Source: Woeseia sp. (GTDB taxonomy: Bacteria > Pseudomonadota > Gammaproteobacteria > Steroidobacterales > Woeseiaceae). From it: a DNA stretch of 56,515 nt. The position numbers and the translations under genes are program-made. Location: positions 1 to 56,515 of the forward strand of contig JABDKF010000061.1 of assembly GCA_013003155.1 (NCBI GenBank), read 5' to 3'. Of the stretch, positions 1 to 56,515 are shown in pieces. Below the pieces are notes generated by a model. It was given only the letters and a program-made list of their open reading frames with translations, did no database searches and was not told the DNA's origin. The stretch's first letter is position 1; every line of letters starts with the position of its first letter.

Positions 1-1144
1 CGATACTTTGTCCCAGCGAGGTTTTGCCCACGCCGGGCGGACCCACGAGGCAAAGAATGGGTCCTTTCAAACGCTTGACGCGCAGCTGCACGGCAAGGTA
101 CTCGAGGATGCGTTCTTTGACCTTTTCGAGCCCATAGTGATCCTCTTCAAGGACCTCTTCAGCCCGAGTAAGGTCACGCAATACTTTGCTGCGCTTTTTC
201 CAAGGCGCTTTCAACAGCCAGTCGATGTAATTTCGTACGACAGTCGCCTCTGCCGACATCGGTGACATCAACTTGAGCTTGTTAAGTTCCGACATGGCCT
301 TTTCCTTCGCTTCTTTCGGCATGCCGGCTTTTTCAATCTTGTTCTCGAGATCGCCCAGTTCGTTAGGCGCGTCTTCCATCTCTCCCAATTCTTTTTGAAT
401 GGCCTTCATTTGCTCATTCAAATAGTACTCGCGCTGGCTTTTCTCCATCTGCTGTTTAACGCGGCCACGAATACGCTTCTCGATCTGCAGCACATCGATT
501 TCGCCTTCGATAATGCCGAGTATTTGTTCGAGCCGCTCTTTGACATCGCGAATCTCCAGAATCCGCTGCTTCTCGGAAAGCTTCAATGCCATGTGTGCCG
601 CAACGGTGTCTGCAAGCCGACCCGGCTCATCAATACCATTTAGCGAAGTAAGAATTTCCGGCGGTACTTTTTTGTTCAGTTTTACGTATTGTTCGAATTG
701 CGCAATGATCGAGCGCTGCAGAACATCGATCTCACGTTCGTCATGCCGGTCATCTTCAGCCAGAACCTCGATTTCCGCGGCAAAATAATCGGCAACTTCA
801 ATGTCCTTGACGTTAACGCGATCGCCACCCTCAACCAGGACTTTGACGGTTCCGTCGGGAAGCTTCAGGAGCTGCAAGATCGTCGCAAGGGTGCCAACCT
901 TGTAAAGATCGGCCGGTTGCGGGTCATCCTTATCCGCCTTCTTCTGTGCTATCAGCAGAATTTTCTTGCCCGTTGTCATTGCGCGATCCAGCGCGACGAT
1001 CGATTTGTCGCGGCCGACGAACAACGGAATAACCATATGTGGATAGACCACGACATCACGCAACGGCAATACCGGCACACGAGTATCCTGCCCTTCTTCG
1101 ATCAGGGATTTATCGTCATTTTCTGAATAAGCTTCGTCAGACAC
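1..1144 (-). CDS. lon: ATP-dependent protease Lon, N-terminal part (partial)
   Basis: This is the first ~381 residues of Lon, the cytosolic AAA+ serine protease that degrades misfolded and regulatory proteins. The reading frame is open to the left window edge, so the rest of the AAA+ module and the Ser-Lys protease domain are missing. Visible parts are the N-terminal substrate-binding domain (opening VPVLPLRDVVVYPHM), a coiled region containing REYYLNEQMKAIQKELGE, and the Walker A motif GPPGVGKT in the last residues. I chose a GTG start because GAGGA lies about 8 nt upstream and the protein then begins VSDEAYSEND. It is the last gene of the tig-clpP-clpX-lon series, separated from clpX by ~200 bp, so it probably has its own promoter. 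Identity is very secure. Confidence 0.97.
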   Translation of the reverse strand, partial: MSDEAYSENDDKSLIEEGQDTRVPVLPLRDVVVYPHMVIPLFVGRDKSIVALDRAMTTGKKILLIAQKKADKDDPQPADLYKVGTLATILQLLKLPDGTVKVLVEGGDRVNVKDIEVADYFAAEIEVLAEDDRHDEREIDVLQRSIIAQFEQYVKLNKKVPPEILTSLNGIDEPGRLADTVAAHMALKLSEKQRILEIRDVKERLEQILGIIEGEIDVLQIEKRIRGRVKQQMEKSQREYYLNEQMKAIQKELGEMEDAPNELGDLENKIEKAGMPKEAKEKAMSELNKLKLMSPMSAEATVVRNYIDWLLKAPWKKRSKVLRDLTRAEEVLEEDHYGLEKVKERILEYLAVQLRVKRLKGPILCLVGPPGVGKTSLGQSI

Positions 1145-1187
1145 CAAGTAAGTCCTCGTAGTGAGATGCAGTTAGCGTGTAGCCACA

Positions 1188-1209
1188 ATGTTCATCATAG
1201 TACGAACAT
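1188..1209 (-). promoter_or_regulatory. Inverted repeat over a candidate lon -10 element
   Basis: ATGTTC-N10-GAACAT is a perfect 6+6 inverted repeat in the lon leader. On the minus strand the central ten bases contain TACTAT, a reasonable -10 hexamer, at 1197-1202, about 55 bp upstream of the lon start codon. No good -35 is visible at 16-18 bp. A dimeric regulator binding here would contact the promoter core. I cannot name the regulator. A heat-shock (sigma32) promoter was looked for and not convincingly found. The same lon-clpX gap also holds two short hairpins, at 1270-1290 and 1301-1317, neither with a T-tract. Confidence 0.4.
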
Positions 1210-1341
1210 CTTGCCCTTGGGCACACTCTGGAGTGACATGCGTCCAAGTTTTGGGAATTCAACGGTCACGCCGATGGAAGAGTTATCGGCATCAGTCTCA
1301 GGCGCTTGAATAGCGCCACATTTGAGCGGGCGGCAAAGGAC

Positions 1342-2655
1342 CTACCGGTCTGAACCGGTCGGCCGTTCCTGTTGATCCATGCTAATCGTCGGCGGTTCGT
1401 CCGACTCGTAAATAATGTAGGGCTTGGTCTCTCCTGAGACCACGGCCTCATCGAGAACTACCTTGCGGGCAGATTCCGAGGACGGCAATTCGTACATCGT
1501 ATCCAACAGTACACTTTCGAGTATGGTTCGCAGGCCACGTGCACCGGTCTTGCGCTGCATGGCGCGTTTGGCGACGGCGCGCAGGGCGTCATCACGGAAC
1601 TCAAGATCCACACCTTCCATATCGAACAACTTCTTGTACTGCTTGGTCAGGGCATTGCGTGGCTCCAGCAAGATACTGACCAACGCATCCTCGTCCAATT
1701 CCTCGAGTGTCGCGACAACGGGCAGTCGTCCCACGAATTCTGGAATCAGTCCGAAGCGAATCAGGTCCTCCGGTTCAACCTCGTGCAGCAATTCACCGAT
1801 TGACTGCTCATCATCCTGAGTCTTGACCTCTGCAACGAAACCGATGCCGCTCTTGGACGAACGATTGATAATGATCTTTTCAAGCCCGGCAAACGCACCG
1901 CCACAGATAAAGAGGATATTGCTGGTGTCGACCTGCAGGAATTCCTGCTGTGGGTGCTTGCGGCCGCCCTGTGGCGGCACGGACGCGATGGTCCCTTCAA
2001 TAAGCTTCAACAGCGCTTGCTGCACGCCCTCTCCGGATACGTCGCGGGTTATCGACGGGTTGTCCGACTTTCTCGAAACCTTGTCGATTTCGTCGATATA
2101 CACAATGCCCGTCTGTGCCTTTTCGACGTCGTAGTCACATTTCTGCAAGAGCTTCTGGATGATGTTCTCGACATCCTCGCCAACGTAACCTGCTTCTGTC
2201 AGCGTCGTCGCATCCGCAATCGTAAACGGTACGTTCAGCAAGCGCGCCAGCGTCTCCGCCAGCAAGGTCTTGCCGCAGCCGGTCGGGCCTATCAGCAGAA
2301 TATTGCTTTTCGCGAGTTCGACGTCGTCTTTGCCGCGCTCGCCGGACCGGTTCTCCAGACGCTTGTAATGGTTGTACACGGCAACTGACAGGACCTTCTT
2401 TGCACGCATCTGGCCAATAACGTACTCGTCGAGAACCGCCTTGATCTCGTGCGGCTTCGGTAATTTCTCTCGGGTAGAGTCGCTGGCGTCTTCCAGCTCT
2501 TCGCGGATGATGTCATTGCACAGCTCGACGCACTCATCGCAGATGAAGACCGACGGTCCGGCGATCAGCTTGCGAACTTCGTGCTGGCTCTTGCCGCAAA
2601 AAGAACAATAGAGGAGCTTGCCGTCCTCGTTCTTGCTGCGGGATTCGTCACTCAT
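1342..2655 (-). CDS. clpX: ATP-dependent Clp protease ATP-binding subunit ClpX
   Basis: ClpX (437 aa) is the AAA+ unfoldase that recognises tagged substrates, unfolds them and feeds them to ClpP. The N-terminal zinc-binding domain is complete: CSFC at about residues 17-20 and CDEC at about 39-42. The AAA+ core has Walker A GPTGCGKT and Walker [10 protein letters not shown], a GYVGEDVE pore-loop region, and the IGF tripeptide loop (SGIGF) that docks on ClpP. Length is normal for the family. It lies between clpP (128 bp upstream) and lon (~200 bp downstream) on the same strand, the usual order. The C-terminal tail ends in a polar, poorly conserved segment, as is common. Identity is very secure. 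Confidence 0.98.
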
Positions 2656-2706
2656 CGTTGCCGTGCCTCTATGTCCAAGAAATCAGTCTGTTACGACCTG
2701 ATCGTG

Positions 2707-2735
2707 TATATAACATGCGCTTTCCGAGGGTGCAA
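2707..2735 (-). promoter_or_regulatory. Possible clpX promoter
   Basis: In the clpP-clpX gap the minus strand reads TTGCAC, 17 bp, TATATA. Spacing is ideal and the -10 is AT-rich, but the -35 keeps only the TTG. It lies about 50 bp upstream of the clpX start. It could allow clpX expression apart from clpP. Confidence 0.35.
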
Positions 2736-2783
2736 AGCGGCATGTCTCATTCGCGAAAAATAGCGGCTAAGCGCTTGATAGTA

Positions 2784-3422
2784 TTACCGGTCTTTCTTGT
2801 CTACGTTCGCCCCTGCTCGCATTTCCGCCCGCTGCTCCAGCACCGTGTCAATCAGTCCATATTGGACTGCTATTTCACCGCTCATGAAGCGGTCACGATC
2901 GGTGTCTTTTTCAATCTGATCAACGGACTTGCCTGTGTGGTGAGCCATTATTTCATTCAGGCGCCGCTTCAACTCGAGCACTTCTTTCGCGTGAATATCG
3001 ATATCGGTCGCCTGGCCCTGAAAACCGGCGCTCGGCTGATGCACCATAATGCGTGAATGCGGCAGTGCAAAGCGCTTGCCGCCGCTACCGCCAGCGAGCA
3101 GTAATGCCCCCATGCTGGCTGCCTGGCCAACGCAAATAGTGCTGACGTCGCAGTTGATAAATTGCATCGTGTCGTAGATGGACAAACCCGCCGTTACAGA
3201 GCCACCCGGCGAATTGATATACAGGTGAATATCTTTGTCAGGATTTTCACTCTCAAGGTACAAGAGTTGCGCGACCACAAGATTGGCCATGTGGTCTTCG
3301 ACACCACCGACGACAAAAACTACGCGTTCTTTTAGAAGACGCGAGTAAATATCGTAGGCGCGTTCGCCGCGGGACGTCTGCTCTACGACCATCGGCACGA
3401 GATTCATTGTTGCTTCACTCAT
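2784..3422 (-). CDS. clpP: ATP-dependent Clp protease proteolytic subunit ClpP
   Basis: ClpP (212 aa) is the tetradecameric serine protease partner of ClpX/ClpA. The catalytic triad is visible: Ser in [14 protein letters not shown] (about residue 104), His in [14 protein letters not shown] (about 129), and Asp in DTDRDRFMS (about 178). The N-terminal stretch [27 protein letters not shown] is typical and may include a short processed propeptide. The gene is 43 bp downstream of tig and upstream of clpX on the same strand, consistent with co-transcription from tig. There is nothing unusual in length or motifs. Confidence 0.98.
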
Positions 3423-3465
3423 TCAGTTCGTCCTGTTCTGTTTAGCTCTGACACTCAGAATACGC

Positions 3466-4755
3466 TCAAGGTTTCATAAAGTCCTTGAAGCTGACCTTCT
3501 TTTCTTTTTCGCTTCCATTCTTGACGAGAAGCTCAACAGCCTGCTCCTCCAATACCATGGGTTCGAGTTGCTGCAGTACCTGCGGATTACTCATATACGC
3601 AGTGACCATCTCGTCTGAATTCTCATAGCTCGCACACATTTCTTCAACGCGTGCCCGCACGCGCTGCGCATCGACGTGCAGATCGTTATCGTCGATGTAC
3701 TGGCGCAATAGCAGGCCAAGCCGGACGCGACGCTCCGCGGCTTCAGCAAACTGCTCGCGAGGTGGCGCCTTGGAGTGATCTTCGATCCCCATCCGCCGCA
3801 TCGCCTCATGCTGCATTGAATGCATTTCCTGCTCCTTCAACGCTTTCGGCACGTCGACAGGATTGGCCGTGAGCAGCGCTTCCATGACCTGTTCTTTCAC
3901 CGACGCGCGAATTTTTTCATCCGCTTCGCGGCGCATGTTCGCATTGACGTCGATACGCAGCTGTTTCAGCCCACCTTCTGCGACGCCGTAAAGCTCGGCG
4001 AGACTGTCGTCCAATGGCGGTAAGTCCTGCGCTTCGACCCGCCGAACATTGAGGGCAAACACTGCCTTTTTGCCTTGCAGCTCGTCTGCCTGGTAGTCCT
4101 TCGGAAACTTGACCGTGATCGACTTTTCGTCGCCCGCCTTGACGCCTTTCAAGCCTTTTTCGAAGTCGGGCAACATTTGTCCCTGACCGAGTACGACCGG
4201 GACTTCCTCGCCCTTGCCGCCCTGAAATGCCTCTCCGTCCAGCGTGCCGTCGAAATCGACGACTACCCGATCGCCGTCCGCGGCGGCGCGCTCCACGGTG
4301 GCCCAGTCTGCTCGTTGCCGACGAAGATTATCGAGCATCTCGTCACAATCAGAGTCATCGATACTAACTACAGGCCGTTCGACTTTGATTTTATCAAGTC
4401 CCTTTAACTTGACCTCCGGAAGTACTTCGAAGGTCGCGACATAGGCGAAATCCTTGCCGGCCTCAGTTACTTCCGGCTGAATCTGTGGCCCACCGGCGGG
4501 CGTCAGGTTTTCCTGGGCAACGGCGTCGCTGTAGCTCTTTTGCATAAGGTCTGACAGAACTTCCTGACGAATCTGCCCGCCGTAGTGCTTTCGCACAACT
4601 TTCGCCGGAATCTTGCCGGGTCGGAATCCCTTGATCTTGGCGGAGCGCCCTACTCGCTCGAGGCGCGTTTCGATTTCCTTCTCGATGCGGGCAGCGGGCA
4701 ACTCGACCCGCATCCGCCGTTCCAAAGCGCCCGTCGATTCAACGGTTACCATCAT
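3466..4755 (-). CDS. tig: Trigger factor, ribosome-associated chaperone and prolyl isomerase
   Basis: Trigger factor (429 aa) binds the ribosome exit tunnel and shields nascent chains. The N-terminal ribosome-binding domain carries the signature GFRPGKIPAKVV (about residues 44-55). A middle FKBP-type PPIase domain follows (roughly 150-245, with DGDRVVVDFDGTLDGEAFQGG), then the helical C-terminal chaperone domain. AAAGGA lies about 8 nt upstream of the ATG. A second in-frame ATG follows immediately, so the first residue is uncertain by one codon. It heads the tig-clpP-clpX-lon series directly downstream of the tRNA operon. Confidence 0.97.
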   Translation of the reverse strand: MMVTVESTGALERRMRVELPAARIEKEIETRLERVGRSAKIKGFRPGKIPAKVVRKHYGGQIRQEVLSDLMQKSYSDAVAQENLTPAGGPQIQPEVTEAGKDFAYVATFEVLPEVKLKGLDKIKVERPVVSIDDSDCDEMLDNLRRQRADWATVERAAADGDRVVVDFDGTLDGEAFQGGKGEEVPVVLGQGQMLPDFEKGLKGVKAGDEKSITVKFPKDYQADELQGKKAVFALNVRRVEAQDLPPLDDSLAELYGVAEGGLKQLRIDVNANMRREADEKIRASVKEQVMEALLTANPVDVPKALKEQEMHSMQHEAMRRMGIEDHSKAPPREQFAEAAERRVRLGLLLRQYIDDNDLHVDAQRVRARVEEMCASYENSDEMVTAYMSNPQVLQQLEPMVLEEQAVELLVKNGSEKEKKVSFKDFMKP

Positions 4756-4779
4756 CTTGCTAATCCTTTGCTGTCATTT

Positions 4780-4821
4780 ACGCTGCGTGACTCGACCCAA
4801 GCAGCCCGTTTCACGCTGCGT
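4780..4821. repeat. Paired 9-bp palindromic direct repeats upstream of tig
   Basis: ACGCTGCGT occurs twice, at 4780-4788 and 4813-4821, 33 bp apart start to start (about three helical turns). Each copy is itself an ACGC-T-GCGT inverted repeat. They sit 24-66 bp upstream of the tig start codon, in the 165-bp gap after tRNA-Leu. This arrangement suits a cooperative DNA-binding protein on one face of the helix, but no factor can be named and chance is possible. Confidence 0.35.
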
Positions 4822-4921
4822 TGGCCTGTCTGCCTGGCGACGAATTTGCCCGATTATGAGCCCGTCACCAACGACGCATCGCGAATAGATAAATAAGAAA
4901 TTCAATAATTTATGAGGAATG

Positions 4922-5006
<85 letters not shown>

Positions 5007-5099
5007 TTGTGCCCGATCCGCCAGGTACTCGCACCCTTTGTCCAGCCGCGCATTATAGCGGATGTGCTGGTGAACGTGGGGTGGATCGCGCAACGGGAA

Positions 5100-5175
5100 T
5101 GGTGGGCCCCCGGGGACTCGAACCCCGGACCAAGAGATTAAGAGTCTCCTGCTCTACCAACTGAGCTAGAGGCCC
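5100..5175 (-). tRNA. tRNA-Lys (anticodon CUU)
   Basis: A 76-nt cloverleaf with encoded CCA. The acceptor strands GGGCCTC and GGGGCCC pair with one wobble. The D-arm is GCTCAGTTGGTAGAGC. The anticodon stem GGAGA/TCTCT encloses loop CTCTTAA, so the anticodon is CUU, decoding AAG. The T-arm is CCGGGGTTCGAGTCCCCGG. It lies between the degenerate His copy and tRNA-Leu. Confidence 0.95.
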
Positions 5176-5183
5176 GTTGAAAA

Positions 5184-5320
5184 TGGGGTGGACGATGGGA
5201 CTCGAACCCTACTGGGACGAAGGCACCATCCACCCGCATGCGACGTGATTATCGACTGCGACCGACCGGGATCACAACCCGGGGCTCTACCCTGCCGCTT
5301 CGCGGCCCCGCTACGCCCAC
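5184..5320 (-). pseudogene. Degenerate tRNA-His copy with two insertions
   Basis: This 137-nt stretch matches the intact tRNA-His (5341-5417) at the acceptor 5' strand (GTGGGCG), the complete anticodon arm (anticodon GTG), the T-loop and the 3' end through the terminal CCA. It is interrupted twice. The D-loop segment of 8 nt is replaced by 20 nt containing the hairpin GCCGC-GAA-GCGGC. Four nt of the variable/T-stem junction are replaced by 53 nt. The net excess of 61 nt accounts exactly for the length difference from a 76-nt tRNA. The upper T-stem no longer pairs. Part of the second insert (GGGTGGATGG) can pair with the acceptor 3' strand, forming an alternative hairpin followed by ATTTTC. 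It is most simply a decaying duplicate. A processed, regulatory or terminator role is possible but unproven. Confidence 0.85.
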
Positions 5321-5340
5321 AACTCACATTTTTCAATTAA

Positions 5341-5417
5341 TGGGGTGGACGATGGGACTCGAACCCACGACGACCGGGATCACAACCCGGGGCTCTACCA
5401 ACTGAGCTACGCCCACC
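5341..5417 (-). tRNA. tRNA-His (anticodon GUG)
   Basis: A 76-nt tRNA plus the G-1 residue characteristic of histidine tRNAs (5417), with encoded CCA. The acceptor strands are GTGGGCG and CGTCCAC, with C73 opposite G-1. The anticodon stem CCGGG/CCCGG encloses TTGTGAT, so the anticodon is GUG. It is the intact counterpart of the degenerate copy 20 bp downstream in the operon. Confidence 0.97.
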
Positions 5418-5472
5418 ACTACCTTATTCATATACCTTACTTTGTTGCCTGCCCCGGCCAACACCAGCAATC

Positions 5473-5549
5473 TGGCGCGCCCGGCAGGACTCGAACCTGC
5501 AACCCCCGGCTTAGAAGGCCGGTGCTCTATCCGGTTGAGCTACGGGCGC
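5473..5549 (-). tRNA. tRNA-Arg (anticodon UCU)
   Basis: A 77-nt cloverleaf with encoded CCA. The acceptor strands GCGCCCG and CGGGCGC pair fully. The anticodon stem CCGGC/GCCGG encloses CTTCTAA, giving UCU (AGA/AGG codons). The T-arm is GCAGGTTCGAGTCCTGC. It is the second gene of the tRNA operon. Confidence 0.97.
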
Positions 5550-5572
5550 GGTACGGTCTGCACACGGAGGAA

Positions 5573-5649
5573 TGGTCGGGGCAGAGAGATTCGAACTCCC
5601 GACCCTCTGCTCCCAAAGCAGATGCGCTACCAGGCTGCGCTATGCCCCG
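5573..5649 (-). tRNA. tRNA-Pro (anticodon UGG)
   Basis: A 77-nt cloverleaf beginning with C1, as usual for proline tRNAs, with encoded CCA. The acceptor strands are CGGGGCA and TGCCCCG. The anticodon stem TCTGC/GCAGA encloses TTTGGGA, giving UGG. It is the first gene of the operon, about 50 nt after the promoter. Confidence 0.97.
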
Positions 5650-5705
5650 CCTTTCTCCGCTCCGCTAAGGTCGGCCAAACTCTGGCAGACCCTGACGGGG
5701 GGCCG

Positions 5706-5734
5706 ATGATACGGCCGCCTCCGGGGGCAGTCAA
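5706..5734 (-). promoter_or_regulatory. Promoter of the tRNA operon
   Basis: The minus strand carries TTGACT, exactly 17 bp, then TATCAT, the best sigma70-like match in the window. The bases after the -10 are extremely GC-rich (CGGCCCCCC), a discriminator type known from stringently controlled stable-RNA promoters. It drives tRNA-Pro, Arg, His, the degenerate copy, Lys and Leu, and perhaps reads into tig. Confidence 0.75.
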
Positions 5735-5805
5735 CGCAGCGGCACTGATAAGTCCTTGGCTATACGGCGCTTTAGCGAGGTGGCCCGCTTTGGTATCGTC
5801 CCGCT

Positions 5806-6393
5806 ATGAAAAACATTGTCGCAACTTGCTTCATGAAAACGGGTTTACTGGCGTTGCTCGTGCTCAGCCTGCCCGCTGTTGCCGAAGAAGCCGTACCCGC
5901 ACACCCGCAGATAGAGCTCGAAACCACCGAGGGTACGTTGCTACTTGAACTTGATGGCAGGCGCGCGCCGCTCACGGTTCGAAACTTTCTGAAATTGGTC
6001 GACGACGGCTTTTACGACGGCACGATCTTCCACCGCGTGATTCCGGATTTCATGATCCAGGCGGGCGGCTATACCCGCGACCTGAAACTGAAAGAGCCCG
6101 AAGGTGGCATTCCTAACGAGTCCGGCAACGGGCTGCCGAACCTGCGCGGCACCGTTGCAATGGCGCGGCGCAATGAACCCCACACGGCGATGTCCCAGTT
6201 TTTTATAAACGTGGGCGACAATAAGAGCCTCAACCCGAGTTCAACGCGCTGGGGCTACGCCGTCTTTGGCTACGTTATTGAGGGCATGGATATTGCTGAC
6301 AAGATTGCCGGCGCGCCGTCCGGCCCGGCTGGCCCCCTGTCGCAGGATGTACCCATTGCGCCGATAATTATTTTAAAGGCGCGGCGGCTCTAA
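5806..6393 (+). CDS. Periplasmic peptidyl-prolyl cis-trans isomerase, cyclophilin type
   Basis: A 195-aa cyclophilin that catalyses X-Pro isomerisation. The N-terminus is a signal peptide (basic start, hydrophobic LLALLVLSLPAVA, likely cleavage AVA|EE near residue 26), so it acts in the periplasm (PpiA-like). Cyclophilin motifs are FHRVIPDFMIQAGG (catalytic Arg) and AMSQFFIN. Two in-frame ATGs are plausible (5806 and 5833); neither has a strong SD, and the first gives the better signal peptide n-region. It is followed 17 bp later by lpxH; a ppi-lpxH pair is common in gammaproteobacteria. It is divergent from the tRNA operon promoter. Confidence 0.92.
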   Translation: MKNIVATCFMKTGLLALLVLSLPAVAEEAVPAHPQIELETTEGTLLLELDGRRAPLTVRNFLKLVDDGFYDGTIFHRVIPDFMIQAGGYTRDLKLKEPEGGIPNESGNGLPNLRGTVAMARRNEPHTAMSQFFINVGDNKSLNPSSTRWGYAVFGYVIEGMDIADKIAGAPSGPAGPLSQDVPIAPIIILKARRL

Positions 6394-6409
6394 TCGTGAA
6401 AGTGGCATC

Positions 6410-7132
6410 GTGACTACCCTGTTTGTTTCGGATTTGCATATACATGAATCGCAGCCTGAAATCGGTGAGCAGTTTGCGCGATTTCTGAAATCCGAAGCGC
6501 TTGCCGCTAGTGCGCTCTATATTTTGGGTGATCTTTTCGAGTCCTGGGTCGGCGATGACGATCCCAATCCGCACTATGCCGAGACGAAAAAACAGCTAAG
6601 AACGGTCTCCAATGCGGGTGTGCCTGTTTTTTTCATGCACGGTAATCGCGACTTCATGATCGGCGAGCAATTTGCCGCGCAGACAGGCGTATGCCTGTTG
6701 AAAGATCCTGTCGTCCTGACAATCCACGGCAAGCAGGTGTTGCTGAGTCACGGTGACGCCTACTGCACCGACGACCACGAGTACCAAGCGGTCCGCCGCA
6801 TGACCCGCGACCCGCAGTGGCAGGCAATGATGCTGCAAAAGTCACTGGAAGAACGCCTGGCATTCGCGGCGCAGGCGCGCGCCGACAGTATCGCCAAGAC
6901 CGGCAAGCTTAACGACGACATTAGCGACGTAAATTCTGACGCTATTGAAAACGTAATGCGCGAGCATGCCGTCAGCTTTATGCTCCATGGCCATACGCAT
7001 CGGCCGGCAGTGCATCGATTCGAAATCGAAAATGAGCCCGCAACCCGCATTGTGCTCGGCGATTGGTACGATCAGGGCAGCGCGGTTCGCTGGGGTGACG
7101 ACGGCTTCTCTTTGACAGAAATGCCGCGCTAG
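6410..7132 (+). CDS. lpxH: UDP-2,3-diacylglucosamine hydrolase
   Basis: LpxH (240 aa) cleaves UDP-2,3-diacylglucosamine to lipid X and UMP, the fourth step of lipid A biosynthesis, at the inner-membrane cytosolic face. It is a calcineurin-like metallophosphoesterase. All metal motifs are present in order: DLHI (about residues 8-11), GDLFESW (about 41-47), GNRDFMIG (about 79-86), LSHGDAYCTDD (about 112-122) and HGHTHRPAVH (about 195-204). It starts with GTG. It presumably shares a transcript with the cyclophilin gene and converges on miaE. Its presence shows the organism makes lipid A by the LpxH rather than the LpxI route. Confidence 0.97.
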   Translation: MTTLFVSDLHIHESQPEIGEQFARFLKSEALAASALYILGDLFESWVGDDDPNPHYAETKKQLRTVSNAGVPVFFMHGNRDFMIGEQFAAQTGVCLLKDPVVLTIHGKQVLLSHGDAYCTDDHEYQAVRRMTRDPQWQAMMLQKSLEERLAFAAQARADSIAKTGKLNDDISDVNSDAIENVMREHAVSFMLHGHTHRPAVHRFEIENEPATRIVLGDWYDQGSAVRWGDDGFSLTEMPR

Positions 7133-7151
7133 ATCGGCGTTACCGGAGACA

Positions 7152-7775
7152 TCAGGCTGCCGCCGGCAGTCCGCTGTGAAATCTGAATTCGCTATCCGGT
7201 GTGCTGATGATCTGGTTCTCGAGGCGGCGCAATTCTGCAACCCGCGCGGCAAGCGCTTGCTCGCTAACACCGCACTCCGCTTTTGCAAAATTGAGGTACT
7301 GCTCGAAGTGACGGGCTTCCGAGGCCAGCAAGCCACGGTAGAACCGCGCAACGTCCTCGGGCAGCAACGGTATAAGTGCCGCAAATCGCTCGCAGGAGCG
7401 CGCCTCAATCAGCGCACCAACAATCAACGTATCTAGCAGTCGAGCTGGCTCTTCGCGGCGCACAGCCTCATGCAGTGTGCTGGCATAGCGGGATGCCGTG
7501 AGTCGTTGAAACACAATTCCTCTTTCCCGCATTAACTGCCGCACCTGTTCGAAATGGCGGAGTTCCTCGCGAGCGAGTCGTGACATGCGCCAAACGAGCT
7601 CATCGCGTTGCGGGTAACGGTAAATAATGCCGAGCGCACTCGATGCCGCTTTGAGTTCACAATTGGCGTGATCCAGCAGCAGTTCACGCAAATGCACAGC
7701 GGCCTTATCCAGCCAATCATCCGGCGTCGGCATCCCCAGGAAATCGCTGACGGCTGCGGGCACGCTAGCCGTCAC
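7152..7775 (-). CDS. miaE: tRNA 2-methylthio-N6-isopentenyl adenosine(37) hydroxylase
   Basis: MiaE (207 aa) is a non-haem diiron monooxygenase that hydroxylates ms2i6A37 in tRNAs reading UNN codons. The four-helix ferritin-like fold supplies its ligands from ELLLDHANCELKAAS, EELRHFEQV (ExxH), EARSCERF and EARHFEQY (ExxH). Length and motifs match the family well. The GTG start overlaps the stop codon of the upstream kinase gene by GTGA, so translation is probably coupled to the kinase. It ends 19 bp from the convergent lpxH. Oxygen-dependent chemistry implies an aerobic lifestyle. Confidence 0.93.
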   Translation of the reverse strand: MTASVPAAVSDFLGMPTPDDWLDKAAVHLRELLLDHANCELKAASSALGIIYRYPQRDELVWRMSRLAREELRHFEQVRQLMRERGIVFQRLTASRYASTLHEAVRREEPARLLDTLIVGALIEARSCERFAALIPLLPEDVARFYRGLLASEARHFEQYLNFAKAECGVSEQALAARVAELRRLENQIISTPDSEFRFHSGLPAAA

Positions 7776-8992
7776 AACCAGGCCTCGATTTCCGCTGCGG
7801 ATTGCGGTCTGTCTTCGGGTTTTTTCGCCAACATCGTGTTTACTGCAGCCTGATAACGGGCAAACGCTACCGGTAGTTCCGGAATGGGTTCTTCACCATG
7901 CTTGAAGATGATACCCATTGCATTGTCGGCGAGATAGGGCTTTTCGCCCGTGAGCATTTCGAAAAAAATGATGCCGAGGCTGTAGATATCACTGCGCGCA
8001 TCCGCGTCATGACCCCTGCCCTGTTCCGGGCTCATGTAGTACGGCGTTCCGAAAATTTCGCCGCTATCGGTTATTGTTTGAGTCAAACGCATGTGCTTGG
8101 CAAGCCCGAAATCGATCAGCGCCAGGCTACCGTCTGCCCGCAGCATGATATTTCCAGGCTTCAAGTCGCGGTGCAAAATACCGACTTGGTGAATCTGGTT
8201 TAACGCGCTGGCTATCTGCCTGGCGTATTGAGCTGCACGCCCATGCTCAATTCCTTCTGCTATGCGCGCTTTGAGATCGCCACCTGACAGGTATTCCATG
8301 GCGATATGCGCATGATCGTCCGAGACCCCTAAATCGAAGATGCGCACAATGTTGGGATGATCAAGGTCCGCGATAAGCTCGTATTCCTGCAAGAATCGAT
8401 CAAAAGTTTCCATCTTTGTGTCATCGTGCGGATCGTGGCGCAACACTTTGAGCGCCACGCTCTGCCCTGTTTTTTCATGCTTTGCGAGATAGACGGCCGA
8501 ATGCGTGCCCGATGAGATTCGCTGTCGCAGCTCGTAACCCTTGATCAGCGGCTGGTTGCCGGCGCCTTGTTCACCGACACGCGAAGTCGATACTGATGAC
8601 GGATCACGTCGCGCCTGCAGCAGGTCACTCATCGTTTCCACAAGTTCGTTATGCCGGATTTCTTTTCGCGGAATAGCGGCGCTTGCGCCTGCCGCAATGG
8701 CAGCGTGTGAGATAGTCCTGCCGGCGCCTCCGAAAAAAATAATGGGTGGAAAATTCTGTTGTGACGAAAACTGCTTTAGTACGTCTACAACGTCGCGATC
8801 ACCCTGCCGGTCACCCAGCAATATCAGGTCATTACCCGCACCTTTGAATGTCGACGACAGATGGCCGTTCGCTACGGGATCGTAGTCGGTTACGACCGCG
8901 TCAGGCCAGTGAACGCTGACGTGGTGACCCAGCAAGCGGCGAAAAGCTTCCTGCCCGTCAATAATCATGACCTTCTCGTGCATAGTTTCCAT
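7772..8992 (-). CDS. Ser/Thr protein kinase with N-terminal degenerate receiver-like domain
   Basis: A ~406-aa two-domain protein. Residues ~1-115 resemble a response-regulator receiver (MHEKVMIIDGQEAFRRLL start, DLILLG strand, RK near the fifth strand). The usual acidic pair is Asp-Gly and the phosphoacceptor Asp of DLILLD is Gly, so classical phosphorylation looks unlikely. The rest is a complete Hanks-type kinase: Gly-rich loop ISSGTHSAVYLA, VALKVL lysine, LHRDLKPGNIML catalytic loop, LIDFGLAKH metal motif, GTPYYMSPEQ activation segment. The frame extends upstream to 9025, but an ATG at 8992 or 8983, after GGAAAC, is a better start. There is no membrane segment. It lies 3' of purF and is translationally coupled to miaE. 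Substrates are unknown. Confidence 0.85.
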   Translation of the reverse strand: METMHEKVMIIDGQEAFRRLLGHHVSVHWPDAVVTDYDPVANGHLSSTFKGAGNDLILLGDRQGDRDVVDVLKQFSSQQNFPPIIFFGGAGRTISHAAIAAGASAAIPRKEIRHNELVETMSDLLQARRDPSSVSTSRVGEQGAGNQPLIKGYELRQRISSGTHSAVYLAKHEKTGQSVALKVLRHDPHDDTKMETFDRFLQEYELIADLDHPNIVRIFDLGVSDDHAHIAMEYLSGGDLKARIAEGIEHGRAAQYARQIASALNQIHQVGILHRDLKPGNIMLRADGSLALIDFGLAKHMRLTQTITDSGEIFGTPYYMSPEQGRGHDADARSDIYSLGIIFFEMLTGEKPYLADNAMGIIFKHGEEPIPELPVAFARYQAAVNTMLAKKPEDRPQSAAEIEAWL

Positions 8993-9100
8993 TATGCATG
9001 CTGCCGTGCGGCGGCTTCGCGGCAATATCGCCTGTAGCGCTTGCAGGTTGGGATGTCAGGACGACCGGTTGAACGTAACGCGCACTCTGATCGTCAAAGA

Positions 9101-10663
9101 CTACATGCCGACAGCGGTGCCTGTGCTGGCTGAGGTGCGGGTTCGCTCGTCGTCGGGCGAGAGTTCGCCGTCATCATCAACGAAGAACGCTGCCGCACGC
9201 CTCGATTTCGCTTTGTCGTTGCGGCGGTCTTCCTGATCCTGCAGGTACGCTGGCGTTACGTCGCCGGTCACGTATTCGCCGGAAAAACAGGAAGTGTCGA
9301 ATTCGCTGATCTGTGAGTTGTCGTGTCGCACCGAGCGCACAAGGCCATTCAGATCCAGGTAAAGGAGCCGATCCGCGCCGATCAGCTGGCAAATCTCGTC
9401 CACGTCCCGTCCGTTCGCTATCAGCTCGCTCGCCGCCGGCATATCGATGCCGTAAACATTCGGGTAACGGACCGGTGGCGCAGCCGAGGCGAAGTAGACC
9501 TGCCGTGCGCCGGATTCGCGGGCCATGCGAATAATCTGTCGAGACGTCGTGCCGCGCACGATCGAATCATCGACTAACAAAACGTTCTTGTTGCGGAATT
9601 CAAGATTTATCGCGTTCAGCTTGCGCCTTACCGACTTTGCCCGTTCCGCCTGGCCCGGCATGATAAAAGTGCGGCCAATGTAGCGATTCTTGATAAAGCC
9701 TTCGCGATATTTGACACCAAGATGATGCGCGACCTGTACCGCGGCGGTACGGCTCGTATCCGGAATGGGAATCACCACGTCGATATTATGATCTGGCCAT
9801 TCCCTGACGATTTGTCCCGCAAGCTGTTCGCCCATTCGCAGGCGCGTCTTATAAACAGACAGGTTGTCAATAATGGAATCAGGCCGCGCAAAATAAACGA
9901 ACTCGAAAATACAGGGCGTGTGCTTGGTCTCGCCGGAATAATCGCGACAGTGCAAAATTCCGTCTTCCTCGATGTAAATTGCCTCGCCGGGTCGCACGTC
10001 ACGCAGTCGCTCAAAGCCGAGAACGTCCAGCGCAACGCTTTCCGAGGCGACGATGAACTCATCGCCCCCGTCGCTTACGCGCTTGCCGATGACGAGCGGA
10101 CGAATCCCGTGAGGATCACGAAACGCCACGATCCCGTGGCCGATAACCATCGCGACGACAGCATACCCGCCGCTGCAGCGCCGATGAACCGCCTCAACGG
10201 CGTCAAATACCTGCTCAGGCGTCGCCTGCCCGGTCGTACGGCTTTGCAGTTCGTGTGCAAACACATTGAGCAACACTTCCGAATCGGAGGCCGTGTTCAG
10301 GTGCCGGCGATCCTGCCGGGTAAGTAAACCCGCAAGCTCATCGTAGTTCGTCAGGTTGCCATTGTGCGCGAGGCAAATGCCGTAGGGAGAATTCACGTAG
10401 AAAGGCTGGGCTTCTGCTGATTGCGAACCGCCTGCAGTCGGGTAGCGGACGTGACCCATGCCGACGTTCCCTGTCAGACGAACCATGTGGCGCTGATGAA
10501 AAACGTCACGTACGAGACCGTTGCTCTTCCTGACGCGCAATCCGTCTTTGCCAGAGGTCGCGATCCCGGCGGCATCCTGTCCGCGATGCTGCAAAACGGT
10601 GAGCGCATCGTAGATTGCCTGGCCGACGGGCCTTGTCGAGACCATGCCGATAATTCCACACAT
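9101..10663 (-). CDS. purF: Amidophosphoribosyltransferase
   Basis: PurF (520 aa) catalyses the first committed step of purine synthesis, PRPP + glutamine to 5-phosphoribosylamine. The class II glutaminase starts at Cys2 (MCGIIGM, the nucleophile after Met removal), with [11 protein letters not shown] and [11 protein letters not shown]. The phosphoribosyltransferase half has the PRPP loop [21 protein letters not shown]. The length is slightly longer than E. coli PurF, with a basic and acidic C-terminal tail. The start is 6 bp from the cvpA stop, the widespread cvpA-purF pair. Confidence 0.97.
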
Positions 10664-10669
10664 ACGCTG

Positions 10670-11203
10670 CTAAGTCTCCTGTTCCGGCGGCCCGTTCAAT
10701 TCGATCGGTGCCGGCGCCGGTGTCTGCAGAAATTCCATGCCCTTCGGCGCCATTACGCGCAACCAGTCGGCGACCTGCGCCAAATGCGGAATCGCGCGCG
10801 ATTCGCGCCACCAGTCATCCTGATCGAAACTGGCGTATTGCCCGCCGATGACGAACACGCCGCCAAGCAAGACCCCGCGCAAAAAGCCGAAGATCATGCC
10901 GAGGCCGCGATCCATGCCACTCAGGACAGAAAGTCTGACGAGTCTGCCTATGCCCCAGGCGAGCAGTCCGCCGACCGCGAGAACCGTGACGAAGACGAGA
11001 GCGCGGCCGAACCACAGCTGCATGCCCGGAGAGCTGAGCCAATCTGCGCTCAAGCTGCCGGCCTGATCTCCGAGATTGAACGCGGCCCAAATGGCGACGA
11101 GCAATGATGCAATCGACATACCTTCCTTGACGAAGCCGCGGGCAAACCCCACGACGATCGACATGAGTATGGCAACGGCAATGACGATATCGATGACGGG
11201 CAT
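10670..11203 (-). CDS. cvpA: CvpA family inner-membrane protein
   Basis: A ~177-aa membrane protein of the CvpA family (colicin V production; exact function unsettled). About four hydrophobic segments are visible: IVIAVAILMSIVVGFARG, ASLLVAIWAAFNLG, LVFVTVLAVGGLLAWGIG and MIFGFLRGVLLGGVFVIGG. The motif RGFVKEG after the first segment is typical. The frame can start with TTG at 11218, but the ATG at 11203 matches family N-termini better. It pairs with purF downstream and has a promoter-like sequence upstream. Confidence 0.92.
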   Translation of the reverse strand: MPVIDIVIAVAILMSIVVGFARGFVKEGMSIASLLVAIWAAFNLGDQAGSLSADWLSSPGMQLWFGRALVFVTVLAVGGLLAWGIGRLVRLSVLSGMDRGLGMIFGFLRGVLLGGVFVIGGQYASFDQDDWWRESRAIPHLAQVADWLRVMAPKGMEFLQTPAPAPIELNGPPEQET

Positions 11204-11252
11204 CAGGCCAAATCGCAATTAGCGGTTTCGGGACCGGGGTTGGGAGTAGCGG

Positions 11253-11261
11253 ATTCTAGCA
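11253..11261 (-). promoter_or_regulatory. Extended -10 promoter for cvpA-purF
   Basis: The minus strand has TGCTAGAAT, an extended -10 (TGn plus TAGAAT), about 50 bp upstream of the cvpA ATG in the gap after dedD. No recognisable -35 is present at 16-18 bp, as expected for extended -10 promoters. The same nonamer occurs upstream of parE. No PurR-like operator was seen. Confidence 0.5.
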
Positions 11262-11297
11262 GAACCGAAGTTGCGCGCACGATTTCCAGCGCGATGA

Positions 11298-11942
11298 TCA
11301 CGGATGCGGGACAACCTGGCTTTTGACACCGTCTTTGGCGAGCCGAGCTGCGATTGTTTCCGCACCATCGCGGTCTTTCTGCGGCCCAATCCGAACTCGG
11401 TGCAAAGGCGTGCCGGACTTATTCACCTGACTGAGAAACGCAGCGTAGCCCTTGCCCCTGAGGTCGGCCGCCAGCCGGTCCGCATTTTCCTTTTTGGAGA
11501 AACTGCCCAGTTGCACAGCCCACATGCCGCTGTCATTGGCAGCCGTCTCAGTTTTCGCAACCGCGGGCGCAGGTGGCGCTTGCTTTGCGGGTGACGCAAT
11601 CACCTTTTCCGGCGGTTTCTCTTCGAGCTGGACGACCCGCGGAGCGGCAGCAGGTTCCTGCTTTTTTTGCGTCTCCTGCGGTGCAGCAGCCGGCAACTTC
11701 GCAGTGATTTTTTCGCTCTCGGCCGAAACGGACTGCGTCGCTGGCACAGGTTCTTCACGATCGCGCTTGAGGACGATGGTTTGGCGCTTACGCTGCTGGG
11801 TATTCTGTCCGGGCAGGCTTACGGATTCACTGACAACAGGCGATTCCTCGGCAGGACCATCGAGAAAGACCGGCACAACCAGCACAATAAACACCGCCAA
11901 AATAGCGGCTCCAACAATGCGTTCCTTAAGTGCCCGATCCAT
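11298..11942 (-). CDS. dedD: SPOR-domain cell division protein, DedD-like
   Basis: A 214-aa bitopic membrane protein. A short cytoplasmic N-terminus precedes one transmembrane helix (IVGAAILAVFIVLVVPVFL, about residues 10-28). A low-complexity Pro/Ala/Lys/Glu linker follows, then a C-terminal SPOR domain (WAVQLGSFSKKENADRLAAD, about residues 142 to the end). SPOR domains bind denuded glycan strands at the septum. Position between folC and cvpA is the canonical dedD place. The linker is compositionally biased and likely disordered. Confidence 0.9.
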   Translation of the reverse strand: MDRALKERIVGAAILAVFIVLVVPVFLDGPAEESPVVSESVSLPGQNTQQRKRQTIVLKRDREEPVPATQSVSAESEKITAKLPAAAPQETQKKQEPAAAPRVVQLEEKPPEKVIASPAKQAPPAPAVAKTETAANDSGMWAVQLGSFSKKENADRLAADLRGKGYAAFLSQVNKSGTPLHRVRIGPQKDRDGAETIAARLAKDGVKSQVVPHP

Positions 11943-11947
11943 ACGAT

Positions 11948-13285
11948 TCAGCTCGCTCCTTTGGTGTCAGCGTCGCGAGTATATCCCAGTGTCGAACGGG
12001 CAACAGGCGCCAACGTGTCGAGCGCCGGCCCAACCGTGTAAAAAGATCCGGTAACCACGATCAAGTCAGTCTGCGCTGACAGGTCAACTGCCAGGGTCAG
12101 TGCCGCTTCAATACTTTCGGCAATCCAGCAAGGCTTTTCTGCAAGCGAGGCAACGCGGGATGCCAGCTCCATGGCCGGTAACGCACGCGGAGCGCGCGGG
12201 GTAACAGCGATCCAGGAATCGACGTGCGGCAGGAGTGGCTGCACCAGCCCGGTGAGATCCTTGTCGGCGAGAACGCCAAGAATCGCGGTGATATTGCCGG
12301 CGTGCGACCGGGCTAGCTCTTCGGCCAACGCCTTGGCCGCGGCCGGGTTGTGGCCGACATCGAGCAACCAGCGATGCGTGGTGTCGAGGCGCTGCATGCG
12401 GCCGGCGAGCCGCACGGCACTGAACGCAGCATCGATGGCAGGCGGCGTAAGCGTGTCGGTCCCCTCCAGCGACTGGTAAAGCGCCAATGCGCCAGCCGCG
12501 TTCCGGACTTGAAACTTACCGGCCAATGCCGGCACTTGCAGCGTGATCGGCGCCAGGTCGCGAAACGCGAACGTCCAGCCAGGCCTGCCAGGCTCATTGC
12601 CGCCAAGATGGAAGTCCCGATCGGCCAGCAGCAGGTTGGCGCCGGTACTTTGCGCGATGTCCACTATGGCTTGCGGTGCAGGCGACGCTCCGTAAACCAC
12701 CGGAATCCCCGCGCGCATGACCCCGGCTTTTTCGCGCGCGATCGATTCCACGTCAGCGCCAAGCCAGTCGCAGTGGTCAAGGGAAACGTTGCAGATCACC
12801 GCGCCGTCAGGATCGATAGCATTAACTGCGTCCAGGCGCCCGCCCAGACCCACCTCCAGGACGTAAACCTCCGCCCGCGCCTCTGCAAAAGCCACGAGTG
12901 CGGCCAGCGTGCCGAACTCAAAGTAGGTAAGCGGCACGTCCTGGCGAACGCTTTCGACCTTAAGAAAAGCGTTGACGATTGCAGAGTCACTTAACATCTG
13001 ATCGGCAACGCACATGCGTTCATTGAAACGGCTAACGTGCGGCGACGTATATATAGCAACTTTGCATCCGGCCGCGCCGTAGAGTGCGGCCAGCATCGCG
13101 GCCGTCGAGCCTTTACCGTTGGTGCCGGCGACAGTAACAACCCGCTTTGGCCGCTGCAGCCCGAGCCGCGACAAAACCGCCTGTACGCGATCGAGGCCAA
13201 GCACGATTTCACGAGGCGAGAGCGTCTCGAGCCAGTTTAGCCATTCAGCGAGATTTGCTGACTGCGGTGCTACAGGGGTGACCAA
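11948..13285 (-). CDS. folC: Bifunctional folylpolyglutamate synthase / dihydrofolate synthase
   Basis: FolC adds glutamate to dihydropteroate and to folates, in the Mur ligase fold. The ATP-binding P-loop VVTVAGTNGKGSTAAMLAAL lies near the N-terminus. YFEFGTLAAL and VLEVGLGGRLDAVNA follow, then the C-terminal Mur domain with LDVGHNPAA. The open frame runs back to 13399, inside the end of accD. The true start is uncertain: a TTG at 13285 lies after the accD stop and gives a family-like N-terminus, but its SD (GAG) is weak, and no ATG exists there. The gene sits between accD and dedD as usual. Confidence 0.92.
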   Translation of the reverse strand: MVTPVAPQSANLAEWLNWLETLSPREIVLGLDRVQAVLSRLGLQRPKRVVTVAGTNGKGSTAAMLAALYGAAGCKVAIYTSPHVSRFNERMCVADQMLSDSAIVNAFLKVESVRQDVPLTYFEFGTLAALVAFAEARAEVYVLEVGLGGRLDAVNAIDPDGAVICNVSLDHCDWLGADVESIAREKAGVMRAGIPVVYGASPAPQAIVDIAQSTGANLLLADRDFHLGGNEPGRPGWTFAFRDLAPITLQVPALAGKFQVRNAAGALALYQSLEGTDTLTPPAIDAAFSAVRLAGRMQRLDTTHRWLLDVGHNPAAAKALAEELARSHAGNITAILGVLADKDLTGLVQPLLPHVDSWIAVTPRAPRALPAMELASRVASLAEKPCWIAESIEAALTLAVDLSAQTDLIVVTGSFYTVGPALDTLAPVARSTLGYTRDADTKGAS

Positions 13286-13343
13286 AGGAGTCTCAGATCG
13301 CGATTGGATCGTGGCGCTGGCGGGACTATCGCCCTTCGCCAGC

Positions 13344-14207
13344 TCAGGTTGCCGGTTGCGGACGTTTCTGCAACTTTGCGAGCAAGTCGGCCAGCTCATC
13401 GCGCATCTTGCGGCGATCGATGATCATGTCGATGGCACCGTGATCGACGAGAAATTCAGAGCGCTGAAAACCCTCCGGCAGCTTTTGCCGAACCGTTTGC
13501 TCAATGACGCGTGGTCCCGCGAAACCGATTAAGGCTTTTGGCTCAGCAACATTGACGTCACCGAGCATCGCAAGACTGGCAGAGACACCTCCGGTCGTGG
13601 GGTCCGTGAGTACAGACACAAATGGAACGCCCTGTTCACCGAGGTTCGTCAGTGCGGCAGCCGTCTTCGCCATTTGCAACAGGGAAAACAGTGCCTCCTG
13701 CATGCGCGCACCGCCACTCGCAGAAAAACACACCAACGGCGCTTTGCTGTCAACCGCGATCTTCGCCGCCCGAGTAAAACGCTCGCCGACCACAGAACCC
13801 ATCGATCCGCCCATGAAGCTGAACTCGAAGGCACACACAACGATAGGCGCACCTTTCAGCGTTCCGCTGACAGCGATCAAAGCATCCTTTTCTCCAGTAT
13901 TTTTTTGTGCCTGCACAATGCGATCACGGTATTTCTTGGAATCACGAAATTTGAGCGGGTCGCGCGGCTCGAGGTTTGCGCCTATTTCTGTTTGCGAGTC
14001 TTTGTCCAGAAAGTAATTGAGGCGGGTTCGCGCGCCAATGCGCATATGGTGGTCGCATTTGGGACAGACCTTGAGATTTCGCTCCAGCTCCGTGCGGTAC
14101 AGCTGGGCGTCGCATTTAGGACACTTGATCCATACGCCCTGCGGCACCGACCGAGTGCGCTTCTCGGTATTGATACGGGAGGGCATTAATTTTTCAAACC
14201 AGCTCAT
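13344..14207 (-). CDS. accD: Acetyl-CoA carboxylase carboxyltransferase subunit beta
   Basis: AccD (287 aa) forms, with AccA, the carboxyltransferase that makes malonyl-CoA for fatty acid synthesis. The N-terminal zinc ribbon is intact: CPKC near residue 29 and CPKC near residue 48. The crotonase-fold core includes [29 protein letters not shown] and [16 protein letters not shown]. Its length is slightly below E. coli AccD (304 aa). It lies between truA and folC. In several relatives trpF, or trpF-trpB-trpA, intervenes between truA and accD, but here only 88 bp separate them. Confidence 0.97.
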
Positions 14208-14295
14208 AACTGCGCATCATAAACGAATTGCTGCTCATTGCAGAACGCCGCCACGCAACGCGGAAAAACCGGCTCGGGATGGCGCCGCCGAGGCA

Positions 14296-15084
14296 TCAGG
14301 GAATGCCCGGCAAGAGCTGCGGTTGCTCGGGCGCCGGCAGGTCGAATTCCGCCGGATACGCAACACCCGTCAGGGTAAGGCCGTGTGCTGGTGCGGCTAC
14401 GCCGCCTCGCGTCCTGTCGCGGCTCTCGAGCACCTCGAGCGACCAGGAAGGATCTCGCTCGCCGCTACCGATTTTGACAAGCAAACCACTGATATTTCTA
14501 ACCATATGCTGCAGGAATGCATTGGCTGTCACCGTGATGCTGAGCCAGTCTCCGTGGCGTTCGATGTCGAGTTGGCTAAGCCGCCGCCGCACATTCTGCG
14601 CCTGGCAGCCTGCCGCGCGAAAGGCCGAGAAGTCGTGCTCGCCCAACAAACCGCGGGCAGCCTGCCGCATCAGATCAACGTCAAGCGACGGGTATACCCA
14701 CCAGGCCCGGTCCCGAAATAGCGATGAGCGGACGAGGCGGTTAAGAATCAGGTATCGATAGGTTCTCGCCACCGCGCTGAAGCGCGCATGAAATTCTGCC
14801 GGCGGAAACCTCACCCAGCAGGCGTTAATGTCATCAGGCAAATTGCTGTTGGCACCCAGAATCCAGTTGCGACTGGTGCGCTCGGCACTCGTGTCGAAAT
14901 GGACGACCTGGTAAGTAGCATGAACACCGCTGTCGGTGCGGCCCGCACAAAAAATTTCAACGGCTTCGTTGGCGACCACAGCCAGGGCCTTTTCGACCAC
15001 CTCCTGCACGCCCAGACCGGCACGCTGACGTTGCCAGCCGTTATAGCCGGTGCCATCGTATTCGATGCCCATGGCAATTCGCAT
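14296..15084 (-). CDS. truA: tRNA pseudouridine(38-40) synthase
   Basis: TruA (262 aa from this start) isomerises uridines 38-40 in the anticodon arm of many tRNAs. The catalytic Asp is in CAGRTDSGVHA (about residue 53 from this start). The N-terminus MRIAMGIEYDGTGYNGWQRQ is typical. The open frame begins earlier (15129), but that part overlaps the fimV terminator hairpin. The ATG at 15084 is preceded by GGA at 8 nt. Because a T-rich terminator lies immediately upstream, truA probably depends on readthrough from fimV or on a promoter I cannot see. Confidence 0.95.
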   Translation of the reverse strand: MRIAMGIEYDGTGYNGWQRQRAGLGVQEVVEKALAVVANEAVEIFCAGRTDSGVHATYQVVHFDTSAERTSRNWILGANSNLPDDINACWVRFPPAEFHARFSAVARTYRYLILNRLVRSSLFRDRAWWVYPSLDVDLMRQAARGLLGEHDFSAFRAAGCQAQNVRRRLSQLDIERHGDWLSITVTANAFLQHMVRNISGLLVKIGSGERDPSWSLEVLESRDRTRGGVAAPAHGLTLTGVAYPAEFDLPAPEQPQLLPGIP

Positions 15085-15097
15085 GGTAATCATCCGC

Positions 15098-15152
15098 AAA
15101 AAAAAAGCTGCCGGACCTATTGCACGCAATAAATCCGGCAGCTTCGGTTTTT
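15098..15152. terminator. Bidirectional intrinsic terminator between fimV and truA
   Basis: An 11-bp perfect stem (AAGCTGCCGGA at 15105-15115 with TCCGGCAGCTT at 15134-15144) encloses a loop with its own ATTGC/GCAAT stem. On the minus strand it is followed by a run of nine T; on the plus strand by CGG and five T. It starts about 15 nt after the fimV stop. It is the clearest terminator in the window and abuts the truA ribosome-binding region. Confidence 0.9.
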
Positions 15153-15158
15153 AATTGC

Positions 15159-18100
15159 TTAGCTCGGCAACGAGTCCAGCAGCTGCTGCGCCTGTTGCCG
15201 TTGACCCTCGTCACCCTCTTCCAGCACCTCTTCGAGAATGTTACGTGCCCCGCCGGGATCGCCCATGTCGACATAGGCGCGTGCCAGATCAAGCTTGGTG
15301 CCTACTTCGGTCATTGTGCGGGCTTCCCCGAGGTCATCGCCAGTAGAGATTTCCTGCGTGACATCCCCCAAATCAAGGCCAACATCCGCGTCGGAAGCAT
15401 CCTCGCTCAGCAGCGGTTGCTCGACAGTCTTCTCATCGCGCGCCTGTTCGACGGTGTCACCGGTCTCACTGACCTTTAGTGCGGCAGTCAGGTCATCGAG
15501 ATCCAGGTTCATTTCCGTTGCCAGCAACGGCGATTCCGCCGTGTCATCCGACGAGTCGTCTTCCTTGAACGTGCCGGATGGCAGCGATTCGGTTTCAGCG
15601 AAATCAAAGTCCGCAGGCCCTGCAGAACCACCGGCGCCGGGTGCCAGCAGCGTAGCGTCATCGTCGCCAAGCTCGCTTTGACTGTCCTTCGCGGCCTTGA
15701 TTACATCGTCGCTCAAAACCTGCGTCAGCCCGGTCGCTTCCATCAAGTCATTGTCATCAGTGCCAGGGAGTCGGGCCGTGCCGGTGTCGTCAAGTGCCCG
15801 TGATTCGCTGGTCGCGTCAAGATCCACGCCTTCACCACCGGCATCATCGCCACGCATCGTTCCCAAATCCAGACCGAGATCGGAAATGTCGATCTCTGCG
15901 GTCGCATCGCCTTGCGCGCCGCTATCGAGGCCACTGAGTCGGGCATCGACGTCGTCGCTGATCGCAGGCAATTCGGTCGTTCCGTCAACGCCGCCGAGTG
16001 GTTGCTCAAGTGTCGGTGACTCGGCGGTTTGGGCCGTATCGTCTACGTCATCGAGCGACTGCTCGATCGTAGGTGACTCCGCTGTTGCGTCGTCGTCCTT
16101 GCCAAAATCTTTGGGCATTTCACGGGTTGCCGAGGCCGCGGTGTCCGGCACATCATCTATGTCGAAGTCGAGCATGCCGCCGCGCGTTCCCTCGGGCTCA
16201 TCGAACTCTTCGGCGCCTAGATCAATAATAACGCTGGCATCGTTGTCGATCTCGTCCAGACCATCGCTGCCTTCAAAATCGATGTCGAGGCTGCCGGTTT
16301 TTCCGCCTGCATCTTCGAAATCAAGGTCAACGGTTTGCACGATCCGGCTCGGACTGGCATCAGCGAACAGCGGGTCGTCCGGCGCAAGCTGCTGGCCCAT
16401 GATCACGACCTTGTCCCATTCGCTGGTCTCGTCCGGGCCGAGCGATGCCTGCAGCGTATTGGACGCCTCGATAAACTTATCGCGATTGCCCCACACAAAG
16501 TAGATCTCACAGAGCTTCGCCTTCAGGTCGGTGCGCTCAGGCTCAACCGCTACGGCCCCATCAACCAGGTCTGCGGCCTGATCGTACAGTCCGTACGCCA
16601 TGTGGAAGTCAGCCTCTGCAATCGGATCCGACTTGTCCAGATTGATTGCCGTCTCGCTGGAGAACGTATCGTCAATTGATACTGGCGCCGCCGGCTCCTG
16701 GGCCTTTGGCGGCATGTCGACGCCTGGCAGCTCCGTGCTTTCGCTGGCGATCGTATCGCCGCCGGGCTGCTCGACCACCATGATCGATGTTTCGTCGTCT
16801 CGAGCCAATGCCCGCAAACGCTGGGTAGACGCAATCGACTCCGGATCTGCTTCGGCATCGGGTCCCAGCGATTCCCAGACGCCGGTATCCTCTGCGTCGC
16901 CTGCAGTGCCGCTTGCACGCCTCGCAAACCAGACGAGAACACCCACCACGGCAAGCAGGGCGATGCCGATAAGGCCCCAAATGCTGGTCAGGAACCCGAG
17001 AATCGTTCCCACAATACCCTGCTCTTCCTGTCGCGGTGTGCTGACGACCCGCGGGGCGGGCGTCGCAGGCTCGACTACCGGTGCGGGCTCCGCAGTAACT
17101 GCCGGTTCCTCACCGACGGCCGGAACCTCGGGCTCATCATCAATGAATACGCTGTCAGGCGCCGCACTGTCGTCGCCCGCAGCAGCGGCGCGTTCCGCAC
17201 GCTCCTCGCGCAGACGCTGCAATTCAGAGCGAAGCCGCGCCAGTTCACTGTCGCGAATCTCCAGCAACGATTCTTGCTCAGCGACGCGCGATTCCAGATC
17301 CTGAATTCGGCTCTGGTCGGCACGGCTGGCGGCCGGGGCCGGAGTGCGTGAACTGTCCACATCGGGGGCACTCCTCGCTCGAGCGGCCTCTTGCTGCGGT
17401 GCGTCGTCCGGCGGCACTAACGTCAACGTCGGCTGCGGGGCGCTCGGTGCGTCTCCGCGCCACGACTGATTCTGGCGCCGCACTTCGCTCAACGCCGAGC
17501 CGCGACTGATCCGAAAAATTTCATCCGCGCTGGGTACGCGCAGTCGGCTATTCGCTCGCAGCACGTTGATGTTGCCGGCGAATGCCCGGGGATTGGCTTC
17601 ATAGATCGCGAGCATCGTCTGATTCATCGACAGCCGCGGATCGGGCCGCACGCGCTCTGCGATACGCCACAGGGTATCGCCGCGCTGCACGTCGTATTCG
17701 CTGCCGCCGCTGGTGTCGACAGCGGGCGTGGTCGCTGCAGGTTGCGGTGCGGGGCGCGCCGGAGCTGGCTGCGTCACTGGCTCGGCCGGCGCAGGCATAG
17801 GGCTGGTCTGGCGCACCGGTGGCGCCGACCGTGGTGCTGGCGGCGGCGGTGCTGGCCGCTCGATGCGACCGCGATCAGCCGACCGGGTCTCCTGGGGCGC
17901 CGTCACGGCTTCTGTCGTCGGTGTCGGCGGCGGTGGTGCAAAGGTAGGCGGATCGAGCAAAACCGTGTATTCACGCAACAATTTGCCGCGCGACCATTCG
18001 GCTTCTATCAAAAAGGTGACAAACGGCTCCGTGATGGGCTCGCGCGACGTAACGGCGATGACCCCACCCGCTCCCGATCGGGTGACGGTGAAATCGAGGG

Positions 18101-18332
18101 ATTGCAGAAAATTCGGGCGATCGATGCCGTAGCGATCAAATGTCTCGGCCGATGCGAGCGCGATCTTGAGATTGTCGAGCTCTTCCTGCGTTGCAGACAG
18201 CAAAACGATTTCCGCATCGAGCGGCTCGTTTAGCGCCGAACTAAGTCGTATGTCACCGAGGCCCAGAGCCCAGACTTCACTTGCAATCAAGCATGCAAGC
18301 AGCAGCCCTAAACGATGAATTCGTCGTGACAT
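15159..18332 (-). CDS. fimV: FimV-like polar hub protein, LysM and TPR domains
   Basis: A ~1057-aa FimV homologue, an inner-membrane protein that organises cell-pole and type IV pilus functions. Order of parts: signal peptide (ending VWAL|GLGD, about residue 22); conserved N-terminal FimV domain (LGDIRLSSALNEPLDAEI); Pro-rich linker; LysM peptidoglycan-binding domain (YDVQRGDTLWRIAERV, near residue 215); coiled coil (RIQDLESRVAEQESLLEIRD); transmembrane helix (LIGIALLAVVGVLVWFARR, near 450); long acidic Asp/Glu/Thr-rich cytoplasmic region with loose repeats of the type ESPTxEQxL; C-terminal TPR/FimV motif (LDLARAYVDMGDPGGARNIL). I chose the ATG at 18332, preceded by GGAG at 8 nt. It lies between asd and truA, as in Pseudomonas and Legionella. 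Confidence 0.93.
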   Translation of the reverse strand: MSRRIHRLGLLLACLIASEVWALGLGDIRLSSALNEPLDAEIVLLSATQEELDNLKIALASAETFDRYGIDRPNFLQSLDFTVTRSGAGGVIAVTSREPITEPFVTFLIEAEWSRGKLLREYTVLLDPPTFAPPPPTPTTEAVTAPQETRSADRGRIERPAPPPPAPRSAPPVRQTSPMPAPAEPVTQPAPARPAPQPAATTPAVDTSGGSEYDVQRGDTLWRIAERVRPDPRLSMNQTMLAIYEANPRAFAGNINVLRANSRLRVPSADEIFRISRGSALSEVRRQNQSWRGDAPSAPQPTLTLVPPDDAPQQEAARARSAPDVDSSRTPAPAASRADQSRIQDLESRVAEQESLLEIRDSELARLRSELQRLREERAERAAAAGDDSAAPDSVFIDDEPEVPAVGEEPAVTAEPAPVVEPATPAPRVVSTPRQEEQGIVGTILGFLTSIWGLIGIALLAVVGVLVWFARRASGTAGDAEDTGVWESLGPDAEADPESIASTQRLRALARDDETSIMVVEQPGGDTIASESTELPGVDMPPKAQEPAAPVSIDDTFSSETAINLDKSDPIAEADFHMAYGLYDQAADLVDGAVAVEPERTDLKAKLCEIYFVWGNRDKFIEASNTLQASLGPDETSEWDKVVIMGQQLAPDDPLFADASPSRIVQTVDLDFEDAGGKTGSLDIDFEGSDGLDEIDNDASVIIDLGAEEFDEPEGTRGGMLDFDIDDVPDTAASATREMPKDFGKDDDATAESPTIEQSLDDVDDTAQTAESPTLEQPLGGVDGTTELPAISDDVDARLSGLDSGAQGDATAEIDISDLGLDLGTMRGDDAGGEGVDLDATSESRALDDTGTARLPGTDDNDLMEATGLTQVLSDDVIKAAKDSQSELGDDDATLLAPGAGGSAGPADFDFAETESLPSGTFKEDDSSDDTAESPLLATEMNLDLDDLTAALKVSETGDTVEQARDEKTVEQPLLSEDASDADVGLDLGDVTQEISTGDDLGEARTMTEVGTKLDLARAYVDMGDPGGARNILEEVLEEGDEGQRQQAQQLLDSLPS

Positions 18333-18344
18333 AATAATTTCTCC

Positions 18345-18387
18345 GGTTCCCGGCAATGCATTGCCATTTGGTGTGCTTACGGGAACC
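18345..18387 (-). promoter_or_regulatory. Structured fimV leader: palindrome inside a long stem
   Basis: Just upstream of the fimV SD, GGTTCCCG (18345-18352) pairs perfectly with CGGGAACC (18380-18387). The enclosed segment contains the 14-bp perfect palindrome GGCAATGCATTGCC (18352-18365). In the RNA the GGAG ribosome-binding site begins immediately after the outer stem. It could be a protein operator, an RNA element affecting fimV translation, or both. No T-tract follows, so it is not a terminator. Confidence 0.5.
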
Positions 18388-18407
18388 TGCTTTTGGTTGA
18401 TGGACGC

Positions 18408-18424
18408 CCAGCCCGATTGGCTGG
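18408..18424 (-). terminator. Weak hairpin after asd
   Basis: A perfect 6-bp stem CCAGCC/GGCTGG with a 5-nt loop lies 12 bp downstream of the asd stop. There is no T-run after it on the minus strand, so it may slow exonucleases or mark a partial termination point rather than act as a full intrinsic terminator. Confidence 0.3.
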
Positions 18425-18435
18425 TGAACTATATC

Positions 18436-19458
18436 TTATAAATACTTTTCGGCCAATATTTCAGCTATTTGGACGCTATTTAGTGCCGCGCCCTTACGAA
18501 TGTTATCGGCAACCACCCACAAGTTGATACCGCGCGGATGACTGATATCCTCCCGGACCCGACCAACATATACCGCATCCTTACCCGAGCTGTCCGTGAC
18601 GGCCGTCGGGTAAGCGCCGGTTTTTCGTCCGTCGAGAAGCTCAACACCGGGGGCCGCACGCAGCAACGCCTGCACCTCCGTGGCCGATATTTTCCGTTCA
18701 GTCTCGATGTGCACAGCCTCCGAATGACCGTAAAAAACCGGAATTCGCACCGCCGTCGGATTGACCTCGATGCTGTAGTCGCCAAGGATCTTGCGGGTCT
18801 CCCAAACCATTTTCATTTCTTCGCGGGTGTAGCCGTTGTCCTGGAACTCATCAATATGGGGCACGGCGTTGAATGCTATTTGCTTGGCAGGACCTTGAAG
18901 CTCCAGCGGCCGGCCGTTCAACAACGCCGCAGTCTGTCGCGCCAGTTCCTCAATCGCGCTACGGCCGGCACCGGAAACTGCCTGATAGGTAGCAACATTG
19001 ATCCGCAGAATGTGGGCGGCATCGTGAATCGGTTTAAGCGCAACCAGCATCTGAATAGTGGAGCAATTGGGGTTTGCGATTATTCCTTTGGTTTTGTAAT
19101 CGGCGATGCGCTCGGGATTCACTTCAGGCACAACGAGAGGAACATCATCATCCCGTCGGAAGTGCGACGTATTATCAATCACGATACATCCAGCAGCAGC
19201 GGCTCGCGGAGCGTACTCCGCAGAAACCGAGCCGCCGGCCGAGAACAGCGCGATGCGCACCTGTGCAAAATCGAAGTCCGCAAGGCTGGTGACGGTCAGC
19301 TCCCGATTGCCGTACGCGACCTTGTTGCCTGCAGAACGTTCGCTGGCAAGCGCGTAGAGCTTGCCTATCGGAAACTTGCGAGACGACAGTATTTGCAACA
19401 TGGCCTCACCGACGGCGCCGGTAGCGCCGACGACGGCTATGTCAATTGCGTTTGACAT
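18436..19458 (-). CDS. asd: Aspartate-semialdehyde dehydrogenase
   Basis: Asd (340 aa) reduces aspartyl-4-phosphate to aspartate semialdehyde, feeding lysine/diaminopimelate, threonine and methionine synthesis. The NADP-binding start is DIAVVGATGAVGEAMLQIL. The active-site Cys lies in IIANPNCSTIQM (about residue 132), and the substrate-binding region is VSGAGRSAIEEL. The catalytic His lies in the C-terminal half. Length fits the family. It lies 77 bp downstream of aroC and upstream of fimV. Confidence 0.97.
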   Translation of the reverse strand: MSNAIDIAVVGATGAVGEAMLQILSSRKFPIGKLYALASERSAGNKVAYGNRELTVTSLADFDFAQVRIALFSAGGSVSAEYAPRAAAAGCIVIDNTSHFRRDDDVPLVVPEVNPERIADYKTKGIIANPNCSTIQMLVALKPIHDAAHILRINVATYQAVSGAGRSAIEELARQTAALLNGRPLELQGPAKQIAFNAVPHIDEFQDNGYTREEMKMVWETRKILGDYSIEVNPTAVRIPVFYGHSEAVHIETERKISATEVQALLRAAPGVELLDGRKTGAYPTAVTDSSGKDAVYVGRVREDISHPRGINLWVVADNIRKGAALNSVQIAEILAEKYL

Positions 19459-19523
19459 GCTGATTCCTCAAAAGGGGCTGTGATATTAACGAATTAGACG
19501 CGTGGCGACAGGTCTGATGCGTA

Positions 19524-20621
19524 TCAGCTGCTCGCAGGGACTACAGGTGTGCTTGAGGCAACGTCTGCGTTTTGGGCGCGATGCCGCAAATAATGATCCA
19601 TCAGTACGAGCGCCACCATCGCCTCGGCAATCGGCGTAGCACGCAATCCCACGCAGGGATCGTGCCGCCCGGTGGTCACAATTTCCGATGCCTGTCCCTT
19701 GCTGTCGATAGTTTTGCCGGCGACTGAAATACTTGAGGTCGGTTTAAGCGCAATACTGGCGAGAATATCCTGGCCCGAAGAAATGCCACCAAGCGTCCCG
19801 CCGGCATCATTCTTTTTGAAGCCGTCGGGACCCAATTCGTCGCGATGCTCGCTGCCTTTTTGGCGAACCGCCGCAAAACCGGCACCGAGTTCAACGCCTT
19901 TGACCGCGTTAATACTCATTAAGCCATGGGCCAGGTCGGCTTCGAGCTTGTCGAACACCGGTTCACCCAGGCCCACCGGCACGCCGGTGGCGAGCACACT
20001 GATGCGCGCTCCGATGGAATCGCCGGCGGCACGCAACTCGTCCATGAAAGCTTCCAGCTCGGCGAGTTTTTCAGTGTCGGCACAAAAGAAGGGGTTGTCA
20101 TCGATTACTTCCGGATTTTTGTAAGCCAACTTGATGGGGCCGAGCTGCGACAGGTAGCCACGAATCTCGAGGCCCAATCTCTCGCGCAAATATTTGCGAG
20201 CGATCGCCCCGGCAGCCACGCGCATCGTTGTCTCGCGTGCAGATGAACGACCCCCGCCCCGGTAGTCGCGAATGCCGTATTTCTGCTGGTAAGTGTAGTC
20301 CGCATGGCCGGGACGGAATTTGTCTTTGATCTTGCTGTAATCGCGGGAGCGCTGATCCTTGTTCTTGATTAACAGGCCGATTGGCGTACCCGTTGTGACG
20401 CCTTCAAATACGCCCGACAGAATGCTGACAGCGTCCGGCTCGTTGCGCGCCGTTGTATGCCGTGATTGACCAGGTCGACGTCGTTCCAGATCATTCTGAA
20501 TATCGCTCTCATTAAGCGACATGCCCGGCGGGCACCCGTCAACCACGCAGCCAAGTGCAGGTCCATGGCTCTCACCAAAGGTCGTTACGGTGAACGAGTG
20601 TCCAAAAGTGTTTCCTGGCAT
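19524..20621 (-). CDS. aroC: Chorismate synthase
   Basis: AroC (365 aa from the chosen ATG) converts EPSP to chorismate with reduced FMN, the last step of the shikimate pathway. Family signatures are [18 protein letters not shown] (about residues 13-30), [29 protein letters not shown] (residues ~105-133; key residues His, Arg, Gly-Gly-Gly-Arg) and the C-terminal RHDPCVG. The open frame extends to 20726, but the ATG at 20621 gives the standard N-terminus MPGNTFGH and lies 3 bp after the prmB stop. A prmB-aroC pair is widespread. Confidence 0.97.
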
Positions 20622-20623
20622 TG

Positions 20624-21550
20624 TCAGCGTCCTCTGGCCGCGCGACGAAAAGTATCCTGATGCTGAGCAACGTCCGGTGCGGTGAGCAAGAACACGCCCG
20701 TGCCGCCATGTTCGAAGTCGAGCCAAACAAATGGCACCTCCGGAAAATTCGCCTCAATGGCGGGCCGGCTGTTGCCAACTTCGACAACGAGTATGCCGTT
20801 GTCGCTCAGAAATCGGTTGGCATCATGCAGGATGCTCATTACTGAATCCAGACCATCTTGACCCGAGGCCAGGCCCAGTCTGGGTTCGCGCCTGAATTCC
20901 GGCGCGAGCGACGCCATGTCCTCGGCATCAACGTACGGCGGATTGCTGACGATAAGCTCATATCGACCCTGCAGTTCCTCAAAGAATGAAGATCGCAGCG
21001 GTCGGACTCTGTCAATAAGGTTGTGCTCGCTGATGTTGCGCGCGGCCACGTCCAACGCGTCCGTGGAAATATCGACAGCATCGACGCGCGCTTGCGGAAA
21101 CGCGTAGGCCAGCGCGATCGCAATGCAGCCGCAACCGGTTCCCAAATCCACGGCGCGTTCGACCGCCGACGGCGACAGCCAGGGAGCGAAACGATTCAGG
21201 ATCAATTCTGCAAGCGGTGACCGCGGCACCAGCACACGTTCATCCACGTAAAATGCAAGCCCCGCGAAATAGGCACGCTTTAACAGGTAGGCCAGTGGGC
21301 GGCGGTCCTCCACTCGAGCCGTGGCCAACTCGTCTATTGCTGCCCATTGATGCGACGTCACCTTGCGCGCGTAGCTCGAATCAGCATCGTCAAAATCGAT
21401 TCCAAGCCGGTCAAATACCAGCCACGCTGCCTCATCCTCGGCATTGTCCGTGCCGTGTCCAAAAACGAGATTTGCGTCGGCAAAACGTGTGGCAATAGTA
21501 TGAATTGCCTGAGCGACCGTCAGATTTGCACCGTGCACTGCTTCTGCCAT
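20624..21550 (-). CDS. prmB: 50S ribosomal protein L3 N5-glutamine methyltransferase
   Basis: PrmB (308 aa) methylates a glutamine of ribosomal protein L3. The SAM-binding motif I is [19 protein letters not shown] and the catalytic NPPY motif is in [14 protein letters not shown]. The helical N-terminus and [12 protein letters not shown] (PrmB rather than the release-factor enzyme PrmC, whose motif is usually VLIPRPDTE) support the paralogue assignment. The frame can begin with TTG at 21565; the ATG at 21550 has GGGGA upstream. It is the first gene of the long minus-strand run ending at miaE. Confidence 0.93.
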
Positions 21551-21688
21551 TGGAGCAATCCCCAAGTCTCAGTCGCCAAGATCAACATTCTATGAAATTT
21601 ATCACGTACGCCGCAGCCACACGCAGCTTCGCAGTGGCAGGCAGTATCGATTAGACTCTACGCCGCAATTTCGCGGGTCAGGATCTTG

Positions 21689-22306
21689 ATGAACAAAAAA
21701 CGACTACAGCTGACAGTAGCGCGACTGCTGGCTTTGGCGGGTGCCGCCATGCTGCTCCATGCGTGCGATACCCGGCAGCCTGTCGCTCTCGAAAACGCAA
21801 CGCAATTGCCTAAGCCGCTCGAGATTAAGGCGTTCGAATTAACGGACGAACGCGGCAGCTCTCTCACACAAGACGATTTACTGGATCGCTGGACGCTCGT
21901 GTTCTTCGGTTTTACGCGCTGTCCCGATATTTGTCCTGTTACGCTGCAACAACTGCTCACGGCCAGGGTAACCTTGCAGAAACAGGGCGTTGTCCAAGTT
22001 CCCGATATCCTGTTCGTCAGTGTTGACCCGGCACGGGACACGGTCGAAGCATTGGCGAGCTATGTCGATAGTTTCAACGGCGAGTTACGCGGGGCACGAG
22101 CTGAACTGCCGGCGTTGCGCCAGTTTACTGGCAACCTGGGCATTTTCTTCGAGCAAGGGCCGGGGCCGGCTGAACGCTATCAAGTCAATCATTCGGCCGC
22201 CGTGCTATTGATTAACCCGAGAGGCGCGCTGCATGCAATTTTTTCTGCACCGCAAAATGTGCAGGCACTCGTTCACGATCTGCCGATCGTTATGGCCGCG
22301 TTTTGA
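21689..22306 (+). CDS. SCO1/SenC family lipoprotein, copper/thiol redox protein
   Basis: A 205-aa SCO family protein with a thioredoxin-like fold that helps build the CuA centre of cytochrome oxidase or handles copper/thiol redox. The N-terminus is a lipoprotein signal (hydrophobic LLALAGAAMLLHAC, lipobox Cys about residue 25). The copper-binding CxxxC is in FTRCPDICPVT (about residues 73-77), and the conserved His is in YQVNHSAAVLL (about 170). The ATG at 21689 has GGA 5 nt upstream; a TTG precedes it. The gene overlaps the next by TTGA, and the two form a copper-delivery pair. Confidence 0.93.
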   Translation: MNKKRLQLTVARLLALAGAAMLLHACDTRQPVALENATQLPKPLEIKAFELTDERGSSLTQDDLLDRWTLVFFGFTRCPDICPVTLQQLLTARVTLQKQGVVQVPDILFVSVDPARDTVEALASYVDSFNGELRGARAELPALRQFTGNLGIFFEQGPGPAERYQVNHSAAVLLINPRGALHAIFSAPQNVQALVHDLPIVMAAF

Positions 22307-22767
22307 AACGGCCCGCGGCGTTCTCGTCTTGCCTGATCCTGCTATTTCTCATGGCTTGTGAAACGCAACAGGTGGAGGCGTTGTCGGCAAGCGACGTCTA
22401 CGCGTATGCGCCACTTACGGCAACGGTTCCGGGCGTTGCCTATTTTACGTTAACTAATCAGGGCAGCACGGCGCTCACTGTGCGCGAATATTCCAGTGAT
22501 TGTTTCGAGCAGGCCGAGTTACATTCCAGCGTAATGGATGATGGCGTCATGGAAATGCGGCCGGTCAAGATGCTGCGTATTGAACCGGCCTCTTCGGTAA
22601 CGCTGCGCCCCGGTGGATTACACCTGATGCTAATTAACGCAAGCGCTGCGATTAAGCCCGGCAACAACTGCCGAATTGCGGTGCTGTACGGTGCGGACAA
22701 GAGACTTGATTTCGAGGTTACGTTGCTGGATCGATCAACTTATCGACCAGCGGAGCCTGTGATGTGA
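22303..22767 (+). CDS. PCuAC-type periplasmic copper chaperone (DUF461)
   Basis: A ~154-aa protein with a lipoprotein-like signal (ILLFLMAC). The core matches PCuAC copper chaperones: a cupredoxin-like fold with ligands in the order His (ELHSSV), Met (EMRPV), His and Met (GGLHLMLI). The family delivers Cu(I) to SCO or CuA proteins, which fits the SCO1-like gene just upstream. It starts with TTG overlapping the upstream TGA stop, so translational coupling is likely. Its end overlaps the GTG start of psd by four bases (GTGA). Confidence 0.87.
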   Translation: MKRPAAFSSCLILLFLMACETQQVEALSASDVYAYAPLTATVPGVAYFTLTNQGSTALTVREYSSDCFEQAELHSSVMDDGVMEMRPVKMLRIEPASSVTLRPGGLHLMLINASAAIKPGNNCRIAVLYGADKRLDFEVTLLDRSTYRPAEPVM

Positions 22768-23642
22768 ATGGGCTGAAGGCAAGATTGTTTGTTGGGCTGC
22801 AGTACCTGTTGCCGCGGTACTGGATGACCTCCGCTGTTTACCGTATTTCGCGCGTGCGTCAAAAGCATATCAAGAATCTGTTGATCAACAAATTCATCAG
22901 ACTTTTTAATGTTGATGTCAGCGATGCCGCGGGCGAGGTACCTGCAGACTACCTCACCTTTAATGACTTTTTTACGCGCGAGCTGGCAAGCGGCGCCAGG
23001 GTTGTCGATTCGTCGAACCTGGCTGTTGTTTCGCCGGTCGATGGGACGGTAAGTGCCGCAGGAGCAATCAGCGAGGGCATGTTGATTCAGGCGAAGGGCC
23101 ATCGCTACTCCCTGCAGGACTTGCTGGCGACAGATCTCGATGAATGCGCCAACTTTGACGGCGGCCATTTCATTACAGTTTATCTCGCGCCAGATAACTA
23201 CCACCGGGTGCATGCGCCGCTGGCGGGCCACCTGAATGCAGCGCGCTACGTGCCGGGCGATCTTTTCAGTGTCAACGCCGCAACCGTGTCGCATGTGCCA
23301 GGGTTGTTCGCCCGCAATGAGCGACTGGTTTGTCATCTCACGACTGACATTGGTCCGCTTGCGGTGCTGCTCGTCGGTGCTTTGAACGTCGGCTCGATTA
23401 CCACGCCCTGGACGGGTGAAATCCGGCCTCGTGCCAATGGCATGGTTGAAGAACTCAACTTGAAGACCGCGCCCGCCACGCGGGCCCTCGCCAAGGGCGA
23501 CCTGCTCGGCTGGTTCAATATGGGCTCAACCGTTATCGTGCTGCTGCCGCGCGGCGCTGCCGCTCTCGATCAGCATTTAGTCGCCGGCGCGCCGGTCCGC
23601 ATGGGACAATCACTGGCAACGTTGCGCAGCATCGCACCATGA
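22764..23642 (+). CDS. psd: Phosphatidylserine decarboxylase proenzyme
   Basis: Psd (292 aa) decarboxylates phosphatidylserine to phosphatidylethanolamine at the inner membrane. The self-cleavage site that creates the pyruvoyl cofactor is FNMGSTVIVLL (Gly-Ser, normally LGST, about residue 254). Other signatures are LTFNDFFTREL, VVSPVDGTV, YLAPDNYHRVHAP and a GHLNAARYVPGDLFSVN region. It starts with GTG overlapping the upstream stop, and its stop overlaps the epmA ATG (ATGA). Confidence 0.96.
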   Translation: MNGLKARLFVGLQYLLPRYWMTSAVYRISRVRQKHIKNLLINKFIRLFNVDVSDAAGEVPADYLTFNDFFTRELASGARVVDSSNLAVVSPVDGTVSAAGAISEGMLIQAKGHRYSLQDLLATDLDECANFDGGHFITVYLAPDNYHRVHAPLAGHLNAARYVPGDLFSVNAATVSHVPGLFARNERLVCHLTTDIGPLAVLLVGALNVGSITTPWTGEIRPRANGMVEELNLKTAPATRALAKGDLLGWFNMGSTVIVLLPRGAAALDQHLVAGAPVRMGQSLATLRSIAP

Positions 23643-24637
23643 GCGTGCCGTTTTCCGGCGTCGATTGGCGCCCGGCATGCTCGCTGCAAACTGCAAAACT
23701 CCGGGCAGACATGCTGGCGTCAGCGCGCGCCTTTTTCAGTGATCACGACATTCTCGAAGTCGACACTCCGTCATTGTCGGAGGCAGCAATCAGCGATCCC
23801 AATATCGAAACGATCGCTGTGCAATTGTCCGCAGACGCAAAGCGCCAGTACTTCCTGCAAACATCTCCTGAATTCGCAATGAAGCGCTTGCTCTGCGCAG
23901 GCTGGCCGGATATCTACCAGATTTGTAAGGTATACCGGGACGGGGAGCTGGGGCGGCGCCACCAACCGGAGTTCACAATGATCGAATGGTATCGACGTGG
24001 CCATTCGCTGCAGTCGATGATGGAACACACTGCGGAGTTCATTGCCACGATGCTGTGCGACGCGTATCCGGCGAAGCGCATCGAGTATTTGAGCTACGCG
24101 GAGGCGTTTGAGCGTTACACAGGCCTGGATCCGCTAACAGCCAGCATTGGCGAGATGCGCGAGCTAAGTGGCGCCGACCCGGGCCTGGCTAAATCCCTGG
24201 CCGATGACAGAGACGCGTGGCTGGACTATCTTTTGGAAAGCAGAGTTGCACGCGATTTTAGCAAGACGGGTTTGACCATTTTGCATCACTACCCGGCGAC
24301 CCAGGCGGCGTTGGCGAGGCTTTGCGAAAGCGATCGCCGCTACGCCGACCGCTTCGAAATTTTTGCCGGCGAGCTGGAACTTGCCAACGGCTATTATGAA
24401 CTTGCGAATGCAGGCGAACAGCGGCGGCGTATGGAAGAGGATCAAATCAAACGTTCGCGCGTCAACGCTGCGCAACGACCGCTTGACGAAAAATTTTTGG
24501 CAGCACTCGAGGCGGGACTGCCATCCTGCTGTGGCGTAGCCGTGGGGTTTGACAGGCTTGTTATGCTGCAAGCCGAACATTCCCGCGTGCAAGACGTGCA
24601 GAGCTTTGCCGTTGTGGATACTGACGATGCAGGATGA
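23639..24637 (+). CDS. epmA: Elongation factor P--(R)-beta-lysine ligase
   Basis: EpmA (PoxA/GenX, 332 aa) is a truncated lysyl-tRNA synthetase paralogue that attaches (R)-beta-lysine to Lys34 of EF-P. It has only the class II catalytic core, with no N-terminal anticodon-binding domain. Visible motifs: motif 2 YRDGELGRRHQPEFTMIEWY (about residues 99-118), FEIFAGELELANGYYEL (about 238-254) and motif 3 GVAVGFDRLVML (about 298-309). Its substrate, efp, lies about 1.1 kb away on the opposite strand. EpmB (lysine 2,3-aminomutase) is not in the window. Confidence 0.96.
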   Translation: MSVPFSGVDWRPACSLQTAKLRADMLASARAFFSDHDILEVDTPSLSEAAISDPNIETIAVQLSADAKRQYFLQTSPEFAMKRLLCAGWPDIYQICKVYRDGELGRRHQPEFTMIEWYRRGHSLQSMMEHTAEFIATMLCDAYPAKRIEYLSYAEAFERYTGLDPLTASIGEMRELSGADPGLAKSLADDRDAWLDYLLESRVARDFSKTGLTILHHYPATQAALARLCESDRRYADRFEIFAGELELANGYYELANAGEQRRRMEEDQIKRSRVNAAQRPLDEKFLAALEAGLPSCCGVAVGFDRLVMLQAEHSRVQDVQSFAVVDTDDAG

Positions 24638-25118
24638 CAAGACAGATTTTGATTTACTTGCGGCGCAGCTGGATGCGCTTATCGACGGCGAATCCGACGC
24701 GCTTGCCAATACTGCAAACATGGTTGCTCTTATCTGGCAGGCTCTGCCACAAATTAACTGGGCAGGTTTTTACGTACTTCGTGGTTCTGCGCTGGTGCTC
24801 GGCCCGTTCCAGGGCAACCCGGCTTGTGTTCGAATCCCGCTGGGCCAGGGCGTCTGTGGCACCGCAGCAGCAGAACGACGAACCCAGCGAGTCGCAGACG
24901 TGCATGACTTCGCTGGCCACATAGCCTGCGATGCAGCGAGCCGGTCAGAACTTGTCGTGCCCTTGCTTTGCGACGGTGTTCTGCTGGGCGTACTGGATAT
25001 TGATAGCCCGCAAACCGACAGATTTTCCCTGCGCGATCAGCACGGTATCGAATTGCTTTGCAAGCATTTCGTCAATCACTTGCGTAATGGCGGAAGCGTG
25101 AATACACCGTTTATCTGA
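24627..25118 (+). CDS. msrC: GAF-domain free methionine-(R)-sulfoxide reductase
   Basis: A 163-aa single GAF domain of the fRMsr type, which reduces free methionine-R-sulfoxide. The three family cysteines are visible in GNPACVRIPLG, GQGVCGTAAAE and HIACDAASRSELVVP, followed by VLGVLDIDSP. I chose the ATG at 24627, which overlaps the epmA end by 11 bases; the open frame upstream is out of family. It is the last gene of the sco-psd-epmA cluster and converges on efp. Confidence 0.9.
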   Translation: MQDDKTDFDLLAAQLDALIDGESDALANTANMVALIWQALPQINWAGFYVLRGSALVLGPFQGNPACVRIPLGQGVCGTAAAERRTQRVADVHDFAGHIACDAASRSELVVPLLCDGVLLGVLDIDSPQTDRFSLRDQHGIELLCKHFVNHLRNGGSVNTPFI

Positions 25119-25163
25119 TATCGGTGCATTCTTTTTTGACACACGCTCTATCTGGCACGCGCT

Positions 25164-25730
25164 TTATTTAACACGCGATACGTATTCACCGGAACGGGTA
25201 TCCACCCGAATCAATTCGCCTTGCTCGATAAACAACGGCACGCGCACTACTGCTCCGGTCGACAGTCGCGCCGGCTTAACGCCCCCGCTCGCGGTATCGC
25301 CACGGACCCCAGGATCCGTTTCGACGATATCCAACTCGACAAAGTTTGGCGGCAATACAATCAAGGGCGTGTTGTTCCACAGCGTAATCTGGCAGACATC
25401 CTGCTCTTTTAACCAATTTTTTGCGTCGGCTACCGCGTTTTCGTCTGCTGCAAATTGCTCGAAGGTGTCCGGCACCATGAAATGCCAGAATTCCCCGTCG
25501 TTATACAGGTACTGCATCGCCGTATCGATGACATCAGCCGCCTCGACGCTCTCGCCGGACTTGAAGGTTTTGTCAACCGTCTTTCCGGTCTTCAAGTTCT
25601 TGACGCGGACCCGGTTAAAGGCCTGACCCTTGCCCGGTTTGACGAATTCGTTCTCAACGATGATGAAGGGGTCGTTGTCGAGAATGATGCGCAGCCCGGA
25701 ACGGAATTCATTAGTGTTGTAACTTGCCAT
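25164..25730 (-). CDS. efp: Translation elongation factor P
   Basis: EF-P (188 aa) relieves ribosome stalling at polyproline stretches. The N-terminal KOW-like domain carries the modification loop KPGKGQAF with Lys34, the target of EpmA. The two OB-fold domains end with the EF-P signature region ([21 protein letters not shown] and [11 protein letters not shown]). The open frame extends 45 codons upstream through a terminator-like structure, but the ATG at 25730 ([13 protein letters not shown]) matches the family. Confidence 0.97.
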
Positions 25731-26029
25731 CAACCTGTCCACCGCGCTGCACGACTGCAAAGTCAGAAAAAAGGCCGCCAGGACGTCGCGGCAGCCACTG
25801 CCATAGTAACTGCTCAAGGCGGCACACGGAACCACCGAACCCCGCCGCCACGCCGCGTATCGCACAAATGGGAAAAATTCAGCCTGTTATGGCGTCCCAC
25901 ATAATATGACCGGCATCACGGAATCCGGCCGCTGCCCCACGCTAATCTCGGGCATTACCTAACGAGTCTGAGCGAGATGCTCTGACCAGACGCTCGTCCG
26001 AGGGCGTTGCGCGCCGCTAAGGAATTGAT
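25731..26029. other. Intergenic region between divergent efp and fimX-like genes
   Basis: This 299-bp gap holds no gene I can support. It contains the terminator-like element upstream of efp and must hold promoters for both directions. AT-rich CATAAT/TAATAT at about 25901-25907 could be a plus-strand -10, without a clear -35. The fimX-like start codon is preceded by AAGGA at 26020-26024. Confidence 0.5.
25767..25796 (-). terminator. Intrinsic-terminator-like attenuator in the efp leader
   Basis: On the efp strand GGCTGCCG (25796-25789) pairs with TGGCGGCC (25780-25773), an 8-bp stem including two G-U pairs, across an 8-nt loop, followed directly by six T. It lies 36 nt upstream of the efp ATG and points toward efp. 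No minus-strand gene lies upstream that it would terminate, because fimX is divergent. It may attenuate efp or stop antisense transcripts entering efp. Confidence 0.6.
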
Positions 26030-28129
26030 TTGAGCGAACAAAATGGCATATCCATCGCAGTTCTGTCACGCCGACAGGACGACGTGGAACTCATCAATGC
26101 CACGCTTCGCGGTGCCGGCTACGCCGCACATTGCCGTTGGGTCGCCGATCCGAAACAGTTTGATGACGTGCTGGCGGTCGAGTCGCTCGAGATCATTGTG
26201 CTGTTCGCGAAACACTATCCCGACGATATTCGGCAAGTGGTGAAACACAAGGATACCTTCTGCCCCGAGCTGCCAATCGTTGCATTGCAGGCGCGTGTCG
26301 ATGAATCTGCTATGCAGGCAGCGATGGCCTACGGCGCCCGCGATCTCGTTTCGTCGGAGCTGCAATCGCGTTGGCTGGCGGTAATAGAACGTGAGTTGCG
26401 CGCGCTCCGGCTGGAACGGGCGTTGAACGTCACTGTGACCGCAGCCAGCGAGTACAAGCGGCAACTCTACAATTACATGCAACGCTCCGATAAGCCGATC
26501 GCCTACGCGCAGGACGGCATCGTTACCAGCGCAAATTCCGCGTGGCTGGAAGTGTTTGGTGCAGCGAACGCAGAACAAATTGTTGGCTTGCCATTAATGG
26601 ACAGCTTCGAAGTTGAAAGTCACGCAGCTATCAAGGGAGCGTTGGTCGCCTCCGTCAAGAACAAGTGGCAGAACGACGAAAAACTCAACGTCACCTACCG
26701 CAGCGGCAAAGACGATTCAGCCAACCTGGACCTTTGTTTTGAGCTTGTTGAGTTTGAGGACGGCCCGCACGTACAAATCCAGATCGTAGCTCCCGAGGTC
26801 GTTGCCGAAGAACCCACCAAACTTATCCATGACGCGCTTCAGCGGGACCCGACGACGTTGTTTTACCATCGCGCCCAGTTTCTGGAACGTGTTGAAAAGC
26901 GCTTGAAGAAGAAACCGACCTCGGGCGTGCAGGTGCTAGCCTGTTTGCGACCTGATCACTTCTCAACGGTGCAGCAAGATGTCGGTATTATCGACTCCGA
27001 AGAGGTGCTCGCACAGCTTGCTGAGCAAATGCGTTCGCGCCTGCATCCGCATGATTTCGCTGGACGTTTTGAGGGAACCGCGATCATGGTGCTGCTCGAG
27101 CGAGGCAATGAGGACGATGCGCAGGCCTGGGGCCAGCAGCTTATCGATCAAATTCACGATGCCGAGTTCAAGATTGGCGACAAGACAGTTAGCCTGACAT
27201 GCACCATCGGCATATGCGCTGCCAGCGGGGTTTTCACGACTCTTGAGGATTTCGTAGCCGCAACGATGGACGCGCAGCGGCAGGGACGCGAAACCGGCGG
27301 CAACACGTCTTATCTGAACGAATCAGATTCGTCAGACTCTCGCTTGCGCCGTTTCGATGAAGTCTGGACCAAACGTATTCGCACGGCCTTGATGGAAAAT
27401 CGTTTCCGACTTGCGCAACTCCCGATCGCCGGCCTGCGCAGTGAAGCCATCGGCATGTTTGACATGCTGGTGCGCATGATCGACGAGCAAGGCCAAGCCG
27501 TCCTGCCGTCCGAGTTTTTGCCCGCTGCTGAACGCAATAACATGATGAAAACGATAGACCGCTGGATACTGACCGCGGCCATGGATTTTTGCCGTGAAGA
27601 AGGCGCTGAACTCGTCTTTGTGCGCTTATCACGGCAATCACTGCAGGATTCCACCCTGCTGGTATGGGTCACGCAGGAACTGTCCAAACGGCAACTGCCG
27701 CCGCGCAGGTTGTGCGTGCAGGTAGCCGAGCGCGATGCCGCAAAACACATCAAACTCGCCAGATCACTCGCCGTTGGCCTGCGCAAAGTCGGAATTTCGT
27801 TTGCACTATCGCATTACGGCGTCGGCAAAACGCGCCTGAAAATACTGGATATCCTGAAACCCGATTTCGTCAAAGTCGACGGCGAACTCATGCATGCACT
27901 GATCGCCGACACCGCGGTCCAGAAAAACGTGCAGGAACTGGCGGCAGCCTGCGAGCAGCGGACCATTCTGACCATCGCCGAGCGCGTGGAAAACGCCAAC
28001 GAGATGGCCGTTTTATTCCAGCTCGGCGTGAATTTCATGCAGGGTCATTACGTCCAGGAGCCGGAAGTGGTTCTGGCCGAGATACCGCGAGTGACAACCA
28101 ACAGTCTGGAAGCGGCGGCGAACAGCTGA
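26030..28129 (+). CDS. fimX: FimX-like protein: degenerate receiver, PAS, GGDEF and EAL domains
   Basis: A 699-aa soluble protein with the layout and length of Pseudomonas FimX (691 aa), a c-di-GMP-binding regulator of type IV pilus assembly. Approximate parts: receiver-like 1-125 (lacks a clear phosphoacceptor Asp), PAS 145-260, GGDEF-like 270-430 and EAL-like 440-690. The GGDEF signature is replaced (GRFEGTAIMVLL), so cyclase activity is not expected. The EAL motif is also altered (MFDMLVRM), and the domain more likely binds c-di-GMP than cleaves it. The TTG start has AAGGA upstream. The next gene encodes a FimV-like protein, supporting a pilus or polarity role. Confidence 0.85.
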   Translation: MSEQNGISIAVLSRRQDDVELINATLRGAGYAAHCRWVADPKQFDDVLAVESLEIIVLFAKHYPDDIRQVVKHKDTFCPELPIVALQARVDESAMQAAMAYGARDLVSSELQSRWLAVIERELRALRLERALNVTVTAASEYKRQLYNYMQRSDKPIAYAQDGIVTSANSAWLEVFGAANAEQIVGLPLMDSFEVESHAAIKGALVASVKNKWQNDEKLNVTYRSGKDDSANLDLCFELVEFEDGPHVQIQIVAPEVVAEEPTKLIHDALQRDPTTLFYHRAQFLERVEKRLKKKPTSGVQVLACLRPDHFSTVQQDVGIIDSEEVLAQLAEQMRSRLHPHDFAGRFEGTAIMVLLERGNEDDAQAWGQQLIDQIHDAEFKIGDKTVSLTCTIGICAASGVFTTLEDFVAATMDAQRQGRETGGNTSYLNESDSSDSRLRRFDEVWTKRIRTALMENRFRLAQLPIAGLRSEAIGMFDMLVRMIDEQGQAVLPSEFLPAAERNNMMKTIDRWILTAAMDFCREEGAELVFVRLSRQSLQDSTLLVWVTQELSKRQLPPRRLCVQVAERDAAKHIKLARSLAVGLRKVGISFALSHYGVGKTRLKILDILKPDFVKVDGELMHALIADTAVQKNVQELAAACEQRTILTIAERVENANEMAVLFQLGVNFMQGHYVQEPEVVLAEIPRVTTNSLEAAANS

Positions 28130-28171
28130 TGAATGCTGAGCTACCCCGCCATACTGCACCCGGTTCAATAA

Positions 28172-28187
28172 TGTGAACGACATCACA
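28172..28187. promoter_or_regulatory. CRP/Vfr-type cAMP receptor protein site
   Basis: TGTGA-ACGACA-TCACA is a perfect match to both half-sites of the CRP consensus (TGTGA-N6-TCACA), flanked by AA and AT. It lies 187 bp upstream of the chosen start of the second FimV-like gene, in the 205-bp gap after fimX. Nearby are an 11-bp palindrome TGCAAATTGCA (28197-28207) and no certain -10. In Pseudomonas the CRP homologue Vfr controls pilus and polarity genes, which makes the context plausible. Confidence 0.7.
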
Positions 28188-28358
28188 ATTTACGTATGCA
28201 AATTGCAGGATGCTGCTGCTTATGCAACAAAAGTTGACCCGGTCGATGTTTCCGGAACATGGGAGTCATTAGGGTGGCTTTAAGTAAAGAAACTCAGTTT
28301 TGGGCGATCCGGGACCAAAACGGATTAGGTCAAGGTGGCACAAGTTTGGAGTTACAAC

Positions 28359-30488
28359 GTGAACGATGCAATGAAAGTACATAACGCGCAAAATTCGACA
28401 CTTGCCAAACCCGCGATGCTCGCTGCGGGAAGCGCCTGCGTACTGCTCGCGTATCCGGCAATGGCAGTCGAATTAGGCGAACTCCGGTTGCAATCTGCGT
28501 TGGGCCAACCGTTACGGGCCAGCGTTGCGTTCGCGCTCGCGCCGAACGAGAAAATTAACGATCAGTGCGTCTACCTGAACTCGGTAACTCCCGGGCAGGG
28601 TCTGCCGCTGGTTAATCGCGCCACAGCATCTATCAATGGTCAGCAAATCATCTTGCGAGGTAACACGCCGCTGCGTGAGCCGATGATGTCGCTGCAGCTT
28701 GCCGTAAATTGCCCGTACACCGCGAAAGTCAGTCGCGAATACCTGCTGCTGTTAAATCCTGCCAGTATGCAGGAAAGTAATGTTTCGACGAGCGTACCCG
28801 CCGCTCGCGAAACAACAACGCCTGCGCCTGTCGTCGCCGAAAGACGCCCGGTCAACACTTTCATCGCCCCACCTCGCAACACCACGCCGGTTTCTGCAGG
28901 CAGCGACTACCGTGTCCAGACGGGCGACACGTTGTCTGAGATCGCGGCACGCATTCCCGATCGCAAAGTTGGGCTCTGGAATGCGGTTGGTCGAATCTTT
29001 GACGCGAATCCACAAGCATTCCTGAACAGCGATATTGATCAGCTCATCGCCGGCGCTACGTTGCAAATACCGTCGACCGTGACAAGCGGCGCCCAGGTAG
29101 CCCTTTCGGCCGCGCCTGCGGTGGTTCCGGTGACAGACGTTGCAGCACGTAGTCGTGCTTACAACGGGGCCGCAACCCGCCAAACGGTAACCCCTGCGGC
29201 TGGCCAGGAGCAAGCACGCGCGCTGCAGCCATCGACACAAATTGCCGTACCTGCTGCACGAAACAATACTTCGCTCGGACAAACCGCAGTATCAACTGAT
29301 GCGGCCGAGAGCACGGTTACTCCCGCAGTCCCCGAAACAGCGGCTCCGGATTCCACCGTTGCTGATGTTGCCGCCACCATTGAGCAGGCTGCACCGGTTG
29401 CTGCAAGCCCGGCGGTGGAGCCGACGGTCGGTATCCCGGATACCCGAATAGAACAAGTTCAGCCGCGGCCGATTCCCGTGGCCGCCGAGAGCGAGAGCAG
29501 TGCTTCGTCCTGGCTCGTCTGGCTGGGCGGCGCGGGCATCGCTATATTTTTGGCCTTGCTGTTTTTTGGTCGACGGCTGCGTGAGCTGCTGGCGCGTGAT
29601 GAAGACGTTGCGGATCTTGCTGCAACCCAGGTCAGCGCAGTGGCGGTGAGGGAACCTATGGATCTCTCACAGACCATCAGCAAGGCGAGCGCCATGCAGG
29701 TTGAAGAGATTCTTGCCGAAACCGCAAGCTTTGACACCGGTGAAGATGTGGACGTCGCGCTCGACTATAGCTTTTCATCCTCCAGTAAGCTTGACAAGGA
29801 CGTCGACTTTGTCGTCGACGATGAAAACAATTCGGATACCGAACTTGCTACCCGCCTGATGCCGACGGCCAAAAAGACATCACCGTCCGCGGAAGAAGAT
29901 GACTACGACATGTCGATGGTGCTCGATGTAACGCGGCAGAACTTCCGCGTGCCCGAACAAACCGCGAGCGACCTCGACGCCACTGAAATTGCATCCGGAA
30001 AATCAGCCACTGCGTCGAATATTTCGCCCGAGAGCAGCACAAGTTTTGACTACAAGATTCTGGAACAGGACTACGAAGACGAACTGACCGCCACGCAAAC
30101 CCTGACAGCGACGCAGGCGCTGAGCGGTGCGGTGGACGATGCAGCACGCGAGTTGCAGAAACGCGCCGTTAGCGATGCGCCCGCAGACAGCCAGATCGCC
30201 CCCGAGCTGGACGCCGATTCGAGCCAGATGTCAATGGCTACGGACCTCGATTCGACCGCCGAGATTACGGCCGATTTGCCGAAGGTGGCATTGACCGATG
30301 ATTCGCCGACTGATGCCTATCAAGCCCTTGAGGGGGACGCGAACCTGCCGGACGAAACAGATCTCACGGAAGCGCTGGCGGCGAGTATGGAAGAGCTCGA
30401 CCTCGAATTCGATATCGACGACGATGACGACACAGAGGTACTGGGTCTTGAAGAAACAGCAAAGCAGCGCCAGTCGAAAGCGAGCTAA
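28359..30488 (+). CDS. Second FimV-like protein, LysM domain, without C-terminal TPR motif
   Basis: A ~709-aa protein sharing the FimV N-terminal architecture: signal peptide (hydrophobic MLAAGSACVLLAYPAMA), FimV-type domain (VELGELRLQSALGQPLRASV), then LysM (YRVQTGDTLSEIAARI, near residue 186), a Pro/Ala/Thr-rich linker, one transmembrane helix (WLVWLGGAGIAIFLALLFFG, near 385) and an acidic cytoplasmic tail ending EFDIDDDDDTEVLGLEE. Unlike the larger FimV in this window it lacks the C-terminal TPR-like segment. The frame opens with GTG at 28335; the GTG at 28359 has GGAG 7 nt upstream and is preferred. It follows fimX and is probably controlled by the CRP-like site between them. Confidence 0.83.
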   Translation: MNDAMKVHNAQNSTLAKPAMLAAGSACVLLAYPAMAVELGELRLQSALGQPLRASVAFALAPNEKINDQCVYLNSVTPGQGLPLVNRATASINGQQIILRGNTPLREPMMSLQLAVNCPYTAKVSREYLLLLNPASMQESNVSTSVPAARETTTPAPVVAERRPVNTFIAPPRNTTPVSAGSDYRVQTGDTLSEIAARIPDRKVGLWNAVGRIFDANPQAFLNSDIDQLIAGATLQIPSTVTSGAQVALSAAPAVVPVTDVAARSRAYNGAATRQTVTPAAGQEQARALQPSTQIAVPAARNNTSLGQTAVSTDAAESTVTPAVPETAAPDSTVADVAATIEQAAPVAASPAVEPTVGIPDTRIEQVQPRPIPVAAESESSASSWLVWLGGAGIAIFLALLFFGRRLRELLARDEDVADLAATQVSAVAVREPMDLSQTISKASAMQVEEILAETASFDTGEDVDVALDYSFSSSSKLDKDVDFVVDDENNSDTELATRLMPTAKKTSPSAEEDDYDMSMVLDVTRQNFRVPEQTASDLDATEIASGKSATASNISPESSTSFDYKILEQDYEDELTATQTLTATQALSGAVDDAARELQKRAVSDAPADSQIAPELDADSSQMSMATDLDSTAEITADLPKVALTDDSPTDAYQALEGDANLPDETDLTEALAASMEELDLEFDIDDDDDTEVLGLEETAKQRQSKAS

Positions 30489-30498
30489 GGCACAACCT

Positions 30499-32748
30499 TC
30501 AATCTGCGGTAACAGATAGTCGCTCTACCTTGCGCCAGCCTTGCGGCAGCAAACTGCCGCGCAAGGCCCGCTCGCCGTAATAGTCATCCACGTCATTCCA
30601 TTTCAACGTCATAGTGCGACTTGCCGTATGGATCTGCAGGTTGCCCAGCTCCGGCACGACGGCGACTGCCACGAGCTTTTCCTCACCTGCCTGGTACTTT
30701 TTATTGGGGATATTGAGCAGCTTGTTTCCCTTGCCTTTGGCCAATTCAGGCAGGTCCTCCATTTCGAACATTAGCAGCCGGCCAATCGACGACACAGCGG
30801 CAATCAGGCACTCCGCATCCTGCGGCACGGGCGATGGCACAACGGCACGGCCTCCCGCGGGTACGCGCAACACCGCCTTGCCAGCTTTGTTACGAGTCAC
30901 CAGGTCCTCAAGTGTTGCGACAAAACCATGTCCCGCGTCGCTTGCCAGCAACCATTTCGTGTCCGGGTCACCGATCATTGCACCACAGAATTCCGCTCCA
31001 TCGGGTGGATTCAAACGGCCGGATAACGGTTCTCCCTGGCCGCGCGCCGACGGCAAAGTGTGTGCACTGATGCTGTAGACCCGCCCCGTGCTATCGATAA
31101 ACATTGCCAGCTGATTACTGCGTCCGCGCGCCGCCGCCAGGAATCCATCGCCGGACTTGTAGCTCAGCGAGAATGGGTCAAGTTCATGGCCCTTCGCGGC
31201 CCGCGCCCAACCGCGTTGCGACAGCACTATAGTGACGGGCTCGCTGGCAACAAGCTGTGTTTCGTCCATCGCCTTGGCGGCCTCGCGTGCAACGATGGTC
31301 GTGCGTCGCTCGTCACCGTATGACTCTGCATCCTCAAGCAGCTCCTTTTTGATCAGCGTTTTCATGCGAGCGGCACTCTTGAGTGTTTTCTCGAGCCCAT
31401 CGCGCTCCTCGCTGAGCTCGTCTTGTTCACCGCGAATCTTGATCTCCTCCAGCTTCGCGAGGTTCCGCAGGCGCAGGTTCAGAATCGCTTCAGCCTGCAA
31501 ATCAGACAATGAAAAGCGCTTCATCAGGACGGGCTTCGGCTTTTCTTCCTTGCGGATAATCTTGATTACCTCGTCGATGTTCAGATAGGCAATCAGCAAT
31601 CCATCCAGGATGTGCAGGCGATCCAGCAGGATTTGCAGACGGTGCTGTAAACGCCGCTTGACCGTCTCGCGACGAAATTTCAGCCATTCCGTCAGCAAAG
31701 AGGGCAAATCAAATGCGCGCGGGCGGCCGTCCAGCGCGACGATATTCATGTTTACGCGAACCGTCCGTTCCAGGGAGGTCGTCGCGAACAAATGCGACAT
31801 CAACTGTTCGACATCCACTTTCTTGGACTTCGGCGTGATCACCAGCCGAATGGGATCTTCGTGATCCGATTCATCGCGCAAGTCTTCAACCAACGGTAGT
31901 TTTTTATTTCGCATTTGCGCCGCGATTTGCTCCAGTATTTTCGAGCCTGCAATCTGATACGGCAGCGCTGTTATAACGATATCGCCATTCTCTTCCTTAT
32001 AAGTCGCGCGCAACCGCAATGTGCCGTTGCCCGTCTTGTAGATATTGACCAGATCTTCACGTGACGAAATCAATTCACCACTCGTCGGAAAGTCCGGCCC
32101 CTTGATGTGCTTCATCAATTGCGCCACTGTCGCTTTTGGCTTGTCTATCAAATGCACGCACGCACTGACGACCTCGCGCAGATTGTGCGGCGGCACATCG
32201 GTCGACAGGCCGACCGCAATGCCGGCGGTCCCGTTCAACAGTAGATTCGGCAGGCGCGCCGGCAATACCACCGGTTCGTCCATTGTGCCGTCGAAATTCG
32301 GCGCCCAGTCGACCGTGCCCTGACCGAGTTCTGCCAGCAGGGACTTTGCATAGGGCTTTAATCGCGATTCGGTGTAGCGCATCGCGGCAAACGACTTGGG
32401 GTCATCGGTCGAACCCCAGTTGCCGTGCCCGTCGACCAGCGCATAGCGATAGGAGAACTCCTGCGCCATCAGCACCATGGCCTCGTAGCAAGCCGAATCG
32501 CCGTGCGGGTGAAATTTGCCGATGACGTCACCGACGGTGCGCGCCGACTTTTTGGGCTTGCTGCCCGCGGCGAGACCAAGCTCGCTCATTGCGTAGACTA
32601 TTCGCCGTTGCACCGGTTTCAGGCCGTCGCCGATTTGCGGCAACGCCCGGTCAAGAATGACGTACATGGAATAGTTCAGGTACGCCTTCTCGGTATACTC
32701 CCTGAGCGCCTGTTGCTCTACGCCTTCAAGGTTCAATTCATTTTGCAT
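30499..32748 (-). CDS. parC: DNA topoisomerase IV subunit A
   Basis: ParC (749 aa) is the DNA-cleaving subunit of topoisomerase IV, which decatenates replicated chromosomes. The active-site Tyr is residue 125 in [10 protein letters not shown]. The quinolone-resistance region reads [17 protein letters not shown], with Ser85 and Glu89 as in sensitive wild-type enzymes (E. coli Ser80, Glu84). [24 protein letters not shown] is typical of ParC. The C-terminal beta-propeller is present and lacks the GyrA-box, so this is ParC not GyrA. It is 12 bp downstream of parE. Confidence 0.97.
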
Positions 32749-32760
32749 GACAACGCATCC

Positions 32761-34647
32761 TCAGACTTCGGCCAGGTTTCCTTTTTTCTCAAGCCAGCCA
32801 CGACGATCGGCCGAGCGTTTTTTCGCCAACAACATATCCATCAGCTGATCCGTCTTGTCTTTGGCATCAATCGTTAACTGAATGAGGCGCCGCGTATCGC
32901 GGTTCATTGTGGTTTCCCGGAGCTGTGCCGGGCTCATTTCGCCCAGCCCCTTGAAACGGGTAACGCTCACTTTACCCCGCCGTTTTTCCGCATCAATTCG
33001 GTCGAGGATACCCTGCCTTTCGCCTTCATCGAGCGCATAGAAAACGTCTTTTCCAACGTCAATGCGATACAGCGGGGGCATCGCCACGTAAACGTGGCCA
33101 GCAAGCACGAGCTCGCGGAAGTGCCTCAGGAACAAGGCACAAAGTAGCGTAGCGATGTGCAGCCCATCGGAATCGGCATCAGCGAGTATGCAAACCTTGT
33201 GATAACGCAGGCTGTCGATACTTTTAGTTCCTGGGTCGACACCCAGCGCCACACTGATGTCGTGGACCTCCTGGGACGCAAGAATTTCGGTGACGTCCAC
33301 TTCCCAGGTATTCAGAATTTTGCCACGCAGAGGCATGATCGCCTGGGTTGTGCGGTCGCGTGCCTGCTTCGCCGAACCGCCCGCAGAATCACCCTCGACC
33401 AAAAACAGTTCACAGAACTCCGGGTCCTGCGAGGTGCAGTCGGCCAACTTCCCTGGCAGCGCGGGTCCGGCCACAATTTTTTTGCGAACCACCTTGCGCG
33501 CGGCTTTCAACCGCCGCTGAGCTTTTGCAATTGCCAACTGCGCGATCTGATCGCCAGATTCCGGATGCTGATTGAGCCACAGAGCGAAACTGTCTTTGAT
33601 GACGCCGGTTACGAATGCGGCAGACTCGCGCGAGGAAAGTCTTTCCTTGGTTTGACCGGAAAACTGCGGATCCTCCAGTTTCGTGCTGAGCACAAAACTC
33701 AAGCCGTCCCAGACATCTTCCGGTGCAAGCCCTACTCCGCGTGGCAACAGGCTTCGAAATTCGCAAAATTCACGGAGTGCATTGGTCAATCCGGTGCGCA
33801 GTCCCGCGACATGGGTCCCGCCTTGTGCCGTCGGGACAAGATTGACGTAACTTTCGGTGATCCCTTGACCATCACCGGTTTGCCATACCAACGTCCAATC
33901 AACAGCCTCGTGCTTGCCCGTTAGCGAGCCTGAAAACGGCTCCGTCGGCAGGTGCTCTGCGCCGCTAATTGCTTCGAGCAAATATTCTTCCAGTCCGCCG
34001 GAATAGCACCATTCGACCGATTCCTTGGGCTTTTCATTCTTAAGGCGGACCAGCAGGCCCGGGCAAAGGACGGCTTTGGCCCGCAGCGCATGCTTCAACT
34101 TGGAAAGAGAAATCTTTGCGGAGTCGAAATATTTCGGATCCGGCCAGAAGCGAATCGTTGTGCCTGTATTCGCCTTTCCTACTTTGCCAACCACGTCAAG
34201 TTTGCCGCGCTTCTTGCCGCCGCTAAAACTCATGTTGAATTCTTTGCCGCCGCGCTTGATCCAGACTTCGAGGTTCTTGGACAAGGCGTTTACAACGGAA
34301 ACGCCGACACCGTGCAAACCTCCGGAGTATTGGTAGTTATCCTTGTTAAATTTGCCGCCGGCGTGCAATCGGGTAAGTATCAGCTCGACGCCCGGAATCT
34401 TTTCTTTCGGGTGAATATCCACCGGCATGCCGCGGCCATCGTCGGCAACCTCCAGCGAACCGTCCGCATACAGGGTGACGTCAATTTTTTTGCAGTGCCC
34501 CGCCAGCGCCTCGTCCACGCTGTTGTCGATGACCTCGTGCGCCAGGTGATTTGGGCGTGAAGTATCCGTGTACATACCCGGTCGGCGGCGCACAGGTTCG
34601 AGGCCGCTGAGAACCTCGATATCCGCCGCATCGTATCTCTTACTCAT
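32761..34647 (-). CDS. parE: DNA topoisomerase IV subunit B
   Basis: ParE (628 aa) is the ATPase subunit of topoisomerase IV. The GHKL ATP site has IDNSVDEALAGHC, DDGRGMPVDIHPKE and GLHGVGVSVVNALS. The Toprim metal site has FLVEGDSAGGSAKQARDR (acidic Glu) and LADADSDGLHIATLL. The C-terminus includes RFKGLGEMSPAQLRETTMN. It heads the parE-parC pair, and DUF3501 ends 82 bp upstream on the same strand. Confidence 0.97.
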   Translation of the reverse strand: MSKRYDAADIEVLSGLEPVRRRPGMYTDTSRPNHLAHEVIDNSVDEALAGHCKKIDVTLYADGSLEVADDGRGMPVDIHPKEKIPGVELILTRLHAGGKFNKDNYQYSGGLHGVGVSVVNALSKNLEVWIKRGGKEFNMSFSGGKKRGKLDVVGKVGKANTGTTIRFWPDPKYFDSAKISLSKLKHALRAKAVLCPGLLVRLKNEKPKESVEWCYSGGLEEYLLEAISGAEHLPTEPFSGSLTGKHEAVDWTLVWQTGDGQGITESYVNLVPTAQGGTHVAGLRTGLTNALREFCEFRSLLPRGVGLAPEDVWDGLSFVLSTKLEDPQFSGQTKERLSSRESAAFVTGVIKDSFALWLNQHPESGDQIAQLAIAKAQRRLKAARKVVRKKIVAGPALPGKLADCTSQDPEFCELFLVEGDSAGGSAKQARDRTTQAIMPLRGKILNTWEVDVTEILASQEVHDISVALGVDPGTKSIDSLRYHKVCILADADSDGLHIATLLCALFLRHFRELVLAGHVYVAMPPLYRIDVGKDVFYALDEGERQGILDRIDAEKRRGKVSVTRFKGLGEMSPAQLRETTMNRDTRRLIQLTIDAKDKTDQLMDMLLAKKRSADRRGWLEKKGNLAEV

Positions 34648-34679
34648 CTATAAACATCACCAAACGAGTGCGTGGCGGG

Positions 34680-34708
34680 ATTCTAGCAGGAAGACGCAGC
34701 ACAGTCGC
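34680..34708 (-). promoter_or_regulatory. Likely parE-parC promoter
   Basis: The minus strand has TGCTAGAAT, an extended -10, with GCGACT placed 17 bp upstream (a weak -35 keeping GAC). It lies about 33 bp upstream of the parE ATG in the gap after DUF3501. The nonamer is identical to the one before cvpA. Confidence 0.5.
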
Positions 34709-34729
34709 ACACGACTCTGCGGCAAAGAT

Positions 34730-35314
34730 TCAGTCGAGGTCGGCGACCAGCGACTGACGCACGTTAGCAGGCACCGGTCGAACATCAACGGTGTAGTTCT
34801 CATGATCGATACCGGCTGACAATTCGGCGCCGTCTTTAAGGCCTGTAATGTCGGCATCATCGAGTTCAAAACGCAAGAAGTGAACCGCCGAGGTCTTGTG
34901 CCCGTCAGAGCGCTCGAGATCCTCATCTGCAATCGGGCGTATCGGCTCGCGATCGCCAACCTTCAGCCATACCCGATTCTCGATTCCCACCAGGCGCGTC
35001 AACATGCCGCGACGTTCTTCTGCATCCGGAAACTCGACCATGAAGGTGGCTTTCCAGTTTTTGCCATCAGGAATCAATGGATTATAGGCTTCGAGCTCTT
35101 CACTGATGCCTGCTGCCTCAAATATGCGCTCTATTCGCAGCATTTCCTGAACCTGATACTGGATAGTCGTTCGATCTTCGAAATAAAGCGTCGCATTCGT
35201 ACCGAGCGGCAAACGTCGATCGCGCTTGTGCAGGATAACTTTTTCACGAAAACTTGCGCGGCGCTCGGCGTAATCTTCGAGCGAAAACAAATCTTTTTTC
35301 GTTAGTTTCTGCAT
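34730..35314 (-). CDS. DUF3501 family protein
   Basis: A 194-aa soluble protein matching DUF3501, a family without an assigned function. It begins MQKLTKKDLFSLEDYAERR, followed by a KRDRRLPLGTNATLYFEDR segment and a mixed, acidic C-terminal half. There is no signal peptide, membrane segment or cysteine cluster, so it is unlikely to hold a metal centre itself. It starts 3 bp after the Fe-S oxidoreductase stop and is almost certainly co-translated with it. The rubrerythrin, Fe-S protein, DUF3501 order recurs in proteobacteria to my knowledge. Peroxide or redox stress is the inferred setting. Confidence 0.85.
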   Translation of the reverse strand: MQKLTKKDLFSLEDYAERRASFREKVILHKRDRRLPLGTNATLYFEDRTTIQYQVQEMLRIERIFEAAGISEELEAYNPLIPDGKNWKATFMVEFPDAEERRGMLTRLVGIENRVWLKVGDREPIRPIADEDLERSDGHKTSAVHFLRFELDDADITGLKDGAELSAGIDHENYTVDVRPVPANVRQSLVADLD

Positions 35315-35317
35315 AAC

Positions 35318-36658
35318 TCAGATTCCGTAGGCGCGGCGGAGCAAATTTAATGGGTGATTTGGCTGCTGATCGAGACTTTGGGCCACTTGCTCAGCTGCCA
35401 TTGGGCAATCACTTACGAATTGTTGCACGTCGCTTTTCTTCACCTTGTTGACAATCGGCCTGGCGATTTTTTTGGAGATATCGTGAAACTCTTTTTTGAC
35501 TGCGTAGGTGCCGTCATGACCCGAGCAACGCTCGATTACCTGCACCTCGGTATCCGGCGCCATAGAGAGTAAATCCCGGGTCTTCAAGCCAATGTTCTGC
35601 ACCCTCAGATGACACGGAACCTGGTAGCCAACCTTTCCCAATGAGGCTTTAAAACTTGTATTAAGAAGTCCGTGCTTGTGCCGTAACATCAGGTATTCAA
35701 ACGGATCGTACATTGCGTCGCGAACTTTGATCACCGCAGGATCTTCTGGATACATCAGCGGCAACTCCTGTTTGAACATCAATGTGCAGGACGGTATCGG
35801 TGTGACAATATCCCAGCCGCGATCAACCCATTCTGCCAATTGCGGAATGTTCTTCTCTTTCGCAGCGGCCACGGCCTCAAGGTCACCGAGCTCAAGCTTC
35901 GGCATTCCACAGCAGGCTTCGCGTTCAGCGATCGCGACCGGTATGTCGTTATGCTCGTAAACGGCAACCAGATCCTCTGCGAGCGAGGGCATATTGCGAT
36001 TGCCATAGCAGGTAGCGAACAACACCACTTTGCCACGCGTGTCGCCGGCTGCCTTGGCGCGCTGAGCCGTTTCATGACGATGTTTCTTTAGCCGCTTGCG
36101 CGCCGTGTTGCTGTGATACTCGGGTATCGGAGCATCACGATGCACACCCAGCGTTTTCTCAAGCAACTTGCGACCGGTTTTGCTCTTATTTGTGGCATTT
36201 ACAGCCTGTACGATGACAGGAATGCCTGCAATTCGTCCTACAGCATCGGTGGAACTCAAAATGCGATCGCGCTTGCTTGCGCCCTGCTCTTTAAAGCGAA
36301 CCGCTTTCGCACGCAACATCAAATGCGGAAAGTCGACATTCCACTCGTGCGGCGGCACGTAGGGGCATTTCGACATGTAACACATGTCGCACAGGTAGCA
36401 GTTGTCAACGACGTCCCAATAGATTTCTTTAGCGACGCCATCAACCTCCATGGTTGCGGATTCGTCGATCGCGTCGAACAGAGTGGGAAAGGAGTTACAG
36501 AGATTGAAACAGCGCCGACAGCCGTGACAAATGTCGAACACCCGCTCCAGCTCGTTAAATAACGCGGTCTGGTCGTAGAATTCGTCGCTTTGCCAGTCCA
36601 GCGGATGCCGGGTCGGGGCCTCTAGGCTACCCTCACGTTTGTCGCCTGGTGGACTCAT
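35318..36658 (-). CDS. GlpC/heterodisulfide reductase-like Fe-S oxidoreductase
   Basis: A 446-aa cytosolic electron-transfer protein. Two [4Fe-4S] motifs lie in the first third: CHGCRRCFNLC (C-x2-C-x2-C-x3-C, near residue 42) and CYLCDMCYMSKCP (near 87). The C-terminal half has CCG-type motifs, EREACCGMPKLELGD and ERCSGHDGTYAV (the second has Ser in place of a Cys), as in GlpC and HdrB relatives. There is no membrane anchor. It lies between rubrerythrin and DUF3501 in one operon, so it may pass electrons to rubrerythrin or a partner. The physiological donor is unknown. Confidence 0.88.
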   Translation of the reverse strand: MSPPGDKREGSLEAPTRHPLDWQSDEFYDQTALFNELERVFDICHGCRRCFNLCNSFPTLFDAIDESATMEVDGVAKEIYWDVVDNCYLCDMCYMSKCPYVPPHEWNVDFPHLMLRAKAVRFKEQGASKRDRILSSTDAVGRIAGIPVIVQAVNATNKSKTGRKLLEKTLGVHRDAPIPEYHSNTARKRLKKHRHETAQRAKAAGDTRGKVVLFATCYGNRNMPSLAEDLVAVYEHNDIPVAIAEREACCGMPKLELGDLEAVAAAKEKNIPQLAEWVDRGWDIVTPIPSCTLMFKQELPLMYPEDPAVIKVRDAMYDPFEYLMLRHKHGLLNTSFKASLGKVGYQVPCHLRVQNIGLKTRDLLSMAPDTEVQVIERCSGHDGTYAVKKEFHDISKKIARPIVNKVKKSDVQQFVSDCPMAAEQVAQSLDQQPNHPLNLLRRAYGI

Positions 36659-36688
36659 TTGGGAGTGATCCCTGCAGAGAAATAGGGC

Positions 36689-36716
36689 TGACCGCCCGCA
36701 CCCTGTCGGGCGGTCA
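36689..36716 (-). terminator. Strong intercistronic hairpin after rubrerythrin gene
   Basis: A perfect 10-bp GC-rich stem (TGACCGCCCG/CGGGCGGTCA, 8-nt loop) begins about 12 bp after the rubrerythrin stop. On the minus strand it is followed by GCCC and TATTTCTCT, a poor T-tract. It probably causes partial termination or protects the rubrerythrin mRNA end, giving more rubrerythrin than Fe-S protein and DUF3501. Confidence 0.6.
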
Positions 36717-36727
36717 ATCTTGAAGGA

Positions 36728-37147
36728 TCAGTCGTCCAGTGCGTCCAGGGCTTTCTGGAACCGGTTGGCGTGCGAACGCTCGGCTTTTGCCAGCGTTTCA
36801 AACCAATCCGCGATCTCATCAAAGTCTTCATCGCGTGCCGTCTTCGCCATACCCGGATACATGTCTGTGTATTCGTGTGTCTCTCCGGCAATGGCTGACT
36901 TTAAATTGTCTGAGGTACCGCCGATAGGCAGTCCCGTTGCCGGGTCACCGACTTCTTCAAGGTATTCGAGATGACCGTGCGCGTGACCTGTCTCACCTTC
37001 CGCAGTTGAACGAAATACGGCGGCAACGTCGTTGTAACCCTCAACATCAGCTTTCGCTGCAAAATAAAGGTAACGGCGATTGGCCTGCGATTCACCTGCA
37101 AATGCATCTTTGAGATTGTCCTCAGTCTTGCTGCCTTTCAACGACAT
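36728..37147 (-). CDS. Rubrerythrin-like diiron protein without rubredoxin domain
   Basis: A 139-aa ferritin-like diiron protein of the rubrerythrin family, which reduces hydrogen peroxide. Ligand motifs are [15 protein letters not shown] (Glu), [11 protein letters not shown] (ExxH), [13 protein letters not shown] (Glu) and [11 protein letters not shown] (ExxH). The C-terminal rubredoxin domain of classical rubrerythrin (two CxxC) is absent, so an external electron donor is needed; the neighbouring Fe-S oxidoreductase is a candidate. I chose the ATG at 37147, with GGAG 8 nt upstream; a GTG three codons earlier is possible. It heads the operon and has its own promoter. Confidence 0.92.
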
Positions 37148-37181
37148 GATTTTCACTCCGCTTTGGCTAAACCGGTTGCTA

Positions 37182-37198
37182 CTTAGACTTAGTCTAAG
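37182..37198. promoter_or_regulatory. Palindromic operator just downstream of the rubrerythrin -10
   Basis: CTTAGAC-TTA-GTCTAAG is a perfect 7+7 palindrome lying about 10-26 bp downstream of the rubrerythrin -10, so it covers the predicted transcription start. This is a classic position for a repressor site. Its form (GAC/GTC halves) is reminiscent of Rrf2-family sites, but I cannot identify the factor, and no regulator gene is adjacent. Confidence 0.6.
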
Positions 37199-37207
37199 GG
37201 ACGTACC

Positions 37208-37237
37208 ACTTTAAGCCGCAGAAACGTGACTTGTCAA
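37208..37237 (-). promoter_or_regulatory. Promoter of the rubrerythrin operon
   Basis: The minus strand carries a consensus -35 TTGACA (37237-37232), 18 bp, then TAAAGT (37213-37208). It points toward the rubrerythrin gene about 60 bp away and is followed by the palindrome. Confidence 0.65.
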
Positions 37238-37252
37238 TGCATCCAATCTCCA

Positions 37253-37281
37253 TTGACGCGTCCACGGCGCACCGGTAGCGT
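37253..37281 (+). promoter_or_regulatory. Possible xseB promoter
   Basis: TTGACG, 17 bp, TAGCGT on the plus strand, about 40 bp upstream of the xseB ATG. The -35 is good and the -10 weak. It is back-to-back with the rubrerythrin promoter, the two -35 boxes being 15 bp apart. Confidence 0.45.
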
Positions 37282-37319
37282 AACGCGCTCCCGTTCAACA
37301 CGAGCAAGCAGGCATTTAG

Positions 37320-37556
37320 ATGGCCGCAAAGAAAAATATCGATCTTGAAAAGTCCCTCGGGCAGTTGGAAGGGCTTGTTGAGGAACTGGAAAGCGGCGAC
37401 CTGCCGTTGGAGAAAGCGATGCAAAAGTTTGAGCAGGGCGTCAAACTCACTCGCAATTGCCAAACGGCACTAAAGGACGCGGAACAGCGCGTGGAAATCC
37501 TGCTGAAATCGGCCGGTGGAGACGAGAGCCTGGCAGCTTACGACACCGAGGAATGA
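37320..37556 (+). CDS. xseB: Exodeoxyribonuclease VII small subunit
   Basis: XseB (78 aa) is the small subunit of exonuclease VII, which degrades single-stranded DNA together with XseA. The sequence is the family's helical hairpin: LEKSLGQLEGLVEELESGDL followed by LEKAMQKFEQGVKLTRNCQ. Length is normal. In many gammaproteobacteria xseB is followed by ispA and dxs, but here it stands alone and converges on the kinase gene, 19 bp away. xseA is not in the window. Confidence 0.95.
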   Translation: MAAKKNIDLEKSLGQLEGLVEELESGDLPLEKAMQKFEQGVKLTRNCQTALKDAEQRVEILLKSAGGDESLAAYDTEE

Positions 37557-37575
37557 AAACTGCAGCAGCAGTCGG

Positions 37576-38889
37576 CTAGTTTTGGGAAACTTTAGCCCTT
37601 TCAATACCCTGCAGACGGGTGATCAGGGCACGCAGGAAGACCTTATTGAAGCGCAATTGACACGATGAGGACGCCTGCTCCAACAATGTCGAACTCACTC
37701 GCAGTATGGTTACCGGGCCTTTAGCCCTGATTGACGCCGTGCGCTTTGCACCACTTACGTAACTGGTTTCACCGAAGCAATCACCATTGGTGAGGCTTCC
37801 TCTTTGCTTGCCATTGGCCTCGACGGCCGCCTCACCGGCAACAATGATATAAAAGCGATCGTCCATCTCGCCTTCGCGAACAATGTCGTCGCCATCCTTG
37901 TATTCGCGCCAGTCACTGGCGCGCAAGACTTCCCAGATTTCCGCGTGCGAAAAGTCATGGAAGAAATTCAAACTTCGCAACAGGTCGAAATGCTCCTGAT
38001 TGTCGAGGCTCTGGTACTTGGTGCGCAGCTCCTGGTAAACGCGCGTCAGGTCTGCCGCGAGCGCGTTGCCCGACACACAACGTTTGGCCGGGTCTTTCTG
38101 CATGGTCATTGCGACGACTTGTTCCAGCTCCTCGGACAGATCCTCACGGTAGGTATGAATCGGAGGCGGAGTCGCGTAGACGATCTGGTGCAGCAATTTG
38201 GAAAGGCTATCGGCACGGAACGGGCGAAAGCCTGTTAGCAATTCGTACAACACCGCACCCAGGGAGTAGATGTCGGAGCGAGAAGTCAGCTCTTCGGACT
38301 GGACCTGCTCGGGAGACATGTAACTGGGGCTCCCGGCGATACCTTCAATCTGTGACGCGTCACTGTCATTGCAGATCGCAATTCCAAAGTCGATGATTCT
38401 GACATCGTTGTCGATCGTCAGCATAATATTGCTGGGTTTGATATCGCGATGAATGACGCCGCGACCGTGCGCATAATTAAGCGCCTTGGCACACTTGAAG
38501 ATTATCTCGACGACGTCGTCGATCCGCAGCAGATTGTCGGGCCTGCAGTAAGCCGCCAGCGTGCGTGCGCCCTGAACGTGCTCGGTTACAACGTAGTAAC
38601 TGCCGTTTTCTTCGCCGGCGTCATAAATCGGCATGATGTTGGGATGCTGCAACATGCCCACCATGTGCGCTTCATTGAAAAACATCTTGCGAGAAACGCG
38701 CGCTTGATCCGCATTCGCGTCTTCTTCGATGTTGTAGACCTTGATGGCGACGTCACGGCGGTAATAAGGGTCATGCGACAGGAAGACACTGCCTGTACTG
38801 CCCTGTCCGACCTTGTTGATGATGACGTATTTGCCAATTTTAGCCGGCACGGCATGCGGTTGGGTAATAGGGGTGACGTTGCCAGCCAT
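37576..38889 (-). CDS. Ser/Thr protein kinase with C-terminal cyclic-nucleotide-binding domain
   Basis: A 437-aa soluble kinase. The N-terminal Hanks-type domain (~20-285) is complete: VGQGSTGSVFLSHD loop, VAIKVYN lysine, VIHRDIKPSNIML catalytic loop, IIDFGIAI, GSPSYMSPEQ and SDIYSLGAVLYELLTG. The C-terminal part (~310-420) is a cNMP-binding fold: NFFHDFSHAEIWEVL, DGDDIVREGEMDDRFYIIVAGEAAV, and the phosphate-binding cassette FGETSYVSGAKRTASI with its Gly-Glu and Arg. This suggests an activity switched by cAMP or cGMP, resembling a single-chain PKA/PKG logic. It lies 23 bp after pgpA, at the end of the riboflavin-nusB-thiL-pgpA run. Substrates are unknown. Confidence 0.9.
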   Translation of the reverse strand: MAGNVTPITQPHAVPAKIGKYVIINKVGQGSTGSVFLSHDPYYRRDVAIKVYNIEEDANADQARVSRKMFFNEAHMVGMLQHPNIMPIYDAGEENGSYYVVTEHVQGARTLAAYCRPDNLLRIDDVVEIIFKCAKALNYAHGRGVIHRDIKPSNIMLTIDNDVRIIDFGIAICNDSDASQIEGIAGSPSYMSPEQVQSEELTSRSDIYSLGAVLYELLTGFRPFRADSLSKLLHQIVYATPPPIHTYREDLSEELEQVVAMTMQKDPAKRCVSGNALAADLTRVYQELRTKYQSLDNQEHFDLLRSLNFFHDFSHAEIWEVLRASDWREYKDGDDIVREGEMDDRFYIIVAGEAAVEANGKQRGSLTNGDCFGETSYVSGAKRTASIRAKGPVTILRVSSTLLEQASSSCQLRFNKVFLRALITRLQGIERAKVSQN

Positions 38890-38912
38890 GGAGGTCCGTC
38901 TTTCGCAGGGTT

Positions 38913-39395
38913 TTATGACAAAAGCCAGCCACTACCTATGAGTATTATCGCAGCGTAAAGGCCGGCTACGAGGTCATCCAGCATAATGCCGGCACCGCCG
39001 CGCATTCTGTGATCCAGGTCGCGAATCGGCCAGGGTTTCCAGATGTCAAAAATCCTAAATAAAACAAACGCTGCCGCCCACCAATAAGCGCTCGGCGGCA
39101 CCAGCAGTAACAGCAGATACAAGGCGGCAATTTCGTCCCAGACGATGCCCGGGTGATCGTGTACACCGATACGCCGGGCCGACTCTCCGCACAGCCAAAA
39201 ACCGGCACCGGTAATAGCAAATCCAATCGCCACCTGCCAAACAACCGGCAGCGGCAGGGTAGCAAGACCGAACAGGATGGCGACCAGGCTGCCGACGGTA
39301 CCGGGCGCCTTCGGTGACAAGCCTGTGCCGAATCCGAAAGCCAGCAAGTGCACCGGATCTGTGAGCACCTTGCGGCGCAGCTCGGCATTATCCAT
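38913..39395 (-). CDS. pgpA: Phosphatidylglycerophosphatase A
   Basis: PgpA (160 aa) dephosphorylates phosphatidylglycerol phosphate at the inner membrane. Family features are FGFGTGLSPKAPGTVGSLVAI near residue 15, a central VHDHPGIVWDEIAALY motif with catalytic acidic residues, and DDLVAGLYAAIILI near the end. Three to four hydrophobic segments fit a membrane protein. It lies 17 bp after thiL, the usual thiL-pgpA order. Confidence 0.95.
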   Translation of the reverse strand: MDNAELRRKVLTDPVHLLAFGFGTGLSPKAPGTVGSLVAILFGLATLPLPVVWQVAIGFAITGAGFWLCGESARRIGVHDHPGIVWDEIAALYLLLLLVPPSAYWWAAAFVLFRIFDIWKPWPIRDLDHRMRGGAGIMLDDLVAGLYAAIILIGSGWLLS

Positions 39396-39412
39396 GCGTT
39401 CGCTTCCTTTAA

Positions 39413-40354
39413 TTATGCAAAGTGCCGATAGCCCGTGGACGGCACCGCTTGTTGCTGTCCATTGTGAGTCATTCGCAAGCCCGGCTCAGGCTCGGCAACG
39501 CCGATTCGCGTAACGAACTGCCCTTTGTCTCGTGTAGCCTGCAAGAGCCGCTGCTCATTCGCTTCGCTGACCGTAAACACCAATTCGTAGTCGTCACCCC
39601 CCGCAAGCGCCGACCGGGCTGCTTCTGCTTCGCCACAATACGCAACTAACTCAGCGGACAGTGGCAGACGTTCCTGTTCCAGCGTTGCACCACAACCGGA
39701 CGCAGTCAGCACATGCGACAAGTCGGCACATAAACCGTCTGACACGTCGATCGCCGCATTCGCGATGCCGACGAGGGACGCACCTAAAGCAACGCGCGCT
39801 GCGGGACGGCGAAAGCGCTGCACCAGGTAAGGTTGAGATTCGCCGTTTTGCAGGCAAGCGAGGCCTGCAGCCGCGTCGCCCGGCGTACCGCTAAGGTAGA
39901 TTCGATCACCGGGTTGGCAACCGGATCGCTGTAAACAGCGACCTCGCGCAACGTGGCCGAGAGCTTGCACAGTGATTACGGTTTGCAGTCCGGCGGTTGT
40001 GTCTCCACCGACCAGAGCAACATCGTGTTCATCAGCTGCGGCGAACAAGCCGCTCGCAAAACCCTCCAGCCATGTTGCATCTGCCGCAGGTATGCTAAGC
40101 GCGAGTGTAAACCATGCGGGTGTCGCACCCATCGCGGCGATATCGGATAAATTGACAGCGACAGCGCGGAAACCGATGTCAGCAGGAGTAAGCTCGTCCG
40201 GATAGTGGACGCCGGCAACCAGGGTATCGGCGACAGCGACAAGTTGGCGTTCTGCTGGAAGATCCAGCACCGCCCCATCGTCCCCAATCCCTACGGCGAC
40301 GCCAGCGCCGCCGGCGCGGTGGAAATAGTGCTCGATCAACTCGAATTCATGCAT
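39413..40354 (-). CDS. thiL: Thiamine-monophosphate kinase
   Basis: ThiL (313 aa) phosphorylates thiamine monophosphate to the active cofactor thiamine diphosphate. It starts MHEFELIEHYF and has the AIR-synthase-type motifs GIGDDGAVL (about 22-30), ADTLVAGVHY, DIAAMGATPAW and IDVSDGLCADLSHVL (ATP and Mg binding). It is slightly shorter than some relatives. It lies 11 bp after nusB in the common nusB-thiL-pgpA order. Confidence 0.96.
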   Translation of the reverse strand: MHEFELIEHYFHRAGGAGVAVGIGDDGAVLDLPAERQLVAVADTLVAGVHYPDELTPADIGFRAVAVNLSDIAAMGATPAWFTLALSIPAADATWLEGFASGLFAAADEHDVALVGGDTTAGLQTVITVQALGHVARGRCLQRSGCQPGDRIYLSGTPGDAAAGLACLQNGESQPYLVQRFRRPAARVALGASLVGIANAAIDVSDGLCADLSHVLTASGCGATLEQERLPLSAELVAYCGEAEAARSALAGGDDYELVFTVSEANEQRLLQATRDKGQFVTRIGVAEPEPGLRMTHNGQQQAVPSTGYRHFA

Positions 40355-40365
40355 GAGCAGAAGCG

Positions 40366-40800
40366 CTAGGCGCCGCCTTTTTCGGCGGCACGCAGCACAG
40401 GCGCCGCGCGATCAAGTAAGCCGTTGACGAACTTGTGACTGTCGCTCGCACCGAAACGTTTGCTGAGATTAACTGCCTCGTTGATCACCACGCGAAAAGG
40501 GATATCGGCGCGATTTCTTAGCTCGAACATGCCGAGCAGCAATATGCCTCGCTCGACCGGGTCCAGCTGATCGAGCGGCCGATCGGCGTAACGCGCAATA
40601 TCTGCTTCGCATTCGGCGAGCGATGCACAGATTTCGCGTATAGCCTCGTCGAAGAATGCGGCTTCGACCTGGCTGAACTCCGGCCTGTCATGAAATTGAC
40701 GCAGAATTTCGTCACCGTCGTGACCGGCGACCTGCATTTGATAGAGGGCCTGCACCAGCAATTCGCGAGTTCGTCCGCGACGGCCCGGCGCCTTGCTCAC
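40366..40800 (-). CDS. nusB: Transcription antitermination protein NusB
   Basis: NusB (144 aa) binds boxA RNA with S10 and supports rRNA antitermination. Family features are RRGRTRELLVQALYQMQVAG at the start, ERGILLLGMFELRNR and INEAVNLSKRFGASDSHKFVNGLLD near the end. The open frame continues upstream to 40923, overlapping ribH. The GTG at 40800 gives the correct length and N-terminus (VSKAPGRRGRTRE). The ribH-nusB pairing is conserved in bacteria. Confidence 0.95.
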   Translation of the reverse strand: MSKAPGRRGRTRELLVQALYQMQVAGHDGDEILRQFHDRPEFSQVEAAFFDEAIREICASLAECEADIARYADRPLDQLDPVERGILLLGMFELRNRADIPFRVVINEAVNLSKRFGASDSHKFVNGLLDRAAPVLRAAEKGGA

Positions 40801-40837
40801 ACGTAACGACCCGGCACGTCTGACGCTTGCACGGCAG

Positions 40838-41311
40838 TCAAGCGAGTTTGCGCAGCAAACTGACCATTTCGATGACCGCGAGCGCCGCTTCCTCGCCCTT
40901 GTTCCCGGCCTTCGTGCCTGCACGCTCTATCGCCTGCTCAATGGTGTCGACCGTCAGTACGCCGAAACCAATGGGCACGCCGTGCTTTTGCCCCGCTGCT
41001 GCGAGGCCACTGATGCATTCACCCGCAACGTAGTCGAAATGCGGCGTGCCGCCGCGAATGACAGCACCGAGCGCAATAATGCCGTCGCATCGGCGAGCTG
41101 CCGCCACGGTATCCACCGCGAGCGGCATTTCGAAGGCGCCGGGCACACGCACGATATCAATATCGCTATCTGCCGCCTCGTGACGTCGCAGTGTTGAGAG
41201 GGCACCCTTTATTAGCGACTCAACAATAAAGTCATTGAAGCGTGATGCAACGATGGTGAAGCGCGCATCGCGCGCGCTGAGTTCGCCCTCGGTCGTTTTG
41301 ATTTTATCCAT
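40838..41311 (-). CDS. ribH: 6,7-dimethyl-8-ribityllumazine synthase
   Basis: RibH (157 aa from the ATG at 41311) condenses ArP with 3,4-dihydroxy-2-butanone 4-phosphate, forming the penultimate riboflavin intermediate. Signatures are [52 protein letters not shown] and [24 protein letters not shown] precedes the ATG by 6 nt; a TTG two codons earlier is possible. It lies between ribBA and nusB. Confidence 0.97.
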
Positions 41312-41333
41312 CGTCAATCCTGGCTGTAGATTT

Positions 41334-42479
41334 TTATCTTTCGACGTACTCGGTCACTTCCAGGTCGAACCCCGAAAGCGCCTGCATTTGTTTGGGCGCA
41401 GACAACACACGCATGCGCTGCACGCCGAGGTCTCGCAAGATCTGTGCACCCACCCCGTAGGTGCGCAATACCGAGTCGCCGGTTCGCCTGACGTGCAGAT
41501 CATCGTCCGAATTCGCCAGTTCACGCACAGCCTCGACGAGCTCGCGCGACCCTTCCTGGTCCCTCAGTACGATAACGACACCCGCCTCTTCCCGCGCAAT
41601 GCGTTCGATTGCACTGTTGACCGGCCATCCCAGCCGCGCATCGGTAACACCCAGCAAATCGCCGAGCGTGTCCTGAATCTGCACGCGAACCAACGGCTCC
41701 CGGGTTCCTGCCAGGTCGCCCTTGACCAATGCAATATGCACGGTTCGATTAATGCGGTCGTCATAGCAGTACAACCTGAAGTCACCGTGAGCGGTTTGCA
41801 CCGGTTGCTCTGCAATGCGTTCGATGAACTGCTCTTTTTCCAGCCGGTAGCGAATCAGATCTGCGATAGTGCCGATTTTGACTTTGTGTTTACGGGCAAA
41901 TAATTCGAGGTCGGGGCGCCGCGCCATACTGCCGTCTTCGTTCAGTATTTCAACGATTGCCGCTGCAGGTTCGAGTCCGGCAAGGCGCGCGAGATCGCAG
42001 CCAGCCTCCGTGTGTCCGGCGCGCGTAAGGACACCGCCGGGTTGCGCCATGACGGGAAAAATATGCCCGGGCTGGCGCAGATCTTCGGGTCGCGCTTCGG
42101 CGGAAACCGCGGCGAGCACAGTGCGTGCACGATCGTGCGCCGAAATTCCGGTCGTGATGCCCTCTGCCGCCTCGATCGACAGTGTAAAGTTTGTCGCGTG
42201 ATGCTGGTCCGTGTCATCCACCATCAGTGGCAGGCGTAGCTGCTTGCAGCGCTCACGGGTCAGGGTGAGGCAGATCAGGCCACGGCCGTATTGCGCCATG
42301 TAATTGATATCCTCGGGCCGGACTTTTTCAGCGGCCATCAGCAAATCGCCCTCATTCTCACGGTCTTCATCGTCGACCATGATGACCATGCGGCCGTCGC
42401 GGACATCCTGAATGATGTCTGCAATCGGCGAGAACGCCATACCTGCCGCGCTGGGGTGCGGCGTTGTAGAACTAGCCAT
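41334..42479 (-). CDS. ribBA: DHBP synthase (RibB) fused to a degenerate GTP cyclohydrolase II domain
   Basis: A 381-aa RibBA-type fusion. The RibB half (about 1-215) has the active-site acidic loop [29 protein letters not shown] and [17 protein letters not shown], and should make 3,4-dihydroxy-2-butanone 4-phosphate. The RibA half lacks the zinc-binding cysteines of GTP cyclohydrolase II: where ECLTGDVFGSLRCDCG is usual it reads [22 protein letters not shown] cyclohydrolase II activity is therefore unlikely, and another RibA gene is expected elsewhere. Such degenerate fusions are known in gammaproteobacteria. The start overlaps ribE by 8 bases. Confidence 0.95.
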
Positions 42480-43113
42480 AACCGTGGGCCTTTAAGAATT
42501 CCGGGGAGATTCCGCCTGCTTCATCTGCACCTAACAGGCGCTCCAGGTAGCGAGCCATCATATCAACCTCAATATTAACTGCAGAACCGATGCAATAGTC
42601 GTCAAAAATGGTTTCGGTCAGCGTGTGGGGAATGATAGTTACTGCGAAGGTGTCTCCCGATACTTCATTAATGGTAAGGCTGGCGCCGTCGACGGAGACC
42701 GAGCCTTTGCGGGCCAGGTAGCGAGACAAGTCGCTCGCAACCTTGAATTCAAAACGCTCGGAACGGCCATCGGTCTGGCGCGATTGCACCGTCGCGATAC
42801 CGTCGACATGCCCGCTTACCAGGTGGCCACCGAGCCGCTCGCCGACCGCCAGCGCAGGCTCGAGATTAACCCTGAGTCCGGCCTGGAAACTGCCCAGCGT
42901 TGTCACGGCCAGCGTTTCCGCTGAAATATCCGCCTCAAAGCCATTTTCCTGAAACGCAACGGCCGTCAGACACACCCCGTTGACCGCGATGCTGTCCCCT
43001 GCCGAGTAACCGGACCATGGCAAGCCATCGGCCGTAACACGCAGATGCATGTCGCGACCGCGCATGTCGATGTGCGCAACTTTTCCGATAGTTCTGATGA
43101 TGCCGGTAAACAC
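42472..43113 (-). CDS. ribE: Riboflavin synthase subunit alpha
   Basis: Riboflavin synthase (213 aa) dismutates two lumazines to riboflavin. It shows the characteristic internal duplication of the lumazine-binding fold: MFTGIIRTIGKVAHI with SIAVNGVCLTAV in the first half, and GHVDGIATVQSR with SVDGASLTINEV in the second. Length is normal. The gene sits between ribD (20 bp upstream) and ribBA (overlapping). Confidence 0.97.
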   Translation of the reverse strand: MFTGIIRTIGKVAHIDMRGRDMHLRVTADGLPWSGYSAGDSIAVNGVCLTAVAFQENGFEADISAETLAVTTLGSFQAGLRVNLEPALAVGERLGGHLVSGHVDGIATVQSRQTDGRSERFEFKVASDLSRYLARKGSVSVDGASLTINEVSGDTFAVTIIPHTLTETIFDDYCIGSAVNIEVDMMARYLERLLGADEAGGISPEFLKAHGYG

Positions 43114-43133
43114 GGTTCGACGTTATTCCTTTG

Positions 43134-44240
43134 TCATGCGCCGCGAGGCGACAGCGGCCGCGCGGTAATGCGGGTATCGGGGCCGACCTGGCGGCGATCG
43201 ACGATCTGTAGCTTGACCCGATCACGAAGTGTTGTGATGGCGGGCGTCAGCGCCAGTCCCCGCGTCTGGCTACCCATGATATGGGGCGCCTGATAAATCA
43301 CAAGTTCGTCAAACAGCCCCTGCTCCAGGAATGCGCCGGCGAGTACCGCACCGGCCTCTACCAATACCTCGTTAATTTGCCGGCTTGCGAGCGAGGCCAG
43401 GACTTCGGGCAGCGACGTTAGACCGTTTTTACACGGAATTTTCAACACGTCCACGCGTTCACGCGCCAGGGCTCCACGCCGCACATCGTCGCAACAAAAA
43501 ATCAATGTAGCAGCAGCGTCAGAGAGAACCGTCGCCTCGGGCGGCGTGCGCAGTTTGCTGTCCAGAACCACGCGCAGCGGCGCCGCTCGCTCAAGGCTTA
43601 CGTCACGGACCGTGAGCGAGGGATTGTCGGCCAAGACCGTGCCAATGCCGGTCACGATTGCATCGGATCGGGCGCGCCACCGTTGCACGTCGCGCCGCGC
43701 CGCCTCGCCGGAAATCCATTGGCTTTCGCCATCCTGCATGGCAGTGGCGCCGTCGACACTTGCCGCCAGTTTTAATCGCACAAACGGCCGACCGTGGACC
43801 ACGCGAGAAAAAAAGCCCGCGTTCAATGTGCGTGCCGCCGCGTCCATAAGGCCAACGTCTACACGAATTCCGGCATCCCGCAACGCCTGAATTCCCTTCC
43901 CGCCCACCTCAGGAGAAGGATCCTCGGTAGCAGCAACCACGCGCTGCACTCCAGCATCGATCAAGGCTTTGCTGCAAGGCCCGGTGCGGCCGTGGTGCGC
44001 GCAAGGTTCGAGCGTTACGTAGGCGGTCGCACCAATCGCCTGCCCGCCGGCAGCGTCTAGCGCTGCAACTTCCGCGTGCGACTCACCCGCCACTCGGTGC
44101 CAACCTTCGCCCACAACGCTGCCGTCACGCCACAGGATGCAGCCAACGCGCGGGTTGGGGTGCGTGGTCATAAGACCGCGCTCGGCGAGCCGCAGTGCAC
44201 GCGCCATGCATTGATAGTCGGTGATACTGAACGCATTCAT
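43134..44240 (-). CDS. ribD: Bifunctional diaminohydroxyphosphoribosylaminopyrimidine deaminase / reductase
   Basis: RibD (368 aa) performs the second and third steps of riboflavin synthesis. The N-terminal cytidine-deaminase-like domain has the zinc motif GESHAEVAALDAAG with PCAHHGRTGPCSKALIDAGV. The C-terminal reductase has FVRLKLAASVDGATAMQDGESQWIS and EAGAVLAGAFLEQGLFDEL. Length is normal. No FMN riboswitch (RFN) is visible upstream: the 46 bp before it follow nrdR directly. Confidence 0.97.
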   Translation of the reverse strand: MNAFSITDYQCMARALRLAERGLMTTHPNPRVGCILWRDGSVVGEGWHRVAGESHAEVAALDAAGGQAIGATAYVTLEPCAHHGRTGPCSKALIDAGVQRVVAATEDPSPEVGGKGIQALRDAGIRVDVGLMDAAARTLNAGFFSRVVHGRPFVRLKLAASVDGATAMQDGESQWISGEAARRDVQRWRARSDAIVTGIGTVLADNPSLTVRDVSLERAAPLRVVLDSKLRTPPEATVLSDAAATLIFCCDDVRRGALARERVDVLKIPCKNGLTSLPEVLASLASRQINEVLVEAGAVLAGAFLEQGLFDELVIYQAPHIMGSQTRGLALTPAITTLRDRVKLQIVDRRQVGPDTRITARPLSPRGA

Positions 44241-44286
44241 ACTTTAAAACCGGTTGCGTCGGAGACGACGCGATCGATGCCGTGAT

Positions 44287-44802
44287 TTATTTTTTACGGC
44301 CGAGCAGGTCAGGCAACAATGACATCTGTTCGCGGGCCGCCGTCGCATCAGAAATTTCCTGCAGCTTCCTGACCTCCTCCTGGAATTCGGTCACATCCTG
44401 GAAACTGCGATAGACAGACGCAAAGCGAACGTAGGCCACTTCGTCAAGATCCCGGAGCTCCTCCATAACGAGTTCACCCATAAGACGAGAGCCCACTTCA
44501 CGTTCGCCCATCGTCCGCAGCTTGTGGACCAGCCGCCCGACTGCCTCTTCGACGAGCTCGGATGACACGGGCCGCTTCTCGAGCGCTCGCAGCATACTGC
44601 TGCGCATTTTTTCTTCGTCAAACGGCTCACGTCGACCGTCCGACTTGACCAGTCGCGGCATGACAAGTTCTGCACTCTCAAACGTTGTAAAGCGTTCATT
44701 GCAATCGAGGCATTGCCGCCGACGCCGAATCTGTCGGCCATCCCCGGCCAGGCGGGAATCGATAACCTTGGTTTCCTCGTGGCTGCAAAACGGGCAGTGC
44801 AT
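44287..44802 (-). CDS. nrdR: Transcriptional repressor NrdR
   Basis: NrdR (171 aa) represses ribonucleotide reductase genes in response to nucleotide levels. The N-terminal zinc ribbon is complete (CPFC near residue 3, CLDC near residue 31), followed by a Lys/Arg-rich RRRRQC stretch. The ATP-cone domain starts [21 protein letters not shown]. Its position between glyA and ribD is common in gammaproteobacteria. No NrdR box pair was seen in the window. Confidence 0.97.
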
Positions 44803-44830
44803 ATCAGCTCAACTCGGGCGAACAAATCGC

Positions 44831-46084
44831 CTAGCCGTAAACCGGAAAGCGCTTGCAAAGATCCAGCACCTGTTGCCGTACCTTTTTGTTCGTTGCCTCA
44901 CTTTCAATATCGTCTATCACATCCGCAATCCACCCGGAGAGCCTGGCCGTTTCGTCCTTGCCGAAGCCGCGAGTCGTGATGGCAGGTGTACCGAGGCGTA
45001 ATCCACTGGTGACGAAGGGCGAACGCGGGTCGTTCGGCACCGTGTTTTTGTTAACAGTAATGTTGGCACGCCCGAGTGCCGCATCTGCGTCCTTTCCCGT
45101 AATGTCCTGCTTGATCAAACTCACAAGCATCAGGTGGTTGTCTGTGCCACCCGAAATAATTTCGAAGCCGCGCTCGGCCAGCGTGGCCGCCATCGTGCGA
45201 GCATTGTCGACAACGCGTTCCTGGTACGAAACAAAATCGTCGCTCATCGCTTCCTTGAAGGCCACCGCCTTTGCGGCAATCACGTGCATCAGTGGCCCGC
45301 CCTGCGTGCCGGGAAACACGAGGGAATTAAATTTCTTGGTTATCTCGTCGTTTTTACGCGCCAGGATCAGGCCTCCGCGTGGGCCGCGCAGCGTCTTATG
45401 CGTGGTTGTCGTGACGACGTCTGCAACAGGTACAGGATTGGGATAGTGCCCGGTCGCAACGAGGCCGGCGACATGCGCCATATCCACCATCAACCACGCG
45501 CCAACCTCGTCCGCAATATCACGAAAACGCTGCCAGTCAATCACGCGTGAGTAAGCAGAAAAACCTGCAATGATCATCTTGGGCTTATGTTCGCGCGCCA
45601 ACTTCTCGACTTCTCCATAGTCAATAAGCCCGGTTTCTACATCGACGCCATATTGCACAGCATTAAAAAGCTTGCCGGAAAAATTTACCGGCGAACCGTG
45701 CGTCAGGTGACCGCCGGCGGACAGGCTCATACCAAGGATAGTGTCGCCGGCCTTCAAGAGCGCGAGGCAAACCGCGGCATTGGCCTGCGAACCGGAATGC
45801 GGCTGCACGTTTGCATAATCTGCCCCGAATAATTCGCGGGCACGTTCGATGGCGAGTTGTTCTGCGACATCCACGTATTCGCAACCACCGTAGTAGCGTT
45901 TGCCAGGATAGCCTTCGGCATACTTGTTGGTTAATACCGACCCCTGTGCTGCCATCACGCGCGGGCTGGCGTAGTTTTCAGACGCAATCAGTTCGACATG
46001 TTCTTCCTGCCGACGCGCCTCAGCAACCATGGCTTCGTGGAGCTCGGGGTCAAATTTTTCAAGCGGGGTGGTCTTTACGAACAT
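44831..46084 (-). CDS. glyA: Serine hydroxymethyltransferase
   Basis: GlyA (417 aa) interconverts serine and glycine with tetrahydrofolate, the main source of one-carbon units. Signatures are [50 protein letters not shown] and the PLP-lysine motif [16 protein letters not shown]. The frame runs upstream to 46153, but the ATG at 46084 gives the standard N-terminus [15 protein letters not shown]. It is followed 28 bp later by nrdR. The C-1 supply fits with purine and folate genes elsewhere in the window. Confidence 0.97.
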
Positions 46085-46156
46085 GCAGCGGATCTCCGGC
46101 GACGAATAGAGGGGCCCGAAGCGGACGTGGACGGGCGATCGGCAATTGTACACAAT

Positions 46157-46177
46157 CCGCGCGGCGATCCCGCGCGG
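46157..46177 (-). terminator. GC hairpin between deacetylase-like gene and glyA
   Basis: A perfect 7-bp stem CCGCGCG/CGCGCGG with a 7-nt loop begins 11 bp after the deacetylase-like stop. On the minus strand it is followed by ATTGTGTACAATT rather than a T-run. TACAAT there may be a glyA -10. It may be a weak terminator or a glyA leader element. Confidence 0.35.
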
Positions 46178-46188
46178 TTACCGCAATC

Positions 46189-47142
46189 TCAAGGCGTCTC
46201 CACCAGCGCCGTGACGACGGCAACCCAGGCCTTCGCGATATTGTCCAGATTGTAGCCTCCCCCGCCGGTCGCCAGCAGCCGCCCATCGGCATATTCGTTG
46301 GCAATGCCGCACAGCCGGCTCGCTGCTTTGTGGTGCGCTTTGTAGGAGTAGCGCAGGTGCGTCAGTGGATCGCCATCGAGGCTGTCCGCACCGCATTGCA
46401 GGATAATGAATTCGGGTTCACTGGCCGCAATGAATTCTTCAACCCGCTGCCAGGCATCGAAAAACGTCTCATCGTCGGCACCGGGCGGGAGCGGCAGATT
46501 CAATTTGCTGCCGACGGCCTCACCGCGCCCTTTTTCGCAGGCGGCGCCGGATCCCGGGTAAAGAAAACGGCCGTCTTCGTGGATGTCCGCAAATATCAGG
46601 TCCGGATCGTCCTCAAAACCGAAATAGACGCCGTCGCCGTGGTGCGCGTCGATATCCACGTAGGCAATACGCCGGATTCCGTAGCGATGGCGCAAATGCT
46701 CGATTGCAACACCGCAATCGTTGAAGACGCAAAATCCTGCCGCTGCGATGCGCGAAGCATGGTGCAAGCCGCCGATCGGCTGAAACGCGCGTCGTGCGTC
46801 ACCCTGCATGATTGCATCTGTTGCCGCGAGCGTGGTGCCGACCACGATCTGCGCTTTCTCGAAAATACCGGGAACGGCCGGAGTATCGCCCTGATCGAGA
46901 AAGCCCTCACCAATTGCGGACATGCGCTCAACGTGTCGAATGTAGTCGTCGGTATGGAATAACGCGATCTGCCCGGGACTTGCGGTTTCCGGTTTTGCCA
47001 GACGCACCCTTTCCATCAACGGCGTCCCCTGCAGCGCCGTGTGAAAAACGTCGTGTCGATCGGCACCGAACGGATGCTGGTCACCGAAGCCGTAGTCGGC
47101 CAGTGCCTGACCTTTATAAACGTGTACCGGCTGACTACTCAA
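46189..47142 (-). CDS. Histone deacetylase superfamily protein (AcuC/HdaH-like)
   Basis: A 317-aa zinc-dependent deacetylase of the arginase/deacetylase fold. The core motifs are GGLHHASRIAAAGFCVFNDC (paired active-site His), YVDIDAHHGDGVYFGFEDD (zinc-binding Asp and His), and LQCGADSLDGDPL with GGGGYNLDNIAKAW near the C-terminus. Substrates of bacterial members include acetylpolyamines and acyl-CoA synthetases; the actual one cannot be told here, although acs (partial) is at the right edge of the window. The start is a TTG at 47142 with a weak SD. Confidence 0.93.
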   Translation of the reverse strand: MSSQPVHVYKGQALADYGFGDQHPFGADRHDVFHTALQGTPLMERVRLAKPETASPGQIALFHTDDYIRHVERMSAIGEGFLDQGDTPAVPGIFEKAQIVVGTTLAATDAIMQGDARRAFQPIGGLHHASRIAAAGFCVFNDCGVAIEHLRHRYGIRRIAYVDIDAHHGDGVYFGFEDDPDLIFADIHEDGRFLYPGSGAACEKGRGEAVGSKLNLPLPPGADDETFFDAWQRVEEFIAASEPEFIILQCGADSLDGDPLTHLRYSYKAHHKAASRLCGIANEYADGRLLATGGGGYNLDNIAKAWVAVVTALVETP

Positions 47143-47227
47143 GACGTGTACTCTGCTATTACAGGTTTTCTAATGATGCCGCTTCCCGGATAATGCGCGC
47201 GTTAAACCAACGGAAACAATAAAGAGC

Positions 47228-48901
47228 ATGGCGCAGTATATCTACACAATGAATCGGGTGGCGAAAGTCGTGCCACCCAAACAATTCATCCTTCGCGATA
47301 TCTCCCTGAGTTTCTTCCCCGGCGCCAAGATCGGTGTCCTGGGCCTCAATGGCTCCGGCAAATCAACGTTGCTGCGCATTATGGCGGGCATCGACAAGGA
47401 ATTTGAGGGTGAAGCGCGGCCGCAGCCCGGTATCAATATAGGCTACCTGCCCCAGGAACCCGAACTTGACGAGAGCAAGGATGTGCGCGGCAACGTTGAA
47501 GAAGGCGTTGCAGAAGTTGCGGGCCTGCTAGAACGCTTCAACGCCATCAGCATGAAATTCTCTGAGCCGATGGAAGACGAGGATATGAACAATCTGCTCG
47601 AGGAGCAGGGCAAATTGCAGGACGCCATCGAGGCGGCGGGCGGCTGGGAATTGGACCGCAAGCTGGATGTTGCCGCCGATGCGCTGCGCCTTCCGCCCTG
47701 GGACGCAGACGTCAGCAAACTCTCCGGCGGCGAGCGGCGCCGGGTAGCCTTGTGCCGGCTGTTGCTATCGGAACCGGACATGCTGTTGCTGGACGAGCCA
47801 ACCAATCATCTGGACGCGGAATCGGTCGCCTGGCTGGAGCGCTTTCTCGAGGAGTATCCCGGCACGGTTATCGCCGTGACGCATGATCGTTATTTTCTTG
47901 ACAACGTAGCCGGCTGGATTCTCGAGCTTGACCGCGGCCACGGCATTCCGTGGGAAGGTAATTACTCTTCGTGGCTGGAACAAAAAGAACAGCGACTGGC
48001 CAGCGAGGAAGCCACTGAAAAAGCACGCCGCAAAGCGATGCAGGCGGAACTTGAATGGGTCAGGACGAATCCGAAAGGCCGGCAGGCAAAATCGAAAGCC
48101 CGCCTGCGTCAATTCGCGGAACTGTCATCAAGCAATTATCAGCAACGAAATGAAACCAACGAAATTTACATCCCACCCGGTCCGCGGCTCGGCGATGTGG
48201 TACTGGAAGTCGACGGGCTCCGCAAAGGCTTTGACGATAAACTGCTGGTCGACGGATTGTCATTCGAGCTGCCTCCTGGCGGAATCGTCGGCATCATCGG
48301 GCCGAACGGCGCCGGCAAGACCACTTTGTTCCGCATGATCAATGGCACCGAACAGCCGGATGCAGGCACGATCAGGCTCGGCGACACGGTGCAAATCGCG
48401 AGTGTCGATCAATCCCGCGACAGCCTGGACGACAGCAAGACCGTCTGGCAGGAAATATCGAACGAACAGGACATCGTGCAGGTGGGCAAATACGAAACGC
48501 CCTCGCGCGCCTACGTGGGACGCTTTAACTTTCGCGGTGGCGACCAACAGAAAAAAATTGGCCTGCTGTCGGGGGGCGAACGTAATCGGGTGCATCTCGC
48601 GAAGATGCTGAAAGCCGGCGGCAACCTGCTACTACTCGACGAACCCACGAATGATCTCGATGTGGAAACACTGCGCGCGCTTGAAGAGGCGTTGCTGGAA
48701 TTTCCAGGCTCTGCGATCGTAATTTCGCATGACCGCTGGTTTCTTGATCGCATTGCGACGCACATACTGGCTTTCGAAGGCGACAGCCAGGTCACCTGGT
48801 TTGCCGGTAACTACACCGACTACGAGGAGGACCGCAAGAAGCGCCTGGGCGCAGATGCTGCCCAGCCCCACCGAATCAAGTATCGGCGCCTGGACGCGTG
48901 A
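47228..48901 (+). CDS. ettA: Energy-dependent translational throttle protein EttA (ABC-F ATPase)
   Basis: EttA (557 aa) is an ABC-F protein that binds the ribosomal E site and tunes initiation to ATP/ADP. Two ABC domains are complete: Walker A GLNGSGKSTLLR and GPNGAGKTTLFR, signature KLSGGERRRVALC and LLSGGERNRVHLA, Walker B MLLLDEPTNHLD and LLLLDEPTNDLD. The linker and arm region between them (GRQAKSKARLRQFAELSSS) are typical of EttA. There are no transmembrane segments. AAAGAG precedes the ATG. Confidence 0.97.
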   Translation: MAQYIYTMNRVAKVVPPKQFILRDISLSFFPGAKIGVLGLNGSGKSTLLRIMAGIDKEFEGEARPQPGINIGYLPQEPELDESKDVRGNVEEGVAEVAGLLERFNAISMKFSEPMEDEDMNNLLEEQGKLQDAIEAAGGWELDRKLDVAADALRLPPWDADVSKLSGGERRRVALCRLLLSEPDMLLLDEPTNHLDAESVAWLERFLEEYPGTVIAVTHDRYFLDNVAGWILELDRGHGIPWEGNYSSWLEQKEQRLASEEATEKARRKAMQAELEWVRTNPKGRQAKSKARLRQFAELSSSNYQQRNETNEIYIPPGPRLGDVVLEVDGLRKGFDDKLLVDGLSFELPPGGIVGIIGPNGAGKTTLFRMINGTEQPDAGTIRLGDTVQIASVDQSRDSLDDSKTVWQEISNEQDIVQVGKYETPSRAYVGRFNFRGGDQQKKIGLLSGGERNRVHLAKMLKAGGNLLLLDEPTNDLDVETLRALEEALLEFPGSAIVISHDRWFLDRIATHILAFEGDSQVTWFAGNYTDYEEDRKKRLGADAAQPHRIKYRRLDA

Positions 48902-49065
48902 CGGATGCCGCAGCGAGTGAAATGACTATGGGGAGCAATTATTTTTGAGTCCCTCGTTGATTATGTTCAACAAGGCAAAGCCGGCGCGGCGCGAATGGCT
49001 ATACTGGGCCGGCAGAGCCACAACTGAAACAATAATTAGCAAGTGGCCGTAAACAGATAAAAACA

Positions 49066-49758
49066 ATGACAATAACGATTGAGCGAGAGCATGGCCTGCG
49101 GCAGCATGCAGACGAACAGTTCGGGCTGGAGTGCCCGTATTGCAACGTCTATTCACACGTGTCCGCGCAGGCCGTCCCCAACGTGACAGCGCTACTGCGT
49201 GACAAACCCAAGCATGTTGGCCTCGTTTATCAATGCGACGCCTGCAATGCACCGATTTTCCTGCGCTTCGCCGTAAAGGAATATGGCACAGATTCCGTCG
49301 AGCTGTTCCAGAACTTCGTCGAACTCGAAAGGCCAAAGGAACGCTTTCCGTTTTCCTACCTGCCGAAGCAAACTGAAATCCTGTTTCGTGAGGCATTGTC
49401 TTGCTACACACATAACAGTTTCAACGCGTTTGCGTCGATGTGTCGTCGATCCGCCATGTCTGCCTTCGACGCGATCGGCACTGATGGCAAGCTGCGCGCC
49501 TTCGACGAAGTGATGGAAGCGCAGCATATTGCCGAGATCGACGATGACAGCTTCGAGCCGATCAAGAACGTCCTGTTCGGGGCTGGCAACGAAGACGATT
49601 TGCCTCTACTCAACCGGGCACAGGCCGGTGTCCTTCTCGAAGTGATGAAGGACATGTTTTATCAATGTTTCGTGCGTCGCGGCAAGCTGTCACGTGCGAT
49701 CAAAGTGCGGCGCTTCTTTGTACAGGAAGCGAGCAAGGGAATGCGGCCGTCCGCCTAG
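49066..49758 (+). CDS. Zinc-ribbon protein with DUF4145-like C-terminal region
   Basis: A 230-aa soluble protein. Near the N-terminus CPYC (about 24-27) and CDAC (about 57-60) form a likely zinc ribbon. The remaining helical part (RFPFSYLPKQTEILFREALSCYTHNSFNAFASMCRRSAMSAFDAIG) resembles the DUF4145 type, found next to restriction and defence genes in some genomes but also alone. It stands between ettA and convergent purL with a 164-bp upstream gap containing TATACT as a possible -10. I cannot name a function; it may bind nucleic acid or act as an adaptor. Confidence 0.6.
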   Translation: MTITIEREHGLRQHADEQFGLECPYCNVYSHVSAQAVPNVTALLRDKPKHVGLVYQCDACNAPIFLRFAVKEYGTDSVELFQNFVELERPKERFPFSYLPKQTEILFREALSCYTHNSFNAFASMCRRSAMSAFDAIGTDGKLRAFDEVMEAQHIAEIDDDSFEPIKNVLFGAGNEDDLPLLNRAQAGVLLEVMKDMFYQCFVRRGKLSRAIKVRRFFVQEASKGMRPSA

Positions 49759-49778
49759 GGCGAAATCAGCCTGCTCTC

Positions 49779-52700
49779 TCACCCCGCGGCGACACGCGCA
49801 TTGCGAAACATGCGTAGCCAGGGGCCGTCTTCAGTCCAATCATGCGGATGCCAGGAATTTTGCACCGTGCGCACCACGCGCTCCGGGTGCGGCATCATGA
49901 TGGTCACGCGCCCATCGTCGCTACTCAGCCCGCAGATGCCATGCGGCGAACCGTTGGGATTTGCCGGATAGCGCTCTGTCGCGTGACCGTAGTTGTCGAC
50001 GTAACGCATCGCGGCACGGATCTGGAATTCCTCGGCATTCTCTTTAAACATCGCGCGGCCTTCGCCGTGGGACGTAGCAATCGGTAAACGGCTTCCCTGC
50101 ATATCCGCGAGGAAAATTGAGGGCGTAGCGAGAATTTCAACCAGGCTCAAACGCGCCTCGAATTGTTCGGACCTGTTACGAACGAACCGGGGCCAATGCG
50201 CCGCGCCGGGTATCAGCGCATTGAGATGCGACAACATCTGGCAGCCGTTGCAGACGCCAAGTGCAAACGTATTGCTGCGCGCGAAGAATTCCGCGAACTG
50301 ATCGCGGAGCTTGGCATGATAAAGAATCGAACGGGCCCAACCACCGCCAGCACCAAGTACGTCGCCAAACGAAAAACCGCCGCAAGCAACGATGCCCTGA
50401 TAGGAGGCCAGGGTATCGCGCCCGTCAAGAAGGTCGCTCATATGCACATCGACGGCGCTAAATCCGGCGCGCATGAACGCGGCAGCCATTTCGGCCTGAC
50501 TGTTCACCCCCTGCTCGCGCAATATCGCGACGCGCGGCGTTTTGCCGCCAATGTTCGCGGCCGCTACGTTGTCGGCCGGATCAAACGTCAATTTGACGTT
50601 GAGACCGGGATCGTCTCTATCAAGCAATCGATCAAATTCTTCTTGTGCCGTTTCCGGGTTATCTCGCAGCGCCTGCATGCGGAAACTGGTTTCCGACCAG
50701 ATGCGCTGCAAGTCCGCGCGATCCATGCGCAACACGACTTCATCGTCATCGTAAATCGATAGCTGCTCGTCAGCCTCCACAATGCCAAGCTCGTGCCAGG
50801 GGACGCCATGTTGATCAAGAATCGTTAGAACCCCTGCCAGGTCACCTTCCGCAACTTGCAGCACGGCGCCCAACTCTTCTGAAAAAAGCATTGCCAGCCG
50901 GTCTGCGTCCGACCCCGGCATATGCAACGACGCGCCGAGCCGGCCTGCAAACATCATTTCTACAATCGTCGCGAGCAAGCCGCCGTCTGAACGATCATGG
51001 TAAGCCAACAAAAGGTTTCGTTTGCTTAATTCCTGAATCGCAGCAAAAAAGTGTTTCAGCAATTCCGGGTAATTGAGGTCCGGTGTCGCACCCCCGGTTC
51101 GTTTGAAGACCTGTGCGAGGCACGATGCGCCGAGTCGGTTGGCATCCTCTGCCAAATCAATGAGCAGCAAGCGACTGCCGCCCGGCGTAGCTTGTAATTG
51201 CGGCGTCAGCTGGCGACGCACGTCTTCCACCGGCGCAAATGCGGAGACGATAAGGGACACCGGCGCGACAACCTCGTGTGCGCCGTGGTCATCTGTCCAC
51301 GCCGCGCGCATCGACAATGAATCCTTGCCGACGGGTATCGCAATTCCCAAGGTGCGGCACAGTTCGTGGCCGACGGCTTCGACGGTATCGAATAGCCGCG
51401 CGTCTTCGCCGGGATGCCCGGCCGCAGCCATCCAGTTCGCCGACAAGCGGATGTCGGACAAGCGGTGGATGGCGGCAGCGGCAATGTTGGTCACGGCCTC
51501 GCCTACCGCCATGCGCCCGGAGGCAGGCGCGTTAAGCGCAGCCAGCGGCGTACGTTCACCCATGGCCATTGCTTCGCCCGTGTAACTCTCGAAGCCGCTC
51601 GACGTGATCGCGACATCGCTCACCGCAACCTGCCATGGGCCGATTAGTTGATCACGCGCCGTAAGTCCACCGACGGTGCGGTCTCCAATGTGGATCAGGA
51701 ACGACTTGTCGGCGACCGCCGGAAAGCGCAGCACACGCTCGACCGCCTCACGCAGCTCGATGCCATCAAGATCAAGGGGCGCCACCTCGTCATGTGCACG
51801 TCTGACATCGCGGGTCATTTGCGGTGCTTTGCCGAGCAACATTTCCATCGGCATGTCGACTACCCGCTCGTCAAACGCCGGGTCATTGACCGACAGCCGG
51901 CCGTCGTCGGTCAACACGCCAATATCTGCGACCGGACAACGCTCGCGGTCACAAACTGCAGTGAATTCGGCCATCCTTGCCGATGCTATTAGCAATACAT
52001 AGCGTTCCTGGGCTTCGTTACACCAGATAGCCATCGGTGAGAGACCGGGTTCCGCGCTCGGAATCTTGCGCAGGTCGATTTGCGCGCCGTGTTTACTGTG
52101 GTCAACTGCTTCAGGCACGGCGTTCGATAAACCGCCGGCACCGACGTCGTGTATCAGCAGGACGGGATTGCTGTCACCCATCGACCAGCAGCGATCGATA
52201 ACTTCCTGGGCGCGCCGTTCCATTTCCGGGTTACCCCGCTGGACCGAGGCGTAGTCGAGATCTTCCGAACTACTGCCGCTCGCGAGGCTTGAGGCTGCGC
52301 CACCGCCCAGACCAATCAACATCGCGGGTCCGCCGATAACGACTACCCTTGCGCCAACCGGCACGTCGCGCTTCAGCGCATGCTCAGCGCGCACATTGCC
52401 GACACCGCCGGCAATCATGATCGGCTTGTGGTAGCCACGGCGCTCGTTTAACGGCAGGTGTGGCAGCCTGCATTCGTAGCTTCGAAAATACCCCGCAAGA
52501 TTCGGTCGACCGAATTCATTATTAAAGGCCGCGCCACCGATGGGGCCTTCGAGCATGATCTGCAATGGCGTCGCCATGCGCGCCGGATGGTCGTCATCGT
52601 CTTCCCAGGGCTGCCCAAAGCCCGGGATCTTCAGATGCGACACGCTGAAACCGGTCAAGCCGGCCTTGGGTTTTGCGCCAAGGCCTGTAGCGCCTTCGTC

Positions 52701-53696
52701 GCGAATTTCACCGCCGCTACCGGTGGCGGCCCCGGGGTACGGTGAAATCGCCGTCGGATGATTGTGCGTCTCTACCTTGAGCAGGATGTGAATATCTTCG
52801 TCGCTGTACCGGTATTCGCGACTCGCGGTATCCGCCAATATACGGCGGCCGCGCGATCCTGCAATTACCGCCGCATTATCGGAGTACGCGGACAGCACTC
52901 CGTCGGGCGCGGCCTCGGTGGTGCTGCGAATCATGTCGAATAATTGTTCGGAGCGTTTCTCGCCGTCGATAATCCAGTTCGCGCGGAAAATCTTGTGGCG
53001 GCAGTGCTCGGAATTGGCCTGCGCAAACATCATCAATTCGGCGTCTGTCGGCTCGCGCTGCTGGCGCGAATAGTTTTCGAGCAAATAATCAATTTCGTCG
53101 TCAGACAAGGCGAGGCCCAACTCGATATTGGCACGCTCCAGTGCCGTTCGGCCTTGCTGCGACAGTGAGATTTTCGTGACGTGGCGGGCGTCTTGTGTCG
53201 CGAAAAGCGCACTTGCCTGCGCGGCGTCCAGCAAGACGCAGTCCGTCATGCGATCCATCAGTTGCTTGCCAAGCAGCGCACGGGTTGGCTCATCAAGCTC
53301 GGTATCCGCGGTAAACGCATAGCAAATACCGCGTTCGATACGATTCACCCAATCCAGGCCGCAAGCAAGCGCAATATCAGTCGCTTTGCTGGACCAGGGC
53401 GAAATCGTCCCGGCGCGCGGCGCCACGATGACGCACTGGGCTGCGTCGGGAAAATCTGCAGGTAAGGCATCATCCAGCAGGAGCGCCGCCAAACGTTCAC
53501 TGTCGCGCGAAGTCGGGGCACGATCACAGTGCATAAAATAGTGAAAGCGCGCGGCAACCGCACGAATGCCGGGCGTGATTGACTGAACGTCGGCGAGAAC
53601 TTTTCGCAACCTGAAGCGGGACAGTGCGGACTGCCCCGGAAGATCCAGCATCCGCAATGAATGCCCTGCTGTTAAGTCAGTCGCTGGTGTGGACAA
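49779..53696 (-). CDS. purL: Phosphoribosylformylglycinamidine synthase
   Basis: The large single-chain PurL (about 1,290-1,305 aa) converts FGAR to FGAM with glutamine and ATP. Order: N-terminal PurS-like domain; FGAM synthase core with ATP sites ([30 protein letters not shown], given here by its key residues HNHPTA and GSGGEIRD); second AIRS repeat; C-terminal class I glutaminase with Cys in [10 protein letters not shown] and His-Glu in PHPERV. The frame starts with TTG at 53696; an ATG 15 codons later (53651, [14 protein letters not shown]) matches other PurL N-termini and may be the real start. DUF1820 lies upstream. Confidence 0.96.
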
Positions 53697-53793
53697 GCGG
53701 ACAAGGCCCGTGAGTGGCGCGAAGGGGAAGTCAGTCGGGGGCGATGATACCGGAGCGGCCCCTCATCGACCAGTTGCACCCATGGCTTGTGAC

Positions 53794-54126
53794 CTAGCGA
53801 TTATCTCCGCCCGGCGTGTAGACCGGCACCGGAAACCGGGTCACGTTTCCTCCCTCCGCTTTTGAAATCTTGCTGGTGCCCTGCTTTTCGACTTCGTCGA
53901 TGCGGACGATAGAATGCATTGGCAGATACGTGCTTTTTACCCCGGCGAACTCGGCTTTCAATTTTTCCTGCGACGGATCGACAACCACCGAGCTGCGTTC
54001 GTCAAACACGAGGTCGCTGACCTCCACAAAACCGAACAGTGCGCCGTGCCCCACCTGGCGCGCATATATTTCGTAGATCTGGCCTTGATTCAGGAAAACG
54101 ATCTTGTATATTTGCTTATTAGACAT
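53794..54126 (-). CDS. DUF1820 family protein
   Basis: A 110-aa small soluble protein matching DUF1820, whose function is unknown. It begins MSNKQIYKIVFLNQGQIYEIYARQV, a compact beta-rich fold with no cysteines, signal peptide or membrane segment, and ends in a basic, Pro-rich tail. The open frame runs upstream to 54360, but the ATG at 54126 gives the family length. It lies 97 bp upstream of purL on the same strand and is divergent from the FHA gene. Confidence 0.88.
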   Translation of the reverse strand: MSNKQIYKIVFLNQGQIYEIYARQVGHGALFGFVEVSDLVFDERSSVVVDPSQEKLKAEFAGVKSTYLPMHSIVRIDEVEKQGTSKISKAEGGNVTRFPVPVYTPGGDNR

Positions 54127-54154
54127 AAACTTGTGGTAGATTCCTAATGAACGT

Positions 54155-54179
54155 GTCAGACAGGGACAGCCCCTCTGAC
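54155..54179. other. Hairpin in the DUF1820 leader
   Basis: GTCAGA and TCTGAC form a perfect 6-bp stem with GGG/CCC pairs inside, in the 5' region of the DUF1820 transcript. There is no T-tract on either strand. Function is unknown. Confidence 0.3.
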
Positions 54180-54379
54180 GAACCGCCAGTTTACTGAATT
54201 TTTGCAGCAGCGCAGCCAGAAGAAAAACGTGCTGCATTATGTAACATGGCCTGCCACGCCAAGGTTTCCGGACCGCGTAGCAGCGCAATTTATGTGAACT
54301 GCTCGGCAGCGTTGGCGCACGCTGGCCCGCACAATGCGGTTCGAAGAGTGTCTTGCCCAAACCGGGGAACCGAATACCT

Positions 54380-55744
54380 ATGGCGTTGCAACTAAAAGTA
54401 ACGAGCGACCACCAGGAGCTGATGGCCGACGACTCGGAACGCAGCTTCAGTCAGCATGGCGGCACCATTGGGCGTGGCCTGCAAAGCGACTGGATCCTGC
54501 CGGACGAGGAACGTTTCATTTCAGGGCGTCACGCCGCAATTGATTATCAGGGAGGCGCTTATTACGTCGCCGATATCAGCACGAACGGCGTCTACATCAA
54601 TGATGAGCCCGAACCGTTGGGCAAAGGAAACTTCCGGCGGCTGTTCGATGGCGATCGGTTGCGCATGGGCGACTTTGAGTTCGATGTATCAATCGATGAA
54701 GGCGAAGACATTGAGGTCAACCTGCCAAGCACCGGGAAATCTGCCGACGGCCATATGGATGAATCCGTTGAGGAAGCTGAAACGCGCACCGGCATGCAGA
54801 TGCTCGATATCGAAGAACTGACCGGCGACGACGAATTTCAATCGACATTGTTCGGTACAACTCGCATGGACCCGGCCAAGCATTTTGCAAAGCCGAAAAA
54901 ACCGACAGCGCCACCTGCTGAACCCTCCGTGGCGAACGACAAGGGACCTGCGAAAACAGCCCCACCGTCAGCCGCGGACACTGAGCGACCGAACGCGTCG
55001 CCGGAGCCTGTAAATCCTTTCGGCATAGGCGATCGAAAATCCGCTCCAGCAGGTCAGGAACTCCTGAACGCATTTTTTCAAGGCGCGGGCGTCAAGCCCG
55101 AAGATATGCCTCCGTCGCTCGATGCGCGCGAGGTGATGTTGAACGCAGGCCAGGTCTTGCGACAATTTGTTAACGGCACGACCGAGCTATTAGCTGGCCG
55201 TGCCAACGTCAAGTGCATGTTCCGGCTCGACCAGACAACGGTGCTGCCGCGTCACAACAACCCATTGAAGCTTGCTGAGAATTCGCAAGAGTCGATGACC
55301 CAGCTGCTCGTCGGAAAAAAGGGCGAATTCCTGGGCCCGATCGATAGCGTGAAAGAAGCCACGCGGGATTTAAAGTTCCATCAGGACGCTATGCTCGAAG
55401 CCATGATGAGTGCGTTCAAAGAATTTTCTGCACGCTTCGATCCGGATGAACTGCAAGAGACTTTTGACCGGAATGCAAAAAGCAAACCAATGTTCGCATC
55501 GCTTGCCAAGTTGCGGTACTGGGAGCTGTATCGCGAGCTGTACCCGATCGTGACGCAAACCGGCAGCGGCCCGTTTCCGCAGCACATGGGCGAAGAATTC
55601 GTGCGCGTCTACGAAAGACAATTGACGGAATTCAAACGCTCGGAACGTGCTGAGCGCGAGGAACGTGCCAAAAAAAAAGCCGGGATTGAGCCAACCGTAA
55701 CGCTGAAATCGCCTGCAAACTCGCGAGCAGCCGCCTCCCGTTAA
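54380..55744 (+). CDS. FHA domain protein, TagH-like (type VI secretion associated), orphan
   Basis: A 454-aa protein. The N-terminal FHA domain (~1-100) binds phosphothreonine peptides: TIGRGLQSDWILPD, FISGRHAAIDYQGGAYYVADIS and TNGVYIN are the canonical GR, SxxH and NG motifs. An acidic, Pro-rich linker follows. The C-terminal half (~225-440: NAFFQGAGVKPEDMPP, VMLNAGQVLRQFVNGTTELL, KREF-type helical segments) matches the TagH/ImpI C-terminal domain of type VI secretion systems. No other T6SS gene is visible. I chose the ATG at 54380. The two Ser/Thr kinases in this window are possible partners. It converges on acs 13 bp away. Confidence 0.85.
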   Translation: MALQLKVTSDHQELMADDSERSFSQHGGTIGRGLQSDWILPDEERFISGRHAAIDYQGGAYYVADISTNGVYINDEPEPLGKGNFRRLFDGDRLRMGDFEFDVSIDEGEDIEVNLPSTGKSADGHMDESVEEAETRTGMQMLDIEELTGDDEFQSTLFGTTRMDPAKHFAKPKKPTAPPAEPSVANDKGPAKTAPPSAADTERPNASPEPVNPFGIGDRKSAPAGQELLNAFFQGAGVKPEDMPPSLDAREVMLNAGQVLRQFVNGTTELLAGRANVKCMFRLDQTTVLPRHNNPLKLAENSQESMTQLLVGKKGEFLGPIDSVKEATRDLKFHQDAMLEAMMSAFKEFSARFDPDELQETFDRNAKSKPMFASLAKLRYWELYRELYPIVTQTGSGPFPQHMGEEFVRVYERQLTEFKRSERAEREERAKKKAGIEPTVTLKSPANSRAAASR

Positions 55745-55757
55745 TTGCGACAGGTAG

Positions 55758-56515
55758 TTATCCGCCGTCGCGATTCTGCCGGTTGTCTATAAGATCCTGC
55801 ACGACATCCGGATCGGCGAGCGTCGATGTATCCCCCAGGTTCGAAAAATCGTCTTCGGCGATCTTGCGCAATATTCGCCGCATGATTTTACCAGAGCGCG
55901 TTTTTGGCAGCGCCGGCGCCCATTGGAGCAAGTCAGGGGTCGCGATGGGTCCGATCTCTTTGCGTACCCACTGACGTAACTCGGTCAGCAGCGCATCGCT
56001 GGGTTCAGACCCCGCCATCAACGTGACGTAGGCGTAAATGCCTTGCCCCTTGATATCGTGCGGATACCCGACCACGGCCGCTTCCGCCACCTGCGGGTGC
56101 GCGACCAGCGCGCTCTCCACCTCCGCGGTGCCCATGCGGTGCCCGGAGACGTTTAGAACATCGTCGACGCGGCCGGTAATCCAGTAATAACCGTCCTCGT
56201 CACGCCGCGCACCGTCACCAGTGAAATAACGTCCGGGAAACGTCGAAAAATAGGTTTCAACGAAGCGCGGGTGATCACCGTACACGGTGCACATCTGGCC
56301 GGGCCAGCTGTCCTTGATGATGAGGTTGCCCGACACAGCGCCCTGCAACTCCTGCCCTTCGGCGTCGACGATCGCCGGCTGAATGCCAAACAGCGGGCGC
56401 GTTGCCGATCCGGGTTTGAGCGCTGTTGCCCCGGGCAGCGGGCTAATAAGGATGCCGCCGGTTTCGGTTTGCCACCAGGTATCGACGATCGGACAGCGTT
56501 CGTCGCCAACGACAC
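55758..56515 (-). CDS. acs: Acetyl-CoA synthetase, C-terminal part (partial)
   Basis: The last ~250 residues of acetyl-CoA synthetase, which activates acetate to acetyl-CoA via acetyl-AMP; the frame is open to the right edge. Visible parts are the ANL core motif [50 protein letters not shown] (key residues TGD, GR-DD and GHR) and the C-terminal lysine in [17 protein letters not shown], the site that is acetylated to switch off the enzyme in this family. It converges on the FHA gene. A deacetylase-like gene is present ~9 kb away in this window. Confidence 0.97.

Follow-up and report, generated by a model that had tools for sequence, protein, structure and literature searches.

Modified tRNA copies with a covarying D-arm hairpin in Woeseiaceae: a lineage-specific family of possible tRNA-derived RNAs

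The window, the whole 56,515-nucleotide stretch of DNA that was analysed, comes from one contig of a fragmented 3.28-Mb draft genome and carries a tRNA operon in the order Pro-Arg-His-copy-Lys-Leu on its minus strand. The operon's neighbours are a cyclophilin-like gene at one end and trigger factor, clpP and clpX at the other end, as named from ORF translations. Both ARAGORN and Rfam call tRNA-Pro (tgg; 5573..5649) and tRNA-Arg (tct; 5473..5549) upstream, the intact 76-nt tRNA-His (gtg; 5341..5416) that is the parent sequence of the copy, and tRNA-Lys (ctt; 5100..5175) and tRNA-Leu (tag; 4922..5006) downstream, all on the minus strand. The operon has one promoter candidate, a sigma-70-like TTGACT-17-TATCAT ahead of tRNA-Pro (5706..5734, minus strand) that is a consensus match only, and a search from 4850 to 5800 found no terminator-like site; for these two reasons the copy is very likely transcribed.

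The modified tRNA-His copy spans 137 nt (5184..5320, minus strand) and equals the neighbouring tRNA-His at all positions outside two replacements. The identical parts are GTGGGCGTAGC, corresponding to the acceptor 5′ strand GTGGGCG and TAGC (5310..5320); GGTAGAGC with the whole anticodon arm CCCGGGTTGTGATCCCGGTCG (29 nt; 5263..5291); and the last 26 nt including CCA, the tRNA-His 3′ end GGGTTCGAGTCCCATCGTCCACCCCA (5184..5209), which is identical in nearly all relatives' units. In the D-loop, the 6 bases TCAGTT are replaced by the 18-nt GGGGCCGCGAAGCGGCAG (5292..5309), whose stem GCCGC/GCGGC closes a GAA triloop (5294-5306); in the variable loop, the 4 bases TCGT are replaced by 53 nt, GTCGCA and 47 more (5210..5262), an insert whose length is constant family-wide and whose sequence is unrelated. 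The excess length is 12+49=61 nt. A preliminary description of this DNA, made from the sequence, had reported two inserts totalling 61 nt at exactly this position, retained acceptor ends, anticodon arm and CCA, and a decayed T-stem beside an intact anticodon arm, all of which is borne out; the T-stem, read from sequence, keeps 3 of 5 pairs.

Scoring the copy as a tRNA, which the preliminary description had recommended, gives a negative answer: in the window neither ARAGORN nor the Rfam tRNA model (RF00005) scores the 137-nt copy as a tRNA. That the copy functions as a tRNA-His with an extended variable arm is highly improbable; the anticodon arm and CCA are undamaged and the acceptor still pairs, however the five-pair T-stem and standard D-arm of a tRNA are reduced to three pairs and a replaced D-loop, the base preceding the acceptor strand is T, so that the encoded G-1 is absent, and an intact tRNA-His gene lies 20 nt away. 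Folding of the whole copy is hardly better than that of shuffled sequence (z -1.34). Among Rfam families other than tRNA, matches to YrlA and Plastid-ycf2 are weak resemblances to genuine tRNAs, and none is convincing.

The second insert contains GGGTGGATGGT (within 5210..5262, minus strand), which complements the acceptor 3′ strand in the window copy only. The alternative hairpin that had been claimed for these two segments is real as a pairing (-17.7 kcal/mol, p 0.003 over 300 shuffles) and is present in the minimum-energy fold of the window copy; it is not conserved, however, and a conserved mini-helix between spacer and acceptor strand is rejected, being strong in the window copy only (mean z -0.16 across 18 units, one being the window copy and the others from relatives). 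The further proposal that this hairpin, followed by ATTTTC, acts as an operon terminator or attenuator is very improbable and is not upheld: the insert does pair with the acceptor strand and TTTTC comes next, but the search of 4850-5800 found no terminator-like site, the pairing is unconserved among relatives, and two tRNA genes, tRNA-Lys and tRNA-Leu, follow downstream.

Comparison with relatives by BLASTN in 107 genomes of the family reveals near-full-length counterparts in other genera at 81% identity (G010, G053), and many extra tRNA-His 3′ ends about 150 nt from tRNA-His. Of the 70 family genomes in which a tRNA-His 3′ end was matched, about 18 have extra copies, a patchy distribution. 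A family of modified tRNA copies exists in several genera; both inserts recur in relatives, which the preliminary description had missed. On reading of the loci, the units fall into three classes. Class A is a downstream copy with the D hairpin, the anticodon arm and, in several cases, an inserted spacer (with spacer, the window, L004 and L005; without, L006 and L126). Class B consists of downstream units with a period of 148-154 nt, in which the palindrome GACCGGGATC-GATTGTT...-GATCCCGGTC is followed by a spacer and the 26-nt tRNA-His 3′ end; the non-tRNA loop GATTGTT is conserved where its flanks are not. Class C comprises 5′ units, often tandem, that lie upstream of a tRNA gene and combine the acceptor 5′ strand and D hairpin with, in most cases, GGTAGGC, and with either a portion of the anticodon arm or a different hairpin; these involve tRNA-Phe in many genomes, tRNA-His in L008 and tRNA-Met in L078, other tRNAs having been scanned across whole genomes by pattern only. 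Units downstream of tRNA-His share a fixed layout, in which a hairpin or anticodon arm is followed by a spacer of ~52 nt and then by the tRNA-His 3′ end with CCA.

Clearly decayed Phe copies are present in L052 and in G106, a single-contig genome of the same genus; in the latter (L044, 600-1000) tRNA-Phe has two decayed copies nearby, one of which shows this D hairpin again and has several small hairpins within an insert in its T-loop. Two further candidate hairpins were rejected: a conserved first hairpin (V1) in the palindromic class (mean z -0.82) is suggestive in just one subgroup, where the RNAalifold consensus is unconvincing, and a conserved second hairpin in the 5′ units of tRNA-Phe (29 units, mean z -1.11) is strong in some and absent in others. 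Many contigs end inside or next to arrays (L004, L005, L035, L118, L121, L123, L125, L126, L128, L134), so array copy numbers in drafts are probably under-counted; arrays seem to break assemblies.

Among 18 distinct units that terminate with the tRNA-His 3′ end, the length of the spacer is 50-54 nt (mean 52.2, sd 1.0), although its sequence is saturated; the class A spacers of the window and G010 are 59% identical, versus 62% for shuffled sequence. A folded spacer is rejected, with a mean z of -0.24 and folding no better than that of shuffles. Constant length together with saturated sequence suggests either a spacing constraint or block replacement without length change. At G068:C21 86296-86624 (L049), two tandem units have near-identical first parts and very different spacers, both exactly 53 nt; this arrangement suggests patchy gene conversion or block replacement.

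The D-arm hairpin, of the type TAGCGGGG-NNNNN-GNA-NNNNN-CARGGTAG, is found with ≤2 mismatches in 20 of 107 family genomes and 7 of 12 genera, the match at L074 being probably due to chance. Its hosts are copies of tRNA-His, tRNA-Phe and tRNA-Met: all inspected motifs except L074 lie within a partial or full copy of one of these three, or form such a copy beside a tRNA gene. An exact scan of ~85,000 species, using a pattern in which stem positions are partly free and the loop G and A are fixed, returns only 23 stretches with the hairpin; their titles are nearly all Gammaproteobacteria, Proteobacteria, Woeseiaceae or Woeseia, mostly drafts, and the two exceptional titles, 'Rhodospirillaceae' and 'Bacterium MnTg04', have the same tRNA context.

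The pairing of the D-arm hairpin is kept while its sequence changes. Across 23 distinct sequences, a set collected in part with a pattern favouring pairing letters, 95.7% of cells in the stem are paired and 4 of 5 pairs have changed on both sides; the covariation score was reached by 0 of 500 shuffles. Because of this bias a cleaner test is provided by the two pattern-free pairs in the 28 exact-scan motifs, where 56 of 56 cells pair, shuffles giving 46.2 and none of 10,000 reaching the observed value; both covariation tests are inflated by the relatedness of the sequences. To arrive at the observed pair types (C-G, U-A, G-C, U-G), several independent changes are nonetheless required. All 28 exact-scan motifs have a G-N-A loop, G and A being set by the pattern itself, and ATC, AAA and ACA also occur in the ≤2-mismatch set. 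GCGNAGC sequences are known to form DNA mini-hairpins of unusual stability. The general concept of unusually stable mini-hairpins, and nothing more specific, is supported by earlier work (PMC10527192).

Compensatory changes in a conserved helix, the mark of a structured RNA, are found for the D-arm hairpin only. Since the shared hairpin pairs on across genera, the copy is not one gene rotting at random. The interpretation in the preliminary description is accordingly upheld in part. Its suspicion that more than chance decay is at work is supported: relatives show more than random decay, with recurring inserts of constant length and a hairpin compensated in three tRNA families; retention is supported for the D hairpin and the layout, and is not supported for the alternative hairpin or the terminator.

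An assembly or sequencing artefact, a concern already raised for this locus, has a negligible probability; the window genome is a fragmented draft, however the same kind of copy is present in independent assemblies, including one single-contig genome of 4.06 Mb. Template switching is the strongest rival to a retained RNA. It may quite possibly be the case that the copies are functionless, neutral scars of tandem duplication at tRNA genes, after which short-range template switching builds and repairs palindromes; template switching is described as a mechanism that can also yield compensatory changes (PMC8794818), and it can maintain hairpins without selection. Inverted copies of the adjacent tRNA point to such a process: the tRNA-His 5′ end is present in reverse complement in L004 and L007, and GATTTTCAG, found in several Phe units, is complementary to a portion of the Phe anticodon arm. 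In the palindromic class the 5′ arm is complementary to the 3′ strand of the anticodon stem, and the patchiness among family genomes fits the same account. Neutral scars are harder to reconcile with the several different single-pair swaps that the D hairpin shows in the same 27-nt frame across genera, with a spacer held at 52.2 ± 1.0 nt despite saturation, and with the conservation of the GATTGTT loop beside unconserved flanks.

It is rather improbable, though worth weighing, that the units are accumulated att remnants, some of them duplicated in tandem, left behind by phages or islands that inserted in the tRNA-His and tRNA-Phe genes through a crossover close to the anticodon loop. In two IMG/VR contigs, L151 (9156-9181) and L152 (1556-1581), a segment of tRNA-His running from the anticodon loop to CCA adjoins a tyrosine integrase gene or overlaps its end; this segment is probably attP, and GGGTTCGAGTCCCATCGTCCACCCCA is its terminal part. 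Palindromic units keep the tRNA from about the anticodon loop to CCA, and in 5′ units it is retained as far as the anticodon arm; because the units break at or near this arm on both sides of the tRNA and phage contigs hold the tRNA-His segment, integrase events may have started the family. An att remnant should nonetheless be an uninterrupted tRNA 3′ segment equal to the integrase core site, as in the phage contigs, with an integrase gene adjoining; the units hold a spacer of ~52 nt within the segment (53 nt in the window copy), no integrase gene adjoins the site at the window operon, and neither integrase nor cargo was seen in the units. The D-arm hairpin common to His, Phe and Met copies is also left unexplained by integration. 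Neither this hairpin nor the class B palindrome has any match in IMG/VR, and carriage of either by phages was rejected on that search.

The copy is tentatively considered, at a little under even confidence, to be a member of a lineage-specific Woeseiaceae family of tRNA-derived, co-transcribed RNAs that are probably released during tRNA processing. The copies would be transcribed along with the operon. In the loci read, a short A/T-rich stretch follows each CCA end, which is the usual setting of tRNA trailer processing by RNase E and 3′ exonucleases; tRNA-processing enzymes would cut the copies out at this trailer, giving a stable, non-translating RNA of ~137-155 nt. Release of such an RNA is judged, from the features of the loci, to be the most likely outcome of processing. 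Against the retention of such an RNA stand the patchy distribution, at about 18 of 70 genomes, the clear decay of some copies, the ability of template switching to produce compensatory changes, and a spacer that shows neither sequence conservation nor excess folding. Tandem duplication of tRNA halves, with joining at the anticodon loop, probably gave rise to the copies, and gene conversion is the probable route by which the hairpin passed from one tRNA copy to another; the identity of the tRNA-like segments could likewise reflect conversion, in this case by the neighbouring tRNA. A stronger version of the co-transcribed RNA family is possible but unlikely: that copies of tRNA-His, -Phe and -Met form a new structured small-RNA family, which selection maintains in Woeseiaceae and tRNA processing sets free to act in trans, e.g., by serving as a decoy for some nuclease or tRNA-binding enzyme, the hairpin module being exchanged between copies of different tRNAs.

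The co-transcribed RNA family resembles several known systems. The E. coli tyrT repeats are ~150-180 bp long, lie downstream of a tRNA gene and each end in a tRNA 3′ end. The E. coli rtT RNA is released from a tRNA operon transcript (PMC4986893, PMC2965389); any RNA released in Woeseiaceae may likewise be a structured by-product or decoy, as proposed for rtT. Woeseiaceae units share with tyrT a repeat that lies downstream of a tRNA gene, within a tRNA operon, and ends in the 3′ end of that tRNA; they differ in the use of tRNA-His, -Phe and -Met in place of tRNA-Tyr, in a D-arm hairpin, a fixed-length internal spacer and units also upstream of the tRNA, and in lacking an Rfam RtT match, both in the window and at four relatives' loci. 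In Bacillus cereus the pseudo-tRNA tRNA-Other lies inside a regulatory RNA and has a deletion phenotype (PMC3399842); it too resembles a tRNA, has no part in translation and may have been kept for a different function, however it is a single genomic-island element studied experimentally, whereas the Woeseiaceae family comprises many copies of several tRNAs known from sequence. With the att sites of integrated phages and islands the units have in common incomplete tRNA copies that break close to the anticodon loop and terminate with CCA, including the same tRNA-His segment as the probable attP; they differ in the spacer inside the segment, in a covarying hairpin shared between tRNAs and in the absence of an integrated element. 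REP elements associated with Y1 (RAYT) transposases are also short palindromes, and GTAG lies ahead of the hairpin; the Woeseiaceae hairpin, in contrast, is confined to tRNA copies and not dispersed, and a REP/RAYT origin was rejected, Y1_Tnp being absent from three hairpin-carrying genomes (G106, G011, G028).

Broken copies of tRNA genes usually count as debris and receive no further attention. In this family a hairpin module is common to the copies of three tRNAs and its pairing is kept across genera of a sediment lineage, which makes the retention of pseudo-tRNAs as RNA, as against the mechanics of mutation, testable. The family looks undescribed; in a narrow literature check on Woeseia and tRNA, none of the papers listed was on this subject, judged by title and abstract. 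A separate repeat, RAATTGATCTTTAGT, is present near relatives' tRNA-His operons and absent from the window (L006 1630-1644; L008 589-1249, 4 copies; L010; L042; L059, 3 copies; L060; L070); in some loci it follows an imperfect ATTCTCCC...GGTGAGAAT stem, and it is possibly a miniature mobile element.
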